Below the pieces are notes generated by a model. It saw nothing but the letters and a program-made list of their open reading frames with translations. It made no database searches and was not told where the DNA came from. Below are positions 1-64,000 of a stretch of DNA of 64,000 nucleotides, piece after piece. A program made the position numbers and the translations under genes. The stretch comes from Deltaproteobacteria bacterium ADurb.Bin207 (GTDB lineage: Bacteria > Myxococcota_A > Polyangia > Polyangiales > Polyangiaceae). Where the stretch lies: contig MWCO01000027.1 in assembly GCA_002070115.1 (NCBI GenBank), forward strand, positions 1 through 64,000. The letters run 5' to 3'. Numbering within the stretch: position 1 is the first letter of the stretch; each line of letters begins with the position of its first letter.

Positions 1-27
1 AGCTGGTTCTTGAGTTCCCGTGGGTTC

Positions 28-117
28 TTACGCCCCGGTCCTAATGTGGAACGAAGAAAGGATCTGTAGTACTAGGACGATCATCGTCACCAGGAGCACA
101 AACGTTCCACGCCTCAT
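28..117 (-). CDS. Candidate 29-residue single-span membrane peptide
   Basis: A tiny minus-strand reading frame of 29 codons. It is preceded by a near-consensus ribosome site (GGAGG, then TAGCTG, then ATG). The product starts MRRGTF, has a continuous hydrophobic run (VLLVTMIVLVLQIL) and ends SSFHIRTGA, so it would be one short transmembrane helix with a positively charged N-terminus. It lies about 200 bases downstream of the next minus-strand gene. No family is recognised. The RBS and the hydrophobic composition are the only support; it could be a chance ORF. Confidence 0.35.
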   Translation of the reverse strand: MRRGTFVLLVTMIVLVLQILSSFHIRTGA

Positions 118-319
118 CAGCTACCTCCAAAGCGTCAATCATAGCGCAAGGATGGAACGAAAGCCTCCGCAGGCGCTGAAACGCGCGTGTTTTGTTACAC
201 ATCGTAGGTGGGAGTGCGAGCGGCGCGACCGATAGTAATGGTTCGTGAAAAATCGGGAAACCAGAGCAGTGGCTACCGACGATACCCCGCTTGCTTGTAC
301 CTGTGGCGCAAGCCAACGA

Positions 320-874
320 TCATCCGACGTTTTCGGAACGGGAATCCCCAGACTGCGCCTCTGCCTGCACGGCTTCTTTCAGATCCTTCAAAGCCATGTC
401 CACAAGCCGGGGATGCCGTTCCCAGCCCGCCATTCCCGCAAAATACAGCCCGTACAACGCGAAGGGCTTTTTCTCGTACTCGCTGCGAAACGCTTCATAC
501 GCCTCGACCGAACGCTCGTCGTTGATCGTCCAAGGCTCGGCATCTTGCGCCAACGTTGCCTGCTCGTCGCACTCGAGCCCCACACGACGACAATACTTGA
601 CAATCATCGGCACCGCATCTTGCGTTGCGTGAAAGTACAGTTCCAAGGCCGCTTTGGTGATGAGCCAAGCATCGGGAGGCGGGTCCTTGCTCAGCATGGA
701 ACGAAGAAGCCTCTTGGGATCATTGCGATATTTGTTTCCCTGACGCTGCTCGATCATCCACTGACGAAGCAGGGAGATTGGAAGCATTTTCGCTAGCAAA
801 GGGGTGGCTTCCTTGCGGAGTCGCTGGTGCAATTGCGAGAAGCTTCGCACCTCGTCATGGTCGACATCAGCCAT
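320..874 (-). CDS. Hypothetical soluble protein, 184 aa
   Basis: The start is set at the ATG of MADVDHDEV because AGGAG sits six bases before it. An ATG two codons earlier would touch the RBS directly. The protein is charged, with no signal peptide or membrane segment. Visible features are a basic N-terminal half (LRKEATPLLAKMLPISLLRQW), a central CRRVGLECDE segment, and a C-terminal part with YEKKPFALYGLYFAGMAGWERHP. I do not recognise the family. It stands alone on the minus strand, about 360 bases downstream of the HIT gene, so it is probably transcribed separately. Confidence 0.65.
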   Translation of the reverse strand: MADVDHDEVRSFSQLHQRLRKEATPLLAKMLPISLLRQWMIEQRQGNKYRNDPKRLLRSMLSKDPPPDAWLITKAALELYFHATQDAVPMIVKYCRRVGLECDEQATLAQDAEPWTINDERSVEAYEAFRSEYEKKPFALYGLYFAGMAGWERHPRLVDMALKDLKEAVQAEAQSGDSRSENVG

Positions 875-993
875 GGGCATCTCCTGGTTTGGTACCGGAC
901 GGGGGCTTGGCATCTAGTCGCCCCGCGCGGGAACTGTCAAGCCGTGGAACGGGAATCTGCACTCAATGAGGCAAGAGTCGGTCTGCACCCACC

Positions 994-1011
994 CTATCGC
1001 GCAAGCGATAG
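994..1011. other. 7-bp stem-loop with GNRA tetraloop
   Basis: CTATCGC, loop GCAA, GCGATAG: a perfect hairpin in the spacer downstream of the HIT gene. No T-run follows on either strand, so it is not a canonical Rho-independent terminator. It could be an RNA 3'-end stabiliser or chance. Confidence 0.3.
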
Positions 1012-1067
1012 ACAGGTTTCCAGGCTCCTACGCAAGGATCGCCCCTCAAGGGAAAGAGCATAACCGC

Positions 1068-1096
1068 GTAACTAGTTATATTTACATTGTTTTTTT
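1068..1096 (+). repeat. AT-rich dispersed motif, copy 1
   Basis: Reads GTAACTAGTTATATTTAC then ATTGTTTTTT. It matches the copy at 22259-22286 at 25 of 28 positions. It lies in a spacer in otherwise GC-rich DNA. Other copies: 8131, 10931, 12306, 12672, 25229, 31784 and 45661. Confidence 0.55.
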
Positions 1097-1235
1097 GAGA
1101 AAACGGAAGCCAAAGCCCCCCGGAGAAGCGGACTAGCCCATCGTCATTTCCGACATTCGCCCCCTTCGCCCCTTCCCCGCGCCACCCCATCAAGCGGCGT
1201 GGCAAGAACGCAAGGGCATTCTCTCACGCATTATC

Positions 1236-1574
1236 TCACCCTGGGGGCCATCCCCACGAGCGCCCTCCAAGTACATGAATATGCAGGTGAAAAACGCTTT
1301 GCCCCGCGCCTGCCCCCGTGTTGATCACCACGCGATATCCGCCCTCCACAAGCCCCGCTTCCTTGGCTACTCGACGCGCCGCCAGCATCAATTTTCCCAA
1401 AAGTGCTTCATCCTGCTGCTCCGCATGCGCCAACGACGTCAGATGCTTGCGCGGGATCACAAGGATATGCGTGGGCGCCTGGGGATGGATGTCGTGGAAT
1501 GCCACGACATCTTCCTCCTCCAACACCCAGCGAGCCGGCATTTGATGATTCGCGATTTTGCAGAAGATGCACAT
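1236..1574 (-). CDS. HIT family (histidine triad) protein
   Basis: A small nucleotide-binding hydrolase of the Hint/HIT family; these act on AMP-lysine or dinucleoside polyphosphate type substrates in the cytosol. The N-terminus MCIFCKI and ARWVLEEEDVVAFHDIHPQAP are the family's opening strand pattern. The C-terminal HLHIHVLGG carries the histidine triad with its catalytic His. I start at the ATG of MCIFCKI because longer versions run into the upstream gene and lack family similarity. It is 112 aa, normal for the family. It follows the small gene 1597-2070 by 22 bases and closes the rpmE-prfA operon. Confidence 0.9.
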   Translation of the reverse strand: MCIFCKIANHQMPARWVLEEEDVVAFHDIHPQAPTHILVIPRKHLTSLAHAEQQDEALLGKLMLAARRVAKEAGLVEGGYRVVINTGAGAGQSVFHLHIHVLGGRSWGWPPG

Positions 1575-1596
1575 TCGAAAGAGCCCCACGTAACGA

Positions 1597-2070
1597 TCAG
1601 GAAACCAGAATCCGCGAGCATACCAGGGCATCGAGCCTTTGATGGATGGAAAGAAGCTCCGGACTCCCCAAAAGGCCCCGTAACGCCGTCAAGACCCTGG
1701 TACGGTCTTCGTCCCGTTGTCGCAATACCTCGGGAAGCAAAGGGAAGTTCGGCAGCATCAGACGCACCAGGGAAGCTTCCAGCGGCGTCAGATGCACCGT
1801 ACGACGCAACGCGAGTCGCTCGTCTCGATACGTCATCCGAAAGCCTCGATCCGTCTCGGCCACGGTGACATGAGCGCTCCGCTCCGAAAGCAACGGCGCA
1901 ATCTGCTGGACGAGTCGACGTAACGACAGGGCGCGAGCATGGGCTCGACGGGCTTTCGGTTCCGAATACGCCCAGAAAAAGCGGTTGCGGGAGATGCCCT
2001 GGGGCTCGAGGGCCACGGCGCACAACAGGGCATCGGGGCGAATCGCTAGCCTGCAAGGCGGATCGGTCAC
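1597..2070 (-). CDS. Hypothetical protein translationally coupled to prfA
   Basis: 157 aa. The GTG start overlaps the prfA stop in a GTGA arrangement, which is why this start is chosen over upstream ones inside prfA. The product is Arg/Leu-rich and soluble, with RRTVHLTPLEASLVRLMLPN and a C-terminal LLGSPELLSIHQRLDALV. Many bacteria have prmC (release-factor methyltransferase) directly after prfA; this protein lacks the NPPY motif and is too short, so prmC is absent here. Function unknown. Tight coupling to prfA suggests co-expression with translation genes. Confidence 0.65.
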   Translation of the reverse strand: MTDPPCRLAIRPDALLCAVALEPQGISRNRFFWAYSEPKARRAHARALSLRRLVQQIAPLLSERSAHVTVAETDRGFRMTYRDERLALRRTVHLTPLEASLVRLMLPNFPLLPEVLRQRDEDRTRVLTALRGLLGSPELLSIHQRLDALVCSRILVS

Positions 2071-3155
2071 GATGACTCGGCTCGCGTGGCAGAGGAAGAT
2101 GACCGAAGGAGTTCCGCTTGTCGGTGAGTCCTTAGCGCCACGATCACCTCCGTGAGGTCGCCGTCCATCATCTTGTCGAGTTTGTGCAACGTCAGACCAA
2201 TGCGATGATCCGTGACGCGATTTTGCGGATAGTTGTAGGTGCGCACTTTCTGCGCTCGTTCTCCCGTTCCCACCATTCCCCGACGCTCCGCCGAGACTTC
2301 CGCGTCCCGTTTCTGTTGCTCCATGTCCAACAAACGGGACCGCAAGATCTTCATCGCCTTGGCCTTGTTTTTGATCTGCGAGCGCTCGTCCTGACACTTG
2401 ACGATCAACCCCGTAGGCAAATGGGTGATTTGCACCGCGCTATTGGTGGTGTTGACCCCCTGTCCCCCTGGCCCCCCCGATGCCGCAATATCAAAACGAA
2501 GATCTTTGTCGTCGATTTGGATTTCCACGTCTTCAGCCTCAGGCAACACCGCGACCGTAGCCGTGGATGTATGAATGCGCCCCTGCGCCTCGGTGACCGG
2601 CACGCGCTGCACCCGATGAACACCCGCTTCGTACCGCAAATGAGAGTAGACGTGATGGCCCGTGACCAATGCGATCACTTCCTTGTACCCCCCCGCGGAA
2701 GCTTCACTCAAACTCAATACCTCTACCTTCCAGCGTCGAGACTCCGCAAACCGCACGTACATACGAAAGAGATCGGCGGCAAATAAGGCGGCTTCTTCGC
2801 CTCCTTCCCCGCCACGAATCTCCAGGATGGTGTTGCGTTGATCGTTTGGATCCACCGGCAAAAGAAGCAGCTCGACTCGCTGCTCGAGGGCGGTCAGTTG
2901 CTCTTCGAGCGACGGAATCTCCGCCTCCGCTAGTTCACGAAGGTCAGGGTCTTGGAGCGCGGCGCGATCCTCCTCGAGTTGCGATTCGATTTTGCGAACC
3001 TGTTGATAGGCCTCGACCACCGGCAATAACTCGCTTCGCTCCTTGTTGAGCTTCTGAACCTTTTGATAATCGTTCGCCACCTCCGGGTGACACAACGCTT
3101 CCTCGATCTCGATGGACCGTCTTTCCAGAGCTTCAAGCTTGTCACGCGGCAGCAT
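2067..3155 (-). CDS. prfA: Peptide chain release factor 1
   Basis: Class I release factor that reads UAA/UAG at the ribosomal A site and triggers peptidyl-tRNA hydrolysis. It has the coiled N-terminal domain (LEALERRSIEIEEAL), the EIRGGEGGEEAALFA segment, and the invariant catalytic GGQ within ASGGPGGQGVNTTNSAV. The full length of 362 aa matches the family. It begins 14 bases after the DUF1385 gene with GAGGG upstream, and its stop overlaps the GTG of the next gene. Part of the rpmE-DUF1385-prfA order common in Deltaproteobacteria-type genomes. Confidence 0.97.
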   Translation of the reverse strand: MLPRDKLEALERRSIEIEEALCHPEVANDYQKVQKLNKERSELLPVVEAYQQVRKIESQLEEDRAALQDPDLRELAEAEIPSLEEQLTALEQRVELLLLPVDPNDQRNTILEIRGGEGGEEAALFAADLFRMYVRFAESRRWKVEVLSLSEASAGGYKEVIALVTGHHVYSHLRYEAGVHRVQRVPVTEAQGRIHTSTATVAVLPEAEDVEIQIDDKDLRFDIAASGGPGGQGVNTTNSAVQITHLPTGLIVKCQDERSQIKNKAKAMKILRSRLLDMEQQKRDAEVSAERRGMVGTGERAQKVRTYNYPQNRVTDHRIGLTLHKLDKMMDGDLTEVIVALRTHRQAELLRSSSSATRAESS

Positions 3156-3169
3156 GGACCCTCACGACG

Positions 3170-4315
3170 TCACGCGCGATTGGACGCGCCATAAGCGGGT
3201 TGCTCCATCAGATGGGAGAAGTCACGGTATTGCGTGACCTCGGGCGTGGCATTCGGCACCTCTTGGGCCTGCTCGCGCCATAAGGTTGCGCGCAAAGAAG
3301 CAAGAGCCACCTCGAGTTGGGTGTCGTCCGGCTCCAATGTGGTGATGCCCTGCACCGCGAAGCCCGGATACAACACCAAGCGCAGCGGACCGCGAAGACA
3401 ATAGCGCGCCGTCCAACGCTGGATCTCATACGTGATGGCGGCAATCACGGGCAGAAACGGCAATTTCATCAAGAAAAACAATATGTTCTCAACGACGCCG
3501 CCAAGGTTCAGACGGGGTAGCAATGGCCCAATCCCCGAAAACACAAGGATCGATACGAAGACCACCATCACCAAAAATGTCGTCCCACATCGGGGATGAA
3601 AACGCGTCTTGCTCCGCGCATTGTCCACCGTCAACGCCTCGGCCGCCTCGTAGGTGGCAATCGCCTTATGCTCCGCCCCGTGATACATGAAAACCCGTCG
3701 CACCTCGGGGATTCGACGCATCAGCAGCATGTATCCGAGGACGATGCAGAGCTTGAAGATACCGGTCAACACCTGGAAAGCTGGCGAGCGGATGTCCACT
3801 TCGATATGCAGCAAACGACTCGCTCCCGCAGCCGCGGCTTGAGGAAGGGCCACGAACAAAAGAAGGGCAAAGAGCATCGCCACAAACGTCATCGAAGAAC
3901 CGGATTTGGTCTGCCCACCGCTGGGCTGTGCATCGAGATCAGAGGTGGCAATGCCCACGATCGCACCGGTGATGGTGCGAAACGCCGACAGACAGGATGC
4001 GATCACACCCGGACCTTTCTTTTTCTCTTCCGCTTCCAGGTCCGCTTCATAATGCTCCGCCGAAAATCGAAGCGCCCCTGTTCCAAGCCGAAGCGCTTCG
4101 ACCAACGTTGCCACGCCACGAACCAGCGGCCACGCCAACACCCCCTTGCGTGTATCCGTCATGGCACGCTCTTTGACCGTCAACGTGCCGTCACGACGTC
4201 GCAGCACAACCGCATAGGACCGAGGCGAACGCATCATGACCCCTTCGATGACGGCTTGCCCGCCGATATAGGGACGCGCCTCGGTGGCGCAGGTGGATAA
4301 CCGTTCCGAACTCAT
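3170..4315 (-). CDS. DUF1385 (YqhQ-like) membrane protein
   Basis: Integral membrane protein of unknown biochemical role that typically sits between rpmE and prfA. The start is placed at MSSERLSTC, shortly before the family signature RPYIGGQAVIEGVMMRSP. Several membrane segments are visible (MTFVAMLFALLLFVALPQAA, LVMVVFVSILVFSGIGPLL and the segment before PVIAAITYEIQRW), and there is the conserved YHGAEHKAIATYEA histidine-rich motif. 381 aa, somewhat longer than Bacillus YqhQ. The gene follows rpmE by 32 bases, consistent with one operon. Confidence 0.92.
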   Translation of the reverse strand: MSSERLSTCATEARPYIGGQAVIEGVMMRSPRSYAVVLRRRDGTLTVKERAMTDTRKGVLAWPLVRGVATLVEALRLGTGALRFSAEHYEADLEAEEKKKGPGVIASCLSAFRTITGAIVGIATSDLDAQPSGGQTKSGSSMTFVAMLFALLLFVALPQAAAAGASRLLHIEVDIRSPAFQVLTGIFKLCIVLGYMLLMRRIPEVRRVFMYHGAEHKAIATYEAAEALTVDNARSKTRFHPRCGTTFLVMVVFVSILVFSGIGPLLPRLNLGGVVENILFFLMKLPFLPVIAAITYEIQRWTARYCLRGPLRLVLYPGFAVQGITTLEPDDTQLEVALASLRATLWREQAQEVPNATPEVTQYRDFSHLMEQPAYGASNRA

Positions 4316-4347
4316 CTTGAAGTTGTTAGGCAAAAAGTGGGAGAAGG

Positions 4348-4551
4348 CTAGGCCTTGGTGGCGTACTTTCGACGGAAGCGTTCGACACGACCCTGGGTGT
4401 CCACCAGCTTCATTTTGCCCGTGTAGTAAGGATGGCACATCGCGCAAACGTCGACCGAGTAATCTCCCTTGCTCGAACGAGTCTCGAAGCTGGCCCCACA
4501 AGCGCACGTGATCTTGGCGGCAACATACGTTGGGTGAATATTCTCTTTCAT
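4348..4551 (-). CDS. rpmE: Ribosomal protein bL31, zinc-binding form
   Basis: Large-subunit ribosomal protein of 67 aa starting [10 protein letters not shown], preceded by GAGGT. The CACG near residue 16 and CAMC near residue 37 supply the four cysteines of the zinc-binding type of bL31. The C-terminal [20 protein letters not shown] is the conserved core. First gene of the minus-strand operon that runs to the HIT gene. Confidence 0.97.
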
Positions 4552-4718
4552 CACGACCTCATCCAATCACCGGCATTGCCACGCAATTCCGGACGAATCT
4601 TCGGCAAAACCTAGGCCATCCATGATGGCACGGGAAGCAAGGGGGCGCACTTTACGCGTCAAGCGATACGCGCGCAAGGCCGAGTTCCATTCCTTGCCGT
4701 TTTCATGCGTTTTTGTTC

Positions 4719-4735
4719 ATCCCCGGCATGGGGAT
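4719..4735. other. 6-bp stem-loop between rpmE and lipoprotein gene
   Basis: ATCCCC, five-base loop, GGGGAT, in the 270-base spacer downstream of the 4823-5386 lipoprotein gene. No T-tract follows on the minus strand, so a terminator call would be weak. Confidence 0.25.
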
Positions 4736-4822
4736 CTCCAATAAACCTCAATGTTTTCCAGTGATTACAAAATCTGAGCCGATCTCCTCCCGACCTCGGC
4801 TCGCACGCTCCTCGCCCATCGG

Positions 4823-5386
4823 TCACTCGCATTGCGCCATACAATGCTCGTCCACACACCCAATGGCCGCATCATACAACGCCTTTCCCACCGGATAATC
4901 CGTATCGCACTGTCCAACGCATGCGACCACATCCTCCGTTTCTTCGTCGAGCACACAGGCCAATATGCAATTCACATAGAAATCATCGCATATTTCCGCG
5001 TTCAAACAAGCGTTCACCTCTTCACAACAAGCTGTTTGCGCGCATTCGTTGCACTCCGGATCGCTCACCGAATAGGGTCTCACCAGCGTACAAGACGTTT
5101 CCTCTTGCACGTCGCTTTGTACGTCGATCTCCTGCGTGTCCTCGATCACGTCTTCGGACGTTTCCCAGGGCCCGTCTTGTGCCACGTCCACCGAGGCCTC
5201 TTTGCCGACGTCCGCACCGGCCTCCGGCACGGAGTCGTCCGCCCCATACGCATCCGACACGCCTGTCGAGTCCCACGAGGCATCCGCCCCCGTCGCGTCA
5301 GTATCGTCGCTGCTCCCGCATCCCAGCATCCCCATCGAAGAAAGCGCCCAAGCCAAAGCCAGCCATGTGAATCGGAAGTGTTTCAT
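4823..5386 (-). CDS. Cys-rich secreted lipoprotein
   Basis: 187 aa. A signal peptide (FTWLALAWALSSMGMLGC) ends in a lipobox with the lipidated Cys near residue 23. A long acidic Asp/Ser/Val-rich linker follows. The C-terminal domain has about 16 cysteines (ECNECAQTACCEEVNAC, then NCILACV, ACVGQC, HCMAQCE), probably disulfide-bonded. This linker plus Cys-domain pattern is common in myxobacterial lipoproteins of unknown function. It is predicted to be an outer-membrane or surface protein. ATG is preferred over the adjacent GTG. Confidence 0.85.
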   Translation of the reverse strand: MKHFRFTWLALAWALSSMGMLGCGSSDDTDATGADASWDSTGVSDAYGADDSVPEAGADVGKEASVDVAQDGPWETSEDVIEDTQEIDVQSDVQEETSCTLVRPYSVSDPECNECAQTACCEEVNACLNAEICDDFYVNCILACVLDEETEDVVACVGQCDTDYPVGKALYDAAIGCVDEHCMAQCE

Positions 5387-5442
5387 CACGTCATCTTATC
5401 TCATAGGTCCAATACATCCAACGCGGTCGGTCACCGGAACCC

Positions 5443-7098
5443 TTACAGAGAAAGCTTCTCGAAGGTTGCAAGACGTCCCGGAACCGCAAACCCCACCGTC
5501 AACGAAGAGGGGCTACCCGCTGCATGAAGCCGGGCTTTTCCTTTCACTACCGGCACCTCGAGCACAGCTTGCTCGATGATCACACGCGCTTTGCCGTCCA
5601 CGGACGGATCGAAAACAAGGTCGATCCACGTGCCTTCACAGGTTGGACGAGACGAAGCGGTCACCGATGCCGCGGGCTCCACCCAACCTTTCCACACCGG
5701 AATCAGGATATCGCCAAAGACCGTCACACTCTTTTGCGTCCATTCGTAACTGGCCTGGTCCACGACGGGGATTTTCACATTCAAGCCCGGGACCTGAAAT
5801 GTATCTTTTTTGGGCATGTTTTCGTGGGCCATACGGATAGCGTCGGCCAGCAACGGATGGTCGGTATCCCGCACATAGCGCAGCAGTTCATCGATCATCT
5901 GCATCCCGCCCGCGAGCCCAAGCCCCGTGACCGAATTGCCCAGATAAGCAATCGCACCGCCCTGCGGAGCGTCCATCAACATCTCCCCCGCGGAATCGTC
6001 CGCCGAAAAAGTGGCTGCTTCACACGCGGAAGATAGAAAGATGGGGTACGTGTCGTTTTTCAAGTCATGCGCCATCTCGCCGCTCATGTCTTCGTGGACC
6101 GAGTACTCCGCCGTGAGATGTTTCACCGTGCCATGCCCACTGTGAACGATCAGATTGGCGCCGCTTTCGATCGCATCAATCTGCTTGGCTACCGAGTTTT
6201 TCTCCGCTCCCGCCATTCCCGTGGAGTACAGCCTCCTAACCTCGCTGCCTTGGGGAAGAAGCGATAACGTCTTGCCTTCCGATTCGAAATACCACGCGCC
6301 ATCGATGTCCACGTTCATGAATTGCGTCGCCACATTGGACAACATCAACACTTTCGCCACGTGAGAAAGGTTGTAAGCCGTATAATAACGACGCACCTTC
6401 TCGTAGTATCGTTCGGCTTCCGAAGGCGTCGAAGCGGTTATCCTCGAGACCGCCACATCCGGACGGTACTCCGGAAAATCGGTGCCATCTTGAGCATATA
6501 CGCCATCCCCGTTGGTATCCCATTTCGAATAGTCCGCGAAGTAATAGTCCGTATGAAAGTCCGCCTCGAACGTGTAGTCGCTCATCAGCGGATTCTGATA
6601 ACGGTCATGCACCTTGCGCGATGGCACGTGCTCGATGTCTCCCCCAAGGATGACATACTGCACGGAAAGCTGTTTTCTTAGCCATTTTTTGATATGCGAT
6701 GCCGTATCTTTCTTGGGATCGGCATCGTTGCATTGCCCCGCACAAATCTCCGACGTCGTCGCCACGATCGTGGGCATGCCGAGCAACGTGTGAAAGGTCG
6801 CATACGAGGCAAACGATGGGGCAAGAGCGTCCGACGTCACAATGGCTGCAAGCGGTTCCTGCTTGATGGGATGGGTCAACGACCCACCGGACTCACACGT
6901 CGTTTCCTCTTCCTCCGGATCCTCGACATCCGTGCCCCCATCGCTCTTAGGCTTGCCTCCCCCCACGTTCGATCCCGCCGCTCCCGCTCGACCATCCGCC
7001 CCTGCCCCCCCCGCGTAACCGTCCTCCGAAGGTTCCGAAGTGGCACACCCAACAACCAGAAGGCCAAGGAAGGTCGTCAAAGCAATACATCGAATCAT
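5443..7098 (-). CDS. C25 (gingipain-type) cysteine protease lipoprotein
   Basis: 551 aa starting MIRCIALTTF, with a lipobox LLVVGC at about residue 18 and a Gly/Ala/Asp-rich linker to about residue 60. The C25 peptidase core follows: PTIVATTSEICAG, YVILGGDIEHVP, RPDVAVSRI, then the putative catalytic His in IVHSGHGTVKH and catalytic Cys in PIFLSSACEA, then GGAIAYLGNS. These match the His and Cys positions of gingipains. A beta-rich C-terminal domain ends LATFEKLSL. No Por-type sorting domain is visible, so surface anchoring is by lipid. Likely an extracellular or outer-membrane protease with caspase-like fold. Monocistronic. Confidence 0.85.
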   Translation of the reverse strand: MIRCIALTTFLGLLVVGCATSEPSEDGYAGGAGADGRAGAAGSNVGGGKPKSDGGTDVEDPEEEETTCESGGSLTHPIKQEPLAAIVTSDALAPSFASYATFHTLLGMPTIVATTSEICAGQCNDADPKKDTASHIKKWLRKQLSVQYVILGGDIEHVPSRKVHDRYQNPLMSDYTFEADFHTDYYFADYSKWDTNGDGVYAQDGTDFPEYRPDVAVSRITASTPSEAERYYEKVRRYYTAYNLSHVAKVLMLSNVATQFMNVDIDGAWYFESEGKTLSLLPQGSEVRRLYSTGMAGAEKNSVAKQIDAIESGANLIVHSGHGTVKHLTAEYSVHEDMSGEMAHDLKNDTYPIFLSSACEAATFSADDSAGEMLMDAPQGGAIAYLGNSVTGLGLAGGMQMIDELLRYVRDTDHPLLADAIRMAHENMPKKDTFQVPGLNVKIPVVDQASYEWTQKSVTVFGDILIPVWKGWVEPAASVTASSRPTCEGTWIDLVFDPSVDGKARVIIEQAVLEVPVVKGKARLHAAGSPSSLTVGFAVPGRLATFEKLSL

Positions 7099-7311
7099 GG
7101 GTTCGCTTTCTGTGCCGCGCGACTTCCGAACGAAAGCGGAAAACCCATCGACGACTCGATACGATGGGCCTACACACGCTTTTCTCGAGACGACTGGCGA
7201 CAAGCACGGTTCAGGACTACAGCAAGATAGATATAGTCCGGCAACGCCATCGTGCAAGCGTATCGAACCATCCGTTGACCCAATCACGACGGCTTGGTAC
7301 CGCTGTCCGTC

Positions 7312-8139
7312 ATGTCCACCCCTGCCTTGACGGTTTGGGAAGCCTTCGCGTACGGCATCATCCAAGGCGTGACCGAGTTTCTCCCGGTATCCTCTTCCGG
7401 ACATCTCCGGCTCGCGCATCAATTCGGCCTCGGCGCACTACCGCAGGAACTCGAATTGCCCTTCGATGTGCTGCTGCATGCCGCCACTCTCATCGCCATC
7501 GGCGTGGCATTTCGACGCGAAATCGCCGCGGCTCTCGCTTGGCGCCCCACTTTTTTCGCTTGCGTTTTCATCAGCATCGTTCCCGCGGGACTGGCAGGAT
7601 TGCTCGGGAAAAAAGCCGTGCAAGCCGTCGGCGAATCCTGGTGGTTGCTCGGCGTCTGCTACGTGTTCACCGCCGTGCTGCTCACCGTGAGCGAGCGTAT
7701 TTCCGCCCGGCGCGCACTGGCCGATTCGGATAGACCCGTGCATGAAATGCTTGGCGACGTAACCCCGAAACAAGCCCTGTGGGTGGGCCTGCTGCAAGTG
7801 CTAGCCTTGCTGCCCGGCGTCAGTCGGTCGGGTTCCACCATCGCCGGAGGCCTTCTCGGAGGTTTGCGCCCCTCGTTGGCCGTATCCTATTCCTTCCTCG
7901 TCGGTCTGCCCCTCATCGCTGCCGCCGCTGCAAAAGATACGCTCGACGGAGGATTCGGACGCTTGCTGACGGAAGTCGGCGTGCTACCGATCAGTGTCGC
8001 TTTCGTGGCCGCATTGGTCAGCGGACTGGGCTCGATCGCCGCTCTCAAACTCGTGGTGGGGAAACGACGTCTTGTGTGGTTTGGTGGGTACTGCGCGCTG
8101 GTGGCGGGCGTCTGTTTCTGGATGGGTTTTTCACAATAA
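7312..8139 (+). CDS. uppP: Undecaprenyl-diphosphatase
   Basis: Recycles undecaprenyl pyrophosphate to the monophosphate carrier for peptidoglycan and surface polysaccharide synthesis, in the inner membrane. It shows the BacA/UppP signatures GVTEFLPVSSSGHL near the N-terminus and LPGVSRSGSTIAGG in the middle, with about eight membrane spans. 275 aa from MSTPALTVWEAF, the normal length. The start has no strong RBS; an upstream in-frame ATG would add only six residues. Its stop lies inside a copy of the AT-rich motif, and it converges on acnB. Confidence 0.95.
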   Translation: MSTPALTVWEAFAYGIIQGVTEFLPVSSSGHLRLAHQFGLGALPQELELPFDVLLHAATLIAIGVAFRREIAAALAWRPTFFACVFISIVPAGLAGLLGKKAVQAVGESWWLLGVCYVFTAVLLTVSERISARRALADSDRPVHEMLGDVTPKQALWVGLLQVLALLPGVSRSGSTIAGGLLGGLRPSLAVSYSFLVGLPLIAAAAAKDTLDGGFGRLLTEVGVLPISVAFVAALVSGLGSIAALKLVVGKRRLVWFGGYCALVAGVCFWMGFSQ

Positions 8140-8155
8140 ATTCAATATGTTATCG
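8131..8155 (-). repeat. AT-rich dispersed motif, copy 2
   Basis: On the minus strand reads ATAACATATTGAATTTATTG. It matches the consensus with a two-base gap. It overlaps the uppP stop codon and occupies the short convergent spacer with acnB. Confidence 0.5.
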
Positions 8156-8171
8156 TAGTCTCGCTCAATGC

Positions 8172-10727
8172 CTACTGGCGAATCTGCACGACGGATCGGG
8201 GCGCGAGATATTCCTCGATCTGGTCGAAGCTCAGGTAGCGATATACTTCCTCACTGCTTTCGCGCAGGCAATTCACAGCCTCGAAGTATTCATCCACCGT
8301 GGGGAGCTTGCCTTTCCACGCCGCCACGGCCCCCAATTCCGACGAGCCGAGATACACCTTGGCGCCGCGACCCATGCGGTTGTCGAAGTTGCGCGTTGAC
8401 GTGCTGAATACCGTGACCCCATCGCGAACGCGCGCTTGATTTCCCATGCACAAACTGCAGCCCGGGATCTCGATGCGAGCGCCGGCCTTGGCAAAGATGC
8501 CATATACGCCTTCGGTCTTGAGCTGCTCGACATCCATGCGCGTGGGAGGAGCCACCCAGAGCTGGGAAGCGGCGAATCCTTTGCCATCGAGAATGCGCGC
8601 CGCCGCTTGATAATGGCCAATATTCGTCATGCACGAACCCAAAAAAACGTCGTCGATACGCGCTCCCGCAACCTCATGCAGCGGCTTGACATCGTCCGGA
8701 TCGTTGGGACAGGCCAACAATGGCTCGGTGATCGACGTCATATCCACTTCGATCACCGCCGCGTAGTGCGCATCGTTGTCTGGCTCGAGCAACACGGGAT
8801 TGGCGATGAATGCTTCCACCGCATCGGCTCGCCGCTTCAACGTTTCCGCATCCCCATAGCCTTGCGAAATCATCCATCGCATGAGCACCGCGTTGCTCTT
8901 CAAAAAGGCCACCACCGGCTCCTTGTTCAACCGAATGGTGGCCGCCGCGGCACTGCGCTCGGCAGAAGCATCCGTCAACTCGAAAGCCTGCTCCACCGAA
9001 AGGTCAGGAAGGCCTTCCATCTCCAGGATTCGCCCGTTGAAAACGTTTTTCTTCCCCTTTTTCTCGACCGTCAACAGGCCCTTTTGAATCGCCACATAAG
9101 GGATGGCGTTGACGAGATCCCGAAGGGTGATGCCTGGCTGAAGTTGTCCGGTGAAACGAACGAGAACGGACTCAGGCATGTCCAGAGGCATCTTGCCAAG
9201 CGCCGCGGCAAAAGCCACCAATCCAGAACCGGCGGGAAACGAGATTCCGATCGGAAAACGCGTGTGCGAATCGCCGCCCGTTCCCACCGTATCCGGCAAA
9301 AGCAAACGATTGATCCACGAATGAATGACACCATCGCCGGGCCGTAAAGCCACCCCGCCGCGCTGCTGAATGAACGCCCCAAGGTTCCGATGCATTTGCG
9401 CATCGACCGCTTTGGGATAGGCCGCCGTATGACAAAACGATTGCATGACCAGATCCGCCTGAAACTTGAGGCAAGCCAGCTCGGTGAGTTCATCCGCGGT
9501 CATCGGGCCCGTGGTGTCCTGAGAACCGACCGTGGTCATCGTCGGCTCGCAAGACGTTGCCGGACGCACTCCCTCGAGACCACAGGCGCGACCCACGATT
9601 TTTTGGGCAAGCGTAAACCCGACGCCTGGATCCTTGGGCTTCGCGGGCTGCAAAAAGATAGTTGTTTTATCCAATCCCAACGCTCGACGCGCCCTATCCG
9701 TGAGGGAACGACCGATGATCAGCGGAACACGTCCGCCCGCTCGAACCTCGTCCGCTACCGTTTCCGGACTCAGGGTAAAGGCGGCCAGAACCTTCCCTGC
9801 TTCGTTTTCGATCTTTCCTTGGCGAGGATAGACCGCAAGAGCATCGCCATTTTCGATAGAGGTGACGTCACAGCGAATGGGCAACGCTCCCGAATCTTGC
9901 GCCGTATTGAAGAAAATCGGCGCAATCTGACCGCCCAGGATGAGCCCTCCGCGACGCTTGTTCGGCACGAAAGGAATATCCTCGCCGATATGCCAGAGCA
10001 CGCTGTTGCAGGCACTTTTTCGTGACGATCCCGTTCCCACCACATCGCCCACGAAAGCGATGGATTTACCTTGTTGGCGCAGCTTGGCAATCTCTTCGAT
10101 TCCGTGCGGAAAACGGGATTCCCCCATGGAAAGGGCGTGCAAAGGGATGTCCGGACGGCTGAAGGCATGACTGGCAGGACTGAAATCATCGGTATTGATC
10201 TCTCCCGCAACCTTGAAAGCAACCACATCGATTCGCTCCGGCAAAGGCGATCGCTCGGTGAACCACGTCGCATCCGCCCATGCCTGAAGCACATTTTTCG
10301 CATTTTCGTTGCCTTGATGAGCCAGCGCGGCCACCTCGTCAAAGGCATCGAATACCAATAGCGTGCGGGAAAGAGCCTCGGCGGCCTTAGAACCAAGGGT
10401 TTCGTGCGCCAACAGCTCGACCAGGGGTCGGACGTTGTATCCCCCGAGCATGGTCCCGAGCAGAAAAACCGCTTGCTGAGGGTCGATAAGGGGCGAGACC
10501 TTCCGCCCATGAGCGATTTCGGTAAGAAATGCCGCTTTTACCTCTGCCGCAGGATCTACCCCCGGGGGAATTCGATTGCGGAGCAGAGCAAGGAGAGTCT
10601 CCTTGTCTTCCACGGGCGGATTCAGCAACAGGTCGCATACGACGCGAGCTTGATCCGCGCGAAGGGGAAGAGGGGGAATGCCCAGACGAGCACGTTCTTG
10701 CACATGGATTCGGTATTCGCTCAGCAT
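8172..10727 (-). CDS. acnB: Aconitate hydratase B
   Basis: TCA-cycle [4Fe-4S] enzyme isomerising citrate and isocitrate (AcnB also handles 2-methyl-cis-aconitate in some bacteria). It has the AcnB-specific N-terminal HEAT-like domain ([21 protein letters not shown]), the swivel segment [19 protein letters not shown], the substrate-binding [13 protein letters not shown], and iron-sulfur cysteines in [14 protein letters not shown] and [11 protein letters not shown]. 851 aa from MLSEYRI, the usual length. The start is chosen by family alignment; an in-frame ATG ten codons upstream is possible. Convergent with uppP. Confidence 0.97.
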
Positions 10728-10830
10728 GATGGGCCGAGCATCCCTCCATGGGCACAAGCATTCAACCGTACAAGAACCCCCAAAGCGGCAAAGGGCAGAG
10801 AACCGTCAGGACGAAAAGGCGCCGAGGGTC

Positions 10831-10912
10831 TGACAGATCCCTTCATTTTTCCCTGAATGGCAAAGGGATACGAGCAGGGAATCCCCTGGACTTTGACTTG
10901 ATCCTTGAGCCC
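10831..10912 (+). repeat. MITE-like repeat, truncated copy A
   Basis: Begins CTGACAGATCCCTTCATTTT and continues GAATGGCAAAGGGATACGAG. It follows copies B and C to about the GATCCTTGAGCCC position, then diverges. Only the left part is present; the right terminus (GAAAATGAGGG) is missing. Confidence 0.65.
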
Positions 10913-10930
10913 ATTTCGATCAAGCCTTAT

Positions 10931-10960
10931 AAAAATATCAATAAATACAGTTAGTTGAAC
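10931..10960 (-). repeat. AT-rich dispersed motif, copy 3
   Basis: On the minus strand reads AACTAACTGTATTTATTG followed by ATATTTTT, matching the consensus with a two-base gap. It lies upstream of acnB between MITE-like copies A and B. Confidence 0.45.
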
Positions 10961-11071
10961 GCTGCGTAGTGATGCTCGTGGGCTACCAAGCCTCCTCCAG
11001 AAGCTCAGCGAAGCATTCATCCTATGCGAGGAGCGTGATGGTTAGCCCAGCCAGGATATGCCTGACAGATC

Positions 11072-11280
11072 CCCTCATTTTCCCGAATTGGAAAGGGATA
11101 TAATCGAGAATCCACCGAGCCTTGACGTTGACTTGGTCCTTGGCCCTCCTTGGAGCACCACCAACAGTTGCCCGGAGCTACCAAACTTTGGACTGGCGCA
11201 CTGCGGTGATCAAAATGGGATTACCGTGAGCGTTTCTCGTGGGCCGTGACCGTGAAGGAAAGGCCCGGGAAAAATGAGGG
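11072..11280 (+). mobile_element. MITE-like repeat, full copy B
   Basis: About 209 bp. The left end CCCTCATTTTCCCG is the inverted complement of the right end CGGGAAAAATGAGGG apart from one T, giving terminal inverted repeats of about 14-15 bp. The interior carries GAATTGGAAAGGGATA near the left end and CCGTGACCGTGAAGGAAAGG near the right end, both shared with copy C. CTGACAGAT precedes the left end in all three copies. No target-site duplication is evident and no ORF lies within, so it would be non-autonomous. Confidence 0.65.
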
Positions 11281-11339
11281 TTATGCGTCGGCCGTGAGCG
11301 TGACCGTTTTATGTATGAGTCCTGCTCGTCGAGCGCGCC

Positions 11340-11873
11340 CTACTTGGCGGCATCCATGAGCTTCTTGATCTGGCATCTGTTGAGGCACGACGTGTACTCC
11401 TTCGTACCGACCTCGTGCTTCGGTTTGCATTCCGCGACGCAAGCCTCGAGCACCCGCGCTTTCTCCGCGGCACGCTCGCTGAGGTGGTCCTCGAGCCTCT
11501 TGAGTTCGCCCGCCTTACCAGTATCGCCGCAGATGCCGTTGTCCCAGCGCTCCCGTACAGCGGTATCCTCAGCACCCTCGAAGGACTCGCCGTTGTTGCC
11601 GTACTGGGTCTCGCAGCTCACGGGGCATTTGTCCGCCGTTTTGAAGTCGGTGGCACCCAAGATACACTGCGACGAGCACTTCCAGGCATGGAGCGATCGC
11701 TCCTTGAGTGCCGACAAGTTGCTCTTGCAGGCGTCGGCCGCCGTCGCATCGGTGGTGAGCTTCGCCTCCTTGCGGAGGCCCATATAATGCTCGCACACGG
11801 AATCGGGCGACTTGGAGCAGCCAACCACGCAGCCGAGCATCACGAACAGCGAACCCCACTGCAATTCTTTCAT
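11340..11873 (-). CDS. Cys-rich lipoprotein, 177 aa
   Basis: Starts MKELQWGSLFVMLGCVVGC, preceded by AAGGGGAAAGAC as the RBS. The lipobox Cys is near residue 19. The mature part has paired cysteines (WKCSSQC, KCPVSC, ACVAEC, CLNRC) in a helical, charged sequence with KRLEDHLSERAAEKARVLEA. Predicted periplasmic or outer-membrane lipoprotein; no recognised family. It sits in a decayed, repeat-rich neighbourhood but looks intact itself. The longer upstream frame lacks a credible start. Confidence 0.75.
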   Translation of the reverse strand: MKELQWGSLFVMLGCVVGCSKSPDSVCEHYMGLRKEAKLTTDATAADACKSNLSALKERSLHAWKCSSQCILGATDFKTADKCPVSCETQYGNNGESFEGAEDTAVRERWDNGICGDTGKAGELKRLEDHLSERAAEKARVLEACVAECKPKHEVGTKEYTSCLNRCQIKKLMDAAK

Positions 11874-12305
11874 GTCTTTCCCCTTCAAAGCGCGTGCCAC
11901 GATCACAAAAATGGTCCCATACGCAGATCCACATGGGTCACGACAGCCCGAACGCTGCCGCCCGTCGCGCCCATCTACCCAAACGGCGCGCAACGCAGTC
12001 GGAAATCGGTGCTGCCACAGTCGTCTCGGACACGTCAAGACTTTTCCATAGGATAGAAAGGATGAACGATTTCGAATTCGTTCATGAAAAGGAGTCAACC
12101 AGGTAGAACTGGGCGGACCCGAGCAGGGCAGTCAATTCGAGTCTGCTGTAGGGAATGCCCAGAGCCGAACCTCGTCGCTCATCAGACTCAGGCCATCGCG
12201 ACCTGGACGTATACCGCTGGCTGTCCCGCGATAGCGCGAATACCCACGCTAACGAACGCCCCCATGGCAGCAGCACAGCGTTCGGAGCGAGCGCTCAGCG
12301 GAGAT

Positions 12306-12336
12306 AGGAATATATCAATAAATTCCACGTGTTATA
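12306..12336 (-). repeat. AT-rich dispersed motif, copy 4 (degenerate)
   Basis: On the minus strand reads AACACGTGGAATTTATTG then ATATATT. It shares the right-hand part of the motif best with copy 3. Confidence 0.35.
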
Positions 12337-12398
12337 CACAAATTTCGTGTGGTTCGATGCAAACATGCCGGATGAACCCTCTTCTCTCTTGACACTTT

Positions 12399-12554
12399 GG
12401 CGGGCACATCGGCACCGACAGGGTGCGTGCTATCCGCTCTGACGGGCTGGAGAAAACCGTGGCCGCCATTCCGGTCAAGCGCCTGGGTACGCCCGAGGAA
12501 ATTGGCTCTATCGTAGCCTGACTGGCCGACGACGACGCCAGAAACGAGGCCTGA
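12399..12554 (+). pseudogene. Fragment of acetoacetyl-CoA reductase (PhaB-like SDR)
   Basis: In frame from 12399 the DNA encodes HIGTDRVRAIRSDGLEKTVA, then AIPVKRLGTPEEIGSIVA, a TGA stop, then LADDDA. This matches the C-terminal part of PhaB-type short-chain dehydrogenases (GYIGTDMVRAI, IPVxRLGTPEEIGSIVAWLAS). TGA at 12519 replaces the Trp codon. Upstream similarity continues for a few codons only after a one-base deletion (GGGC-ACATC instead of GGGCTACATC), and the catalytic SYK part is absent. No start codon or RBS. A decayed remnant of polyhydroxybutyrate metabolism, probably acquired. Confidence 0.7.
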
Positions 12555-12671
12555 GACAAGACGATGAGCGGCGACGCTCCGTGCGGTAAGCGTCTCGGCA
12601 AGCTCGGACGCGCAGAGGCAAAGCGATGGCGCACGTCGATCCCCTCGAGGCTCCATGGCACCCATACGCCG

Positions 12672-12700
12672 ATTAATACTGTAATTTTCAATATTTACAG
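12672..12700 (+). repeat. AT-rich motif, copy 5, with inverted repeat CTGTAA-N10-TTACAG
   Basis: Reads ATTAATACTGTAATTTTCA followed by ATATTTACAG, resembling copy 3. The inner part (12679-12700) is an inverted repeat CTGTAA, ten bases, TTACAG. It lies about 85 bases upstream of the vWA lipoprotein start, so it may be an operator or promoter element. Confidence 0.4.
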
Positions 12701-12785
12701 CAACAGCCGACTTTTCGACAGCCCCATCATGCTTTTCTTTCGATCCAATGCTACTCTGGAAGGCAGCGCATGGAAGGAGTTGGGT

Positions 12786-14120
12786 ATGACGGTTTCCAGT
12801 CTCTCACGCGTATTGATGTTGTGCGCGTTCGTTTCTGTTTCATGCAGCAGCAGTGAAAACGGTGAGTCTTCTGCCAATGGCAACCATTCCGATGGGGGCG
12901 CTGATAGTTCGGACGGAACGGGTGGGACTGGAGGAGCTGGAGGATCAGCGGGCACCGGCGGCACGGGCGGCGGGATCCTAAATACCGACAGCGGCAACGA
13001 CCAAGGTACCGAGGAAGCGTGCGTCCAGCAGTCCGTCGAAGCTACGATCGAACACCGCCCCATCGACATCATCTTCGTCATTGACAATTCCGGCAGCATG
13101 TCCGCCGAAATCGAGGAGGTGGAGGCACAAATCAACGCCAATTTTGCCTCCATCATCGACAGTGCGGTTCCGGCCATCGACTATCGTGTGGTGATGCTGA
13201 GCCGATATGGTGCCTTCAGCAGTCGCAAAATATGTGTGGCCGAACCCCTGGGTGGTGCCAAAGACGATAACCAAGACGGTCACTGTGACGCCCCCCTTCC
13301 CAACGAGCCCATCAATACGTCCAAGTTCTTTCATCACAGTATGTCCATCGGCAGTTACAACGCTTTTTGCCAATTGCTTGCGGGTTTTTCCGCGGCAGAC
13401 GAATTCAAGCTTCAGCCCAACGGCTACGGAGAAATCCTGCGTCCTGAGGCTTTCAAGTTCATCACGGTCATCACCGACGACCGTGTCAATTGTCCGCCCT
13501 TTGACGATCTGAACACGGAAAATGGCGGAAAGGCTGCCGCGCAAGCCTTTGACAAAGCCCTGCGCGAGCTTTCTCCCGAACACTTTGGAAAGAGCGAAAA
13601 CGAACGCAATTACTCGTTCTGGAGCATCGTAGCCATGGCTCCTTACGAGCCCACCGCGGCGAAACCCAACGGTTCCCCCCATCCCCCGGATGAGTCTCTT
13701 TCTCCCGTAACCACAGAAAAGTGCAAGCCTTCCGCCGTCAACCCTGGAACCGGCTACCAGGCGTTGAGCATCATGACGGGTGGCTATCGCTTCCCGACCT
13801 GTGGGCTGGATTACACGGAAATGTTCCAACTCATGGCCGAGGGAGTCGTCAAGGGCTCGGAAGTCCCCTGTGAATTCATGATCCCGGAGCCTCCCCCCGG
13901 GGAAACGCTGGACCTGAACACCGTGGAAGTTGCGTATAAGTCCAATGGCACCCTTGTCGAAGTCTTCAACAAGGTTGCATCCGAGGAAGAATGTGACTCT
14001 TCGTCGTTCCTCATCGACGGAGAAAGAATCGTATTATGTCCGCAGGCTTGTGACGTTGTCCAGGCCGATGCCGACGCAAAGATCGATATTCTTTTCGGCT
14101 GTGAGATTCAAATCAAGTAG
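12786..14120 (+). CDS. von Willebrand factor A domain lipoprotein
   Basis: 444 aa. The ATG of MTVSSLSRVL is preceded by AAGGAG at six bases. Signal peptide and lipobox-like VSVSC near residue 20; Gly-rich linker (TGGTGGAGGSAGTGGTGGG). A vWA domain follows with IIFVIDNSGSM, the DxSxS part of a MIDAS metal site, and later FITVITDDRVNCPPFDD. The last third has cysteines and a short HYR/CARDB-like beta region (GETLDLNTVEVAYKSNGTLVEVFN). Likely surface adhesin or protein-binding lipoprotein. Intact, although it lies between decayed elements. Confidence 0.88.
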   Translation: MTVSSLSRVLMLCAFVSVSCSSSENGESSANGNHSDGGADSSDGTGGTGGAGGSAGTGGTGGGILNTDSGNDQGTEEACVQQSVEATIEHRPIDIIFVIDNSGSMSAEIEEVEAQINANFASIIDSAVPAIDYRVVMLSRYGAFSSRKICVAEPLGGAKDDNQDGHCDAPLPNEPINTSKFFHHSMSIGSYNAFCQLLAGFSAADEFKLQPNGYGEILRPEAFKFITVITDDRVNCPPFDDLNTENGGKAAAQAFDKALRELSPEHFGKSENERNYSFWSIVAMAPYEPTAAKPNGSPHPPDESLSPVTTEKCKPSAVNPGTGYQALSIMTGGYRFPTCGLDYTEMFQLMAEGVVKGSEVPCEFMIPEPPPGETLDLNTVEVAYKSNGTLVEVFNKVASEEECDSSSFLIDGERIVLCPQACDVVQADADAKIDILFGCEIQIK

Positions 14121-14125
14121 TCACG

Positions 14126-14332
14126 TCACCGCCCGACAACTTCCGAAACGCGCCGCTCGATCGCAGTCACTTTTTCCGACTGATTGTCATCATGTTTGCG
14201 CAATATCGAGCCATCTTCGGAGATAAGCACGCTGTACGACGCGGATCGTTTGGGATTGTAAAGCAATATAGGTCGACTCTTTTCGTCGAGAACAACAGCA
14301 TACTTCAAGTATTGACGCGTAGCATGGTACAC
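14126..14332 (-). pseudogene. Truncated redoxin-like C-terminal fragment
   Basis: A 68-codon reading frame starting at a GTG with no RBS. The upstream frame stays open only to 14356, where it runs into MITE-like copy C and stops. The sequence YAVVLDEKSRPILLYN, ASYSVLISEDGSILRKHDD, VTAIERRVSEVVG looks like the last two strands and helix of a thioredoxin/TlpA-type fold (target, strand, GSI strand, C-terminal helix). No CxxC is left. It is probably the 3' end of a gene cut by the repeat. Family assignment is tentative. Confidence 0.4.
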
Positions 14333-14353
14333 CCCTACGAAACCTGACAGATT

Positions 14354-14600
14354 CCCTCATTTTTTCCTGAATTGGAAAGGGATACGAGTTTAGGATTCTT
14401 GGGTCTTGAGTTTGGCTCGATCCTTGGCCCCCTTGGAGCACCCCCAACAGTTGGCCTGGGCTACTAAACATTGTACTGGCGTGTTGCGGTGAACGATATG
14501 GGATGAACGTGACCGTTATTGTGCGCCATGCACCGTGCGCCGTAGCCGTAGCCGTGACCGTGGCCGTAACCGTGAAGGAAAAGCCCGGGGAAAATGAGGG
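14354..14600 (+). mobile_element. MITE-like repeat, full copy C
   Basis: About 247 bp with left end CCCTCATTTTTTCC and right end GGGGAAAATGAGGG, inverted relative to each other. It shares with copy B the blocks GAATTGGAAAGGGATA, CGATCCTTGGCCC(C), TTGGAGCACC, CAACAGTTG, TACTGGCG-like and CCGTGAAGGAAA(A)G. It is longer than B because of extra GCCGTAGCCGTGACCGTGG-type hexamer repeats near the right end. Its left flank carries CTGACAG as in the other copies and abuts the truncated redoxin-like frame. Confidence 0.65.
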
Positions 14601-14656
14601 GAGGGCTGAGGTCAATCCCGGGTCGTTTCCAGGGTCTTGGCAATCCCACGACGGCT

Positions 14657-15553
14657 TTATCGCCCAAGAAGGATGAGCATCGTCAGCACGGATTTTCCTT
14701 GGGCATCGACGCCCGTGGCCAACGCAAATCCGACGGCACGAACGGTGGGATCGAGCAGGTCCCGGGTGTTCAGGAACTCGGCGCCCAAAGCAGCTTGCGC
14801 GGAGGCCTCGATGGTTCGAAACGTCAACCCACGCTCTTGCTGGAGCAGGGCGAGCGCTCGCTGATTGATTGACTCCAGGCTTCGCCCGGGCGCGCGGGCA
14901 TCGATGGTTTGCACGTTGTCTTTGGCAAATCGCTCCAACGCCGGATGCAAAGGCAGCGGTGCAAGCCGAGACTGGCGTCGCGCGTCGGACACCTGACGCA
15001 GAATTTGCGCCCGCGCTTGCTCAGGCGTCAGGAGGGTCACGGGTTTGGCGAACAGTTGCGTGAAAAAATATCCCTGAACTTGGCCGGGGATTTTCTTGTC
15101 TTGCACCACGCCGACCCCCAGATGAGTCACGGTGGTTGCGACGATATTGGCGTAATGTCCTGGGCTTGCGAGCAGGTTTCGATGTGCCGTGTCCACATCC
15201 GGGGCAAGAGCGACGTTTTCTCGGGATTCGGCGGCGACGTATCCTGCCTTGTCGATGCGGTCCTGGGGCGAGCCGGTCGACGGCGATTGATGGCCGAAAA
15301 AGCCTGTCTCGCGCATATCCTGGGAATGAAAGCGCGCGATGGCAGCCAATCGTTCATCGTATTGCAAGGCTGCCAGCCCATGTTTTTGCCGTTCCTGATT
15401 GACGCGCTCGAACATCTCACGCTCGAGGCTTTGCTCCTGCGGTGAGGTGACGACCGTGGGCAAAGCCGAAGGAATATGAGCAGGTTTTGCCGTGTTTTTA
15501 CAACCCATCAGGGCAAAAAAGAACAGGATCCATGCCATACGAGCGCCACGCAT
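14657..15553 (-). CDS. CAP (SCP/PR-1) domain lipoprotein
   Basis: 298 aa starting MRGARMAWILFFFALMGC; the lipobox Cys is near residue 18. The CAP domain follows a short linker: MFERVNQERQKHGLAALQYD, ARFHSQDMRETGFFGHQSP, then SRENVALAP and LASPGHYANIVA, which carry the conserved His/Glu positions of the CAP cavity. A second half of about 130 aa, RARAQILRQVSDARRQ onward, may be a degenerate second CAP-like region. Probable extracytoplasmic protein. The gene is 56 bases downstream of repeat copy C. Confidence 0.88.
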   Translation of the reverse strand: MRGARMAWILFFFALMGCKNTAKPAHIPSALPTVVTSPQEQSLEREMFERVNQERQKHGLAALQYDERLAAIARFHSQDMRETGFFGHQSPSTGSPQDRIDKAGYVAAESRENVALAPDVDTAHRNLLASPGHYANIVATTVTHLGVGVVQDKKIPGQVQGYFFTQLFAKPVTLLTPEQARAQILRQVSDARRQSRLAPLPLHPALERFAKDNVQTIDARAPGRSLESINQRALALLQQERGLTFRTIEASAQAALGAEFLNTRDLLDPTVRAVGFALATGVDAQGKSVLTMLILLGR

Positions 15554-15682
15554 CACCCCATCATAGCGGCTTTCCATGGAGGCCGGAGCCAGGACGGACA
15601 ATCCTTTTTCATCCTCGGCTCGCAAGCATCGCCATCGAATACAAAACGTAGATGGGTCACGCGACCAGGCTTTCGATGGGTG

Positions 15683-16237
15683 TCACCGACAGCAAGGAGA
15701 ACCGGAGCAGATCCCCGAACAGAACGGCGGCTCACAGCATGTACGGCCCGTGGGACTGCAGCAGCCGCGCTCGCACGGTACGCTGCAGTCGCTGCTACTG
15801 CCGCCCGAATAGCCGCTGCAAAAATAGTCACCCGCGTGGATGCTGTCTTTGAGGCAGCGAAATCCCGATGGGCATTCGTCATCGTTGCCCCCAAAACATT
15901 GCATATAGCAACCATAGGACCGCTGGTGCCAACCTTTCGGACCGCAACCCCTCGTCTGGGCGATCTCGTAAGAAATCTCGCATTGTCCAACCGACCAGGC
16001 AGCGGTGCCAGTGCATCGCAGCGTCGGCAAACCGCAGTCATCATTGGTCTTGCAACCAATGAAACACGCGCCCGCAGGAGTCTCGACACCACCCAGATCG
16101 GCACAGGATGAGGTGAACCAGTCAAGCTCTTTTTTGGAGGCTTTCCCATTGCCCCCGGAATCGTCGGAGCAAGACCATGCACCAAGACCCACCAGCACCA
16201 CGACCGATGCCCAGATCAATCCCCTTTTTCGCCCCAT
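15683..16237 (-). CDS. Cys-rich lipoprotein, 184 aa
   Basis: Starts MGRKRGLIWASVVVLVGLG with AGGAAGG upstream. A lipobox-like AWSC lies near residue 23. The mature part has about 20 cysteines (SCADLGG, CFIGCKTNDDCG, QCFGGNDDECPSGFRC) and a C-terminal CCSPTGRTCCEPPFCSG run, so it is probably a disulfide-rich surface module. DDCG-x-RC and DECPSGFRC units are typical of myxobacterial secreted repeats. No enzymatic function visible. Upstream of, and co-directional with, the CAP gene, but 129 bases apart. Confidence 0.8.
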   Translation of the reverse strand: MGRKRGLIWASVVVLVGLGAWSCSDDSGGNGKASKKELDWFTSSCADLGGVETPAGACFIGCKTNDDCGLPTLRCTGTAAWSVGQCEISYEIAQTRGCGPKGWHQRSYGCYMQCFGGNDDECPSGFRCLKDSIHAGDYFCSGYSGGSSSDCSVPCERGCCSPTGRTCCEPPFCSGICSGSPCCR

Positions 16238-16647
16238 GACACCTTCCTCTCATGCCTCCACGGAAGCCGACACGACTGCCCTGCATCGTTGGCGCTGCCC
16301 CAAACAGGCTCTTATGGCAGGGCAGTGTCTCCGCCACCCACGCCACTGTCAAGCCGTAGGTGCAAAGACCATGGGACGTGCGCCATCGACACGGGGAGGA
16401 TGGCATCGGAATAACGCAACCACTTGTTTATAAAGAGTTTTTACGAACTATCCGCATACGGATCCAAAGGTGTCAATTGCCAGGAGAGAGGCCTTCGCTC
16501 ATCAGCGTCTGTCGGTATCACGCCCCCAGCCAAGACGAGCGTTCGGTATTCATCATCGGATCGCAAGCTTTTCCCTTGATTCAGTTCTTGGACTGATCGG
16601 AGTCATGCAAGGCTCTCGAAGGCGAAATCGACGATTCACAGGATGGG
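16238..16647. other. Divergent intergenic region
   Basis: 410 bases between the divergent Cys-rich lipoprotein and ABC1 kinase genes, so it should hold both promoters. The visible features are an AT-rich stretch CTTGTTTATAAAGAG near 16429 and a small inverted repeat ATCCG-CATA-CGGAT at 16450-16463. No gene seen. Confidence 0.4.
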
Positions 16648-18516
16648 TTGCGGTCGTGCTACGCTGTGGGGGTGCGATCCGCTGAACCTGCTGAACCTGC
16701 TGAACCCGCTTCGGTTTCCGAGCAACCGTCATCCCAAGACAATACCGATCCCACGCAAGAGCAATCGCAGGTTCGCGCGATCCAGGGTCTGTCGTCATTG
16801 CCTTTGGCTGAGCCGGTGTTGCCGGTGCATCCACGCACGCAGCCGCTCGAGATTTCGAGCACCCGTGTTCGGAGCTACCGTTTCATTCGCGCCTATCTGA
16901 CGACTTTTCAGGTTTGTTTCAGTTATTTATGGATCACCCTGGGCGGCAAACTCATGGGGCCCACGTGGATGCTGCAACGAATGGAGGCGGCTCATCCGCG
17001 AAATGCCAAAAGAGTCGAACGCACCATCGTTGCGCTACAAGGGCTCTTCATCAAAGTCGGCCAGTTGTTGAGCATCATGGCGAACTTCCTTCCGGAAGCG
17101 TTTCGCGCGGGGCTCCAAGGCCTACAAGATAGCGTCCCGCCTCGTCCTTTCGATCAGATTGCCGAACGGATTCAGATCGAATTTGGCAAACCGGTCGACG
17201 AAGTCTTCGATCGTTTTGAACGCAATCCCATCGCCAGCGCCAGTTTGGGACAAGTCCACGAAGCCTATCTCAAGGATGGCACCCACGTTGCCGTCAAGGT
17301 GCAACACAAAGACATCGACGAGGTGTGCCGTCTGGACCTCAAGACGATCCGTCGCATCATGCAGATCGTCAGCTTTTTTTTCCCCATCCAGGGCCTCGAG
17401 GTGAGTTACCGGCAAATCCGCGAGATGATCGGGCGGGAGTTGGACTTCAACGGCGAAGCAAGCAGCATCGAACGGATTTCCTCCCATTTTGCCAACGACC
17501 CGAACGTTGGATTTCCCTTGGTCATCCGCACGCATTCCACGGGCCGCGTGTTGACCACCACCTTCGTCGAAGGAATCAAGATCGGAGACGTGGCGCGTCT
17601 CGAACGAGCCGGCATCAACCGAACGGAACTCGCGCAACGGGTCGTGCGAACCTATTGTCAGATGATTTTCGTTGATGGCATGTACCACGCCGATCCTCAT
17701 CCCGGGAACATGCTCGTGACGCGTACGGGGAAGTTGATTCTCCTGGACTTTGGAGCGGTGGCCGTACTGTCCAACGAGATGCGCGAGGGGATTCCCGAGT
17801 TTCTCGAAGCGGCTCTTCGACGGGACACCGACCGGCTCATCCGGTCCATGCGCAAGATGGGTTTCATCTCCAAACGCTCGGATGCGGAGGTGAGCGAAAA
17901 GGTCATCGAATACCTGCATCATCGATTTCAAGAAGAGATCAAGCTCGAGAGCTTCAACCTCAAGGACATCAAAGTCGATCCACAACGAGGCTTCGAAAAC
18001 CTGATCGATCTTCATCGGATGAATATCGGGATGAAGGAGCTGTCGGGTTCATTTCAAGTACCGCAAGATTGGGTGCTTCTGGAACGAACCCTCATTTTGT
18101 TGACGGGTGTATGCACGAATCTCGATCCGAACATGAATCCCATGGACGTGATTCGCCCGTATCTCAAGGAGTTCGTGCTCGGAAATCGGGACTGGACCGA
18201 GATTGCGATGGAGGCGGCGAAAGACATGGCGATGCGGGCGGTGTCCCTGCCCGAAGATTTGCACAAGTACCTTTCGAAAGCGGTTCGGGGAGAACTCGAG
18301 GTGCGGGTGCGCGATGTTCGAGACGGGGCACGTCTGGTGTATGCCGCCACCCGGCAACTCATCTATGCGCTCACGGGAATTGCCTTCGGCATCTCCGGTC
18401 TTCAGCTCTATCTCGCAGGGGATACGGTATTGGCGCTGGGCTGCTTCGGCGGGGTGGGAACCATGGCCACGCTATTTGTCGCATCGACGATCTGGATACG
18501 GATTTCTCGACGTTGA
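16648..18516 (+). CDS. ABC1/UbiB/ADCK family protein kinase-like protein
   Basis: Atypical kinase-fold protein of the UbiB/AarF family, linked in other bacteria to ubiquinone synthesis and lipid homeostasis at the membrane. It has the KxGQ motif (LFIKVGQLLSIM), the Ala-rich loop NPIASASLGQVHEAYL, the catalytic-loop YHADPHPGNMLV and LDFGAVAVLS. Two hydrophobic segments close the C-terminus (GIAFGISGLQLYLAG, GTMATLFVASTIWI). 622 aa. The TTG start has AGGA upstream, but in-frame GTG codons at 16666 and 16672 are alternatives, since the first about 70 residues are low-complexity AEPAEPAEP. Confidence 0.9.
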   Translation: MRSCYAVGVRSAEPAEPAEPASVSEQPSSQDNTDPTQEQSQVRAIQGLSSLPLAEPVLPVHPRTQPLEISSTRVRSYRFIRAYLTTFQVCFSYLWITLGGKLMGPTWMLQRMEAAHPRNAKRVERTIVALQGLFIKVGQLLSIMANFLPEAFRAGLQGLQDSVPPRPFDQIAERIQIEFGKPVDEVFDRFERNPIASASLGQVHEAYLKDGTHVAVKVQHKDIDEVCRLDLKTIRRIMQIVSFFFPIQGLEVSYRQIREMIGRELDFNGEASSIERISSHFANDPNVGFPLVIRTHSTGRVLTTTFVEGIKIGDVARLERAGINRTELAQRVVRTYCQMIFVDGMYHADPHPGNMLVTRTGKLILLDFGAVAVLSNEMREGIPEFLEAALRRDTDRLIRSMRKMGFISKRSDAEVSEKVIEYLHHRFQEEIKLESFNLKDIKVDPQRGFENLIDLHRMNIGMKELSGSFQVPQDWVLLERTLILLTGVCTNLDPNMNPMDVIRPYLKEFVLGNRDWTEIAMEAAKDMAMRAVSLPEDLHKYLSKAVRGELEVRVRDVRDGARLVYAATRQLIYALTGIAFGISGLQLYLAGDTVLALGCFGGVGTMATLFVASTIWIRISRR

Positions 18517-18574
18517 GCCCGGACGGACCCGGTTATTTACCGAGGAGGGGCGATGGGAAGGAAGGGGGAAAGCG

Positions 18575-19639
18575 CTATCCGACGAGGGTTTTGCCCACGG
18601 AACCAAGGTCCGCGAAGGCTTCTTGCAGGCGTTCTACGATGCCTTGTTCCGCGGCGCGCAGGTACTTGCGCGGGTCATAGAACTTTTTGTACGGCGTGCC
18701 ATCGTCGGGATCGACCTGCACTTTGAATGCTTTGGGATTTTTCTCGACATAAGCGCCGATCGGCTGCGAGAAAGCGAATTGGGTATCCGTATCGATGTTC
18801 ATTTTGAACACGCCGTACGATACCGCTTGATGGATTTTTTCTTTCTCGGAACCCGAGCCACCGTGGAACACGAGATGCAGCGGATTTTTTCCCGTGTTAT
18901 GCGTTTTTTGAACGAGCGACTGGGAGGCTTCGAGGATTTCCGGACGAAGTTTCACATTGCCTGGCTTGTACACGCCATGCACATTGCCGAACGAGGCAGC
19001 AATTGAAAAGTGTCCGAGTTTATTGAGTTTTTCGTAAGCGCGCAACACGTCCTGCGGCTGGGTATACAGCTTGGAATTGTCGATGGATTCGAGGTCTTGC
19101 CCAACGCCATCCTCCTCGCCACCGGTGACGCCCAATTCGAATTCGAGGCTCATGCCGAGTTTGGTCATCCGTGGAAGGATTCGCGCACACTCGCCGAGAT
19201 TGAACTCGAGTGTTTCTTCCGACAAGTCCAGCATGTGGGAGCTGAACAAGGGACGTCCGGTTTTTTCGAAATGTTTCTCGCTGTAGCCGATGAGCGCTTC
19301 CACCCACGGAATGAGCTTTTTATTCGCGTGATCGGTGTGCATGGCCACACAGATGCCGTAATGCTCCGCCACGAGATGCGCGTGTTGGGCAGCGGCAACG
19401 GCACCGATGACCTTGGCCTGGAAACCATCGGCAATGCCATTGCCAGCGTAGAATTGGGCACCGCTGTTGGACAGTTGAATGATGACATCGCTTTTGGCCT
19501 TGGCAGCGGCTTCGAGCACGGCATTGAGCGTGTTGGTGCTCGTGACGTTGACCGCGGGCAACGCGTATCCACCAGCCTTGGCTGCATCCACTAGCTTCTT
19601 GTACTCGTCTCCGGTGACGACACCAGGTTTCAAGCTCAT
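18575..19639 (-). CDS. fbaA: Class II fructose-bisphosphate aldolase
   Basis: Zinc-dependent aldolase of glycolysis/gluconeogenesis converting fructose-1,6-bisphosphate to DHAP and G3P. The metal-site histidines are visible in AMHTDHANK, NVHGVYKPGNV and LVFHGGSGS, with the catalytic-Asp region HTDH and NIDTDTQFAF near the C-terminus. It is of class IIA type (E. coli FbaA-like, 354 aa). Start MSLKPGVV with GAGGAG upstream. Single gene, convergent with the ABC1 kinase gene. Confidence 0.96.
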   Translation of the reverse strand: MSLKPGVVTGDEYKKLVDAAKAGGYALPAVNVTSTNTLNAVLEAAAKAKSDVIIQLSNSGAQFYAGNGIADGFQAKVIGAVAAAQHAHLVAEHYGICVAMHTDHANKKLIPWVEALIGYSEKHFEKTGRPLFSSHMLDLSEETLEFNLGECARILPRMTKLGMSLEFELGVTGGEEDGVGQDLESIDNSKLYTQPQDVLRAYEKLNKLGHFSIAASFGNVHGVYKPGNVKLRPEILEASQSLVQKTHNTGKNPLHLVFHGGSGSEKEKIHQAVSYGVFKMNIDTDTQFAFSQPIGAYVEKNPKAFKVQVDPDDGTPYKKFYDPRKYLRAAEQGIVERLQEAFADLGSVGKTLVG

Positions 19640-19762
19640 GATATGATCTCCTCGATACGATCCCGAAAACGCGTTCCGGGAGTTGGTCCACGCGGACCCA
19701 CCTTTCCTAGTAGGAGTCGACGGGCGCGGCAACCCGGCCCAACAAAACACCCAAAAGTACCA

Positions 19763-20362
19763 TCAGCAGGCCACCAGTTTGCTCGCCACTTCCGCCACTC
19801 GTTTTCCGAGGTAGCGGCCGTGAGCCAGGTCTGCTTGTCCGACGGGGCCGCCGGAGCCAACGGTGACGGAAGGACCGTAGGGATTGCCTCCAGAGGCAAA
19901 AACAAGGGGGTCCGTATACCCCGGAGGCACGATGAAACCGCCGTAATGATAGACGGTATTGAACAGGGCAAGCAGGGTGGATTCCTGACCACCATGGGCA
20001 TTTTGGGCCGAGGTGAACCCCGCGTAGACCTTGTTGGACAACTTGCCTTGCAGCCACAGTCCAGCGGTGGTGTCGATGAAGGCTTTGAGTTGGGAGGCGA
20101 TGTTGCCGAAACGGGTGGGGGTGCCGAAAATGATGGCGTCAGCCCATTCGAGATCGTCGAGGCTGGCCCGGGGATCGTTTTGATGGGCATCGACGAAGGA
20201 CCGCCATGCGGGATTGCGGCTGATGGCCGCATCGGGCGCGGTTTCGGCCACCAGACGGACTCTTACTTCAGCTCCCGCTTCCTTGGCCCCCTCGGCGACT
20301 GCCCGAGCCATGGCTTCGTTCGTTCCCGTGGAAGAATAATAAATGATCGCAACTTTGGTCAT
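19763..20362 (-). CDS. wrbA: NAD(P)H:quinone oxidoreductase WrbA
   Basis: Flavodoxin-fold FMN enzyme performing two-electron quinone reduction in the cytosol. FMN phosphate-binding loop YYSSTGTNEAMA at the N-terminus; IIFGTPTRFGNIASQ and FTSAQNAHGGQESTLLALFN are WrbA signatures; the C-terminus has ARYLGKRVAEVA-type ending. 199 aa, the normal length. Co-directional with and upstream of fbaA by 123 bases; divergent from the LolC/E gene. Confidence 0.96.
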   Translation of the reverse strand: MTKVAIIYYSSTGTNEAMARAVAEGAKEAGAEVRVRLVAETAPDAAISRNPAWRSFVDAHQNDPRASLDDLEWADAIIFGTPTRFGNIASQLKAFIDTTAGLWLQGKLSNKVYAGFTSAQNAHGGQESTLLALFNTVYHYGGFIVPPGYTDPLVFASGGNPYGPSVTVGSGGPVGQADLAHGRYLGKRVAEVASKLVAC

Positions 20363-20517
20363 CAGGTTCTCCGTTCGAAGGGGGCGATTGAGGCTCAGAA
20401 GATAGGGTGGTGCGACCGATTGGCAAGCCCATGGAGTGCTGCCCCAGGCACGGACCGACACGTTCACACACACGACACTCGCTTTGGTTGGCTTCCCCTG
20501 CTAACAGAATCGCCAGC

Positions 20518-22167
20518 ATGGGTTACCCGTTGCAAATCGCCACCCGCTACCTCGGCGCGAAGTCCAAAGGTGCTTTCGTCTCTGTCGGCACTGCTTTCGC
20601 CATTCTCGGCGTGACCTTGGGGGTAGCCGCCCTGCTCACGGTCATGAGTGTCACGGGCGGTTTCCAATCCGAGTTTCGGAAAAAAGTGCTTGGGGTCAAC
20701 GCTCACGTGCTCGTGCTCAAGTACTCCTCGGATTTCCGTGAGTACCGAGAAATCATGGCCATGATGCGGGAAGTACCCGGAATCATTGGAGTTGCTCCGT
20801 TCACCATCAACCCCATGATGGTCTCCCACAAGGAAAAAACGGCGACCGGCGTGCTCGTCAAGGGGGTCGATCCCGAATTGATGCCGACCGTGCTCGATTT
20901 GCCGAGTCACATCAAAGAAGGGGGCTCGTTGCACGGGCTTCGAAAGCCGGGCGCGACGCCACCAGAACGAAAAACGCGCGGAGGCATCACCCCCGCCTCC
21001 AAACCCTTGCCCTTGGGATCCAAAACCGCGGAACCGAAGGATGGCGGAACCGAACGCGACGACGCCGGAAGAAACATCACGTTGCTGCGAGCCATCGAGG
21101 ATTCGATCCGAGAAGACGAGCGCAACGCCAAGCCCAAACCACCAGAGGGTCCCCCAGACGGAATCGACGAAATCCTCGAAGTGGAACACCAACCGCCCCC
21201 GCTAGATCCTTCTTCCGACACTCTCGACGCCGGGGTCGCCGCCGATGTCATGGTGGGCTCGGTCGTTCCCGAAGGCGGCTACAAAAGCCAACTCCCCGAC
21301 CCTGAAGACGATCTTCCCGAAGACGTGGCACCCGACCCGTGCAATAGCCCGGAAGCCGTCGCACAACTGCCCGGCATCGTCGTCGGCAATACCCTCGCAC
21401 AAAACCTATCCGTTCAGGTCGGTGACTGCTTGCAAGTCACATCCCCGACCATCGGTTTCTCGTATTCCGGAGGCGTGATTCGCCCTCCCGTCGCCAAACA
21501 ATTCAAAGTCATCGCCATCTTCGAGGCCGGATTCGATCAATACGACTCCAAGCTCGTGTACGTGGACCTGTATGAAGCCCAACGCTTTCAAGACTACGGC
21601 GACAGCGTCACGGGCGTCGAAGCCAAGGTGCGGGACATCGATGAAGCAGGAAAAATCGAGCTGGACGTTGCCAGCCGTCTGTCCTCCAACTTGTACAGCA
21701 CCATGGATTGGGAAGACCTGAACCACGGCCTTTTCACCGCCTTGAGAATCCAAAAAATCGGCATGAGCGCCGTGCTCGCACTCATTATCTTCGTGGCGGC
21801 CTTCACGGTCATTGCCACACTCATCATGCTCGTATTGGAAAAGAAAAAGGAAATCGCCGTACTCAAAGCCATGGGGGCAAGCGATGTCGCGATTTTGCGG
21901 ATTTTCGTTTATCAAGGCGGTATCATCGGGGTCATGGGTACCGCGCTGGGCCTCGGCTTGGGCCTGGCCGTCTGCAAAGGTCTGCTCGTCTATGGCTTCC
22001 CCCTCGACCCCAAAGTCTACTTCATCTCCACCTTGCCGGTCGAAGTCCGCCCCACCGAATTCATCATCACCGGCGCCATTGCCCTGACCCTCTGCCTCAT
22101 TGCCACCGTCATCCCCTCGCTCTATGCCGCCCGGCTCCGTCCAGCCGATGGCGTGCGCCCAGAATGA
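20518..22167 (+). CDS. LolC/LolE-type permease with long acidic/Pro-rich insert
   Basis: Inner-membrane MacB/FtsX-type permease that works with the ATPase LolD to release lipoproteins toward the outer membrane. N-terminal YPLQIATRYLGAKSKGAFVSVG is the LolCE start signature. There are four membrane spans, with LEKKKEIAVLKAMGASDVAILRIF after the second. 549 aa against about 400 for typical LolC/E: residues about 135-280 are a low-complexity Pro/Asp/Glu-rich insert (PKPPEGPPDGIDEILEVEHQ) in the periplasmic domain. No lolD is adjacent, so it is an orphan here. Whether it is LolC, LolE or LolF-like cannot be told. Confidence 0.88.
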   Translation: MGYPLQIATRYLGAKSKGAFVSVGTAFAILGVTLGVAALLTVMSVTGGFQSEFRKKVLGVNAHVLVLKYSSDFREYREIMAMMREVPGIIGVAPFTINPMMVSHKEKTATGVLVKGVDPELMPTVLDLPSHIKEGGSLHGLRKPGATPPERKTRGGITPASKPLPLGSKTAEPKDGGTERDDAGRNITLLRAIEDSIREDERNAKPKPPEGPPDGIDEILEVEHQPPPLDPSSDTLDAGVAADVMVGSVVPEGGYKSQLPDPEDDLPEDVAPDPCNSPEAVAQLPGIVVGNTLAQNLSVQVGDCLQVTSPTIGFSYSGGVIRPPVAKQFKVIAIFEAGFDQYDSKLVYVDLYEAQRFQDYGDSVTGVEAKVRDIDEAGKIELDVASRLSSNLYSTMDWEDLNHGLFTALRIQKIGMSAVLALIIFVAAFTVIATLIMLVLEKKKEIAVLKAMGASDVAILRIFVYQGGIIGVMGTALGLGLGLAVCKGLLVYGFPLDPKVYFISTLPVEVRPTEFIITGAIALTLCLIATVIPSLYAARLRPADGVRPE

Positions 22168-22538
22168 AATCCTCGGCGTTCGAAACCCTTCTCGAGCCCT
22201 TTCGCCTTTTGTCTTTCCTGTCCCGCAATCCAATCCCTACGCCATCTCCCCTATATTTGTAACTAATTGAATTTACATTGTTTTTTCTATGATCCTGCCG
22301 ACGAACCGGAGCCAGGATCGCAAAACGCCGAAACGCCGGATGACTATCGGTTTTTGGCCAGGTCACGACATACCGTCACTTGGCTTTGCCTTGTCGTATC
22401 CGCAAAGGTGCCGCCTTGCTCCCATGGCCTACGAAAAGCAGCAACAACGTTAGCTCCTCGTGGGCATCGTCGTCATTGGCATCGTCGATGCATTCGGGCT
22501 CGACGCGGCTTGGAACCGCCGCGTTTCAGGAGTTCGAC
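22168..22538. other. Spacer with AT-rich motif copy
   Basis: 371 bases between the LolC/E gene and the next lipoprotein gene. It contains the best-conserved copy of the AT-rich motif (22259-22286). No further gene or clear terminator seen. Confidence 0.5.
22259..22286 (+). repeat. AT-rich dispersed motif, copy 6 (best match)
   Basis: GTAACTAATTGAATTTACA then TTGTTTTTT. Shares 25 of 28 positions with copy 1 and its 15-base core CTAATTGAATTTACA exactly with the copy at 31784-31814. Confidence 0.6.
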
Positions 22539-22973
22539 ATGCGAAAGTTCTTCGTTTTTTTGCTCAGTCTGACCTTCATGGCTTGCGCGCAGGCACCGGA
22601 AGAGGAAACGGTGGCCGGCGAAGCGTTGGCTTCCCTTGATGCGACACAAAGCCCAGAGGCCACCATCCTTCAAATTGCCAACGAGTTTTCGCGCGACGAT
22701 CTTCTCGCCCATGACGTCGAGCCCGCGGTTGCGGACGCTATTGTGTTGGCGCGGCAGCATGGGCCGTTCACATCACCGGCGCAGGTCGAGCAAGCGATGA
22801 CCATGTCCTTGTATTCCACGAATCCGCTTTGCTCCTATTATCAGGGGATGGCGCAGTATTATACGATCCGAGCCTTGCAATGCGCCTACTCGATATGTGC
22901 GCCCATGAGCCCCTGGTATGCGTTCATGGCTCAGTACTACCAGGGGTTGTGGGAGGCGAATTGTTCGAGCTGA
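22539..22973 (+). CDS. Small lipoprotein with helix-hairpin-helix-like segment
   Basis: 144 aa. ATG of MRKFFVFLL with AGGAG six bases upstream; lipobox-like LTFMAC near residue 16. The segment ILQIANEFSRDDLLAHDVEP followed by AVADAIVLARQHGPFTS resembles a ComEA/T2SK-type HhH repeat (hairpin, then IVxxRxxxGPF). The C-terminal part is Tyr/Met-rich with QGMAQYY twice and three to four cysteines. An HhH outside the cytoplasm suggests DNA or protein binding at the envelope. Function unknown. It precedes panC by 51 bases. Confidence 0.7.
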   Translation: MRKFFVFLLSLTFMACAQAPEEETVAGEALASLDATQSPEATILQIANEFSRDDLLAHDVEPAVADAIVLARQHGPFTSPAQVEQAMTMSLYSTNPLCSYYQGMAQYYTIRALQCAYSICAPMSPWYAFMAQYYQGLWEANCSS

Positions 22974-23024
22974 TCATCGCGCCTGCCTCTTGCAATTCGT
23001 CTCGCCTCCGCGTTGGATCCACGC

Positions 23025-23918
23025 ATGATCTCGGGATCGCTGCCCATTTACACCGACCTATCCACGTATCGACAAGCTTGTGATCGAGCGCGCGCGCAAG
23101 AAAAGCGCGTCGGGCTGGTTCCCACGATGGGGGCTTTGCATGACGGCCATTTCGCGCTCATCGACGAGGCCCGTCGTCATGCCGATTTCGTGGTTGTCAG
23201 TATTTTCGTCAACCCGACACAATTTGGTCCTTCCGAAGACTTGGACAAGTACCCCCGCACGTGGGAAAGCGATGTGGAGGGATGCATTTCCCACGGCGCT
23301 TCCTGCGTATTTCACCCATCCGTGCCCACCATGTATCCGGCGGGGGAGCAGACGCGAGTACGGGTTGGCGCGATCGCCGAGCCGCTTTGTGGAGCTTTTC
23401 GCGCGGGGCATTTCGAAGGCGTCGCCACCATCGTGACGAAACTTTTTGCGGCCACCGGACCGTGTGTGGCGGTGTTTGGCCGCAAGGATTACCAACAGAT
23501 CAAGGTCATCGAGAGGCTGACGACGGACTTATTGCTTCCGGTCACGATTGTGGGCCATCCGACGGTACGAGAGGCGGATGGTTTGGCGATGAGCAGCCGC
23601 AACCGTTACTTGAATGAAGAGCAAAGACAGCGTGCGGCAGCGATTCCCCGTGGACTTAACCGCGCCGTTCGCGCCTACGAACGAGGTGAACGAAAGGTGG
23701 CCTCGTTGCGCCACGAGGTTGTATCGTGTGTCGCACCGGTCGCGGATAGCATCGATTACGTTGAGATTGCGGATGCGGATACGCTCGAGCCGATGGATGA
23801 GCAGCGGCATATCGCTCACCGAGCCTTGATTGCGCTTGCCATTCGCGTGGGTCCTGCACGACTCATTGACAATATCGTGCTTGGCGAGGATCCTCCTATC
23901 AAAGGACAAGCGGAATGA
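23025..23918 (+). CDS. panC: Pantothenate synthetase
   Basis: ATP-dependent ligation of pantoate and beta-alanine in coenzyme A synthesis. Motifs: [16 protein letters not shown] (ATP site), [24 protein letters not shown], and MSSRNRYL (KMSKS-like). 297 aa, normal. ATG 23025 is preferred to the TTG four codons earlier. The last codons overlap tmk by four bases (ATGA), so the two are co-translated. Confidence 0.96.
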
Positions 23919-24574
23919 TCGAAGGTCAATTCATCGTTCTGGAAGGAATCGACGGTTCAGGGACATCGACGCAAGCCGCTCTTCTTGGGCAATGGTATCG
24001 CAACCAGGGCTTACCTGTTCTGGTCACGCGCGAACCCTCGGAAGGGCCTATCGGAGCGATGATCCGCCAAGTGCTCACGCATCGCCTGGTGGTAAGTGGC
24101 ATCGCAGGACCGCGCGCGCCAACCTGGGCAACCATGGCCTTGCTCTTTGCCGCGGACCGACTCGATCATCTCGATTCCTTGATTGTCCGCAACCTGATGG
24201 ATGGTGTGACCGTCATCAGCGATCGCTTCGATCTGTCCAGCATTGCGTATCAATCCATCACGAGCGCGGCAGAGGTCGACCCTTCCGTCGTCGAGTGGGT
24301 ACAAACGATCAACGGCCGAGCGAGGCGTCCGGACTTGACCATCGTTCTCGACGTTCGCCCTGAGATCGCGGCACGTCGGCGCGAGCAGCGATCGTACTCG
24401 ACGGAATTATATGAAGACAGCGTATTGCAAGAAGCGTTGGCGAAAGCTTATGAGACGGCGGAGGCATGGGTTCCCCGGGATCTTGTCGTCCATATCGATG
24501 GCAATCCCGATGAGCAGACCGTGCATGAACGAATCGTTGCCGAGGTACGTCGTTTTCGGGGAGACAAGCGATAG
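23915..24574 (+). CDS. tmk: Thymidylate kinase
   Basis: Phosphorylates dTMP to dTDP. P-loop [11 protein letters not shown] at residues 8-18, TREPSEG dTMP-contact motif, DRFDLSS (DR[YFH] motif), and a LID-like RRREQRS. 219 aa, typical. Overlaps panC by ATGA. Confidence 0.95.
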
Positions 24575-24644
24575 TGTGATGACAAGGTCTCCTCGGAGGC
24601 GGGAAGACTTGGCCACCGATCGCGTCTAGCGATAAGCAGGGAGG

Positions 24645-25232
24645 GTGCGAGTTCAAAGGTCATTTTTTTGGGGATTGTGGATGGTGCTTGGAATGGCGAC
24701 GTTTTCGTGTGCCGAAAACACGCCCGCGCCGGTGACTCCGAAAACCGCCGAGGCGCCGCCTCCGCTTCCGGAGCCGAGCGCACTGCCCAAAGGGCATGTG
24801 TGGCGGTATCAAGTCATGGAGGTGTTATCCCCTGGGCTCGGGGCGTTTCTTCAACGCCTGGATGTCAAAGAAAAAATGGTCGATGGCCGATTTTACGGCT
24901 TCCAGATCGTGGCCCTGACCGGCGACCCCGACTTTTGGCAAGGCACGGACCTGCGCGCGGGCGATGTGATCACGAGCGTCAATGCATCTCCCATCGGCCA
25001 TTACGACGAGGCATTTCGCGTTTGGCAATCGTTGGCCACCGCACCCCAAATCGTGGTGGCCTATGAACGCGGCACAGAGCAGCGCGAAATCCGGATCATC
25101 ATTCACGAAGACGATGATTCCGCCTCGAAAGCTCCCCCTGCGGATACGGGCAAATCCTCCGCGCAGCCGACGCCTTCGGCTTCCGTGGCTCCCGCGGTTT
25201 CCTCGGCCCCCAGCCCTTCGAAGCAGCCGTAA
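24645..25232 (+). CDS. Lipoprotein with GspC/PDZ-like domain
   Basis: 195 aa from a GTG with GGGAGG just upstream. Signal segment FFWGLWMVLGMATFSC; then a Pro-rich linker. Residues about 45-155 look like a PDZ domain: ALPKGHVWRYQVMEVLSPG, FYGFQIVALTGD, LRAGDVITSVNASPIGHYDE, VAYERGTEQREI, the GDxIxxVNGxPI pattern of GspC/DegS domains. A Ser/Ala/Pro tail closes it. Probably periplasmic, binding a peptide or secretion partner; the ligand is unknown. The stop codon is inside an AT-rich motif copy. Confidence 0.75.
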   Translation: MRVQRSFFWGLWMVLGMATFSCAENTPAPVTPKTAEAPPPLPEPSALPKGHVWRYQVMEVLSPGLGAFLQRLDVKEKMVDGRFYGFQIVALTGDPDFWQGTDLRAGDVITSVNASPIGHYDEAFRVWQSLATAPQIVVAYERGTEQREIRIIIHEDDDSASKAPPADTGKSSAQPTPSASVAPAVSSAPSPSKQP

Positions 25233-25259
25233 CCTATTGAATTATAAGCAGTTTAAATG
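25229..25259 (+). repeat. AT-rich dispersed motif, copy 7
   Basis: GTAACCTATTGAATTATAAG then CAGTTTAAATG, a looser match. It overlaps the stop codon of the PDZ lipoprotein and fills the convergent spacer with the acyl-CoA dehydrogenase gene. Confidence 0.4.
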
Positions 25260-25272
25260 ATCCCCGCTAGAG

Positions 25273-26505
25273 TCATTCATAGACGATTTCGTCGACGTGT
25301 TCCGGAGCCACGGCATCCTGCTGCACATCTCGGACTTTGAACGAACGGCCGAGCAATTCTTTGGCGTATTCGTGTTGCACGAGCAGGTTCATGATTTCGT
25401 TGGTGCCGGTCCAGATGAGCGCGAGGCGAACGTCCCGAAGCATGCGTTCCACCGGGAAAACGTGTGTATATCCGATTCCTCCCATGATCTGCATGGCATC
25501 GTTGACGGTGGCCCAGGCGGCTTCGGTGGCGACTTTTTTGGCTTCGGAGACGATACGACGGGCATCGACACCGGATTCGACGGTTTTTCCTGCGGCAAAG
25601 CAGAGCGCCCGGGCGGTATCGAGACGGGTCACGGATTCGGCGATACGGAAGCTTACGCCTTGAAAGTCACGAATGAACCGACCGAAGGCTTTTCGTTTGT
25701 GTGCGTAGCGCGTGGCGACTTCGAGCACGCTTCGTCCCATGCCGATGGCGCCACCGGCGGAGGTGAGTCGTTCAGGAATCATCATTCGGTTGAACACGTC
25801 GTATCCGGCGTGCAGCGGACCAATGAGATTGCGAGCGGGCACTCTCACATCACGAAGAACGATGCGGCCCGTGCCTCCGCCTCGGGTGCCCATGAGTCCG
25901 TACACGTGTTTGACCTCCACCCCCATGGAGCGTTCGACGAGAAACGCGGAGATGGCTTTATGGGGTTTGGCATTGGCATCGCCGGTGCGCGCGTAGATGA
26001 GGAAGATATCGGCACCGACAGCCCCGACGACGAAGCGTTTTTGTCCGGTGAGCAGGTAGTCGTCACCATCGCGTCTGGCGATGGTGGAGGCGCCGAAAAA
26101 GTCGCTGCCACCGCGGGGTTCGGTGAGTCCTTCGGCGGAGATGAGTTCCGCGCGAAGGATGGGGCCGAGGTATTTTTGTTTTTGTTCTTCGGTGCCGAAA
26201 CGGCTGAGGGCTTCACCGACGATGCTGGGCATGGAATAGGCGCAGCCCAAGGCAGTGCCGAGCACGCCGATTTCTTCGAGAACGGCGAATTCCGCGGCCC
26301 AACTCAAGGCACGCCCGCCGTACGCGGGATCGAAGCGCAAACCGAGAAGATTGGCTTTGGCGAGGTTTTTCACAAATTCGGTGGGGTACTCGACTTTATC
26401 CGCGTCCATATCCCGCAGCAGTTGCGGGTCCACTTGGTCCCGGACGAACGCCCGTGCTTCATCCCGGACCGCTCTTTCTTGCTCGGTGAGCAAAACATCG
26501 AACAT
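25273..26505 (-). CDS. Acyl-CoA dehydrogenase
   Basis: FAD-dependent alpha,beta-dehydrogenation of acyl-CoA, passing electrons to ETF. 410 aa; N-terminal MFDVLLTEQERAVRDEARAF, FAD/substrate motif ISAEGLTEPRGGSD, and AMQIMGGIGYTHVFPVERM plus IWTGTNEIMNLLV near the end. The base usually found in the C-terminal helix (Glu of YEGT in MCAD) is Thr here. A Glu in MMIPERLTSAGGAIGMG occupies the isovaleryl/long-chain position, so the family member is IVD/LCAD-like. GGAGGTG lies before ATG. Substrate not determined. Confidence 0.93.
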   Translation of the reverse strand: MFDVLLTEQERAVRDEARAFVRDQVDPQLLRDMDADKVEYPTEFVKNLAKANLLGLRFDPAYGGRALSWAAEFAVLEEIGVLGTALGCAYSMPSIVGEALSRFGTEEQKQKYLGPILRAELISAEGLTEPRGGSDFFGASTIARRDGDDYLLTGQKRFVVGAVGADIFLIYARTGDANAKPHKAISAFLVERSMGVEVKHVYGLMGTRGGGTGRIVLRDVRVPARNLIGPLHAGYDVFNRMMIPERLTSAGGAIGMGRSVLEVATRYAHKRKAFGRFIRDFQGVSFRIAESVTRLDTARALCFAAGKTVESGVDARRIVSEAKKVATEAAWATVNDAMQIMGGIGYTHVFPVERMLRDVRLALIWTGTNEIMNLLVQHEYAKELLGRSFKVRDVQQDAVAPEHVDEIVYE

Positions 26506-26817
26506 GGTACACCTCCGGAGGGAAACGTCCGTGGGATGCTACCGTTCGGTGAACCAGGATCCAATGGGTTCGTCGGAAACCACCCATGACACCCAGGAGT
26601 CTTCGTGCCGTTCGCGGCAGTTGGAGCCGGAGTAAGCCAATGGGACCCGGAAACTGCCATGGCAGGTAGGCAATACACGTAGTTGAGACCACATCGAATC
26701 GATATCCTTCGACGGCTTCTCCGTGGTAGGAGAGGGCTTGGTTGCGTGCTAATCTTGCCGTCGTCGCTTTTAATGCCTAAGGAAGACCATCCATGAATTT
26801 GCAGAGGGGAATAGACC
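26506..26817. other. Divergent spacer upstream of 26818 gene
   Basis: 312 bases between divergent genes. An RBS-like AGGGGA precedes the 26818 ATG. A ten-codon frame starting MNLQRG overlaps that ATG and could be a leader, but is not supported. No other feature seen. Confidence 0.35.
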
Positions 26818-27477
26818 ATGCATAACCCAACGTTACGCACAACCGTTGCATTTGCGGCCTTGGCGATCGCCACCGTGAGTCGAGGGGCTATGGCCGAAGA
26901 AGCGGGAATTGATGCGACAGGCAAAGGAATTACGGGAGGGGCGCTGTTAGGCGGAGAGTTGGTCATGGCCGTGGAAGCGGCGGTGGGGGTTCAAAACACG
27001 TGGGCCTACGTGGGCGGAGGCGTGGCAGGGGCGGCTGTTGGCGGTGTGGGAGGCTATTTCGTCGAACAGGGAAGCGATCCGCAACCTGCCTACTACATGC
27101 TTGCAGGAGGGTTGGCGCTGCTCATTCCGACAACGGTGGCGATACTTCAGGCGACGTCCTACAAAGCGCCCGATCATTATTTGGCGGACGAACCTGGAGC
27201 GGATACGGGGCCGGAGGAGATTCCGACGGGACCGCAGACGCCGGGAACGGAGGTGACGGTGACGGCTCCGGAAGCCAAAGCTTCCCCGAAAAAGTCTACG
27301 CCTGTAGCATCGAGACCGTATGTTCCCACGTCTTTGGTGGACATCCATGACGGCGCCTTTCAGGTGGGGGTACCGGCGGTGCAGGTTCTTCCCGTGTATT
27401 CGGCGTTAGAGACGAAAAAATACGGGGTCGAACCCAAAACGGAGCTTCGCCTTCCGGTGTTTCACGCCACGTTTTGA
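26818..27477 (+). CDS. Predicted envelope protein with Gly-rich membrane segments
   Basis: 219 aa with a Sec-type signal (VAFAALAIATVSRGAMA). Then a glycine-rich region, ITGGALLGGELVMAVEAA and YVGGGVAGAAVGGVGGYF, and a hydrophobic helix MLAGGLALLIPTTVAIL. A Pro/Thr-rich middle (GPQTPGTEVTVTAPEAKA) leads to a C-terminal SLVDIHDGAFQVGVPAVQVLPVYS. No known domain. The pattern suggests a small inner-membrane or periplasmic protein. It is followed after 81 bases by a Ser/Thr kinase gene on the same strand. Confidence 0.75.
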   Translation: MHNPTLRTTVAFAALAIATVSRGAMAEEAGIDATGKGITGGALLGGELVMAVEAAVGVQNTWAYVGGGVAGAAVGGVGGYFVEQGSDPQPAYYMLAGGLALLIPTTVAILQATSYKAPDHYLADEPGADTGPEEIPTGPQTPGTEVTVTAPEAKASPKKSTPVASRPYVPTSLVDIHDGAFQVGVPAVQVLPVYSALETKKYGVEPKTELRLPVFHATF

Positions 27478-27558
27478 TCGTTTTGGAACAGAGTGCCCAC
27501 GACAGCGGAAATGAGCCTCGAGAACGTCTGATAGCCCAAGAATTCACGTGCTACAGGA

Positions 27559-29250
27559 ATGCAACCAACGACATCCATGACAGCAAAAAGTAGCGATAAA
27601 AACCTGGGTAAGGTCATCGCAGGCCGATACCGTCTGGAGACACGCATTGGCGAAGGGGGCATGGGCGTCGTGTATCGCGCCCGTCATGTGCTCATCGATC
27701 GCGTTGTGGCGTTGAAGCTAATTCGCCCGGATCTGCGGGGCGAGACGCATCTACGGGCGTGGATGCTGCGAGAGGCGCGAGCGGCGAATCGAGTGGATCA
27801 TGCGCATATCGTTGACATCCACGACATTGGGGAGACGGACGAGGGGGAGCTTTATTTGGTGATGGAGTATCTGGTTGGGATTTCGCTATCCAGTGAGATA
27901 GCCAGGGGTCCTTTTCCGGTGGTTCGCGCGGTCGACATACTCGAGCAGATGTGTGCGGCGTTGGCGCGTGCGCATGATTTGGGCGTCGTGCATCGTGACT
28001 TGAAGAGCGACAACATCATGCTCACGGTCAAGGGGGGGAGGAAAGACTCGGTCAAGATATTGGATTTTGGTTTGGCGGGATTGGCGCGCGATCCGAGGCT
28101 TGCTCCCAAGGGCGCGGTATTCGGCACCCCGGAATATATGTCGCCGGAGCAAGCGCGAGGCGAGGAAGCGGGACCCAAGTCGGATCTATATGCGCTTGGG
28201 GTCCTTTTTTTCGAGATGTCCATCGGCCAGCTTCCATTCAAGTCGCCGGATCGGGACACGCTTTTGGAGATGCAGCGAAACGCCCCCGCGCCTCGTCCGA
28301 GCAAATTGCGTCCGGACCTGCCCCCTGCCGCCGAATCGATCATGCTGCGTTTGCTCGAAAAAGATCCTCGTAAGCGATTTTTGGATGCGCATCACCTGCA
28401 GGAGCAACTCAAAGCGCTACAGCGTTCGCTGCCATCGCGCAATTGGGACGTGGGGGGGCAAGGAGAGACACCGGCGCCTCCTCCGCCGCCTCCTCCTCAA
28501 TCGGAAGGGGTTACGGAGTGGGCCAATCGCGCGGCGCTTTTTTCGCGAATGGTGGCGAGGGCTTATCATCAAGGCAACGCGCCTCGCGAACTGGAAGAAG
28601 GAGTCGCAAAAGCTTGGGACCTGGCGGCAAGGGCTAGCCGTTTGGAAGGCGAGGTAGCCACGCATACGCGCAAGCTCGAGGCGCTTGAAAAAAGAGGTCG
28701 CGGGTTACGTGCCGAAATCGGACGAAAAGTCGAAGAACTTGCGCACGAAGAATCGCGGGCGTTGCGAGAGGTTGCCAAACATCAAGAAGAACTCGAACGG
28801 ATGGCTACGGAAATGCGCACGGCAGAACGAGAAGCCGCTGCCGCCAAGCATGCCGCCGATGCTGCTGAAAAAACACGCACTTTCAACCGAGCCATCTTCG
28901 AACGCGCCGGTGCCGCCATCGCTCGCGCCACGCTGCTGCATGAACAGGTAGAAAAGTTGCAGCAGTTGCGTGCCTCCCGGGAGGTCGTCGCACGGGACCT
29001 TCGCCGCCAAATCGAAGAACTTCGCAATCAATTGGTACGTTATGCGGAAGCCTTGGAAGAAGACCTGGCCGCGGGACGAGAAAAAGTTGCGGTTCGCACT
29101 CGGGAAGGAATCGCGTTCGAGCGCTCATTTTCCGAGGTCTGCGGCTTGCTCATCGCCCACTTGAAAAATAAACCGGAGGTCAGAGACCTCATGAACGAAC
29201 TCATGCCGCCATCGGCCGATCGCCCCACGCGCTCGCAAGACGTTCGATGA
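27559..29250 (+). CDS. Ser/Thr protein kinase with C-terminal coiled coil
   Basis: Hanks-type kinase, 563 aa. Kinase domain about residues 24-290: RIGEGGMGVVYRARH P-loop, VVALKLIRPDL with the catalytic Lys, VVHRDLKSDNIML, LDFGLAG, GTPEYMSPEQARGE. A Pro run (PAPPPPPPPQSE) separates it from a long, charged coiled coil (about 330-540; EEGVAKAWDLAARASRLEGE, LEALEKRGRGLRAEIGRKVEELAHE, and so on). No membrane helix, so it is cytosolic. The ATG has AGGA directly against it, so an ATG six codons later may be used. Convergent with the DUF1232 gene, ten bases apart. Confidence 0.93.
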   Translation: MQPTTSMTAKSSDKNLGKVIAGRYRLETRIGEGGMGVVYRARHVLIDRVVALKLIRPDLRGETHLRAWMLREARAANRVDHAHIVDIHDIGETDEGELYLVMEYLVGISLSSEIARGPFPVVRAVDILEQMCAALARAHDLGVVHRDLKSDNIMLTVKGGRKDSVKILDFGLAGLARDPRLAPKGAVFGTPEYMSPEQARGEEAGPKSDLYALGVLFFEMSIGQLPFKSPDRDTLLEMQRNAPAPRPSKLRPDLPPAAESIMLRLLEKDPRKRFLDAHHLQEQLKALQRSLPSRNWDVGGQGETPAPPPPPPPQSEGVTEWANRAALFSRMVARAYHQGNAPRELEEGVAKAWDLAARASRLEGEVATHTRKLEALEKRGRGLRAEIGRKVEELAHEESRALREVAKHQEELERMATEMRTAEREAAAAKHAADAAEKTRTFNRAIFERAGAAIARATLLHEQVEKLQQLRASREVVARDLRRQIEELRNQLVRYAEALEEDLAAGREKVAVRTREGIAFERSFSEVCGLLIAHLKNKPEVRDLMNELMPPSADRPTRSQDVR

Positions 29251-29259
29251 CGACTCCGG

Positions 29260-29808
29260 TCAGGGTAATCTCGACGACAGAAACGATCGAAGTTTGATGA
29301 GCGTCTGTGGGTCCTTGTGGAACGACGGCTTTTGATAGGTTTTCGACCAGGATTGCACTTCGCGGATGGCTTCGGCGCGAATGGCCGGGTCGGTGATGAT
29401 ATCATCGACGCTCCGGCCGCGCGAAGCGCCTTTGCCAAGCTCGCGCACGACTTTGACGAGGCGGGGGAAGTCATTTCCCATCCATTGTTCTATGAGTTTG
29501 GCTTCCTGCGCGAGCCGAACCAACAGCCCGCGAATATCGACTTCACGCACGGACGGGGTTTCCGCCACGGCCAAGCTTGCGGCCACCCGAATCACGAATG
29601 CGTCATCGAGGTAACCCAAGTCTTCCACGCCATCGGGAATCAGGTCGAGGGATTTGGTGAGGTAGTTGAGGGCGCCGGCGATATGTCGTTGCGCACCTTC
29701 GGGAATGGATTCCGCGGTCAGCAACGACGCGAGCGCCACCACGTCTTCGTGGAGGCAATCGAGCCAATGAGGAAAACGGTCGAGGCATTCGTGTTCTAGT
29801 TCTGTCAT
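29260..29808 (-). CDS. DUF1232 (YkvA-like) protein
   Basis: 182 aa. The family core is LNYLTKSLDLIPDGVEDLGYLDDAFVIRVA, matching the DUF1232 pattern YxxxPxDLIPDxxPxLGYLDDA. Function unknown; members are small and often membrane-associated, though no strong transmembrane helix is visible here. GGAG precedes the ATG. It lies 43 bases after pyrG on the same strand, so probably co-transcribed. Confidence 0.82.
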   Translation of the reverse strand: MTELEHECLDRFPHWLDCLHEDVVALASLLTAESIPEGAQRHIAGALNYLTKSLDLIPDGVEDLGYLDDAFVIRVAASLAVAETPSVREVDIRGLLVRLAQEAKLIEQWMGNDFPRLVKVVRELGKGASRGRSVDDIITDPAIRAEAIREVQSWSKTYQKPSFHKDPQTLIKLRSFLSSRLP

Positions 29809-29851
29809 GGTCGTGCTCCGCCGTGGCTTTGTGCAAGATGCGTTCTGACGT

Positions 29852-31513
29852 TCAAGCCTGTTCGTTTGTCGGATTGGATGGTGCAGCAGATTGGGTGGAG
29901 TCGTTTTGTGTCCGGGCCTTCATGGCCGCTTGGAGGAAATTGACGAAAAGGGGATGGGCTTTCATCACTTTGCTTCGGAATTCGGGATGGAATTGGCAGG
30001 CGATGAAAAAGGGATGATCGGGCAGTTCGATGACTTCGACAAGCCTGCTATCGGGTGAAAAGCCCGACAAGACCATGCCCGCAGCTTCCATGGGCTCGCG
30101 GTAGGCATTGGCGAATTCATAACGATGTCGATGGCGTTCACTGATTTCGGTAGCGCCGTAGATCTGCGCGGCCATCGTGCCTTTTTTCAGGACGCAGGGA
30201 TAGGCTCCCAGCCGCATGGTCGCCCCTTTATCCGTGACATTCCGCTGATCGGGCATGAGGTCGATGACGGCGTGCCTGGTATGTTTATTGAATTCGGTGG
30301 AGTCCGCATCCTCCAACTTCAATTGGTTGCGAGCGAATTCGATGACCGCCAGTTGCATTCCCAAACAGATTCCGAAAAAGGGAATACGCATTTCGCGGGC
30401 ATGACGAATCGCTTCGATTTTGCCACGAACGCCGCGTTCTCCGAAGCCGCCGGGAACCAGAACCCCATCGAGCCCGGCAAGAATCTGCTGCACATTTTGG
30501 CTGTCGATGGTTTCGCTGGCGATGTATTCCAGGTCCACACGCACGTCGTTGACGAGACCGGCGTGTACGAGCGCTTCGCTCAATGATTTATAAGAGTCTC
30601 GCAGGTCGACGTACTTGCCGACGACACCGATGCGAACCGTTCCTTGGGTTGGATTTTTGTATCGTTCGCACACGCGTTTCCAAGCTTCCAGGTCCGGCGA
30701 ACGAGCCCAAATATTCAACTGCTCCGTGATCCGGACGTCGATTCCCTCGTGATGCAACAACAGAGGCAATTCGTAGATGAATGCCACGTCCATGGCGGTG
30801 ATGACGCAATCGGCATCGACATTGGAAAACAGCGCGATTTTTCCTTTGATGGACTTATCGAGGGGGCGGTCGGTTCGGCAGACGAGAATATCGGGTTGGA
30901 TACCGATTTCGCGCATTTCCTTGACGGAGTGTTGCGTGGGTTTGGTTTTGAGTTCGCCAGCCGCGGCAATATAGGGAACGAGCGTGAGGTGAATGCTGAT
31001 GGTGTTTTCCTTGCCGAGTTCTACCCTCATTTGTCGGATGGCTTCGAGAAAGGGCAAGGACTCGATGTCGCCGATGGTGCCACCGATTTCGCAAATAGCG
31101 ATATCGTAACCTCTTGCGGCATTGCGAATCCGATTTTTGATCTCGTCGGTGACGTGCGGAATGACCTGCACGGTGGCGCCCAGATAGCCGCCTTGACGTT
31201 CACGCGCCAAAACCGCTTCGTAGATGCTTCCGGACGAGCAGGTGCTCCTTCGGCTGGCGACGGTTTGGGTGAAGCGTTCGTAGTGTCCGAGGTCGAGATC
31301 CGTTTCGGTGCCATCATCGGTAACGAATACTTCACCGTGCTGAATCGGCGACATGGTTCCGGGGTCGACGTTCAGATAGGGGTCGAGTTTCATATTGGTC
31401 ACACGCAGCCCGCGTGCTTCCATCAGCGCCCCAATGGAGGCTCCCGTCAGTCCCTTCCCAATGGCGGACACGACGCCGCCGGTCAGGAAGATGAACTTGG
31501 TCCGATTACTCAC
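29852..31513 (-). CDS. pyrG: CTP synthase
   Basis: Makes CTP from UTP with glutamine. N-terminal synthetase half [20 protein letters not shown] (P-loop) and [22 protein letters not shown]-terminal GATase with [28 protein letters not shown] (nucleophile Cys) and QFHPEFRSK (catalytic His and Glu). 553 aa. I use the GTG (AVSNRTK) with AAGGAG six bases upstream, rather than an ATG 18 codons earlier without RBS. Confidence 0.97.
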
Positions 31514-31783
31514 GGCGTGCTCCTTCGATTCCTGGGGCCCAAGGGGACGCGACGCCGCGCATGCCAAGGACGTTATCGTCCTGTGCTAGACCGAAAATCC
31601 ATCGTGGTCCGGCCGTGGACGACGCGGCATTCTAAGCCCATCTCGCGTCGCGTCAACGGGGCGACAACGCACCGATCGTCTGCTAGCATCCATGCGGCAG
31701 GCTTTCGCCTCGAGGGAAGCGGATTTGTGGCTCGGTTCCCGGTAAACGATTTCGTGGGCGGCCGCCCTCGAGCCATGAAGAAA

Positions 31784-31814
31784 ACTGATAAAATAGTGTA
31801 AATTCAATTAGATA
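31784..31814 (-). repeat. AT-rich dispersed motif, copy 8
   Basis: On the minus strand CTAATTGAATTTACACTA then TTTTATC; the first 15 bases equal copy 6. It lies just upstream of the FAH-family gene start, in the divergent spacer with pyrG. Confidence 0.55.
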
Positions 31815-31823
31815 GGTGTGACG

Positions 31824-32765
31824 ATGGCCAGCTTGCGCCTCGCCAATGTCGTTTATGCCGGTGAACCTCTCATTGCCATCGAGCACCTGGGAGAACTCTT
31901 CAGTGTTCGTAAACTCGAAGAGTGTTTTGCGCTCGAATGGTCTCCTACGCATTTCACCGATCGCGCCAATGAGTATCGGCAGCGAGTGTTTTCGTTGGGT
32001 ATGGCGGGACTGATAGAACTCGCCGAATCCTTGGGTGATATTCCGGGACCTCGGCAGGCAGTGTTGGACCAAACCTTGTGTCTTTATCGTCCACCGACGG
32101 TCGACTCCCCTGCCCTCGCGGAGTTTTCGGTGTTGGCGGAAGATGAGGTGCCACGGTTTCGCTGGGGAAATAGCCGGTGTTTGCGCGGGCATGAGGCGCC
32201 GCTGCCCATTTCTGACGACGAACCTTCTCCTCAACTTTCGGTTCAGGTGGGAGCCATTCTCATCGACGAACTCGATCATGCCACCGAGGAACAATCCGAT
32301 CGCGCCATTGGCGGATTTACCCTGTTGAGTCTCTGGTCCTATCCGTCGCGCAACCGGGTATCGCCCGGGTGGGGCAGTTTTCGGCTCGGTCAGCTTGGCC
32401 CGGTGCTCGTCGCCAACCAAGCGCAAGACCCTTCCCGGTGGACCGTAAGCATCCGGGTCAACGGGCAGACGGTCGTACAAGCGCCGAGCAAGCCTTGGCG
32501 AACATCATTTCCGCAAATGGTAGCTTTGGCGAGCGAGGCGGCTGCGCTTGCTCCCGGGGACATCATCGCTTCCGGCCCCTTGGCGAGAACATCGAGTGAT
32601 GGGCGTCGCTCGTTACGGGCGGGGGACCGCATCGAAGCGGAAGTTGCCGGTCTCGGCGTGCTTTCCGGTGTGATTGTCCCTTCCCACCACAAAAGCCGAT
32701 TCTTGTCCCGAACCATGAACGACGGCGACAAAGCCAAAACCCTCCCCCCGAGGGGGGCTTCGTAG
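31824..32765 (+). CDS. Fumarylacetoacetate hydrolase family protein
   Basis: 313 aa. N-terminal region SLRLANVVYAGEPLIAIEHL, then a FAH-type core: LSVQVGAILIDELDHATEEQ, GGFTLLSLWSYPSRNR (cf. FTLxNDWSARD in fumarylacetoacetases), WTVSIRVNGQTVVQAPSKPW, and APGDIIASGPLARTSS (cf. PGDVIxSGT). The family cleaves C-C bonds in acylpyruvate-like substrates; the substrate here is unknown. ATG is chosen over a GTG two codons upstream because AGGTG sits at RBS distance from the ATG. The last codons form a G/C palindrome. Confidence 0.7.
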   Translation: MASLRLANVVYAGEPLIAIEHLGELFSVRKLEECFALEWSPTHFTDRANEYRQRVFSLGMAGLIELAESLGDIPGPRQAVLDQTLCLYRPPTVDSPALAEFSVLAEDEVPRFRWGNSRCLRGHEAPLPISDDEPSPQLSVQVGAILIDELDHATEEQSDRAIGGFTLLSLWSYPSRNRVSPGWGSFRLGQLGPVLVANQAQDPSRWTVSIRVNGQTVVQAPSKPWRTSFPQMVALASEAAALAPGDIIASGPLARTSSDGRRSLRAGDRIEAEVAGLGVLSGVIVPSHHKSRFLSRTMNDGDKAKTLPPRGAS

Positions 32766-32941
32766 CCATCCACCGACTATCCGTATATGGTTAGGCAGAA
32801 ATCATTCTCTGCCACGAAGACCGAAAACGATGCCAGTGGCTACCCGTAAACGGCGATCGTGGGACTGGGCCGTCGCAACACCGATTCACCTGCCTGATGC
32901 AGGACTTCGAACGCGTCGATGCGCACACACGTTGCTTTCGA

Positions 32942-33490
32942 TTACTTGCGCTTGAGCGTGTAGCGAATCTCCAGGGCTTTGGGCAGTTGGGGGCTCGTGA
33001 TCACGCTATGAACAGTAAGCGTGGTTCCATCGGCCCCAAGCTCGAAGACTTCTTTTTTGCTCCCTTCCTCGCCTTTGAAAAAGAGGGTGAATCGACGCCC
33101 CACGAGCGTTGCTTTGGTTTCGTAGGTATTTCCATCCGCGGGGGACTTCCATCGGATGGCAGGACCATTGGGAACGAGTCGGATGACATTACCCGCGTTG
33201 TACGTATAGATGAGCAGATCATCTTGACGTTGAAAGCGGACCTGGGTGAGCAGCGGATTGGTATCGCGAAGTCTGGAGCGAGCGAACGGCCGTTTGATGA
33301 AATTCATCTCCTGCACCACCGATTCGATGGCATTGTCAATGACGGCCTGAGCCGCTTTCGGGTTCTGCGGAGCATACGTGCCCTCGAGGGAAGGCGCAGG
33401 CGCCTCCGCGGATTCGTCCGCGCAGACGTCGTGGGGAAGGGAAAGAACGGAAAGACCCAGTGCAGCGGCCAATAGAAGTTGAATACGCAC
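32942..33490 (-). CDS. Secreted hypothetical protein, 182 aa
   Basis: GTG start (VRIQLLLAA) chosen because AAAGGAGGG lies six bases upstream. Sec signal VRIQLLLAAALGLSVLSLP ending in DVCA. The mature protein has YAPQNPKAAQAVIDNAIESV, DDLLIYTYNAGNVIRLVPN and FTLFFKGEEGSKKEVFELGA, beta-rich, with a charged C-terminus ALEIRYTLKRK. Not recognised. Periplasmic by prediction; stands alone. Confidence 0.75.
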   Translation of the reverse strand: MRIQLLLAAALGLSVLSLPHDVCADESAEAPAPSLEGTYAPQNPKAAQAVIDNAIESVVQEMNFIKRPFARSRLRDTNPLLTQVRFQRQDDLLIYTYNAGNVIRLVPNGPAIRWKSPADGNTYETKATLVGRRFTLFFKGEEGSKKEVFELGADGTTLTVHSVITSPQLPKALEIRYTLKRK

Positions 33491-33692
33491 GACGAACCCT
33501 CCTTTCGCGATCATGACACGTTGTCCTCGTCCGGTCGCGGGCGGAGACAATGGGGTATGGACGAAGATACCTTCACCAGGGGCGCCGCGCCACCTCGGAA
33601 CGCATGGCTCGACAACGAACCACAAATGCTATGATTGGACCTCATGCTTGGAATCATGATGGACGCTTTGAAACGGCAACGGATATGACACC

Positions 33693-35099
33693 ATGATAAA
33701 GATTTTTTCGTGGGCGATCGCCTTCGCGCCATTCGTGTTTGTTGCTTGTGGTCCGGGAGGCGAAAGCTCGGTGACCAACGCGCAAGCAGGTTCGGGCGGG
33801 GGTACTTCACAGGATGCCGCCGCCGAAGCCGGAGCATGTCAACCGGCCACCTGCCTATCCGCGCATGCCGAATGCGGTGTCATCGCCGACGGTTGTGGGA
33901 AAACCATCGCATGCGGTGGATGCGAACATGGACAGGTTTGCGGCGGAGGCGGCACAAACCGTTGTGGCATCCATGCCTGCACGCCTAAAACGTGTATCCA
34001 ATTGGGTGCCGCCTGCGGAATCATCAGCGATGGTTGCGGCAATGTGCTCGACTGCGGCTCCTGTCCCATGGGAATGACCTGTGGCAACACGCAAATTCAG
34101 TTTCAATGCGTCGCCGTGGACGGCGGCACCGCAGGGACCGGAGGAACGGCAGGCAGCGGAGGCTCCGGAGCAAATCCTACCTGCACACCAGGCGAAGCGT
34201 GCGACGACGGTGATGCTTGCACCGTGGGCGACCTGTGCAACCATGCAGGACAATGTGAGGGAGGGACTCCCGTCTCTTGCACATCACCTCCCAACGGATG
34301 CTTCGTTTCCTCCGGCATCTGCGACTCGCTGAGCGGATTGTGCAGCTATCCGTATAAGGTTAGTGGGACGCCGTGCGACGATGAGGGCAACGCTTGTACG
34401 ATCGACCAATGCGACGGTGCCGGACAATGCGTACACATCGCCAAATCCGCCGGGACCCCTTGCCCCGGTGGAACTTGCGTCAACGGCGTTTGTAACGCCT
34501 CTTGTCCTGGAGGCGTGAATGTCACGTGGAGTCAGTCCCAATCCGCATGGAACGGTAACCCCAAAACCGCTGGAAATTATACCTGTTCCGCCACCCTTCC
34601 CTCCGGCTCTCATCCGCATGGTGCCACGGTCCCCGTCGTTCCCAACCAACCCAAAAAACGAATGGGAAACGCCGTGGCCACCTGCGAATCCGGAGCTTGG
34701 AAGGTCTCGGGGTCGTGCGACGGCAACGTCATCGATACCGCAATGAAGACCGAATGCGCACCGTCGAGCCCGCCTTCTCGAAAACTCATCGCGAGTTGGT
34801 ATGTGGCGGACTTGGTTCGGTGCGCAGACTCCGCTGGACTCGACTATTGGGTCTCCGCATACGATGATCCCGCGTCGCAAACATGCACCGCCGCTTCGAA
34901 TTACCAGGGCATGGGCAGCAAAGATGCTTGTTGGAGGGCGACGTTTCGTGATTCCGCCAACGCCGCCGGGTGTTATGACCAGACGCAAGCCACCGGCCAT
35001 ATATGCGACAGTGCCGCGAGCAACCTGTGTGAGCCGGGGTCGTATTATCCGTGGACGTCGATCCTGAGCGCGGGGACGACCTGCAAAGTCGGCCCCTGA
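33693..35099 (+). CDS. Cys-rich repeat lipoprotein
   Basis: 468 aa. Signal IFSWAIAFAPFVFVAC with lipobox Cys near residue 19. Two tandem modules of CGVIADGCGKTIACGGCEHG type and CGIISDGCGNVLDCGSCPMG type, a Gly-rich linker, then CxxGDACTVGDLCNHAGQCEG and ACTIDQCDGAGQCVHI units as in myxobacterial surface proteins. The last 130 aa (SRKLIASWYVADLVRCADSA, GLDYWVSAYDD, CWRATFRDSANAAGCYDQ) look like a separate GLxYWV-type helical domain reminiscent of DUF4214. Probably a surface lipoprotein; role unknown. Confidence 0.83.
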   Translation: MIKIFSWAIAFAPFVFVACGPGGESSVTNAQAGSGGGTSQDAAAEAGACQPATCLSAHAECGVIADGCGKTIACGGCEHGQVCGGGGTNRCGIHACTPKTCIQLGAACGIISDGCGNVLDCGSCPMGMTCGNTQIQFQCVAVDGGTAGTGGTAGSGGSGANPTCTPGEACDDGDACTVGDLCNHAGQCEGGTPVSCTSPPNGCFVSSGICDSLSGLCSYPYKVSGTPCDDEGNACTIDQCDGAGQCVHIAKSAGTPCPGGTCVNGVCNASCPGGVNVTWSQSQSAWNGNPKTAGNYTCSATLPSGSHPHGATVPVVPNQPKKRMGNAVATCESGAWKVSGSCDGNVIDTAMKTECAPSSPPSRKLIASWYVADLVRCADSAGLDYWVSAYDDPASQTCTAASNYQGMGSKDACWRATFRDSANAAGCYDQTQATGHICDSAASNLCEPGSYYPWTSILSAGTTCKVGP

Positions 35100-35226
35100 A
35101 TCATGGGTGGGCTCACCTAGCGGTCACGATGACCGCCAACCAGGAGTCTCCGTTGTTTTTTCGACCGGCCAACCGCCGACATCCTCGGCCCCATACCGGT
35201 CCATGAATCGAGTAACATCATGAATT

Positions 35227-35424
35227 TCAAGCGTTTTTATCGTTATCCTTGCTTCCTTCCGTAAGCTGCTTTTTCTCGTCTTCATCGTCTTCGTGAAGAC
35301 CTTTTTTGAAGTTTCTGATGCCCGCCCCAAGCCCCTTGCCGATCTCGGCAATCCTCCCAGCTCCGAAAATAAGCAGGACGATGAGAGCGATGAGCAATAG
35401 TTGTCCCGGACCTATATTCCCCAT
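35227..35424 (-). CDS. tatA: Sec-independent translocase TatA/E
   Basis: 65 aa. N-terminal membrane helix GPGQLLLIALIVLLIFGAG, the FGAGRIAEIGKGLGAGIRNF hinge and amphipathic helix, then an acidic/basic tail. GGAGTC precedes the ATG. Forms the pore-like component of Tat export. tatB and tatC are not in this window. Confidence 0.95.
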   Translation of the reverse strand: MGNIGPGQLLLIALIVLLIFGAGRIAEIGKGLGAGIRNFKKGLHEDDEDEKKQLTEGSKDNDKNA

Positions 35425-35705
35425 GGATTTGACTCCAATGCTGCCAATGTAGGGCAGTCCTCGGAAAACCCGTCGCGAAAGCTGCGCTCGAATCCGCCTC
35501 CGATCTCATGCCGTTTACGGCCCGGTATCTGTCTGGGGTCCAATAGACGGTATGCATCGACAACCGCGGTGGCAAGCCGAGCGAAGGTTGGGTTTCGAGC
35601 ATATCCGAGGGCTGACATCTGCGCGTATTCAATGGCCGACGAGTTGGCTGAAGCTACGTACCACCCGGACTGGTTATGGGCAACCAGGTCAAACGGGTAG
35701 CCCAT
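35412..35705 (-). CDS. Possible 97-aa ORF bridging LptF-like gene and tatA
   Basis: A minus-strand frame (MGYPFDLVAHNQSGWYVASA, then NSSAIEYAQMSALGYARNPT and a C-terminal LAALESNPWGI). It starts inside the 3' end of the membrane-protein gene and ends inside the tatA start. The amino-acid make-up looks protein-like and the gene would fill an otherwise empty spacer, but it has no recognisable family. It could equally be the true C-terminus of the upstream gene after a frameshift, or noise. Confidence 0.3.
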   Translation of the reverse strand: MGYPFDLVAHNQSGWYVASANSSAIEYAQMSALGYARNPTFARLATAVVDAYRLLDPRQIPGRKRHEIGGGFERSFRDGFSEDCPTLAALESNPWGI

Positions 35706-36613
35706 GCGAATGCAATGGGTCCGCAGAGGGTCAGCAGGGCAACGACGAGCCATCCCAGCCAAGACCATTGGGTGAGCGCTTGGTTGCCAAGAAGCATGCC
35801 GAGGGTCGCGCTGGTGCCAACCACCAAGGCCCGGGGGCGGGAAGCAAGGGGCCAACGCAGCAGGGCAAACGAGGTGCCCAACGCGGCCAGGCAAGCAAGG
35901 CTTCCAAACGCGAACGCTCGCAACGCGGGTGGTATCCGAGCAGCTACGACCCCGGGGACAACCCCCGTAATCACCACGTTTCGGGCACGAAGCGTCGAGG
36001 AAGGAGCGGAAACCCACACGACATCCTCGAGTTCGAGCCGATCCATGGCCGGTGTGAACCGAGCGTGACTTGCGGTCAATACCCCCATGGGTGGGTGATG
36101 GGCAGGATACCAGCCGACGAGGCGCTTTTGGTGCTGAGAACAAAGCCAGGCCACCGGAAGGGCGGGAACACGCACAGCGCGTTCATGGCGGCAGGCTTGG
36201 GAAGCTGCCGTATCGAGCAAGGAATTGGAAACGACGCCTGGGTACGAGGCGATAAGGGCAGAAGGATACGATACGGTGGCGGTGAAAAGCCCGACGATCA
36301 GCGCCACGGGCATGGCTTGCATGGCTTGTTGATAAGGGCCAACCCCGAGGGAGCGCAGGGTCAGCGCAACCCCATCGTGCGTCCAGCGAACGACTTCGAG
36401 CGCGCATCCAAGGGGCAATGCGATGAACAGGGCGACTTCCGTCGATGCGAGCACAAGGGTTCGAAAAAATGTGAACGACACGGACCATGGTACATCATCG
36501 GCCACAATCCAGGGCAACACGCGCACCAGGGCTCCCGCGGCTCCCAGCAACAAGGCGATCAGGCTGACCCACAGCACACTTCGTCCGATCTTGAAAACAA
36601 GGTGAATCAGCAT
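35654..36613 (-). CDS. LptF/LptG-like multi-span membrane protein
   Basis: 319 aa with about six membrane helices in two blocks, three N-terminal (LWVSLIALLLGAAGALVRVL, TLVLASTEVALFIALPLGC, ALIVGLFTATVSY) and three C-terminal (RAFAFGSLACLAALGTSFAL, LVVGTSATLGMLLGN, WLVVALLTLCGPIAFAW). A periplasmic-type beta region (MGVLTASHARFTPAMDRLEL) lies between. That 3+beta+3 order is that of LPS-export permeases LptF/LptG, but sequence similarity is weak. AAGGTG precedes the ATG. Upstream of tatA on the same strand. Confidence 0.5.
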   Translation of the reverse strand: MLIHLVFKIGRSVLWVSLIALLLGAAGALVRVLPWIVADDVPWSVSFTFFRTLVLASTEVALFIALPLGCALEVVRWTHDGVALTLRSLGVGPYQQAMQAMPVALIVGLFTATVSYPSALIASYPGVVSNSLLDTAASQACRHERAVRVPALPVAWLCSQHQKRLVGWYPAHHPPMGVLTASHARFTPAMDRLELEDVVWVSAPSSTLRARNVVITGVVPGVVAARIPPALRAFAFGSLACLAALGTSFALLRWPLASRPRALVVGTSATLGMLLGNQALTQWSWLGWLVVALLTLCGPIAFAWATRLTWLPITSPGGT

Positions 36614-36730
36614 GACTCAGCACCTTGGATCGCGGTTTTTGTTTCGTGTCGACGGCATGGAGACGGTTGGCCTTCGATGGGAGGACCGAACGTTGGCCTT
36701 GGGGAGTGATTCGCATCCGCCGTGGTTCGG

Positions 36731-37312
36731 CTATCCGTAATCGGATGCTGTTTTTTCAATGATTTGTAGATCTCGAGAGACTCGCTCTTTGTGGGCCACA
36801 AGCTCGGCGGTGAATAGTGTTAGGCCCCAGATGCCATTGTCGGCCTCCCGAAATGGATAACGTGTTGCGCCCGTGGTTTCGATGGTGGCTCGCTTCCCGA
36901 TTCGTTCGATGGATGCAATTCCGGAAAGGTCTTTGCGAAGACGGGCCACCCATCCATTTTTTTCGGCGAGCCGCGCCCATAGCTCGGGTGGGTCCTTGGC
37001 ATCTCCCTGTTCGCGATAAGCATTTTCCCACTGGCTCCGTTCCGGTTCACGAAAGGATTTCCTAATAATTTCAAGGGCTTTCCTACGATACGCGTGGATG
37101 GTGCAAAGGGCGTGTTGGGCTTCGGTTTCGAGATAGGGGAACGCATCGCGGACGTTTCCCTTGTTCAGGGCCAGAACGATGCGCAAATACGCTCCTTCTG
37201 GAGTTCGATCGCTGGGAAAACGCACGGCGGCGAGCGCGGACCAGCCGACGGGAATGCCGATCACCACCGCTCCGACGGCACCCAGCATTCCAAGAAGTTG
37301 CCTTCTCGTCAT
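36731..37312 (-). CDS. Possible Tat-exported hypothetical protein
   Basis: 193 aa starting MTRRQLLGMLGAVGAVVIGI: a Tat-like TRRxLL motif followed by a hydrophobic stretch. The mature part is charged and helical (LVLALNKGNVRDAFPYLETE-like, YRRKALEIIRKSFREPER, WARLAEKNGWVARLRKDLSG) and could be an SnoaL/NTF2-like or unknown fold. It precedes the LptF-like gene by 117 bases and lies about 1.3 kb upstream of tatA. Tat export is inferred from the motif alone; a plain signal anchor is possible. Confidence 0.65.
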   Translation of the reverse strand: MTRRQLLGMLGAVGAVVIGIPVGWSALAAVRFPSDRTPEGAYLRIVLALNKGNVRDAFPYLETEAQHALCTIHAYRRKALEIIRKSFREPERSQWENAYREQGDAKDPPELWARLAEKNGWVARLRKDLSGIASIERIGKRATIETTGATRYPFREADNGIWGLTLFTAELVAHKERVSRDLQIIEKTASDYG

Positions 37313-37505
37313 GGTGGCGAGCCTAGCCCTTGGACTTGTCACTGAATAGGGTTTCCGTCTTTCTAAGGGAATGGTGGGCAAAAACGAACTTGCAAGCCTT
37401 TATGGTTGTGGGAGCAGCGCCGAAACAGCCGACCCACGGCCTGGTGATAATTCGACTTCTTTCCCCCCCTGTACCGGCCCGATGGCATGCTATACAAGCC
37501 TACCC

Positions 37506-38855
37506 ATGCAACCTGGTCCTCCAGAACTGCCCGGGGGAGCCCTCGCCGAATCGCCCATCGATCGCGCGTTGGCTCTGTCCCTCGCTGGCGAACGCGACGC
37601 AGCTTTGCGCTGGGCGGCCGCTGTCGTCCAACACGATCCTGGAATGCCTTCCGGACTGCTGCTGTGCGGACGTTTGCTCGCGGAAACCAACCGACTCGAA
37701 ATCGCCAGAGAAGCCCTGGAAATCTGTCTTTATTCCTCCATCGACGCCGGCAACTTACCCCTCGCTGTCGCCGCCTGCAGCGACTTACGAAACCTGGGGA
37801 CCGACCCAGACCCCCTCTTCGATGCCATCGCCCTTGCCTTCGGCTTGGGATCGTCGCGCCTCCAAGCCGCTGCCGCTCCACCTATCCTACCGCAAACGGC
37901 CTCCGTTCAACCCCTGCCCTCCGTATTGACAGGCATGGCCCTGGTCAATCGCACCGCCGATATCCTACGTACCGCCCGCAAAGCGCGAAAAGACTTGGAA
38001 CATACACGACACGCCGCACCCCCCATCTCACCCGTCGCTCTTTTCTCCGACCTCGATCCGCCCTCGTTGCGTGCCCTCATCGAACAGTTCGAGGTCATGT
38101 CCGTCCCTAAAGATGCCTTGATCATCCAAGAAGGCGACGAAGGTGCCGAAGCCTATATCGTCGCACGGGGAGAACTCGAAGCCATTCGGACCGTCGACGA
38201 TCAAACCACCGTCCTTGCCCGTCTCACCGCAGGCTCCCTGTTTGGAGAAATGGCATTGCTATCTCGCGCTCCCCGTGCCGCAAGCGTGATCGCCTGCCGT
38301 CCAAGCATTCTTCTGGTCGCCCGAAAAGACGCCCTCGACCAAGTCGCTGTCGGCTTCCCTTCCGTGGGAACGGTCCTCGCCTCCCACTGCCAACGTCGCA
38401 TGGTTCAAAATCTCATTCGAACCAGCGCGATCCTGCGCGCGGTGGGTCCCGATGAGCGGCCCGCTCTCATCGAGCGGTTCGTCACCCGTACGTTCGAACC
38501 TGGAGAGATTCTCATCGAGCAAGGAGAAACAGCAGCAGGTTTGCATCTCATCGCTTCGGGAGAGGTTTCCGTCTCGAGGGAAGAAAACGAGGAAACGCTC
38601 GTGCTCGCCTCCCTCGGACCCGGAGATATCGTGGGAGAGGTTTCCCTCGTGCTTCGCAAACCCTCCACCGCCCGTGTCACTGCCAAACACGCCACCCTTT
38701 GCCTGCATTTGCCCACCGAAGACTTTCTCGAATTGATCCGCGAACATCCCGCGATCCTGGCGGAACTATATGACCTTGCGGTTCGACGCGACGAAGAGAC
38801 ATCCACCATCGTGGCGCAAGAAGTCTTCGATGTGGACGATGCGCTCTTGATCTAA
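37506..38855 (+). CDS. Protein with two cyclic-nucleotide-binding domains
   Basis: 449 aa from MQPGPPELPGG (no strong RBS; upstream in-frame ATGs exist). The N-terminal 130 aa are helical and TPR-like (LALSLAGERDAALRWAAAVV, LLAETNRLEIAREALEICLY). Two CRP-type cNMP domains follow: LIIQEGDEGAEAYIVARGEL with GSLFGEMALLSRAPRAASVI, and ILIEQGETAAGLHLIASGEV with GDIVGEVSLVLRKPSTARV. Both have the FGEMALL-like phosphate cassette; the Arg-Ala-Ala/Ala-Arg-Val order suggests binding may differ between them. No HTH, so not a transcription factor; possibly a regulatory or scaffolding protein. Confidence 0.85.
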   Translation: MQPGPPELPGGALAESPIDRALALSLAGERDAALRWAAAVVQHDPGMPSGLLLCGRLLAETNRLEIAREALEICLYSSIDAGNLPLAVAACSDLRNLGTDPDPLFDAIALAFGLGSSRLQAAAAPPILPQTASVQPLPSVLTGMALVNRTADILRTARKARKDLEHTRHAAPPISPVALFSDLDPPSLRALIEQFEVMSVPKDALIIQEGDEGAEAYIVARGELEAIRTVDDQTTVLARLTAGSLFGEMALLSRAPRAASVIACRPSILLVARKDALDQVAVGFPSVGTVLASHCQRRMVQNLIRTSAILRAVGPDERPALIERFVTRTFEPGEILIEQGETAAGLHLIASGEVSVSREENEETLVLASLGPGDIVGEVSLVLRKPSTARVTAKHATLCLHLPTEDFLELIREHPAILAELYDLAVRRDEETSTIVAQEVFDVDDALLI

Positions 38856-38865
38856 TGCCGCGGTT

Positions 38866-40098
38866 TCAACATCCCGTGGGGGACGCGATGCAGGTCCGCA
38901 GTAGCTGCAGGGCGGAAAAGGCCGCGATTCGTTGCACGCGGGAACGGTCACCAAAAAATACCTGATGTCGTACCTGCACGCCGCCTGGATACGCCACGGC
39001 GTAGTACACGAGCCCAACAGGTTTGTCTTCGGTCCCTCCCGTAGGTCCCGCAATACCCGTGGTAGCAACAGCCAAAGCTGCACCCATCGCGCGGGCGGCT
39101 CCTATCGCCATCGCTTTGGCCACAGGCTCACTCACCGCCCCATGCTCCTCGAGCAACGATTCGGGTACTCCCAACAGCTTCACTTTGGCATCGTTGGCAT
39201 ACGTCACCAAACCTCCGGCCAAATAATCGCTCGCCGGCTCACTCGTCAGAAGCTGGGCCATCAACCCACCCGTACAAGACTCCGCAAGAGCCAATCGAAG
39301 CCCGCTGTTTCGAACAGCCTGCGCTACCACACTGACAAAACTCTGTTCGCCTTGCCCGTAGATCAAAGACCCAAGACGCCCACGAACGAAGTCGGCTGCC
39401 GCCTCCACCAACGCTTGCGCTCCCGCTCCCCTGGCCAACAGCTTGACTTCAATCACCGGAAACGAGGCCCGATATCCCACAATGACACCCGAAAAGAGCG
39501 TCTCGACATCCGCAAGACGCTCCGCCACCGCGGATTCCCCTTCTCCAAACGTATGAAGACGAATTTGCGCGGTCGGTTCTTTGGCATAAGAGCCAATCAC
39601 CGCTTGCGCATGTTTTTCCCATAAGTGGACCATCTCCCGCGGAACGCCGGGAAAGAAAAACACTTTTGCCCTCCCGAGGCACATCCAAAATCCGGGCGCC
39701 GTTCCCACCGCATTCGTCATCACCACCGCCCCGGAAGGGATATCCGCTTGCTTGATATTCGAAGGCCCCATCCTTCGTCTAAATATGCGAAATCTATCAC
39801 GTATTTCCTCTACCGAGGCCGGGTCTCGCACCAGCGAAACCTGCGCTGCTCGCGCCGCACAAAGAGCCGTCAGATCATCGGTCGTTGGCCCCAGTCCTCC
39901 GGTGGATACGATCACGTCATGGGTCGCGGCGAGGCGACGCAAGGTTTCGATGATCCGTGGGCAATCATCGTCAACGCTCACCACCTCCGCGACTTCCATT
40001 CCCACTTGCGTGAGCCGGTCGGCAAGCCAGGTGGCATTGGTATTGACGATCTCGCCCCGTGTGATTTCGGTTCCGATACTGAGGATGGCGGCTGTCAT
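38866..40098 (-). CDS. cinA: CinA-family nicotinamide mononucleotide amidase / ADP-ribose pyrophosphatase
   Basis: 410 aa. N-terminal molybdopterin-binding-like domain (ILSIGTEITRGEIVNTNATW, DVIVSTGGLGPTTDDLT) and C-terminal PncC amidase domain (LALAESCTGGLMAQLLTSEP, YANDAKVKLLGVPESLLEEHGAVS, TTGIAGPTGGTEDKPVGLVYYAVA). Full length for CinA. PncC recycles pyridine nucleotides; nadA lies 1.1 kb away on the other strand and a NadE-like gene at 59.5 kb. Convergent with the cNMP gene. Confidence 0.94.
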   Translation of the reverse strand: MTAAILSIGTEITRGEIVNTNATWLADRLTQVGMEVAEVVSVDDDCPRIIETLRRLAATHDVIVSTGGLGPTTDDLTALCAARAAQVSLVRDPASVEEIRDRFRIFRRRMGPSNIKQADIPSGAVVMTNAVGTAPGFWMCLGRAKVFFFPGVPREMVHLWEKHAQAVIGSYAKEPTAQIRLHTFGEGESAVAERLADVETLFSGVIVGYRASFPVIEVKLLARGAGAQALVEAAADFVRGRLGSLIYGQGEQSFVSVVAQAVRNSGLRLALAESCTGGLMAQLLTSEPASDYLAGGLVTYANDAKVKLLGVPESLLEEHGAVSEPVAKAMAIGAARAMGAALAVATTGIAGPTGGTEDKPVGLVYYAVAYPGGVQVRHQVFFGDRSRVQRIAAFSALQLLRTCIASPTGC

Positions 40099-40189
40099 GG
40101 TTGGTGACTGTAGTTCGAACCAAGGCCATGGCCAACGGGTCTATCGGCCATGCCTGTGATGGTTGGGTAGTTGGCGAAGAGTGCAAGGC

Positions 40190-41080
40190 TCACGGATAAA
40201 CGCATCGGAATCCAACGTCTTCGTATCCACGTTCGGGATCCCTTGTTTCGCGCCACCAAGTTCTGAGTTGGGAGGCGAGTTGGCTTCGATACGACCCTCC
40301 CCGCACCACGCCCGGTTCGGTGGCTCGCACCCATTCGGAAACGCCACCGCTCAATCCCAAAACGCCCTCGGGGGTGCGATCCAATTCGATGGCGCCGGCC
40401 CAATCGGGACCGCGAGCCCCATGAGCGCAGGGCCCTGCCAACGTTCCCCAGTTGGCGCGACGACATACGGCTCCACTATCCCCCCAGGGATAGCGACGAG
40501 CGCGTGGGCCTGCGCTTGCCACAATCCATTGATCCTCGGAAGGCAACGTGCCACCTGCCCAATGGCAAAAAGCGATGGCCTGTGACAGCGTGACGCCCGC
40601 GACGGGTTGCCCAGGTTCGCCATCGTGTGCCGTGGGTTCGCAAGCATGGGCGGCCACGCAAGCAGCATAGCGGTCGAAGGTTACCTCGAGGGCATCGATT
40701 CGAAACGGGGAAGCGACGACCACGTCTCTGGCGACGACCTGGCCTTGTGCTTCCCAATCGCCGGGACCGATGCGAATCGTTGCGCTTGGGATGGGCACCA
40801 AGGAGGGACGGGCGACGCAGCCTTGCTCCCGAAGGGAGAAACCCGCGGGGCAACCCTTTGGTTTTCCAATACATTTCCCGGACTTGGCCAATTGCCCGGG
40901 GGCACAACACCGACCGCCGTGCGCGACGAGACCATCGGGACATCGGCTGGGAGGCGCGGCATGACGATGACCCACGAAAAGCACGAGCAGCAGCAAGGCT
41001 CCTGCGACGGCAACCAACCATGAAGTGGTTTTGGTCGAGGGGCCGAGCCGGGTGTTTCGGCGAGGGGGCTCGGTCTTCAT
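40190..41080 (-). CDS. Membrane-anchored FGE-sulfatase (SUMF1) domain protein
   Basis: 296 aa from MKTEPPRRNTRLG. Signal anchor TSWLVAVAGALLLLVLFVG, then a Cys-rich stretch (CPDGLVAHGGRCCAPGQLAK, CIGKPKGCPAGFSL). The FGE-sulfatase fold follows: ATIRIGPGDWE, SPFRIDALEVTFDRYAAC, LSQAIAFCHWAGGTLPSEDQ, RRYPWGD, GLSGGVSEWVRA, VVRGGSYRS, EDVGFRCVYP. The Arg-Gly-Gly-Ser motif is present. The domain is often a binding module rather than an active formylglycine enzyme outside true FGE. Same strand as cinA, 91 bases upstream of it. Function unknown. Confidence 0.85.
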   Translation of the reverse strand: MKTEPPRRNTRLGPSTKTTSWLVAVAGALLLLVLFVGHRHAAPPSRCPDGLVAHGGRCCAPGQLAKSGKCIGKPKGCPAGFSLREQGCVARPSLVPIPSATIRIGPGDWEAQGQVVARDVVVASPFRIDALEVTFDRYAACVAAHACEPTAHDGEPGQPVAGVTLSQAIAFCHWAGGTLPSEDQWIVASAGPRARRYPWGDSGAVCRRANWGTLAGPCAHGARGPDWAGAIELDRTPEGVLGLSGGVSEWVRATEPGVVRGGSYRSQLASQLRTWWRETRDPERGYEDVGFRCVYP

Positions 41081-41241
41081 GCGGCGTGGGTGGGGGAATC
41101 GAAAGCCGAGCGGCGATAGGGCATGGGGTTGAATTGTGGCGAGGCTCGACCCAAAAGGCCAGCATCGCTTGTTCGACATCCAAGGCCACGGGAAGGAATC
41201 GAACGGCCGAGCGGGGCATAAAGCCCTGAAATAGGAAGGAA

Positions 41242-42297
41242 ATGCCGACGGAACCGGAGCTTTTTCGAGCCCGTTGCGGGTTCGAACCGCTGGCCATAGG
41301 CTACGGGGGGCTTTACAAGACGGGCATGAATTACACACGGCATTCCGAGGGCATCGACCAGGATATCGACCCGAGTTTGGATCTCGAACAGGAGATTGCA
41401 CGGCTGAAGAAAGAGAAAAACGCGATTATTTTGGCTCATTTCTATCAGGTTCCCGAGATTCAAGACATCGCGGACTTCCTAGGCGATTCCTTGCAACTCG
41501 CGCAGCAGGCCAAAAAAACGACCGCGGATGTCATTTGTTTCGCGGGTGTTCATTTCATGGCGGAGACGGCGAAGATCTTGAATCCGGAACGGATCGTGGT
41601 CGTGCCGGACCTCGAGGCCGGATGTTCCCTGGCAGATGGGTGTCCCGTCGATGCGTTTCGGGCGTGGCGTGCGAAGTATCCCGATGCGGTCGCCGTGAGT
41701 TATATCAATTGCTCGGCGGCGGTGAAGGCCGAGAGCGATTGGATCTGCACATCGGCCAACGCCGTACGGGTCGTTCAAGCAATTCCACCGGAAAAACAGG
41801 TGCTTTTTGCGCCTGACCGCAACCTGGGCCGCCATGTCATGAAACACGCTGGCCGTGAGATGCAGCTATGGCCAAGCACCTGCATCGTCCACGAAACCTT
41901 CAGCGAGCGAAAAATCATTGACCTCAAGGAGCGCCACAAAGATGCGCTATTCATTGCGCATCCCGAGTGTGAGCCCGCGGTACTTCGCCTTGCGGATTAT
42001 GTAGGTTCCACCACGGCGTTGCTTCGGTTCGTGCAGACCCAAGAGGCAAAAACTTTCATCGTGGGCACGGAACCAGGCATTTTGCATCAGATGAAAAAAG
42101 CGGCGCCGGACAAGACCTTTCTCGAAGCGCCGCCGCAAGAAGGCACCTGCGCGTGCAACGAATGCCCCCACATGAAGCGAAATTCGCTTGAAAAAATCTA
42201 TTTGTCCCTGCGGGATCTGTCCCCCCGGGTCGAGGTTCCCGAACAGATTGCCGTCCGAGCCCTCGTTCCCATCGAACGCATGTTGTCGTTGTCCTGA
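41242..42297 (+). CDS. nadA: Quinolinate synthase
   Basis: Condenses iminoaspartate and DHAP to quinolinate for NAD synthesis with a [4Fe-4S] cluster. Motifs: [70 protein letters not shown], and [14 protein letters not shown]; cluster cysteines come from these. 351 aa as given. AGGAAGGAA before ATG 41242 supports this start, but the first 28 residues are not typical, and the ATG at 41326 (MNYTRHSEG) is an alternative. nadB and nadC are not adjacent. Confidence 0.95.
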
Positions 42298-42512
42298 CGT
42301 GCTTTGGTCGACGGGCGATGCTTGCCGTAGGTATGGCGACGATCCGTGAAATCGAGCTATCGGTGGGCGTTGCTTGCGGGCACTTCGCCCATCTTCATCG
42401 CAATGGCTACAGAATTTGCCAGGCTTGAGCTACTGTGCGGTGGCGGTATCGCGCTCTTATCGTTGTGGCCGCTGCATCACCTTCCCGCCACGCGTTTAGG
42501 GAGGCTCCTTCC

Positions 42513-43400
42513 ATGCCTATCGATTTCGTGCAAGTAGACGCCTTTTCTCGCACTCCTTTGTATGGCAATCCTGCCGCGGTGGTTTTTGGTGCGGAGGAGG
42601 TTCCGGGCGAAACCATGCAGAAAATCGCAAGGGAAATGAATCTGTCGGAGACGGTATTCATCCTTGCTCCCACCACACCCGATGCGGATTATCGGGTCCG
42701 CATCTTCACACCGATGAATGAGTTGCCGTTCGCTGGTCACCCGACGATCGCCGCTGCCCATTGTGTACTCACGCGCTATCCGGATAAGGTTCATGCGGGC
42801 AGGTTACGTCAGGAATGCGGGATCGGCATCGTGCCGGTCGAGGTGATCGCCACGGAAACGGGCACCTTGCTGCGCATGACCCAGGGCACGCCAAGCTACC
42901 GGGAGGCAAGCTTGTCGCACGCAACCGTGGCGAAGATGCTCGGCTGCTCCGAATCCGACCTGGCCGAGACACCCTGGGAGGTCGTGTCCACCGGAGTTCC
43001 CTGGCTCATCGTGGAACTATCCCGATTCGAAGCCATGGCGCGCCTCGACCCCGACCAGAGCCTGATTGCCAAAGAATGCAAAGCAATTCGCGCGGTTGGA
43101 GTCACCGCCTTCGTCGAGCGCGCTCCGACGGACCCCATACGCATTCGCGTGCGCACCTTTGCCCCCGCGGAAGGAGTCACGGAAGATCCGGTCTGCGGTT
43201 CCGGCAACGGTAGTGTCGCAGCGTATATCGCGCGCCACAAACATGCGGGGGAAGCCAAAGGCAACTACGTGGCGGAACAGGGAATCGAGATCGGCCGCGA
43301 TGGACTGGTTCATGCCTCTTGGGAACGGGAAAACGAATGCCTGCGCGTGAAAATCGCGGGCCAGGCCGCGGTATCTGCCAGCGGACAATTATTTCTCTAA
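42513..43400 (+). CDS. PhzF family isomerase
   Basis: 295 aa starting MPIDFVQVDAFS, with AGGGAGG about ten bases before. Diaminopimelate-epimerase-like fold. Signatures: FSRTPLYGNPAAVVF, REMNLSETVFI (catalytic Glu), ELPFAGHPTIAAAHCVL, GVTEDPVCGSGNGSVAAYIA. PhzF of the phenazine pathway isomerises DHHA, but most family members are of unknown substrate and no phenazine genes are here. Monocistronic. Confidence 0.9.
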   Translation: MPIDFVQVDAFSRTPLYGNPAAVVFGAEEVPGETMQKIAREMNLSETVFILAPTTPDADYRVRIFTPMNELPFAGHPTIAAAHCVLTRYPDKVHAGRLRQECGIGIVPVEVIATETGTLLRMTQGTPSYREASLSHATVAKMLGCSESDLAETPWEVVSTGVPWLIVELSRFEAMARLDPDQSLIAKECKAIRAVGVTAFVERAPTDPIRIRVRTFAPAEGVTEDPVCGSGNGSVAAYIARHKHAGEAKGNYVAEQGIEIGRDGLVHASWERENECLRVKIAGQAAVSASGQLFL

Positions 43401-43448
43401 TTGGCGATGGGAAGCATCCATGGGCAGCATCGAGCATGCGCTCGTGAC

Positions 43449-43463
43449 ATCATTATCAATGAT
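43449..43463. promoter_or_regulatory. Perfect 15-bp palindrome ATCATT-ATC-AATGAT
   Basis: Six-base arms with a three-base spacer, 46 bases upstream of the beta-helix lipoprotein ATG. Candidate operator; no regulator identified. Confidence 0.35.
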
Positions 43464-43508
43464 CAGACCGCATTGTGGCGACGGTTCTCCATCATCAGGT
43501 GGTTCATC

Positions 43509-45618
43509 ATGCATCGGCTCCTGCTTCCGTTGAGTTTCATGGTGTGTTTCGTGAGTTGCGGTGGGGGCGAGGAAGTCGCTCACGCGCCCGGCCCCGGATT
43601 CGATGGGGGGCAAGGGGCCGATGACGCGGCGCAAGGCGATAGCGCGACGGGAACCGATTCAGCCCCCTGGGAAAGTGGGCAAAGCGATGGTCCCCAGCAA
43701 GGGCTAGAGGCATCGCCCGATGCTCTCGACGCCCCGTTTGACGCTCCCGAGGAGGCGGCACCGGTCGATTGCCAGACCTATCGAACCCGCCATGACCTTT
43801 CTTCCCCTCCCGAATCGGCTAGCTGGCGGTGGGGGGGGCGGCTCCGACTATCCGGACCGGCTCGCGCCCAATCCGTCGTGTACCGTCGAGGTCTCCACGC
43901 TGCAAGAGCTGTCGAATGCCTTGGAAAACGCCGTAGCGGGTACGATCGTCTATGTGAGAAACGAGGCACGGATTGATCTGACGGGTCAGAGCCTTTGTAT
44001 TCCTGGGGGGGTTTGGTTAGCCAGTGGGCGCGGGGAGTCAGGCAGTGCCGGCGGTATGCTGTATTCCACGGCGATGACGAATACGGCGGTTCTCAAGGTA
44101 TGTGGCGACGACGTACGCATCACGGGGCTTCGGATCGTGGGGCCCGACCCGACCACCTGTCCACCGCAATATCCCAATCAATGTGAAAAGACGGGGCCCA
44201 ATTGTGCCTATTGCACGCCCCCCAGTCTCGGGATTCGAAATGACAAGTATGTGCGTTGCGAGATCGACAATAATGAATTGACAGCCTGGAGTTATGCGGC
44301 GATTAATTTGGGTTCCGGGGCTGACCACCGGGTTCATCACAACGATATTCATCATACGCAGCGCCGGGGCCTGGGCTATGGTGTCGTGTTGAATGCCACC
44401 GCGGGCGATGCGGTCGATGTGCTGGTGGAATGGAATCGCTTCGATTATAACCGTCATGCCATTGCGGGAAGCGGGGCATCAGGGCAGGATTATACGTCCC
44501 GCCACAATCTCGTTTTGCCTCACTCCATCGGCCATGTATTCGATATGCATGGGGAAAACGAACGCGTGGGAAACGGCGATCCCGGCGCGGGGGGCAAGAT
44601 GCTGATTCACGAGAATATCGTGTTGGTGGCGGACCAATATAGTCTCGCGGTTCGCGGTAGACCTGCGCAGGGGGCGTGGTTTTATGAAAATTGCCTGGCA
44701 CGGGCCACGCCTGGGGAAGCCGCGCGACAACTCTATTTTTTCGGCAACTTCCATGTGGATGAAAGCCCGTCGGGGGCCGCGCCCAACCGCTACGGCCAAT
44801 CGGCATCGAGTTGTGCGCATCTTCGTTGGTGCTTTGCTCCCGGGGGAAGCGCTCCTTTTGCGTACTTGAGCCGGGCTTCCGACCCGATGGAAGAGCTGGC
44901 CCTCGGGGACTTCGACGGCGATGGGAAAACCGATGTGTTTCGCAGCAAAAACGGGCGCTGGGAATGGTCCAGGGGAGGCGTGGAACTCTGGGCTACCCTC
45001 GCCACCTCGACCATCACGCTTTCCTCCCTGCGATTCGGCGACTTCGACGGCGATGGGAAAACGGACGTATTTCACGCCACCGGCAGCGAATGGCATGTAT
45101 CGTATGGGGGGTCGAGCGCCTGGCAAACGCTTCGCACGGCGTCGGAGTCGACCAGCCAACTAGCGTTCGGGGATTTCGACGGCGATGGGAAAACCGATGT
45201 ATTTACCGCCTCTGGCGGGCAATGGAAGGTTTGTTTCGGGGGAAAAGGCACATGGCAATCGCTCGCCTCCTCCGGCGTGGCGCTGGGCTCCTTGGGGTTC
45301 GGGGACTTCGACGGTGATGGGAAAACCGATGTATTTCATGGGGATGGCAGCGCATGGCGCGTATCGTGGGCGGGGACCTCGTCGTGGGAAAAACTCACCG
45401 ATTCTTCCTATGGAATAGACTCCTTATTATTGGCCGATATCGATGGCGACGGGATAACCGATATCCTTCGTAGCGACGGCTCGACCTGGTGGGTTTCGCG
45501 GAGCGCCACACAAACCTGGGAACGTTTACGCATCAGTTCCTTGGACGTACGCAAGCTTCGGGTAGGGGACTTCGATGGGGATGGCTTGCCCGATGTGTTT
45601 CAAGCACAATGCCTGTGA
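43509..45618 (+). CDS. Pectate-lyase-like beta-helix lipoprotein with FG-GAP repeats (frameshifted)
   Basis: Signal MHRLLLPLSFMVCFVSC then an Asp/Ala/Gly linker in one frame (43509 to about 43830). From a run of eight Gs at 43831-43838 the protein continues in the frame one base later, as DYPDRLAPNPSCTVEVS. A G7 tract would join them. The main part is a right-handed beta-helix of pectate-lyase style (LENAVAGTIVYVRNEARIDL, RIVGPDP, RVHHNDIHH, VEWNRFDYNRHAIAG). The C-terminal third has six 44-residue FG-GAP/VCBS-like repeats with DFDGDGKTDVF (calcium-loop-like). Probably a secreted polysaccharide-acting or binding protein, if the frameshift is programmed, an assembly error, or phase-variable. 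Confidence 0.8.
43831..43838. repeat. G8 homopolymer at reading-frame break
   Basis: Eight consecutive Gs between GGT and CGG, exactly where the lipoprotein reading frame changes. Seven Gs would restore one continuous frame. Confidence 0.7.
44890..45615 (+). repeat. Six in-frame repeats with exact 132-bp period
   Basis: The GACTTCGACGGCGATGGG-type core starts at 44908, 45040, 45172, 45304, 45436 (GATATCGATGGC) and 45568: exact spacing of 132 bases (44 codons). The first four copies are nearly identical at DNA level over GGCGATGGGAAAAC.GA, so recombination or gene conversion is likely; the last two have drifted. Confidence 0.85.
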
Positions 45619-45660
45619 GGGACGGGTGCAGCCGGAAAGCTCGCCGCATGGCATAGACAA

Positions 45661-45687
45661 ATTTCAATTGAAAATCAATCGGTTATC
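45661..45687 (-). repeat. AT-rich motif copy 9, with TTTCAATTGAAA palindrome
   Basis: On the minus strand GATAACCGATTGATTTTCA, resembling the copy at 8131-8155. It contains the perfect 12-bp palindrome TTTCAATTGAAA (45662-45673), between two tandem lipoprotein genes and about 190 bases upstream of the next start. Confidence 0.4.
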
Positions 45688-45863
45688 CTTGTTATCGGCA
45701 ATGGCGACAAGGGGGGGGAAAGATGCGGCCAAGTAGGAAGCCATGGCGTCAGCAGGCGCGTCTGGAGTGAGACGTTGGGGGGAGCGCCGGGGCCCGGTGA
45801 ATTGCCCGGAATATGCGTTTTATGCGGGGTTGCGACGCCACACGGGGCATGATAGGGTGGGAT

Positions 45864-47231
45864 ATGGGAATTATCGGTAATCATCGACCTATCCTCGTGG
45901 TAGCGAGGCCAGGGGTGATGGGCGCTCTCCTCGGATTAGCTGTCATGGGCTGTTCCCAGGAGTCGGAGGATACATCCTCTAGCAAAAAGCAAGGGGATGC
46001 GTCGAGCGGGGTGGAGGATTCCCAGGGGTCGCAGGGCGATGGGTCCGTTTCTGACGGCAATCCCACCGATTCGGGGATGGATACCGAGGGGGACATCCTT
46101 GTAGATACCAGCATAGACCTGCCGGACGATACCGCGTTCGACCAATCGATCGATGGGGTCACGGATGTCCTCGATGCCGAAGAAACTGGGGAAAGCAGTT
46201 CTTGCAAGAGCCATCCTCCGGAAGTGCTGCCTTATGATCCAAAGCATTTTTCTCTCAACCAGCCGCTGGGAAGTGCGGTTACGCTGGATCCAAGGAGCGA
46301 CGCCGTGGTGGAGCGTCTTGCTTTGAATACGACGTTGCGAGCGGTGGGGTTGGGAACCCATGGGGAATCGCCATCGGTCTATGAGGTAAGCGATTCGGAT
46401 CCGTTGTATACGGTCCATGTATCATCGGTTCCCACACCGGAGCTGTTCCGGGTGCCGGCGGGTGCCGTGCAGGGGGGAGGGTCGGATTCTCCCTCGGAGC
46501 TATTGGATAGGAACCACCCCGCGTATGGTCCTTTCGTGGAACTGCGGCTTTGGCAAGCGGTATTCGACCATACGAAGCAGACCATCACGGCGAGCGGAGG
46601 TGGATTATTCCATTATAATTCCGATGGAAAGCTATTGAATCCCGACGGTTCCCCCAGTGTAGGAACCCCGTTCAAAGGTTGGGGAACGGGTTCAGGACTC
46701 AGTTATTTGGCGGGCCTCATTCGTCCCGAAGAGGTCATCGCCGGTGAAATCTGCCATGCTCTTCGGTTTTCCTATTCGAATTGCCACTTTACGGATACGT
46801 TTCGTCCGCCGGCCACCAAAACCGACCAGCCCAAGGGTTGCCCTCTTTCCCTAGCAGAAAGAGGGGATCCTGCTTCCTGGATGGAAATGGGGATGCGGTT
46901 GCAACTCGATCCTGCCGTGGACTGTGAAACTCGCACGGTTCCTAAAAGAAATGCCTCGCACGACGTGACGGAAGAAACGCGGATGCTGAGAATGATTTGT
47001 CGTGCCTTGCAGCGTTACGGGATGGTGGCGTTGGATGGCACGGTCCCGGGCGGTCTTTTGATTTATGCGGAAGATACGAGTACGGCCGCGTGGGATACGA
47101 TCTTGGGTCCCCCGGATGTTCACGCGCGTTATAGTTTCATGCTCCGCGACCAGCATTCCGCGACCGACGGTTTCCAACGAGATGAACACAGTGGAATACC
47201 GTGGCATCGTCTGCGAGTGGTCGTCCCGTAA
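45864..47231 (+). CDS. Lipoprotein of unknown function, 455 aa
   Basis: Start MGIIGNHRP with AGGGTGGG upstream. Signal helix VMGALLGLAVMGC, lipobox Cys near residue 29. A long Asp/Ser/Gly acidic linker reaches about residue 110. The globular part begins LPYDPKHFSLNQPLGSAVTL and includes PAYGPFVELRLWQAVFDHTK, YLAGLIRPEEVIAGEICHAL, RGDPASWMEMGMRLQLD, RMLRMICRALQRYGMVALDG and GLLIYAEDTSTAAWDTILG. I have seen such blocks in secreted myxobacterial proteins but know no function. Its place between beta-helix and PNGase F-like genes suggests a role in glycan handling. Inference only. Confidence 0.78.
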   Translation: MGIIGNHRPILVVARPGVMGALLGLAVMGCSQESEDTSSSKKQGDASSGVEDSQGSQGDGSVSDGNPTDSGMDTEGDILVDTSIDLPDDTAFDQSIDGVTDVLDAEETGESSSCKSHPPEVLPYDPKHFSLNQPLGSAVTLDPRSDAVVERLALNTTLRAVGLGTHGESPSVYEVSDSDPLYTVHVSSVPTPELFRVPAGAVQGGGSDSPSELLDRNHPAYGPFVELRLWQAVFDHTKQTITASGGGLFHYNSDGKLLNPDGSPSVGTPFKGWGTGSGLSYLAGLIRPEEVIAGEICHALRFSYSNCHFTDTFRPPATKTDQPKGCPLSLAERGDPASWMEMGMRLQLDPAVDCETRTVPKRNASHDVTEETRMLRMICRALQRYGMVALDGTVPGGLLIYAEDTSTAAWDTILGPPDVHARYSFMLRDQHSATDGFQRDEHSGIPWHRLRVVVP

Positions 47232-47313
47232 AGGCCATATTGGACCTTCTCATTGCCCATATCATGCGGATAAACGTGCGTTTGCAAGCTATGCACGATC
47301 GCCAATTCCGCCA

Positions 47314-48624
47314 TCAAGGATACAGCAACAACTGCGTCGTAAGACGATGATGGGGCGGGGTATGTGAGCCACCATTGAAGTCACAATTTCCGGCGCTGTT
47401 GTCGAAGGCGCAGCCCACGCACTTATTGTTCGCATCCCCCGCGTCGGGACGACAGGTATTTTCATATTCGCCGTGAATGGGGCTCATGGAATCGTAGGTT
47501 ATCGTCGCTTCTTGTCCTGGCTGAACCGCTCCGGTGATATCGATGATGGTGGGCATGGTATACGCGCCGGGGCACCAGCCGGCCCGAGAGAACTTCCATG
47601 TACCCGCCTGTTTGGGTCCAATCGGATTCTTGGAGCAATCGTCGCGCCACGGATCAAAGGAAAACGCGGTACCATTCACCGTGAATTCATGCTCGAGTCT
47701 GCAGAATTCAGCGCAATTGAAGCGGTTTCCCTGCCCATGCCCCGTCGCCACGACACGCAATTCCGCCCGTTTCGTGCCCGCGGGAATCAAGACAGTCCGC
47801 GTTCCCGCCTGCTCAGCGACCGGACGTTGCGGGTCACCAACGTCGATGGTTTCGAACGGCCATAACGATACGACAGAACTCGGAACGGTCGTCGATGACG
47901 GTGTGCCAGGGTGGAATACGAACTGGACGGTGGTCCTCCACCCATGCCCATGGATGGGTTCGTTGGGCCCTACCCAGGTATCGATGAACGAGCGGAGGGT
48001 TTTGGTGCCCGTAAGGCGTGGTGCGAGCCGCGTCACATCCGTGCGGATGCATAAGCCGATGTTGAATGGCGTGATGTACCGCTCCAATTCGAGAACCTCT
48101 TCGTTCGCGGTACCGGCATTGTCCACGAGCATGAGATTCGCAAACCGGTCCCAATTGTCACAATCGCCATCCTCTGGACAGGTCAATTCCACGATCAAAT
48201 CGATCCGCTCCCAGGCGCCTTGTGGGAAATTCACCACGGCATCGATGGTCCGCTTGTCCTGAGGGTTGAAGTATTGGTTTTCATGATCGAAAGCGGTGAC
48301 GAGCGTGGCCGTCGCGGGCTTGTCGTGGGGCGTGCATCCAAACCAGGGGGGGCCCGGCCAGGTAGGCTCCTCGCCCGCATCCGCGTCGTCTTTCGCTTCT
48401 TGCCCCCCATCCACGATGGGTTCGTCCGACACATCGGCTTCGGTATTCGAATCATTCGTGACGGATGTATCGCCGTGGCCATCATCGCTGGCGTTGGGCT
48501 CCTCGACGGCATCGAGCGCGGCGTCTGAGCCTGCCTCCTTACCCACGGAGGAAGGGGCAGATTCCGACGAACAGCCAAAAACGAGCGAAAGCAAGGCGAT
48601 GGTCGCAAAGGGGCGGTATGCCAT
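47314..48624 (-). CDS. PNGase F-like peptide-N-glycosidase lipoprotein
   Basis: 436 aa. Lipobox LSLVFGC, Cys near residue 18, then an acidic linker to about residue 90. The rest follows PNGase F: CDNWDRFANLMLV (cf. CDEWDRYANVYV), ERYITPFNIG (GRFITPYWVG), NCAEFCRLEHEFTVN (GCAEWCFRTHTIAIN), KNPIGPKQAGTWKFSRAGWC (ANPINNQSPGNWAPDRAGWC). The catalytic Asp (residue 159) and Glu (306) equivalents of PNGase F D60 and E206 are kept; E118 is replaced by Asp (215). Would release N-glycans from glycoproteins at the cell surface. Opposite strand to its neighbours. Confidence 0.88.
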   Translation of the reverse strand: MAYRPFATIALLSLVFGCSSESAPSSVGKEAGSDAALDAVEEPNASDDGHGDTSVTNDSNTEADVSDEPIVDGGQEAKDDADAGEEPTWPGPPWFGCTPHDKPATATLVTAFDHENQYFNPQDKRTIDAVVNFPQGAWERIDLIVELTCPEDGDCDNWDRFANLMLVDNAGTANEEVLELERYITPFNIGLCIRTDVTRLAPRLTGTKTLRSFIDTWVGPNEPIHGHGWRTTVQFVFHPGTPSSTTVPSSVVSLWPFETIDVGDPQRPVAEQAGTRTVLIPAGTKRAELRVVATGHGQGNRFNCAEFCRLEHEFTVNGTAFSFDPWRDDCSKNPIGPKQAGTWKFSRAGWCPGAYTMPTIIDITGAVQPGQEATITYDSMSPIHGEYENTCRPDAGDANNKCVGCAFDNSAGNCDFNGGSHTPPHHRLTTQLLLYP

Positions 48625-48798
48625 GGTCATGGATTCCAACAACAACCGTGCCGTATGACAAGACCATACGCAAGCCTCGAGCCGTGGGCGCAAAGGCATT
48701 GTGTCATGGTGCCCCCCACGAAGATGCGGCGGCAAGGGCTTGGGCGGCGAGTCGAACGTTGACCCCTTTGGCAGCTTGCGGTACCCGCAAGGCATACC

Positions 48799-50754
48799 AT
48801 GGGCGACGATGTCTTCGGATTGGTCGGTCGAACCGTAGATGGCAAGGTGCGGGTGGACGACTGTATCGGTGAGGGCGGATTTGCCGTGGTGTATCGAGGC
48901 TTTCATCTTGCGTTCGAGCAGCCGGTAGCCCTCAAGTGCCTCAAGGTTCCATCCCATTTCGACAGCGAGGCGCAGGCGTCTTTTCTCACGCGTTTTCGTG
49001 AGGAAGGAAAAATGCTGTTTCGCTTGTCTCAGCATGCCGCGGTCGTACGCGTATTCGATATTGGCGAAGTGGAGACTTCACGCGGCGAGCAGGTTCCGTA
49101 CCTCGTTCTGGAGTGGCTCGATGGCGAAGAACTCAGTGACCTGTTGAGCCGTCGCAATGCCCAAGGACTCGCGCCTCCTTCGGAGAAAGAAGCCTTGACG
49201 TTGCTTCGTCCGGCGGTGGATGCCATTGCGCTGGCGCATCGTCTCGGCATCGCCCATCGGGATCTGAAGCCATCGAATCTCATCTTGGCGAATACCGTGC
49301 AAGGAAGCGTACTGAAGGTATTGGATTTTGGAATTGCGAAGGTGATGCAAGAAGGAGAGACCTCGGCACTTCGAGCCACGAAGACATCGAGTGGATTTCA
49401 TGCATTTTCACCGCAATACGGTGCGCCCGAGCAGTTTTTGAGTTCGCGTTTTGGGGCGACCGGGCCATGGACGGACGTGCATGCGTTAGGGTTGATATTG
49501 ACGGAGATCGTGGTGGGAAAACCAGCCATGGTGGGCGAAGAGCACGGGGACTTCCATGAGCTTGCGGTTCGAGCCCTGCGCCCCACGCCACGCACGTTAG
49601 GAGCCCAGGTATCTGATCCTTTCGAAGCATTGTGCCGTCGATGTCTCGCAAGCGATCCGGCGGACCGATTTCCCGACGCGGACGCTCTATTAGCAGCCAT
49701 GGACGCTATCGAGTTGGGGGTTCGTGATTGGACGGTATCGACGCCGGTGACGCCAGAGCACGCCTCTGAAACGTTCCCGAGCCCGCTGGAGATTTCCGAT
49801 GCGGCGCTTACGATCGAATCGACGAACCATCTTCCTTTCGCGGAGACAGAAGCGTCCGACGCGAAGACAACGCCGGAGGGACGTCGGTCTCGTCGGTTGA
49901 TCCTTGGCGCTGGTTTGGCGATATTGTTTGCGGTCGCGGGTCTCGTGGGCTGGTTGGTTCCCTCCCGTTCCCAGAACCAAGCGCCAACGGAAGAGCCGTG
50001 CATTGCCGTGGCAGGGGGCACATTTCGCATGGGTGCGGAGGGCGCAGCCCCGGACCAGCGTCCCGCGCACGATGTCACCGTGTCGGACTTCGCGCTCGAT
50101 AAAACCCAGGTCACGGTGCAAGCGTATCGATTATGTGTGGAAGCCGGAGCGTGCGTTGCCGTCGATACATCTCATCTCGTATCCAACGCGGAGGAACAAG
50201 CAAAGTGGAACACGTTCTGCAACTGGGGCAAACCAGGGCGTGATCAACATCCGATGAATTGTGTCGATTGGCATCAAGCCCAAGCGTATTGCGCGTGGGT
50301 CCACAAGCGTTTGCCATCGGAGCAGGAATGGGAATATGCGACCAAGGGGGGGGAGGAGCAACGCATGCACGCATGGGGAGATGATAAACCCGATGCGGAT
50401 AGGCTCAATGCATGTGACTTGGACTGTGGACAGCAGGCCGCAAGCGTTGGATGGAAGTGGAAACCGATATATGAGCGAAGCGATGGCTGGCCGGGAACTT
50501 CACCTGTTGGGTCGTTTCCCAACGGCCAAGGGCGTTGGGGTCATCTGGATTTGGCGGGCAATGTATGGGAATGGACGTCCTCTCCATTTTGTCCGTATGG
50601 GGATAGAAGGAACGAAGCCTGTTCGAAAACCAACATGGTGGCGCGCGGGGGGGGATGGGCCAGTCGATACCCAGGAATCTTTCGAGGAAGCTTCCGTTCC
50701 AAATACCCACGGGAGTATCGAGCAGCCGACGTTGGTTTTCGGTGCGCTCGATAG
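48799..50754 (+). CDS. Ser/Thr kinase fused via TM helix to FGE-sulfatase domain
   Basis: 651 aa. Kinase domain residues about 15-295: IGEGGFAVVYRGFHL, VALKCLKVP, AHRDLKPSNLIL, LDFGIAKV, YGAPEQFL; kinase core complete. Then Ser/Thr/Pro linker, TM helix LILGAGLAILFAVAGLVGWL (about 370-390) and an extracytoplasmic FGE-sulfatase domain (CIAVAGGTFRMGAEG, YCAWVHKRLPSEQEWEYATK, WGHLDLAGNVWEWTS, ARGGGWASRY, ADVGFRCAR). Sensor-type architecture of myxobacterial Pkn1-like kinases: the outer domain could sense a ligand. Divergent from the PNGase F-like gene. Confidence 0.93.
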   Translation: MGDDVFGLVGRTVDGKVRVDDCIGEGGFAVVYRGFHLAFEQPVALKCLKVPSHFDSEAQASFLTRFREEGKMLFRLSQHAAVVRVFDIGEVETSRGEQVPYLVLEWLDGEELSDLLSRRNAQGLAPPSEKEALTLLRPAVDAIALAHRLGIAHRDLKPSNLILANTVQGSVLKVLDFGIAKVMQEGETSALRATKTSSGFHAFSPQYGAPEQFLSSRFGATGPWTDVHALGLILTEIVVGKPAMVGEEHGDFHELAVRALRPTPRTLGAQVSDPFEALCRRCLASDPADRFPDADALLAAMDAIELGVRDWTVSTPVTPEHASETFPSPLEISDAALTIESTNHLPFAETEASDAKTTPEGRRSRRLILGAGLAILFAVAGLVGWLVPSRSQNQAPTEEPCIAVAGGTFRMGAEGAAPDQRPAHDVTVSDFALDKTQVTVQAYRLCVEAGACVAVDTSHLVSNAEEQAKWNTFCNWGKPGRDQHPMNCVDWHQAQAYCAWVHKRLPSEQEWEYATKGGEEQRMHAWGDDKPDADRLNACDLDCGQQAASVGWKWKPIYERSDGWPGTSPVGSFPNGQGRWGHLDLAGNVWEWTSSPFCPYGDRRNEACSKTNMVARGGGWASRYPGIFRGSFRSKYPREYRAADVGFRCAR

Positions 50755-51303
50755 ATATCGCTCAGGTTGACCGGATCGGGATGCACAAAAAGCAACCGCG
50801 CAAAGGAAAGGGGGGGAGGTATCCTTCGCGCGGTCTAAGCGTGGGAGGATGAGGGGGGTACCCTCTCACGCCTTCCCAGGAAACCAGCATAGGACATGCC
50901 AAATCAATTACTTGAAAACTCCAGGGCTTGTTGGTCGATGGGTGCGAAGGGGCTTGCGACCATGCAATTTCACCCTTTCTCAACGGCAACAGCGACTGTA
51001 CGGAAATGTAGTTCACGGATCAAACGCTCCCTCAGTACCAGCAAAGTGAAGAAGTCCGTTTGGACGCGACGAAAAATGTGCGTTCCCTGTCGATGAACAG
51101 GTGCGCTTGGCCGTCAAGGAATGCACACTTCACTCTGTCATGCTCTGTCCCAAGCCATTGCCCTTACCACGATGAAGATTCGCCACCACCCTTCGGATTG
51201 GTACAGATCCTGCGCTTGGGTACGGAAAGTCTCCAAGGTCGGCTGCCCCGCCGACAAGCACCCGATGCAATCCCCCACGCATGGGGTGCAGAAAGGGAAA
51301 TCG
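50755..51303. other. 549-base region without a supported gene
   Basis: Lies between the kinase-FGE and protease genes. Reading frames that open here (for example from 50896 and 51060) have no RBS or recognisable family. A pair of similar stretches, EVRLDATKNV and DEQVRLAVKE in different frames, hints at a decayed gene but is not convincing. Confidence 0.3.
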
Positions 51304-52662
51304 ATGCGCTCAGCCCAGTTATTATCCCTGCTATCACTCACCTTATTGCCCGTCGCCTGCGGTGCGGAAGACCCCCTCCCCCCTCCCGAATCCACAGGTC
51401 AACACACCGAACCCATCATTGGCGGCACGCTCGACTCCGACAGTTCCCATGATGGCGTCGTCATGCTCTACACCCAAGACGGTGCGCTTTGCACCGGTTC
51501 GGTCATTTCTCAACCCGGCCAAAAAGGCGTCGTCCTAACCGCAAGACACTGCGTTTCCAACGTCGTTTCCGAGTATGTGACCTGCAAAAACGATGTGTCT
51601 GGAGACCTATACCCCGGTTCCATCTACGTGCTGAAAGGAACGAGTCCGAACGAAAACAGCATCATCGGCCGGGGAGAAAAGCTATTTCATACCGGCGGCA
51701 CGTCGTTGTGCGACAACGACATCGCCGTGATGGTCCTTCAAGATTCCCTCAGCGGAGTGCAGCCCCTGCGAGTTCGAAAGGACAAACAAACTTTCATCGG
51801 AGAGACGTTTACTGCCATTGGTTATGGGTTGACCAACCCCAATAGCCAGTATTCCGCGGGCAAACGATACCTGCGCAGCAATGTCCAGGTCACCGACTTC
51901 GGACCCAAATATTACGGCCTGTACGAAAAAGAGTTCCTTGGGACCGTGTCGATTTGCCAAGGGGACTCGGGTGGCCCAGCCGTGTCGAGTGATTACGCCG
52001 TCATGGGCGTAACCTCCCGTGGTGGGGACTGCAATGGCAATACCAACATCTGGACCCGCCCGGAAAAGTTTATCGATGTCATCGACCAAGCGGTGACCTA
52101 CGCCGGATCGACTTATCAAGACGACGATGGCAATTTGCACAATGGTTCGGGTGGCGGCAGCGGGGGAAGTGGCGGTAGCGGCGGAAGTGGCGGTAGCGGC
52201 GGAAGTGGCGGCAGCGGGGGAACTGGGGGCAACGGCGGAACTGGGGGCAGCAGCGGAGTTGGCGGAAGTGGCGGTGATCCGGTCGGTGGGAACGGAGGTT
52301 CGGAACCCGTGGGCGGCTCCGCCGGGGCGGCAGGCGGACCCACGGAACCCATCGAAAACTGCGGAGATTTCGGCCCATGCCCAGAAGGCACGACCTGTGT
52401 CATGGACCCCACCTCGCATCAGTATGCTTGTGGAACCACGTGCAACGAACAGCTTCCTTGCGCCGTCGGCGTCTGCGACCCATCCCTCGGCGTATGCGTC
52501 CGTCCTCCTTCCAAACGTTCGAATGAAGACTCCGCTGACTCCGATGGCTCTTGTTCCATCGGTTCCTCCCCTTCGCAACACCCACGCTGGTGGACCTTCG
52601 CACTTACGGCCATCGGCGCAGTGATGTGGCGTCGTCGCACGCGCGTTCGCCCAGGAACGTAG
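51304..52662 (+). CDS. Trypsin-like serine protease with MYXO-CTERM-like tail
   Basis: 452 aa from MRSAQLLSLLSLTLLPVAC with AAAGGG upstream. Chymotrypsin-fold: PIIGGTLDSDSSHDG, catalytic His in VVLTARHCVS, Asp in CDNDIAVMVL, Ser in CQGDSGGPAVS. A long GGSGGSGG linker follows, then CPEGTTCVMDPTSHQYACG and a C-terminal Cys (DGSCSIGS), a hydrophobic helix WWTFALTAIGAVMW and RRRTRVRP, the layout of the MYXO-CTERM sorting tail. The N-terminal Cys may be a weak lipobox (LPVAC). Surface protease, probably for prey or peptide digestion. Confidence 0.9.
   Translation: MRSAQLLSLLSLTLLPVACGAEDPLPPPESTGQHTEPIIGGTLDSDSSHDGVVMLYTQDGALCTGSVISQPGQKGVVLTARHCVSNVVSEYVTCKNDVSGDLYPGSIYVLKGTSPNENSIIGRGEKLFHTGGTSLCDNDIAVMVLQDSLSGVQPLRVRKDKQTFIGETFTAIGYGLTNPNSQYSAGKRYLRSNVQVTDFGPKYYGLYEKEFLGTVSICQGDSGGPAVSSDYAVMGVTSRGGDCNGNTNIWTRPEKFIDVIDQAVTYAGSTYQDDDGNLHNGSGGGSGGSGGSGGSGGSGGSGGSGGTGGNGGTGGSSGVGGSGGDPVGGNGGSEPVGGSAGAAGGPTEPIENCGDFGPCPEGTTCVMDPTSHQYACGTTCNEQLPCAVGVCDPSLGVCVRPPSKRSNEDSADSDGSCSIGSSPSQHPRWWTFALTAIGAVMWRRRTRVRPGT
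52147..52277 (+). repeat. Gly/Ser coding tandem repeat
   Basis: GGCGGAAGTGGCGGTAGC-type units (18 bp, and 9-bp halves) repeated, degenerating to GGAACTGGGGGCAACGGC at the right. Encodes the GGSGGSGG linker of the protease. Such arrays expand and contract easily. Confidence 0.75.
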
Positions 52663-52676
52663 GGTTCAAGACCAGC

Positions 52677-52904
52677 TCACATTCCGCATGTCCCCCCAGG
52701 ACAACAAGAACCCGTAGAGCATCCTCCCCAGGAGCCTTCGCTCGCCATCACGCTGGAGCCCGAAGCGCCCACGGAAAACGTCGATAGATGTTTGACGACT
52801 TTGTTGGATTGGCAGCGTGGGCAAGTCACCCCTTCACAATGGGTGAACACCAGTTCTTCGAAGCGATTATTACATTCTCCACACGAAAACTCGTAGATTG
52901 GCAT
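52677..52904 (-). CDS. FmdB family zinc-ribbon protein
   Basis: 75 aa starting MPIYEFSCGECNNRFEEL, the FmdB signature with C-x-x-C, then CEGVTCPRCQSNKV as the second metal pair, and a Ser/Gly/Cys tail GGCSTGSCCPGGTC. AGGAG precedes the ATG. Putative regulatory protein; function not proven. 26 bases downstream of the CcdA-Trx gene, so probably co-transcribed. Convergent with the protease, 14 bases apart. Confidence 0.9.
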   Translation of the reverse strand: MPIYEFSCGECNNRFEELVFTHCEGVTCPRCQSNKVVKHLSTFSVGASGSSVMASEGSWGGCSTGSCCPGGTCGM

Positions 52905-52930
52905 GACCGATTCTCCTTGAATAGCCGGCT

Positions 52931-54094
52931 TCATTCCGGCTGAGAGCACTCCACCGCCGCGGCAGAATTCCCGTCGGAATCTGTCAGGGAGGCTCGTTCG
53001 CACGAGGGTTGCCCGTCTTCGAACTCGGTGCGTCCTTGCTCACCAGCACAAACGGCGTCCATGAGCGCCGCGGCGGCCGCACGCAGGTCCGCAAGCTCCC
53101 GTTCCCCATAAATCTGCCCTTTTTCTACCCCATCGGAACCGTAAAGCTTGAACGTGGGTACCGCGTGTATCCCGAGTTGCCGTCCGAGATGGGCGTTGCG
53201 AGGATCCGAAAGATTCACCGTGAGTATCTCCACCCCACGACGAACACAATCTTGTTTGAGCTGGTCGACCCGTGGTTTCATTCGTTCACACACGGGGCAG
53301 TTTTCGTCATAAAACTCCACCAAACGAGGTTTGGGCGTCGGAGAACCCAAAGCAGGACCTACCGTAATGTCATCGTCGGCGATGACCACCAGAGACGAGG
53401 AAGCCGAAGGTTCCCTTGCCGCGGCTATCACCGCGGGAATTGCCAACGCAAGCCCCACAGCCACCATGACCACCCCTGTGGCTTTCTCGATTTTGGGCAG
53501 GTGACGATTGAGTTTTCGCAGCAGGGGCACCAATCGGTCCGCCAGCACACTGACGACGAGCAGCGGAAGGCCCACGCCCATGCTGTACACGAAAAGGTAG
53601 CCCCCTCCCGCCAACGCGCTGTCTGTCGTCGCAGCCGTGTACGTGAGCACGGAGCCAAGAATAGGACCTACACAGGGAGTCCATCCCAGGGCAAAAACGA
53701 CTCCGAAAAGAAACGCGTCGAAAGCTCTGGAACCGGTTTTGAATTGTTTGACCTGAAAGGTTCTTTCAAGAAATCCAATTCGCAGCAGGCCAAGATACTT
53801 CAGACCGAAAAGAACGATGATGACGCCGCCAGCGATGAGCAAAACGTCTCGATGGTGACGCAACACCGAGCCGATGGACGACGCCCCCAATCCCAGGAAC
53901 GTGAATACGAGGCTGAATCCAGCCACGAATAGCGTCGCGGATCCCAAAAGCCGAAAGCGAGCGCTCGGTGCTTTCGCGGAATCCAAGCTCGCCCCTAGCA
54001 GCAGGGACAGGTAGACAGGGAGCATCGGTAGGATGCACGGCGTGACGAGGGTGAGCAGCCCAGCGCCAAAGATCGATAAGATACTGTGTTCCAT
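52931..54094 (-). CDS. CcdA/DsbD-type thiol transporter fused to thioredoxin domain
   Basis: 387 aa. N-terminal six-span CcdA core: LTLVTPCILPMLPVYLSLLL with the first redox Cys, and FALGWTPCVGPILGSVLTYT with the second. The C-terminal third is a thioredoxin fold: VEFYDENCPVCERMKPRVDQ with CPVC, then AVPTFKLYG with the cis-Pro. The domain order is that of DsbD without its N-terminal domain. It moves reducing power from the cytosol across the inner membrane to periplasmic cysteines, which fits a Cys-rich secretome. No clear SD before ATG. Confidence 0.9.
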   Translation of the reverse strand: MEHSILSIFGAGLLTLVTPCILPMLPVYLSLLLGASLDSAKAPSARFRLLGSATLFVAGFSLVFTFLGLGASSIGSVLRHHRDVLLIAGGVIIVLFGLKYLGLLRIGFLERTFQVKQFKTGSRAFDAFLFGVVFALGWTPCVGPILGSVLTYTAATTDSALAGGGYLFVYSMGVGLPLLVVSVLADRLVPLLRKLNRHLPKIEKATGVVMVAVGLALAIPAVIAAAREPSASSSLVVIADDDITVGPALGSPTPKPRLVEFYDENCPVCERMKPRVDQLKQDCVRRGVEILTVNLSDPRNAHLGRQLGIHAVPTFKLYGSDGVEKGQIYGERELADLRAAAAALMDAVCAGEQGRTEFEDGQPSCERASLTDSDGNSAAAVECSQPE

Positions 54095-54164
54095 GGGCGG
54101 GTAATGGTGTTCGTTGGAGCCCGACGACCACCAAAGGGTTCACGGCAAAGCATCCGGACCGTTT

Positions 54165-54866
54165 TCACGGTTTGGAAAAAAGGGCCTGTCGTAAGCTTTC
54201 TACCCCCCAGCGCCCTTCCAAACTGCCATGAACCACGTGGCGCGCGAGATGAGTTCGATGATCATCCGGACGGTTTGCCAAAATTCTGCGCAAATCCGGA
54301 TAAGCTCCGGCAACGAAAGAAGCAAACTCGACCCCATCACACTCGCCAACCTTACGGCCCACGATGATGGCGTTGATTCGCAGCGGCGATGATTCCAGAT
54401 AGCTGATCGCTTCCATCGGCGTTTTCGCCCCATGGGTCTGCACCCCAATGGCTTGAAGACCCATCGACAACCAGCGAAGTTCTCGCTCCGAAGACGAAGC
54501 AATCAAGCATCGGGGAAACATGCCCAGCGCCAGTTCCGTTACGATGAGGTTGCCAATATTATCCTCGTTCTTCGCTTCGAGCGGAGCGAATTGGATGACC
54601 ACGCGATTCTCGCGGCTCCGCTGTGGAAGCGTTCGCAATACCGTGCCCCGTACATGCATCGTTTGATAGCCGGGAATCATCAACCGAAGAGAAGCTTTCG
54701 ACCCCGCCGACAACGGAGTCATCCCGGTCAACGCCACGCCTCCCCGCGATAAATCATGTACCGCATACAATCCGGTCGCTCGCTTCGTCGTGCATTGCGC
54801 AACAGCATGACGAGGCTGAATACGATAGGCGCGTCGACGATCCACCGATGGGCTTGACTGGCTCAT
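54165..54866 (-). CDS. PilZ domain protein with degenerate receiver domain
   Basis: 233 aa. MSQSSPSVDRRRAYRIQPR with AGGAGGT upstream; RRAYR and DLSRGGVAL are the RxxxR and [D/N]xSxxG motifs that bind cyclic di-GMP. Residues about 110-233 follow a response-regulator fold (RCLIASSSERELRWLSMGLQ, AIIVGRKVGECDGVEFASF) but the phospho-acceptor Asp position is Gly (IIVGR instead of LLDxx), so it should not be phosphorylated. Probably a c-di-GMP effector acting by contact with a partner. Downstream of the STN-membrane gene, same strand. Confidence 0.82.
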   Translation of the reverse strand: MSQSSPSVDRRRAYRIQPRHAVAQCTTKRATGLYAVHDLSRGGVALTGMTPLSAGSKASLRLMIPGYQTMHVRGTVLRTLPQRSRENRVVIQFAPLEAKNEDNIGNLIVTELALGMFPRCLIASSSERELRWLSMGLQAIGVQTHGAKTPMEAISYLESSPLRINAIIVGRKVGECDGVEFASFVAGAYPDLRRILANRPDDHRTHLARHVVHGSLEGRWGVESLRQALFSKP

Positions 54867-54991
54867 GGGAACCTCCTGGACAGCGAGGTCTGAAACGCCA
54901 CACGACCCACCGTCATGGCGCGAAGTGCGCGTCCCATACCCTTGTCTTTGAGCGATGCCCCCATGACCGCAAGCCTTTCGACGACTCTTCT

Positions 54992-56251
54992 TCAGACTCG
55001 TGAACGCTTCGCTAGCAAGCTGGCACCACGGGTGGCAACGATGGTTCCAAACCCAAGCAATACAACTACGAATAGAACGATGGTTCCCAACAAGGGCAGC
55101 GCTTTGGCAAGCAAAAACAGCAAACACCCCAGCGCGAGATGGGTGTACGGATTGCGTGTTCGATGACCGAGCAAGGCGCTTCCCAGCACAGCCAGAACAC
55201 TCGTCACACCCGCGTACGCCCCCATGATGACCAGCAACAAAGCAACAATCGCGATGGGAATGCCTACCACGCTGATGGTGAGGGCAAGTAGCAATGCGGC
55301 AAAACAGATCGTACCGACGATACCAAGCGCCAGCGAACGCATGGGACGAGCAGCCACTTCCGCTTGTAGCTCGCGCATTTGCGAAGAAGCAAGCGCCAGA
55401 AACACGGATCCAAGCAAGAACAAAACAGCGATTTCCGCAATGGCTCTTCCCGCGGCTGTGAGCACTCGCCGATACCAAGGCCATGCATTGCCCTCATTCG
55501 CCTCGTCCTTCTCGCCCATGGAATTGGAGGCGGAACGTCCGCCAATCTGCGCGGTATCGCCCCTTCGCAACACGCCACCTACGACACCCACATCACCGTC
55601 GACACGCGAGCCATCATCCACATGCAAAGACCCACCCACGGCCGTTGCATCTCCCATCACGTGTGCGCCACGATGAATTCTCGCCGACCCTCCAATGACC
55701 GTAACATCGCCCGTCGCGGTGCCAAACACATCTGCAGAGCCTCCGAACACCACCACGTCGCGGACGACTTCATCTTTTTCGATCCGTGTGCTGCCACCAG
55801 TCAATACGCGATCTTGCGGCTTGCTGGCCGTGGGTAGAGCGTCGGGGGGCGGCGCGGAAGAAGGGGGGGAAGCCGACGACGATGAAGCTATAAGTGTTGG
55901 TTTTATAACATCTTTTTCTATTGCTATGAGGCTCCCTTCTCGCCTTGCCACATAGTCGTCGTCCGCCAAAATCATCGACAGAACGTTGACGGCAGGCTGC
56001 TTGTGAACGACCAGATCGATGACATCGGTTTTCGGAGAATGAATGACGATACTCCACCCCATCGCATCGGCTAACCGCCGAATGGCTTCCGAACGAGTAA
56101 GCCCTTGGGCCTCTAGAGAAACGGCAGAATCCGCATCGGGCCAAGGGCCTTCCAAACGCACGGCAGCGTTGGCTCGTGTGGCGAGCAGCGTAACCGCTAC
56201 CACCCCTACGAGAAGCCATGCGGGCAGACGAAAGGATTCGAGGGATTTCAT
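54992..56251 (-). CDS. STN-like domain + beta-helix + membrane protein in sigma-factor operon
   Basis: 419 aa. Signal LVGVVAVTLLATRANA. N-terminal STN/secretin-like domain (LTRSEAIRRLADAMGWSIVI, LVVHKQPAVNVLSMILADDD, GSLIAIEKDVIKP). Ser/Pro linker; then a bactofilin-like parallel repeat (VFGTATGDVTVIGGSARIHR, HVMGDATAVGGSLHVDDGSR, DGDVGVVGGVLR). Four membrane helices at the C-terminus (AIAEIAVLFLLGSVFLALAS, IVGTICFAALLLALTI, IAIVALLLVIMGAYAGVTSV, LLFLLAKALPLLGTIVLF). Overlaps the anti-sigma stop by ATGA. Unusual combination; role unknown. Confidence 0.75.
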   Translation of the reverse strand: MKSLESFRLPAWLLVGVVAVTLLATRANAAVRLEGPWPDADSAVSLEAQGLTRSEAIRRLADAMGWSIVIHSPKTDVIDLVVHKQPAVNVLSMILADDDYVARREGSLIAIEKDVIKPTLIASSSSASPPSSAPPPDALPTASKPQDRVLTGGSTRIEKDEVVRDVVVFGGSADVFGTATGDVTVIGGSARIHRGAHVMGDATAVGGSLHVDDGSRVDGDVGVVGGVLRRGDTAQIGGRSASNSMGEKDEANEGNAWPWYRRVLTAAGRAIAEIAVLFLLGSVFLALASSQMRELQAEVAARPMRSLALGIVGTICFAALLLALTISVVGIPIAIVALLLVIMGAYAGVTSVLAVLGSALLGHRTRNPYTHLALGCLLFLLAKALPLLGTIVLFVVVLLGFGTIVATRGASLLAKRSRV

Positions 56252-56760
56252 CGCGTTTCTCCGTAGGAGGCGGTTTGTCGGGGAAGGGAACGGACGATCG
56301 TGGCGGCACCGGCAAGCAGAACGACGATGGCGATCAAAAAGACCAATGCGATGAAATGGGCCATGTCCTCGGAACGGGATAACACAACCAAAGCGCGCGT
56401 CAGGTTCGGAACGACGGCCGAGAGCGTATGAGCCAGGTTTTGTGCTTTGGCGACAAATCCCCCAAGGGAAGGCAATGCGCCGAGCAACGCCAGAACCAAC
56501 ACGGTCAGCAACGACGGAAGGGAAAGAGGCCAGGGGATTTGCCGATACGATTGCTGCTGCAACAAGGTCTGTGCTTGTGCGGATAACAGAAAAGCATCTC
56601 CCAGACGGATCGCGCACGGCTCGCATTCGTTCGCATGCTCACGAACGCAAAGGGGAACGAGCGCATCCTGTCCATCGGCCAGCGCATCGAGCGCAACATC
56701 CGAAAGATGACCATCCTTTTGCCAAAGGATGTCCGAGGGAATCATCCTAGGTTCGCTCAT
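56248..56760 (-). CDS. Zinc-binding (ZAS) anti-sigma factor
   Basis: 170 aa starting MSEPRMIPSDILW. N-terminal cytosolic motif REHANECEPCAIRLGD, the HxxxCxxC of ZAS anti-sigma factors. Membrane helices SLPSLLTVLVLALLGALPSL and FIALVFLIAIVVLLAGAATI. It begins by overlap (ATGA) with the sigma-factor stop and ends overlapping the next gene, so the three are translated in fixed ratio. Predicted to hold the ECF sigma factor inactive at the membrane until an envelope signal arrives. Confidence 0.85.
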   Translation of the reverse strand: MSEPRMIPSDILWQKDGHLSDVALDALADGQDALVPLCVREHANECEPCAIRLGDAFLLSAQAQTLLQQQSYRQIPWPLSLPSLLTVLVLALLGALPSLGGFVAKAQNLAHTLSAVVPNLTRALVVLSRSEDMAHFIALVFLIAIVVLLAGAATIVRSLPRQTASYGETR

Positions 56761-57356
56761 GGTTTCCTCGATTCGGCATGTATTTCGGTAAAAATGGCTC
56801 TTCGTCCACGAGATATCCACGTGGCCACCGTGCCAAGAGGAACTCCGAGGCGCTCGGCAATATCCTGATAGCCAAGGCCTTCCACGTGAAACAGCAGCAT
56901 GGCTTTTCGTTGTCCTTCGGTCAGTTCGTTCATGGCCGCGCGCAACTGTCGTTCGCGACGCAATTGATCCATCTGTTCATCGAGCGCTGGGCGGGGGTCG
57001 GCGATCCGGTCGTAGATGATCGAGGACGAATCGCTTTCATCGGGGGATTCGTTCTGCACACGCCGCAAGGTATTTTGTCGGGCACGATGGTGGTCTAGGG
57101 CTACGTGTCGCGCGATTCCCAGAAGCCATGGACGAAGGGCTTTGTCGGGGCATAGTCGGGCGTATCCTTCAAGGGCGCGGCGTAAGACTTCTTGAACACA
57201 ATCCTCCACATCCGCGTGATCGCGTCGTTCACGAAGCATCGAAGCGATGACCGCGCGTACGATGGGAATATGCTCAGCCACCTCCTCGCCGAAGGAACGA
57301 GGTGCCGTGACAGCAGGCACGGGACGGCAAGGGGGGGACATGAGGGCCGGCATCAT
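56757..57356 (-). CDS. ECF-type RNA polymerase sigma factor
   Basis: 199 aa. Sigma2 region: VIASMLRERRDHADVEDCVQ, EVLRRALEGY, KALRPWLLGIARHVALDHHR. Sigma4: ELTEGQRKAMLLFHVEGLGY, QDIAERLGVPLGTVATWISR, the HTH. An acidic linker (NESPDESDSSSIIYDR) joins them. First gene of the sigma/anti-sigma/STN operon; 62 bases after the phosphatase gene. The ATG next to it (MMPALM) leaves the exact start open by one codon. Confidence 0.93.
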   Translation of the reverse strand: MMPALMSPPCRPVPAVTAPRSFGEEVAEHIPIVRAVIASMLRERRDHADVEDCVQEVLRRALEGYARLCPDKALRPWLLGIARHVALDHHRARQNTLRRVQNESPDESDSSSIIYDRIADPRPALDEQMDQLRRERQLRAAMNELTEGQRKAMLLFHVEGLGYQDIAERLGVPLGTVATWISRGRRAIFTEIHAESRKP

Positions 57357-57418
57357 TGTGCGCCGGATCCTTCGTTTTGGCAGACCAGATTATTTCATCG
57401 GGATAGCCTGGTCCCCAT

Positions 57419-59155
57419 TCAAATCTCGTACATACGCCCACCGTGTCGCGGGAAGTAGGGACGCCTCGCCACCAAAAACGTGCTGTCATCGGTGGCAAGT
57501 TGCGAACCTCGATAGGCGGTGAGCCGCTGGAGGACTCGTTCGCGGTATTCCTCGACGGTGGCGTGGGGTTCACGTTGAACGATATCGGCCAGGTGGGCGC
57601 TAAGGCGCTCTTCACCGAGAGCGACTTGGTTTTCGTCCACCATTTCCGTCAGGCCATCGGAATAAAGGACCAACAATTCATTGCCGATGAGCATGGATCG
57701 TTCCATTTCCATGCGTGTTTCCATCATTCCCAACGCAACATTTCGTTCGGATTGAAGCTGTCGAACGCGTCCATCGGGACTGACGGCGAAAGCGGGTGGA
57801 TGACCGGCGTTGACGACTTCGAGTTCGCCGCTCATCGTATCGATGGCAACGAGCATCATCGTCACGAAGGAGTGTTCGGGCAGATAGCTACACAGGTAGG
57901 TGTTGCAGCTTTGGATGAGTTGGGAAAGGTTTCCGCCCGCGTCGATGGTGGCATGCACCATCGTATGCAAACTGGAAGCGACCAACGCGGCTTGCAACCC
58001 TTTGCCGCAAACGTCGGCGATCGCGAGCAGAATACGCCCGTCGGGCATCGGAACGATATCGACATAATCACCACCGACCCAACGGCATGGTTCGTATCCG
58101 ATGGCGACATCCAAGCCTTCGATATGCAGAGTTCGCGGCACCAGCCCATCTTGGATTTGCCTGGCCATCTGCAATTCACGTTCGACGAACGCGGATTGTC
58201 GGACGTGTTTTCGCATGTCCCAAACGAGTTCCGCTTGTTGATACGCTTCAGCCACGAGTGCAACGAGGGTGAGCCACTCGGCGGTACCGTAAGAGGGGGG
58301 AAACTCGACATATAGGGCGTCGAGTTTATGGTCCTCCATGTCGAGAGGGCATGCGACAACCGCGAGTTGGCGGATGGCATTGGGCATGGAAAGGCGGCGT
58401 ATTCCGTGTCCGGAGTACATTCCATTGCTTCCCAGAACGGGTTCTCGGGTATCCCACAAGGTTTTGAGCACACCGATGGAAACCTGTCGTCCTGGGGAGG
58501 GGATAGAAGGATTGCGCAGGAAAGGTCCGCTTACGATTTTCGTGGGTTTTCCATCGCGCATGCGGATGGTGACGACCGAATCGGCGGGGAAGTCCGAACC
58601 CACGATAAATTCGCAGAGGGTACGAAGTCGTTTCGCGGGGTCTTCGACGCTCATGAGTTGTCGACCGAGCGCCATGACGGTGGTCAAATGGCTCGCGTTG
58701 ATCTGCGGGGAATCGGTAATTTTAGGCAATACGGTGATGAGGGTGGCATCCTCATCGGCCATGAGGTGAGCCGGAGCGTCTGGCAACGGATGGAAGGAGT
58801 CGGCGCGCTCTCGGACTTCTCTTGCGCCTGGGATATGGAGACGAAGGGAGAAGTCACCGATGCCGATGGTATCTCCGGGGTTGAGCATTCGTTCTTCGAC
58901 CAGGGAGCCGTTGACATACGTGCCGTTGGTGCTTCGCAGATCATGAACCCACCAGCGACCGAACGGATCGAAAACGAGTTCAGCATGCGAGCGGGATACG
59001 GTGGTGTGGTCAAGAACGATTTGGGCTTGTGGATTGCGGCCAAGAATGAGGTGAGAACCGGATAAGGTCTGTCGCTGGACACCGGGGATGCCGACGCGAG
59101 AGATTTCGAGAAATCCTTTGACGTCGGGGGTAGGCAGGCTATCGCTTTGAGACAT
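57419..59155 (-). CDS. FHA-GAF-PP2C (SpoIIE-type) phosphatase
   Basis: 578 aa. FHA domain about residues 15-110 (GSHLILGRNPQAQIVLDH, TTVSRSHAELVFD, DLRSTNGTYVNGSL) binds phospho-threonine. GAF-like region about 150-330 (GRQLMSVEDPAKRLRTLCEF). PP2C/SpoIIE phosphatase about 345-575 (ELQMARQIQDGLVPRTL, GGDYVDIVPMPDGRILLAIA, DVCGKGLQAALVASSLHTMV, VLYSDGLTEMVDENQ) with the metal Asp residues. RsbU-like domain order: probably dephosphorylates an anti-sigma antagonist or kinase substrate. Directly upstream of the ECF sigma gene. Confidence 0.93.
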   Translation of the reverse strand: MSQSDSLPTPDVKGFLEISRVGIPGVQRQTLSGSHLILGRNPQAQIVLDHTTVSRSHAELVFDPFGRWWVHDLRSTNGTYVNGSLVEERMLNPGDTIGIGDFSLRLHIPGAREVRERADSFHPLPDAPAHLMADEDATLITVLPKITDSPQINASHLTTVMALGRQLMSVEDPAKRLRTLCEFIVGSDFPADSVVTIRMRDGKPTKIVSGPFLRNPSIPSPGRQVSIGVLKTLWDTREPVLGSNGMYSGHGIRRLSMPNAIRQLAVVACPLDMEDHKLDALYVEFPPSYGTAEWLTLVALVAEAYQQAELVWDMRKHVRQSAFVERELQMARQIQDGLVPRTLHIEGLDVAIGYEPCRWVGGDYVDIVPMPDGRILLAIADVCGKGLQAALVASSLHTMVHATIDAGGNLSQLIQSCNTYLCSYLPEHSFVTMMLVAIDTMSGELEVVNAGHPPAFAVSPDGRVRQLQSERNVALGMMETRMEMERSMLIGNELLVLYSDGLTEMVDENQVALGEERLSAHLADIVQREPHATVEEYRERVLQRLTAYRGSQLATDDSTFLVARRPYFPRHGGRMYEI

Positions 59156-59508
59156 ACGTAATTCGACGTGTAGACGATTCTGGAGGAAAAATCTCGATCT
59201 TCCTTATCCGTCGGCTCGACTCGGGAGGAAACAGTCAGCCAGGACGGTTGCGTCGGGGACGAACGCTCTTATATCTGAACGGTCCTTTCCAACCGTCCTG
59301 ATCGTGGCGTTGTTCACGCAACGGTTCGCGACGGAGTGGAAATTGATGTGCCAATAACGATCAAACGACTCAAATGAATGGATTAAGAGCCTCTATCCAG
59401 CCTTCCGTTGGCACCAAGGACGTGCTACGCGACAAGGTTCGATATGGCAAAAGTCGCAGTCGAGTCGCTGCGGCTTGAGGTTTTCCAACCGAGCAGCAAG
59501 GGGTGATT
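59156..59508. other. Divergent spacer with inverted repeat
   Basis: 353 bases between the divergent phosphatase and NadE-like genes. It contains an 11-bp inverted repeat (59240-59250 and 59290-59300). No gene seen. Confidence 0.4.
59240..59300. promoter_or_regulatory. Inverted repeat CAGGACGGTTG ... CAACCGTCCTG
   Basis: Two perfect 11-bp arms separated by 39 bases, in a spacer that must carry promoters of two divergent genes. Possible looping operator or RNA hairpin; no regulator identified. Confidence 0.35.
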
Positions 59509-60483
59509 ATGTTCTCTCGCGACGTACTGAAGATCGATGCGGCGGCGGTAGCGGAGACGATCCAGGCGCAAATCCGAGAACAGGTTCTTGGAACGTTGCG
59601 ACGCAAAGGAGCTGTCGTTGGCTTGTCTGGAGGTATCGATAGTTCCGTGGTTGCGGCGTTATGCGCCAGGGCCCTTGGCAAAGAGCGGGTGTTGGGTCTG
59701 TTCATGCCTGAACATCATTCTTCCGACGACTCGTTGATGCTGGGTCAAATGCTGGTTTCGGCGATCGGCATCGACGCGCAGATCGAAAATCTTGGACCGA
59801 CCCTCGAGGCGGCTGGTTGTTATCGTCGTCAGGAAGAAGCGATTCGGACGGTATTTCCCGAGTATGGTCCTGGATTCAAGAGCAAGATCACGTTGCCTTC
59901 GATTCTCGAGGGCAATCGGCTCAACGTATTTCAACTCACCATTCAAACGCCGCAAGGGGAAATCAAGTCTTCACGCATGAAGCCCGCGGCCTACCTGCAA
60001 TTGGTTGCCGCCACCAACTTCAAACAGCGATTGCGAAAAATGATGGAGTACTATCACGCCGACCGGCTGAATTACGCCGTGGCGGGCACCCCCAACCGTC
60101 TCGAATACGATCAAGGATTTTTCGTCAAGCAAGGCGATGGCGCCGCGGACTTCAAACCCATCGCTCACCTGTACAAAACACAGGTCTTCGCCCTTGCGGA
60201 GTTCCTCGGCGTGCCCGAGGAGATCCGTCGTCGCACCCCAACCACGGACACATACTCCATGGCGCAAACCCAAGAAGAATTCTATTTCGCCCTTCCCTAC
60301 GACCGCATGGACTTGTGTTTATACGGCCACAATCACGGCGTTGCTCCAGCGGAAGTGGCACCGGTCGTAGACCTGCTACCCGACCAAGTCGAACGTGTCT
60401 ACAAGGATATCGAGGCGAAACGTCGCACCACCCAATACCTACACTTGCGCCCATTGCTTGTGGAGCCGGTCAACGAGGTTTGA
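59509..60483 (+). CDS. NAD+ synthase-like (NadE family) amidotransferase/synthetase
   Basis: 324 aa. N-type ATP pyrophosphatase: VVGLSGGIDSSVVAALCARA P-loop, LGLFMPEHHSSDDSLMLGQM, MMEYYHADRLNYAVAGTPNR, QGFFVKQGDGAADFKPIAHL and LYKTQVFALAEFLGVPEEIR. These are NadE active-site blocks, and all appear intact. No nitrilase (glutaminase) domain, so ammonia must come from elsewhere. In polysaccharide-type clusters this NadE branch sits beside AsnB-like genes, so it may amidate a sugar or lipid precursor rather than (or besides) making NAD. ATG chosen over an upstream GTG; AAGGGG as RBS. Confidence 0.85.
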   Translation: MFSRDVLKIDAAAVAETIQAQIREQVLGTLRRKGAVVGLSGGIDSSVVAALCARALGKERVLGLFMPEHHSSDDSLMLGQMLVSAIGIDAQIENLGPTLEAAGCYRRQEEAIRTVFPEYGPGFKSKITLPSILEGNRLNVFQLTIQTPQGEIKSSRMKPAAYLQLVAATNFKQRLRKMMEYYHADRLNYAVAGTPNRLEYDQGFFVKQGDGAADFKPIAHLYKTQVFALAEFLGVPEEIRRRTPTTDTYSMAQTQEEFYFALPYDRMDLCLYGHNHGVAPAEVAPVVDLLPDQVERVYKDIEAKRRTTQYLHLRPLLVEPVNEV

Positions 60484-60485
60484 GC

Positions 60486-62495
60486 ATGTGCGGCATCGCC
60501 GGTATTTTGAATCTTCGTGGACGACAGGATCCCGCGGCAACACTCGACCAACTCGGTCGGATGGCTGCAACCATGCGGCATCGAGGTCCCGACGAGGTTG
60601 GCGTTTATCGTGATGCAAGCATCGGGCTCGCCCATTCACGCTTATCCATCACGGACCTGGCCACCGGTCAGCAGCCATTGGGCAACGAGGATGCTTCCTT
60701 ATGGGTCGTGTTCAACGGTGAAATCTACAATTTCATCGAATTACGAGAGCAACTCAAGGCCCTTGGTCATGTGTTTCGAACGCAAAGCGATTCGGAAGTC
60801 ATCGTTCATGCGTATGAGCAGTGGGGACAGGAAGCGTTTTGCCGTTTCAATGGTCAGTTCGCTCTGGCGCTGTGGGACACGAAAACCGAGACGTTGGTGC
60901 TGGCAAGGGATTGGGCCGGCATTGTCCCGCTCTATGTATGTGTGCATGATAATCGGCTGTATTTTGCTTCCGAACTGAAAGTGATCTTTGCCGCCGACCC
61001 AACCATCCCCAGGGATCTCGATCCTGTGGGAATGCACGAGACGTTTACGTTTTGGACCATTGTCCCGCCGCAGTCGGTGTTTCGCGGTATCGAGGAAATC
61101 GAACCGGGTCACGTTCGCACCATCCATCTAGGGGTGATTCGAGACCAACCCTTTGTGGAGCCGTCGTATCGGACGGGGCCTGAGGATGGGTTTCGGGGTA
61201 CGCTTGACGACGCGGTGCGCGCGGTTGGCGTAGCACTCGAAAAAGCCATTCGTATTCGCATGGATAGAGCGGATGTGGCAGTCGGCTGTTATCTATCTGG
61301 GGGCTTGGACAGTTCCTTGGTCGCCTCGATGGCCAACGAAGCGCATAAGGGGAAACCACAGGCATTACGAACGTTTTCTTTGCGCTTCGAGGATGCGGAA
61401 TACGATGAAACGCCATTTCAGCAAGAGATGGTCGAGCGAATGGGAAGTGACCACAGTGAGGTCGTCGTATCGCGACACGCGATTGCCGAAGCGTTTCGCG
61501 ATGTGATCTGGTTTACGGAGCGACCTATTCTTCGAACGGCGCCGGTGCCCTTGATCCTGCTCTCACGCCGTGTTCGCGAAATGGGAATGAAAGTGGTGCT
61601 CACGGGAGAGGGCGCCGACGAGGTCTTTGCTGGATACGACATATTCCGTGAAGCCAAAGTGCGTCGATTTTGGGCAAAAAGCCCACAATCCGAATGTCGA
61701 CCCCGTTTGCTCGAAAAGCTTTACCCTTATCTGGCGCGTTCTCCTGTCGCACAGCAGGCGATGTCTCGACGCTTTTTCGGTCGGAATCTCGATCAGGCCC
61801 ATCGTCCCGGCTTTTCCCATGACATGCGTTGGGAAGGAACTTCCGCTCTCAAGCGTTTGATGTCTCCTGAGTTTTCTTCCGTCGGCGTCGATGTCGTGGC
61901 AAGGGTGTTGGATTCCCTTCCCGCATCATTTGATCGTTGGTCTTTTCTATCCCGAGACCAATATCTCGAAATTCGGATCCTATTGGCCGGTTACCTGCTC
62001 TCCTGTCAGGGTGACCGCATGCTGATGGCAAACTCGGTGGAAGGACGATTCCCATTTTTGGACAACGATGTCGTTCGTCTCGCCAACTCCTTACCCGCGG
62101 ACTACAAGCTTCGGGTATTGGATGAAAAGCACGTGCTCAAACGATTGGCCTCCGGAAAGATTCCCGAAGCCATCGTGAGACGCAAAAAGCAACCTTACCG
62201 TGCGCCGGATGCATTATCTTTCGTGGGTCCCGGGGCGCCCGAATGGATCGAGGACATGATGTCCGAGGCCGCAGTGCGAGATGCAGGGGTATTCTCGCCC
62301 GCGGCGGTCTCGACCTTGTGGCGCAAGTGCAAGACGCGCGCAAACGATGGTCAATTCTCCAACACCGACAATATGGCCGTGGTAGGAGTGTTATCGACCC
62401 AGGTCTTGCATCACACCTTCGTTCGTTCCAATCCCAAACCCGAATCGATCGTCGAGTTCAACACCCTCATCGACCGTCTTTCACCCCATCGGTAG
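60486..62495 (+). CDS. Asparagine synthase-like glutamine amidotransferase
   Basis: 669 aa. MCGIAGILNL puts the nucleophile Cys at residue 2; RHRGPDEVGVYRD, VVFNGEIYNFIELREQL and LALWDTKTETLVLARDWAGI form the glutaminase. The synthetase half has GCYLSGGLDSSLVASM, LRTFSLRFEDAEYDETPF and LTGEGADEVFAGYDIFREAK. Longer than E. coli AsnB and resembling the exosortase A-associated amidotransferase family. Two bases after the NadE-like stop: same operon. Probable acceptor is a polysaccharide precursor; unproven. Confidence 0.9.
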   Translation: MCGIAGILNLRGRQDPAATLDQLGRMAATMRHRGPDEVGVYRDASIGLAHSRLSITDLATGQQPLGNEDASLWVVFNGEIYNFIELREQLKALGHVFRTQSDSEVIVHAYEQWGQEAFCRFNGQFALALWDTKTETLVLARDWAGIVPLYVCVHDNRLYFASELKVIFAADPTIPRDLDPVGMHETFTFWTIVPPQSVFRGIEEIEPGHVRTIHLGVIRDQPFVEPSYRTGPEDGFRGTLDDAVRAVGVALEKAIRIRMDRADVAVGCYLSGGLDSSLVASMANEAHKGKPQALRTFSLRFEDAEYDETPFQQEMVERMGSDHSEVVVSRHAIAEAFRDVIWFTERPILRTAPVPLILLSRRVREMGMKVVLTGEGADEVFAGYDIFREAKVRRFWAKSPQSECRPRLLEKLYPYLARSPVAQQAMSRRFFGRNLDQAHRPGFSHDMRWEGTSALKRLMSPEFSSVGVDVVARVLDSLPASFDRWSFLSRDQYLEIRILLAGYLLSCQGDRMLMANSVEGRFPFLDNDVVRLANSLPADYKLRVLDEKHVLKRLASGKIPEAIVRRKKQPYRAPDALSFVGPGAPEWIEDMMSEAAVRDAGVFSPAAVSTLWRKCKTRANDGQFSNTDNMAVVGVLSTQVLHHTFVRSNPKPESIVEFNTLIDRLSPHR

Positions 62496-62504
62496 GATAT
62501 TGCG

Positions 62505-64000
62505 ATGATTGAAGCGATCCCGCTCTTGCACGATTATCTGCATTTGTCGGCGCGGCGACTCCCCGACAAGACTGCTCTCGTCTGTCAAAAGAAGCGTTTG
62601 ACGTATTCCGAGATCGAGGCGCGATCCAATGCGCTCGCCTGGTCTTTGGAAAAAAATGGGGTACAGCGAGGCGATCGTGTCATCGTATTCGCCGACAATA
62701 CGGTGGAGACGGTGATTGCATTCTGGGCTGTGCTCAAGGCAAACGCGGTCGTATCCATAGTCAATCCGCTGACCAAAGCCGACAAACTAGCGTATTTGCT
62801 CGATGATTGCCGAGCGGTGGCCATGATGACCGACGCGCATCTCACGCGGGTATTTGCCGATGTGGTCAAAAGGGCGAAACACCTCCGAACGCTCATCGTG
62901 TCGGGAACGTCGGACCTTTCGCAATTCGACACGATCGCGTGTGTGAAGTCGTGGGACGATGCGGTGGGCGAAGGAAACACGGACTGTCCGCCGCGTCGGC
63001 AGTGCATCGATATCGACCTTGCGGCCATCATCTACACCTCGGGAAGCACGGGTGACCCCAAAGGCGTCATGCTCACGCATCGCAACATGATCACGGCAGC
63101 GACCAGTGTATCCACGTATTTGCGCTTTGCGCAGGACGAGATCGTGATGTGTGTGTTGCCTCTTTCTTTTGACTACGGCCTGTACCAGATGTTGATGTCG
63201 TATCGTCTTGGGGCAACGTTAGTCCTCGAACGTTCGTTTACGTTTCCGGCGCAGGTGCTCAAGGTGCTGGTAGAGGAAAAAGTCACGTCTTTTCCAGGAG
63301 TTCCTACGATTTTCGCGATTTTGGGAGAACTCAAAAACCTATCCGATTACGACTTCAGTCACATTCGATTCGTGACGAATACGGCGGCGGCGCTTCCGGT
63401 CAAGCATATCGATTTGCTTCGCAAGATCTTTCCCGACGCGCGGGTTTACTCGATGTACGGGCTTACCGAGTGCAAGCGATGCACCTATCTGCCTCCCGAA
63501 GACATCGACAAAAAGCCTACCAGCGTGGGGATTGCCATTCCCAATACGGAGATGTGGATTGTCGACGAGCAAGACCGGCGGGTTGGGCCCCATGAAGTGG
63601 GGCAACTGGTCATTCGTGGTGCCACGGTGATGAAGGGCTATTGGGAAAAGCCCGAACAGACCGCGAAAAAATTGAGGCCCGGTCCGTTGCCCGGCGAACT
63701 CGTGTTGTATACGGGCGATTACTGCAAGATGGATGAGGACGGATATTTGTACTTCGTGGGCCGCATGGACGACGTCATCAAGAGTCGTGGAGAGAAAGTC
63801 GCGCCGAAAGAGGTGGAAAATGCACTTGTCCACATTGCCGGTGTGAAAGAGGTGGCGGTCATCGGCGTAGCGGATGAATTATTGGGTCAAGCGGTCAAGG
63901 CGTTCGTGGTTCCCGAACAGGGGGCGGTGTTGACAGAACGACAGATTATCGGCGAAGCACAGCAGCGTTTAGAAAACTTCATGGTACCCAAGTACGTGCA
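62505..64000 (+). CDS. AMP-forming acyl-CoA ligase, truncated by window end
   Basis: ATG with AGGA seven bases before, nine bases after the AsnB-like stop. ANL superfamily motifs: LAAIIYTSGSTGDPKGVMLT (P-loop), CVLPLSFDYGLYQMLMS, RVYSMYGLTECKRC, YTGDYCKMDEDGYLYFVGRM and DDVIKSRGEKVAPKEVENAL. The 498 codons seen cover most of the protein; the C-terminal lysine lies just beyond the end. It resembles the exosortase A-associated acyl-CoA ligase family, matching the preceding gene. Would activate an acyl group for transfer to a carrier or glycan. Confidence 0.9.
   Translation, partial: MIEAIPLLHDYLHLSARRLPDKTALVCQKKRLTYSEIEARSNALAWSLEKNGVQRGDRVIVFADNTVETVIAFWAVLKANAVVSIVNPLTKADKLAYLLDDCRAVAMMTDAHLTRVFADVVKRAKHLRTLIVSGTSDLSQFDTIACVKSWDDAVGEGNTDCPPRRQCIDIDLAAIIYTSGSTGDPKGVMLTHRNMITAATSVSTYLRFAQDEIVMCVLPLSFDYGLYQMLMSYRLGATLVLERSFTFPAQVLKVLVEEKVTSFPGVPTIFAILGELKNLSDYDFSHIRFVTNTAAALPVKHIDLLRKIFPDARVYSMYGLTECKRCTYLPPEDIDKKPTSVGIAIPNTEMWIVDEQDRRVGPHEVGQLVIRGATVMKGYWEKPEQTAKKLRPGPLPGELVLYTGDYCKMDEDGYLYFVGRMDDVIKSRGEKVAPKEVENALVHIAGVKEVAVIGVADELLGQAVKAFVVPEQGAVLTERQIIGEAQQRLENFMVPKYV

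Follow-up and report, generated by a model that had tools for sequence, protein, structure and literature searches.

A family of IS10-subgroup miniature elements in Deltaproteobacteria bacterium ADurb.Bin207, with copies in a nested pair and a full-length copy on one contig

Introduction

A published table lists the IS10 subgroup with ends that begin with CT, direct repeats of 9 bp, a YREK motif and lengths of 1200–1350 bp (PMC2266710). IS10 of Tn10 and ISVsa5 resemble the MITEs described here in their CTGA...ATCCCCTCAT ends and in their 9-bp target duplication. In contrast to them, our elements are only ~200–580 bp long and gene-free, hence not autonomous, and their two ends disagree at positions 5–7. 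Among miniature elements, a close described system is an IS4-associated MITE of 237 bp and 34 copies in Haloquadratum walsbyi (ISHwa2; PMC3852290), which is similar in size and copy number and is likewise tied to an IS4-family element. The analogy is not exact because that MITE is reported to have 5-bp direct repeats, as against 9 bp here, an archaeal host and an origin in another IS4 lineage. It was also the one IS4-derived MITE that we found tabulated in the literature searched, and a search on MITEs and myxobacteria returned a single paper, on an acidobacterium. A further comparison is BrickBuilt of Porphyromonas gingivalis (PMC4596501), a MITE whose interior likewise holds a tandem repeat array; its units are of 23 nt whereas those here are imperfect and of 6 nt, and the two are likened by the array alone.

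The window examined here is a 64,000-nucleotide stretch of contig MWCO01000027.1. An earlier note, made from its letters, proposed that it holds three copies, A, B and C, of a MITE-like repeat family. We conclude that these copies are very probably IS10-subgroup (IS4 family) MITEs, mobilised in trans by an IS10-type transposase (probability roughly 0.93). The checks that the note had proposed spoke for its MITE reading; the assignment to the IS4 family and the IS10 subgroup is new here.

Results

Copies A, B and C in the window

The elements and their parts lie as follows.

10830..11061, plus strand: copy A, the left portion of an element of the long subtype, interrupted by copy B (75% identity over 231 columns to the long copy at C1:147521, from the terminal CTGACAGAT nearly to the insertion point)
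10830..10853, plus strand: left terminal inverted repeat of copy A (CTGACAGATCCCTTCATTTTTCCC; end-pattern matches)
11062..11280, plus strand: copy B, a MITE of the main subtype that lies within copy A and has a truncated right terminus (full-length genomic matches at 79–82%)
11062..11084, plus strand: left terminal inverted repeat of copy B (end-pattern match)
11281..11325, plus strand: probable remnant of the right part of copy A beyond B (20/23 match with the C1 long copy, in its right part)
14344..14610, plus strand: copy C, full-length main-subtype MITE of 267 bp (82–87% to several copies; both ends found)
14344..14367, plus strand: left terminal inverted repeat of copy C (CTGACAGATTCCCTCATTTTTTCC; one mismatch to the consensus)
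14588..14610, minus strand: right terminal inverted repeat of copy C (CTCAGCCCTCCCCTCATTTTCCC; three mismatches to CTGAGCCATCCCCTCATTTTTCC, slightly decayed)
14539..14575, plus strand: degenerate GTGACC/GCCGTA-type hexamer array in copy C (~6 imperfect units; typical of the main subtype)

Copies B and C share interior blocks, as had been noticed (81% over 90 nt of the interior and 92% over the final 39 nt), and copy C is 86% identical to a copy elsewhere (C68:8752–8997). The borders needed redrawing: the true left ends of B and C, at 11062 and 14344, lie 10 bp further out than proposed, and C runs to 14610. The earlier note was right that CTGACAGAT precedes all three copies, but this motif forms the outer portion of the terminal inverted repeat itself, and the ends are not at CCCTCATTTTTCC. 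Both inverted ends were found in C. In B the right end is truncated: it stops at ATGAGGG and lacks the outer ~10 bp. Copy A, described as a short left-end fragment, is instead the left part of a longer subtype and can be aligned with further long copies of the genome as well. Since copy A matches the long subtype almost up to B, and a short piece resembling that subtype follows B, we read A as an older long copy into which B jumped; a later deletion probably removed the last ~10 bp of B together with the middle of A.

The region had been called gene-poor and decayed, flanked by a broken phaB and a truncated redoxin frame. Remnants do occur, but between the copies there are two open frames, of 177 aa (minus strand, 11340–11873) and 444 aa (plus strand, 12786–14120, with weak VWA similarity). 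The supposed phaB is a short SDR C-terminal remnant that does carry an in-frame stop, but its match (E 1e-4) falls below the Pfam cut-off, and the 68-aa redoxin frame has no Pfam match.

A genome-wide family with common ends

Searches across all 220 contigs of the genome (6.55 Mb, 58% GC) returned 65 matches to copy B and 56 to copy C, many of them full length at 73–87% identity, so that the family extends far beyond three copies. The 21-nt left and 23-nt right end patterns matched 72 and 62 times, and the same two patterns read backwards, as a control, 0 times. Within the stretches fetched around search matches, 105 ends carrying two mismatches or fewer mark ~70 loci on 50 contigs, and the borders are thus consistent. 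The consensus left end is CTGACAGATCCCCTCATTTTTTCC and the right end, read inward, CTGAGCCATCCCCTCATTTTTCC; CTGA and ATCCCCTCATT are common to both, and positions 5–7 read CAG on the left versus GCC on the right.

Paired copies (n = 28) measure 172–334 bp and long copies 497–579 bp. Alignment separates several subtypes. The main one, of ~200–330 bp, comprises B, C and most other copies; a second, of ~225–250 bp with the interior AAACAAGGGATATGGG..., is closest to the autonomous ends described below; a long subtype spans ~500–580 bp; and further copies bear GGCAACAACCGG-ACCGTAGGGGCGGGTTTCAAACCCGCCC. All of them share the ends and nothing else. Most main-subtype copies carry a variable run of 2–6 consecutive CCGTGA-type hexamers, and the expansion reported near the right end of C is real but modest. 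No transposase match was found within the paired or long copies, in keeping with the proposal that the elements hold no gene and need a partner elsewhere. Copies have diverged from each other by 13–27%.

The idea that this region is a hot spot of insertion and loss has become weaker. A and B are a single nested pair, the ~70 loci are distributed across 50 contigs, and clusters occur on other contigs too; clustering is thus usual for the family and not special to this stretch.

Target duplications

The family makes a 9-bp target duplication on insertion. Among the 28 pairs of facing ends 150–340 bp apart, eight have a 9-bp flanking repeat matching at 8/9 or better, versus a mean of 0.32 pairs and a maximum of 4 when the flanks were re-paired at random 20,000 times. 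The mean flank match is 0.50 at length 9; lengths 5–8 and 10–13 all give 0.23–0.31. The sole 9/9 duplication is ATCGTGATA, at C39:39134–39381. In the other 20 pairs a clear 9-bp duplication (≥8/9) is absent, which suggests loss of a junction or recombination in many of the copies. Copy C is among these, its flanks matching at 2/9. For copy B the right junction is gone, and TATGC left at the expected duplication site is weak evidence of one.

Affiliation with the IS10 subgroup

Two traits of the IS10 subgroup, ends that start with CT (CTGA) and direct repeats of 9 bp, are found in the MITEs. Their ends match the IS10 end of Tn10, CTGAGAGATCCCCTCATAATTTCCCC, which we verified in Tn10-bearing plasmid records, R100 among them. 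Among 108 genomes of the same taxonomic family, 24 match the IS4 family transposase model NF033591, nine of them above the curated cut-off. We examined eight complete IS10-group elements, seven from this taxonomic family and one from an Anaeromyxobacter MAG. They are 1245–1452 bp long, some thus exceeding the published size range, have CTGA/CTGC...ATCCCC ends, and in 4/8 cases are flanked by perfect 9-bp duplications. Eight transposases of relatives (L227, L229, L230, L232, L233, L250, L251 and L257) all contain the YREK motif, Y-(2)-R-(3)-E-(6)-K; they are 23–37% identical to the IS10 transposase, which itself has YREK. In two relatives (G140 and G141) the left end is identical to the MITE left end over 20 bp.

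With three mismatches allowed, the 24-bp left end of the MITEs occurs 42 times in this genome and once in another of the same family (G005), where it heads a truncated IS4-type gene; it is absent from the other 95 of the 96 relatives searched, a set with no second species of the same genus. A DNA search of relatives with copy C gave no match except a hexamer stretch in one genome (G015).

The autonomous partner

A transposase gene with the same terminal repeats, which the earlier note had said should exist, is complete in relatives; in this genome both ends of the insertion sequence are assembled and its interior is not. The assembled contigs contain no intact gene of the NF033591 type. Two contigs (C22 and C76) stop exactly 143 bp inside the same left end, with 142/143 positions identical and a start codon near the break, reading MATRKNCNQS. 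Two others (C77 and C14) stop 118 bp inside the same right end and are 97% identical. There, the last 34 codons of the transposase, the part readable in this genome, are intact as AIPNMKEERLERLVTAYAEVLQEHRLTREILGII-stop (...TREILGII-stop), the frame running into the right inverted repeat; over these 34 aa the protein is 76% identical to the G140 transposase. When the four contig ends were paired by target duplication, the best match was 7/9, for C76 with C14, which is suggestive only.

These ends bear on a variant of the MITE reading in which the family would be a fossil: the autonomous insertion sequence would be broken or gone and the MITEs now immobile. The 13–27% divergence among copies agrees with this, as do an assembly without an intact transposase gene and two older, broken transposase remnants, at C123:8142 (93 aa, 66%, one TGA) and at C24:232–345. 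Against it, four contigs stop inside the insertion sequence, with near-identical ends and an intact C-terminus. Breakage inside the same two ends is how a multi-copy repeat behaves in short-read assembly, and an autonomous element is thus probably present. We therefore regard a fossil family as unlikely, though it is the alternative to be taken most seriously, and judge from these contig ends that the partner is probably there in at least two copies that did not assemble.

In its final ~36 bp (AGGGAAATACTCCGGGAAAAATGAGGGGATGGCTCAG in C122), the second MITE subtype is similar to the end of the insertion sequence (AGGGAAATACTCGGGATAATAGGAGGGGATGGCTCAG), stop codon region included. This subtype is plausibly an internal-deletion derivative of that element. 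The remaining subtypes share with it the ends alone.

Two other candidates for the partner were rejected. First, a pair of ends at C1:147521–150113 (2593 bp) encloses a 565-aa transposase, but the gene belongs to the IS1634 family (NF033559, E 1e-110), has a perfect 235-bp direct repeat on its flanks and sits inside a long MITE copy. Second, PF01609 matches on C152 and at C77:26259 proved to be IS1634-type or other IS4-type genes.

Discussion

The mechanism that we favor would run as follows. Each MITE consists of two IS10-type ends, left and right, with a short non-coding stretch between them. An autonomous insertion sequence elsewhere in the same genome, with an intact gene, would supply the IS10-type transposase, which would recognise the ~22-bp ends and excise the MITE; we infer mobilisation in trans and present activity, and cut-and-paste from IS10. 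The excised element would insert at a 9-bp staggered cut, such that 9 bp of target are duplicated. Several subtypes (main, second and long) became amplified, and some copies nested and decayed through substitution and adjacent deletion.

It could be asked whether the copies instead serve the host. In the milder form of this idea, a function for the host would have preserved some copies, with copy A supplying or separating regulatory signals of acnB and the hexamer array tuning such effects; we think this very improbable. In the stronger form, which we consider about as doubtful, the family is a host-maintained intergenic repeat (REP/BIME-like, a small RNA or a regulatory hairpin) that spread by recombination and merely looks like a transposon. 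Copies do lie between or beside genes (copy C sits between two), the left end of copy A precedes the likely start codon of acnB by ~100 bp, and inverted ends are able to pair. But a host repeat would not account for the 9-bp duplications, for the nesting of B within A or for ends held in common with complete insertion sequences. Moreover, copy C folds no better than its shuffles (z -0.88), an Rfam search gave no match, and a sigma-70 promoter-like site was not found in 10700–11340. Finally, that the three copies reflect chance similarity or a purely local duplication has only their closeness in its favor and is practically inconceivable given the numbers of genome matches and the empty reversed control.

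As IS10-subgroup MITEs, then, the copies are an ordinary kind of genomic parasite, and they leave the understanding of transposition unchanged. The interest of the family is in its size and clear borders: ~70 loci, at least three subtypes, nested copies and 9-bp duplications in a genome of the Myxococcota, plus both ends of the probable driver. It should be useful for annotation because such elements break contigs, and it can serve as a system in which to study how IS10-type transposases mobilise elements in trans.

Comparable elements occur elsewhere. In the MAGs JAJRTK01 (192–219 bp) and CALLYL01 (170 bp), we found IS10-type miniature elements with CTGAGCCATCCCCTCATTTT right ends, three of which are flanked by perfect 9-bp duplications (L258, GCCTTTGGG; L260, GGTCTGGGC; L261, CCCCTGCCC). 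Their interiors differ from those of the MITEs here, to which they have no DNA similarity, and they look like independent miniature families. Because exact right ends and 9-bp duplications thus accompany unrelated interiors in two MAGs, IS10-type MITEs seem, as far as these sequences indicate, to have arisen more than once.

Other repeats, in the source genome and in a relative

One long MITE copy of the source genome has been entered by another transposable element:

G000:C1:147597-149927 (= L125 8098-10428), IS1634-family element, 565-aa transposase, ends CCCGACTTTGACA/CCCGAGTTTGACA

This insertion is bracketed by a perfect direct repeat, 235 bp long and made of host-MITE sequence. Long and variable repeats have been described at both IS1549 and IS1634; no mechanism has been put forward (PMC2266710). 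Another IS1634-type copy, L126, shows no direct repeats of at least 15 bp.

A second repeat, marked by the hairpin GTAGGGGCGGGTTTCAAACCCGCCC, occurs 10 times in the fetched stretches of the source genome and is absent from the window:

L135, L137, L138, L140, L146, L156, L167, L169, L170, L171, hairpin repeat, own genome

In these stretches, GGCAACAACCGG lies ahead of the hairpin repeat in 6 of the 10 occurrences, and a MITE right end directly adjoins five of those six.

Long, almost perfect CCGTGA hexamer arrays of about 20 units are present in G015, a relative from the same family:

L281 1485-1604, CCGTGA array
L283 88-208, CCGTGA array

Because no MITE end adjoins the L283 array, the one of the two whose flanks were read, the hexamer may be an independent simple repeat.

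A gene remnant and a possible cut gene between the window copies

12420-12555, +, remnant of a short-chain dehydrogenase C-terminus; adh_short_C2 match at E 1e-4, under the Pfam cut-off
14126-14332, -, 68-aa frame; 12 bp separate its start from copy C's left end

The first, called a broken phaB in the earlier note, carries an in-frame stop. The 68-aa frame may be a gene cut where copy C begins; its labeling as a redoxin finds no support in Pfam.

Miniature elements in other MAGs

L256, L258, L260, L263, L266 (JAJRTK01) and L261 (CALLYL01), miniature elements with IS10-type ends, 170-219 bp

Perfect 9-bp duplications flank L258, L260, and L261. These elements are apparently independent of the source-genome MITE.

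Follow-up and report, generated by a model that had tools for sequence, protein, structure and literature searches.

The window analysed, a contiguous stretch of 64,000 nucleotides, carries between positions 54992 and 57356 of its minus strand a cassette of three genes. The first (57356-56757, minus strand) encodes an ECF sigma factor of 199 amino acids, with matches to Sigma70_r2 (5.9e-12) and Sigma70_r4_2 (2.8e-18) of Pfam and to TIGR02937 (6.5e-24). The second (56760-56248, minus strand) encodes a ZAS-type anti-sigma factor of 170 amino acids, and the third (56251-54992, minus strand) a protein of 419 amino acids, designated T, which has a signal peptide, an STN-like domain, a beta-solenoid and C-terminal membrane helices. 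The initial annotation of this DNA had described three genes coupled by ATGA overlaps and headed by an ECF sigma factor; the coordinates and both overlaps, at the sigma/anti-sigma and anti-sigma/T junctions, were verified, and the sigma2 and sigma4 domains were both recognised.

The anti-sigma factor contains the zinc-binding-type motif HANECEPC (residues 42-49; 56614..56637, minus strand), which is of the HxxxCxxC form found in all 25 homologues compared, followed by two predicted membrane helices at residues 85-103 and 137-155 with an intervening loop of only ~30-35 residues. Membrane helices were predicted for every anti-sigma factor examined. This is the layout of class I (ZAS) factors, in which the motif lies in an N-terminal cytoplasmic domain, the membrane helices follow and the gene adjoins that of the sigma factor. 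In Pfam, the window protein matched neither zf-HC2 nor the FecR periplasmic domain, and the structure model of the whole chain was of low confidence; homology to the N-termini of the fused relatives described below is a further basis for the assignment. The cassette has the sequence features of an ECF sigma factor and a ZAS partner, with the exception of a zf-HC2 match for the window protein, and the earlier naming of the second product as a ZAS anti-sigma factor is kept.

Window T alone had no match in Pfam or NCBIfam. Its STN-like domain occupies about residues 40-115 (55907..56134, minus strand). Pfam STN was matched by 11 of 19 T relatives (best 2.8e-9) and the PilQ model by 10 of them (best 2e-10), and the profile of the T family found PilQ STN-region structures at 3.9e-9 over profile positions 30-117. 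The AlphaFold model of T showed the STN order of strands and helices at residues 43-113 with a pLDDT of about 80-91. Foldseek returned PilQ N0, secretin N0 domains, a FecR-type anti-sigma factor and FoxA with probabilities of 0.98-1.00, all at E > 0.001; the PilQ match to the STN domain had a probability of 1.00 although its E was 5e-3. A parallel beta-solenoid with GG-turn repeats follows at residues 148-242 (55526..55810, minus strand), was modelled with a pLDDT of about 85-95, and is predicted to be periplasmic from the signal peptide and the membrane helices. The C-terminal membrane bundle of about four helices (residues 258-417; 55001..55480, minus strand) was recognised by hydropathy and appeared as helices in the model, in which this region was poorly resolved at a low pLDDT of 53-76. 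Solenoid and bundle together are the most widely conserved portion of T. Many T proteins (e.g., L047, L048 and L061) have a conserved tail near GPYRTAA that is missing from window T.

Bactofilins (PF04519) have a GG-turn parallel beta-solenoid in common with T, whereas T possesses a signal peptide and membrane helices and a bactofilin is a cytoplasmic polymer. Pfam Bactofilin was weakly matched by three of the 19 T relatives (best 4.8e-4), and T was not placed in that family, the best PF04519 score being 22.5 bits against a cut-off of 27.9 (relative L108). The combination of an STN domain, a bactofilin-like repeat and four helices proposed in the initial annotation is supported by the STN matches of the relatives, the model, Foldseek and hydropathy. 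The STN part, which had been made to depend on a profile hit, received one through the T family; for the repeat, the profile search yielded the weak Bactofilin matches in relatives, all below the Pfam cut-off. Literature searches for the architecture of T found nothing relevant, which does not prove that it is absent from the literature.

A T homologue was found in 42 of the 97 genomes searched, including that of the window. Among the fetched loci, the order sigma, anti-sigma, T occurs in at least 21 genera of the window's family, which is Polyangiaceae going by the named records; those with the triad include Polyangiaceae MAGs and Minicystis rosea. The conservation of the gene pair next to the sigma factor gene, on which the first description of the module had been staked, was thereby established. 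The start was placed for a 4-nt overlap in 18 of 25 measurable anti-sigma/T junctions and in 18 of 23 measurable sigma/anti-sigma junctions. Because most relatives have this order together with both 4-nt overlaps while the flanks vary, the arrangement is not due to chance. Five neighbours in the window were checked at the relatives' loci and none was conserved, except for one FHA-PP2C homologue at L069, and the cassette thus looks like a self-contained unit. The three proteins show correlated pairwise distances (r 0.72-0.74; 0 of 999 permutations), as expected if they are inherited together, although shared ancestry alone would also produce this. A search for conserved columns in a broad alignment gave no usable stretch and was redone with closer sequences; the phylum-wide survey was a protein search.

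Around the cassette, the following genes were named by eye: an FHA-SpoIIE/PP2C-type phosphatase upstream (57419-59155), the one with a homologue at L069; a PilZ-like protein downstream (54165-54868), not a conserved neighbour; a CcdA/DsbD-like membrane protein, apparently fused to a thioredoxin domain (52931-54094); and a secreted trypsin-like protease with a long GGS-repeat linker (51121-52662), whose C-terminal helix and arginines resemble a MYXO-CTERM sorting tail. At L069 of genome G017, sigma and anti-sigma factor lie in a single open frame of 359 amino acids (3585-4661), either because the two genes have fused naturally or because the assembly is wrong by one base.

Anti-sigma factor and T form a single polypeptide in seven genera belonging to two families of the same order, f3 (L071, L073, L074, L081) and f5 (L080, L097, L098, L099). 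These loci have no separate anti-sigma gene and carry instead one frame of 563-657 amino acids, which begins in a 4-nt overlap with the sigma stop codon and reads, from the N-terminus, as an anti-sigma-like portion, membrane helices, STN domain, solenoid and bundle. The fusion at L073 retains HLDECAEC and its N-terminus matched the anti-sigma profile at 4.7e-15; a profile of five fused N-termini matched the anti-sigma factor at 4e-8 with a probability of 95%. The HxxxCxxC motif is absent from most f3/f5 fusions, so zinc is not essential in them. The former signal peptide of T would serve as a third helix in the fusions, an arrangement that fits cytoplasmic N- and C-termini of the anti-sigma factor and a periplasmic STN domain. 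A second, separate fusion was found in the distant family f25 (L108), where zf-HC2 (3.5e-7) is joined to a bactofilin-like solenoid and a membrane bundle without an STN domain. These natural fusions argue for T being more than a neighbour of the anti-sigma factor, namely its partner, and they are the strongest evidence that the two may work as one complex.

Outside the window's order, a sigma factor, an anti-sigma factor with HxxxCxxC and a solenoid-membrane protein are encoded with 4-nt overlaps at L102, L103 and L105-L107. The zinc motif is absent at L104; at L101 the sigma gene is cut by the end of the locus and the junctions overlap by 1 nt. The N-terminus of T in these loci is coiled-coil-like, as judged from sequence, or missing. 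With a joined query, an anti-sigma gene adjoining that of T was detected in more genomes of families f30, f32, f35 and f39. The sensing head of T appears to be exchangeable: it is an STN domain in the window's order, families elsewhere in the phylum have a predicted coiled coil or lack an extra domain, and solenoid and bundle remain constant.

The sequence upstream of position 57356, to which the initial annotation had pointed as a source of the promoter motif, contains a predicted sigma-dependent promoter (57371..57396, minus strand) with a -35 element GAAAT (57396-57392), a 17-bp spacer and a -10 element CGAA (57374-57371); the sigma ATG follows after about 18 nt. Of 31 loci, 27 had the pattern GAAA(T/G)-N16-17-CG(A/T) upstream of the sigma gene; the spacer is 17 bp in most of them, and the distance to the start is usually 15-35 nt. 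Its strict form was observed in 24 loci, as against a shuffle mean of 0.09 (maximum 2). In f3, the -10 element is CGTA at the sigma promoters and at those of T paralogues alike. The conserved promoter of the sigma gene, GAAAT-N17-CGA, is new here and points to putative autoregulation.

The predicted regulon was mapped by sequence-pattern scans with the backward pattern as a control. In nine mostly high-GC genomes the pattern occurred 17 times (backward, 1), in six f3/f5 genomes 9 times (backward, 0), and in the window's own genome 14 times (backward, 3), which corresponds to a chance background of about 20%, with several matches being intragenic. A looser pattern gave 32 matches against 3 backward in the own genome, but most of those examined were intragenic and it was left out of the target lists. 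The variant GAAATTT-N15-CGAC, scanned in Sorangium-like genomes, also gave many intragenic matches, and only those just upstream of a start in G010 and G022 were used. The intragenic matches are probably due to chance.

Besides the cassette itself, the motif was found before T paralogues and membrane-protein genes. It precedes sigma-less T paralogues in the own genome (L003:8359), in G015, G013, G059 and G054, and in several f3 genomes; several of these paralogues have no STN domain. At L077, L078 and L079 the sigma-less paralogue consists of the membrane bundle only, each with the motif upstream. A membrane protein of 90 amino acids with weak DUF6677/TM2 similarity has the motif upstream in the own genome (G000:C17:79722-79991), G020, G022, G059 and G013, five genomes that represent four genera, as G020 and G059 share the genus label g21. 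The G013 copy was located by protein similarity before its upstream region was inspected. Of the two copies in the own genome, the motif is present at the C17 copy only and absent at the other (G000:C3:23870-24112). Further candidate targets are a lipoprotein family (G038, L144), a DUF5684 protein and a 69-aa membrane peptide in Minicystis; a lipoprotein of the same family (L148) and a trypsin-like lipoprotein in G003; and, in G010, proteins with DUF4870 and Toastrack. The Psp-like content comes mainly from one genome. In G010, GAAATTT-N15-CGAC gave 13 matches (controls, 0), several of them just upstream of genes for secreted or membrane proteins, and the regulon of this genome may be larger than that of its relatives. 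Loci L180, L185, L200-L203 and L206 belong to this motif set of G010.

We propose, with a probability of about 0.68, that the cassette is an autoregulated ECF module for envelope or inner-membrane stress in which T would act as sensor or co-regulator of the anti-sigma factor. What the sequence itself displays is the gene order, the overlaps, the domain make-up, the anti-sigma/T fusion and the common promoter motif. At rest, the two-helix anti-sigma factor would hold the sigma factor through its cytoplasmic zinc-type domain, and T would sit next to the anti-sigma factor in the inner membrane, its STN domain and beta-solenoid exposed to the periplasm. The periplasmic part of T, or its membrane bundle, would sense changes in the envelope; these would alter the T/anti-sigma complex and free the sigma factor through a conformational change or proteolysis. 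Free sigma factor would then transcribe its own operon from GAAAT-N17-CGA, giving positive feedback together with more anti-sigma factor and T, as well as the genes for extra T-like membrane proteins and for small membrane proteins or lipoproteins. T had initially been suggested to be either the sensor or the structural target of a new ECF system; the natural fusions favour a sensor or anti-sigma partner, and the predicted sigma promoter at the operon of T and before sigma-less T paralogues favours a target as well.

T could instead be an effector only, stabilising the membrane and standing third in the operon by co-regulation, with sensing left to the anti-sigma factor or another protein. The sigma-less paralogues in the predicted regulon indicate that T-like proteins are at least outputs, and the Toastrack and DUF4870 co-targets suggest membrane protection. 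This explanation is nevertheless unlikely, given two separate anti-sigma/T fusions, the strict adjacency of the two genes throughout the phylum and an anti-sigma factor without a sizeable sensory domain.

Still less probable is a relay resembling that of FecA/FecR, in which an outer-membrane protein, either a secretin or a TonB-dependent receptor, would signal to the STN domain of T through STN-STN contact, and T would relay the signal to the anti-sigma factor. Secretins and cell-surface signalling proteins have STN domains that do interact mutually (PMC11637429), and that of T matches PilQ N0, a FecR-type anti-sigma domain and FoxA, but no receptor or secretin gene adjoins the cassette in the window, no tested flanking gene is conserved at the relatives apart from the exception noted above, and replacement of the STN domain by a predicted coiled coil or by nothing in other families implies that it is not essential to the module. 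A role for the anti-sigma factor as a ChrR/RsrA-like sensor of redox state or zinc in the cytoplasm, with T irrelevant to signalling, agrees with the invariant HxxxCxxC of the 25 homologues but is very improbable in view of the membrane helices predicted throughout and of the fused forms, most of which have lost the motif and kept the module.

The FecA/FecR system, composed of a TonB-dependent transducer, the anti-sigma factor FecR and the sigma factor FecI, shares with the cassette an ECF sigma factor, a membrane anti-sigma factor and a periplasmic STN domain, whereas the STN domain of the cassette resides on an inner-membrane solenoid protein and is sometimes fused to the anti-sigma factor. 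The analogy drawn in the initial annotation holds for these shared elements and fails for the remainder: T lacks a TonB barrel and a plug, the window has no receptor gene beside the cassette, and there is no FecR-type periplasmic domain. The cassette was not classed as a FecA/FecR system. Contact of an STN domain with such a domain is not available, because the anti-sigma loop has only about 30-35 residues.

In Bacillus subtilis, SigM, YhdL and YhdK are an ECF sigma factor, a membrane anti-sigma factor and a small membrane third protein that are encoded in one operon and act jointly. The cassette resembles this system in its three-part operon; YhdK is not known to have a solenoid or an STN domain.

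The nearest published idea is the proposal that sigma-linked Toastrack operons are PSP analogues (PMC11237479). PSP-like Toastrack/LiaF/YvlB operons likewise combine a beta-repeat and a multi-helix membrane domain adjoining a transcription regulator, and Toastrack and DUF4870 proteins are among the predicted targets in one relative. The solenoid of T, in contrast, lies N-terminal to the bundle, after a signal peptide and an STN domain, and is predicted to be periplasmic, while Toastrack was proposed to be intracellular (PMC11237479). A DUF4097/Toastrack match was found in 0 of 19 members, and T was not assigned to that family.

More speculatively, and at slightly under even odds, solenoid and membrane-bundle proteins with exchangeable periplasmic heads (STN, coiled coil or none) may be an undescribed class of sensors or co-anti-sigma factors across Myxococcota, sometimes fused to the anti-sigma factor; they would run a membrane-stress regulon of Psp-like character, with T paralogues that the sigma factor controls feeding back on the switch. 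ECF sigma factors are numerous in myxobacteria, and few of them have a known signal or promoter. One widespread myxobacterial ECF group now gains a predicted promoter, a first list of targets and a candidate sensor. An anti-sigma domain fused to an STN-solenoid membrane protein would be a new wiring from periplasmic sensor to sigma factor, and the variable head suggests one chassis that may read different envelope signals.
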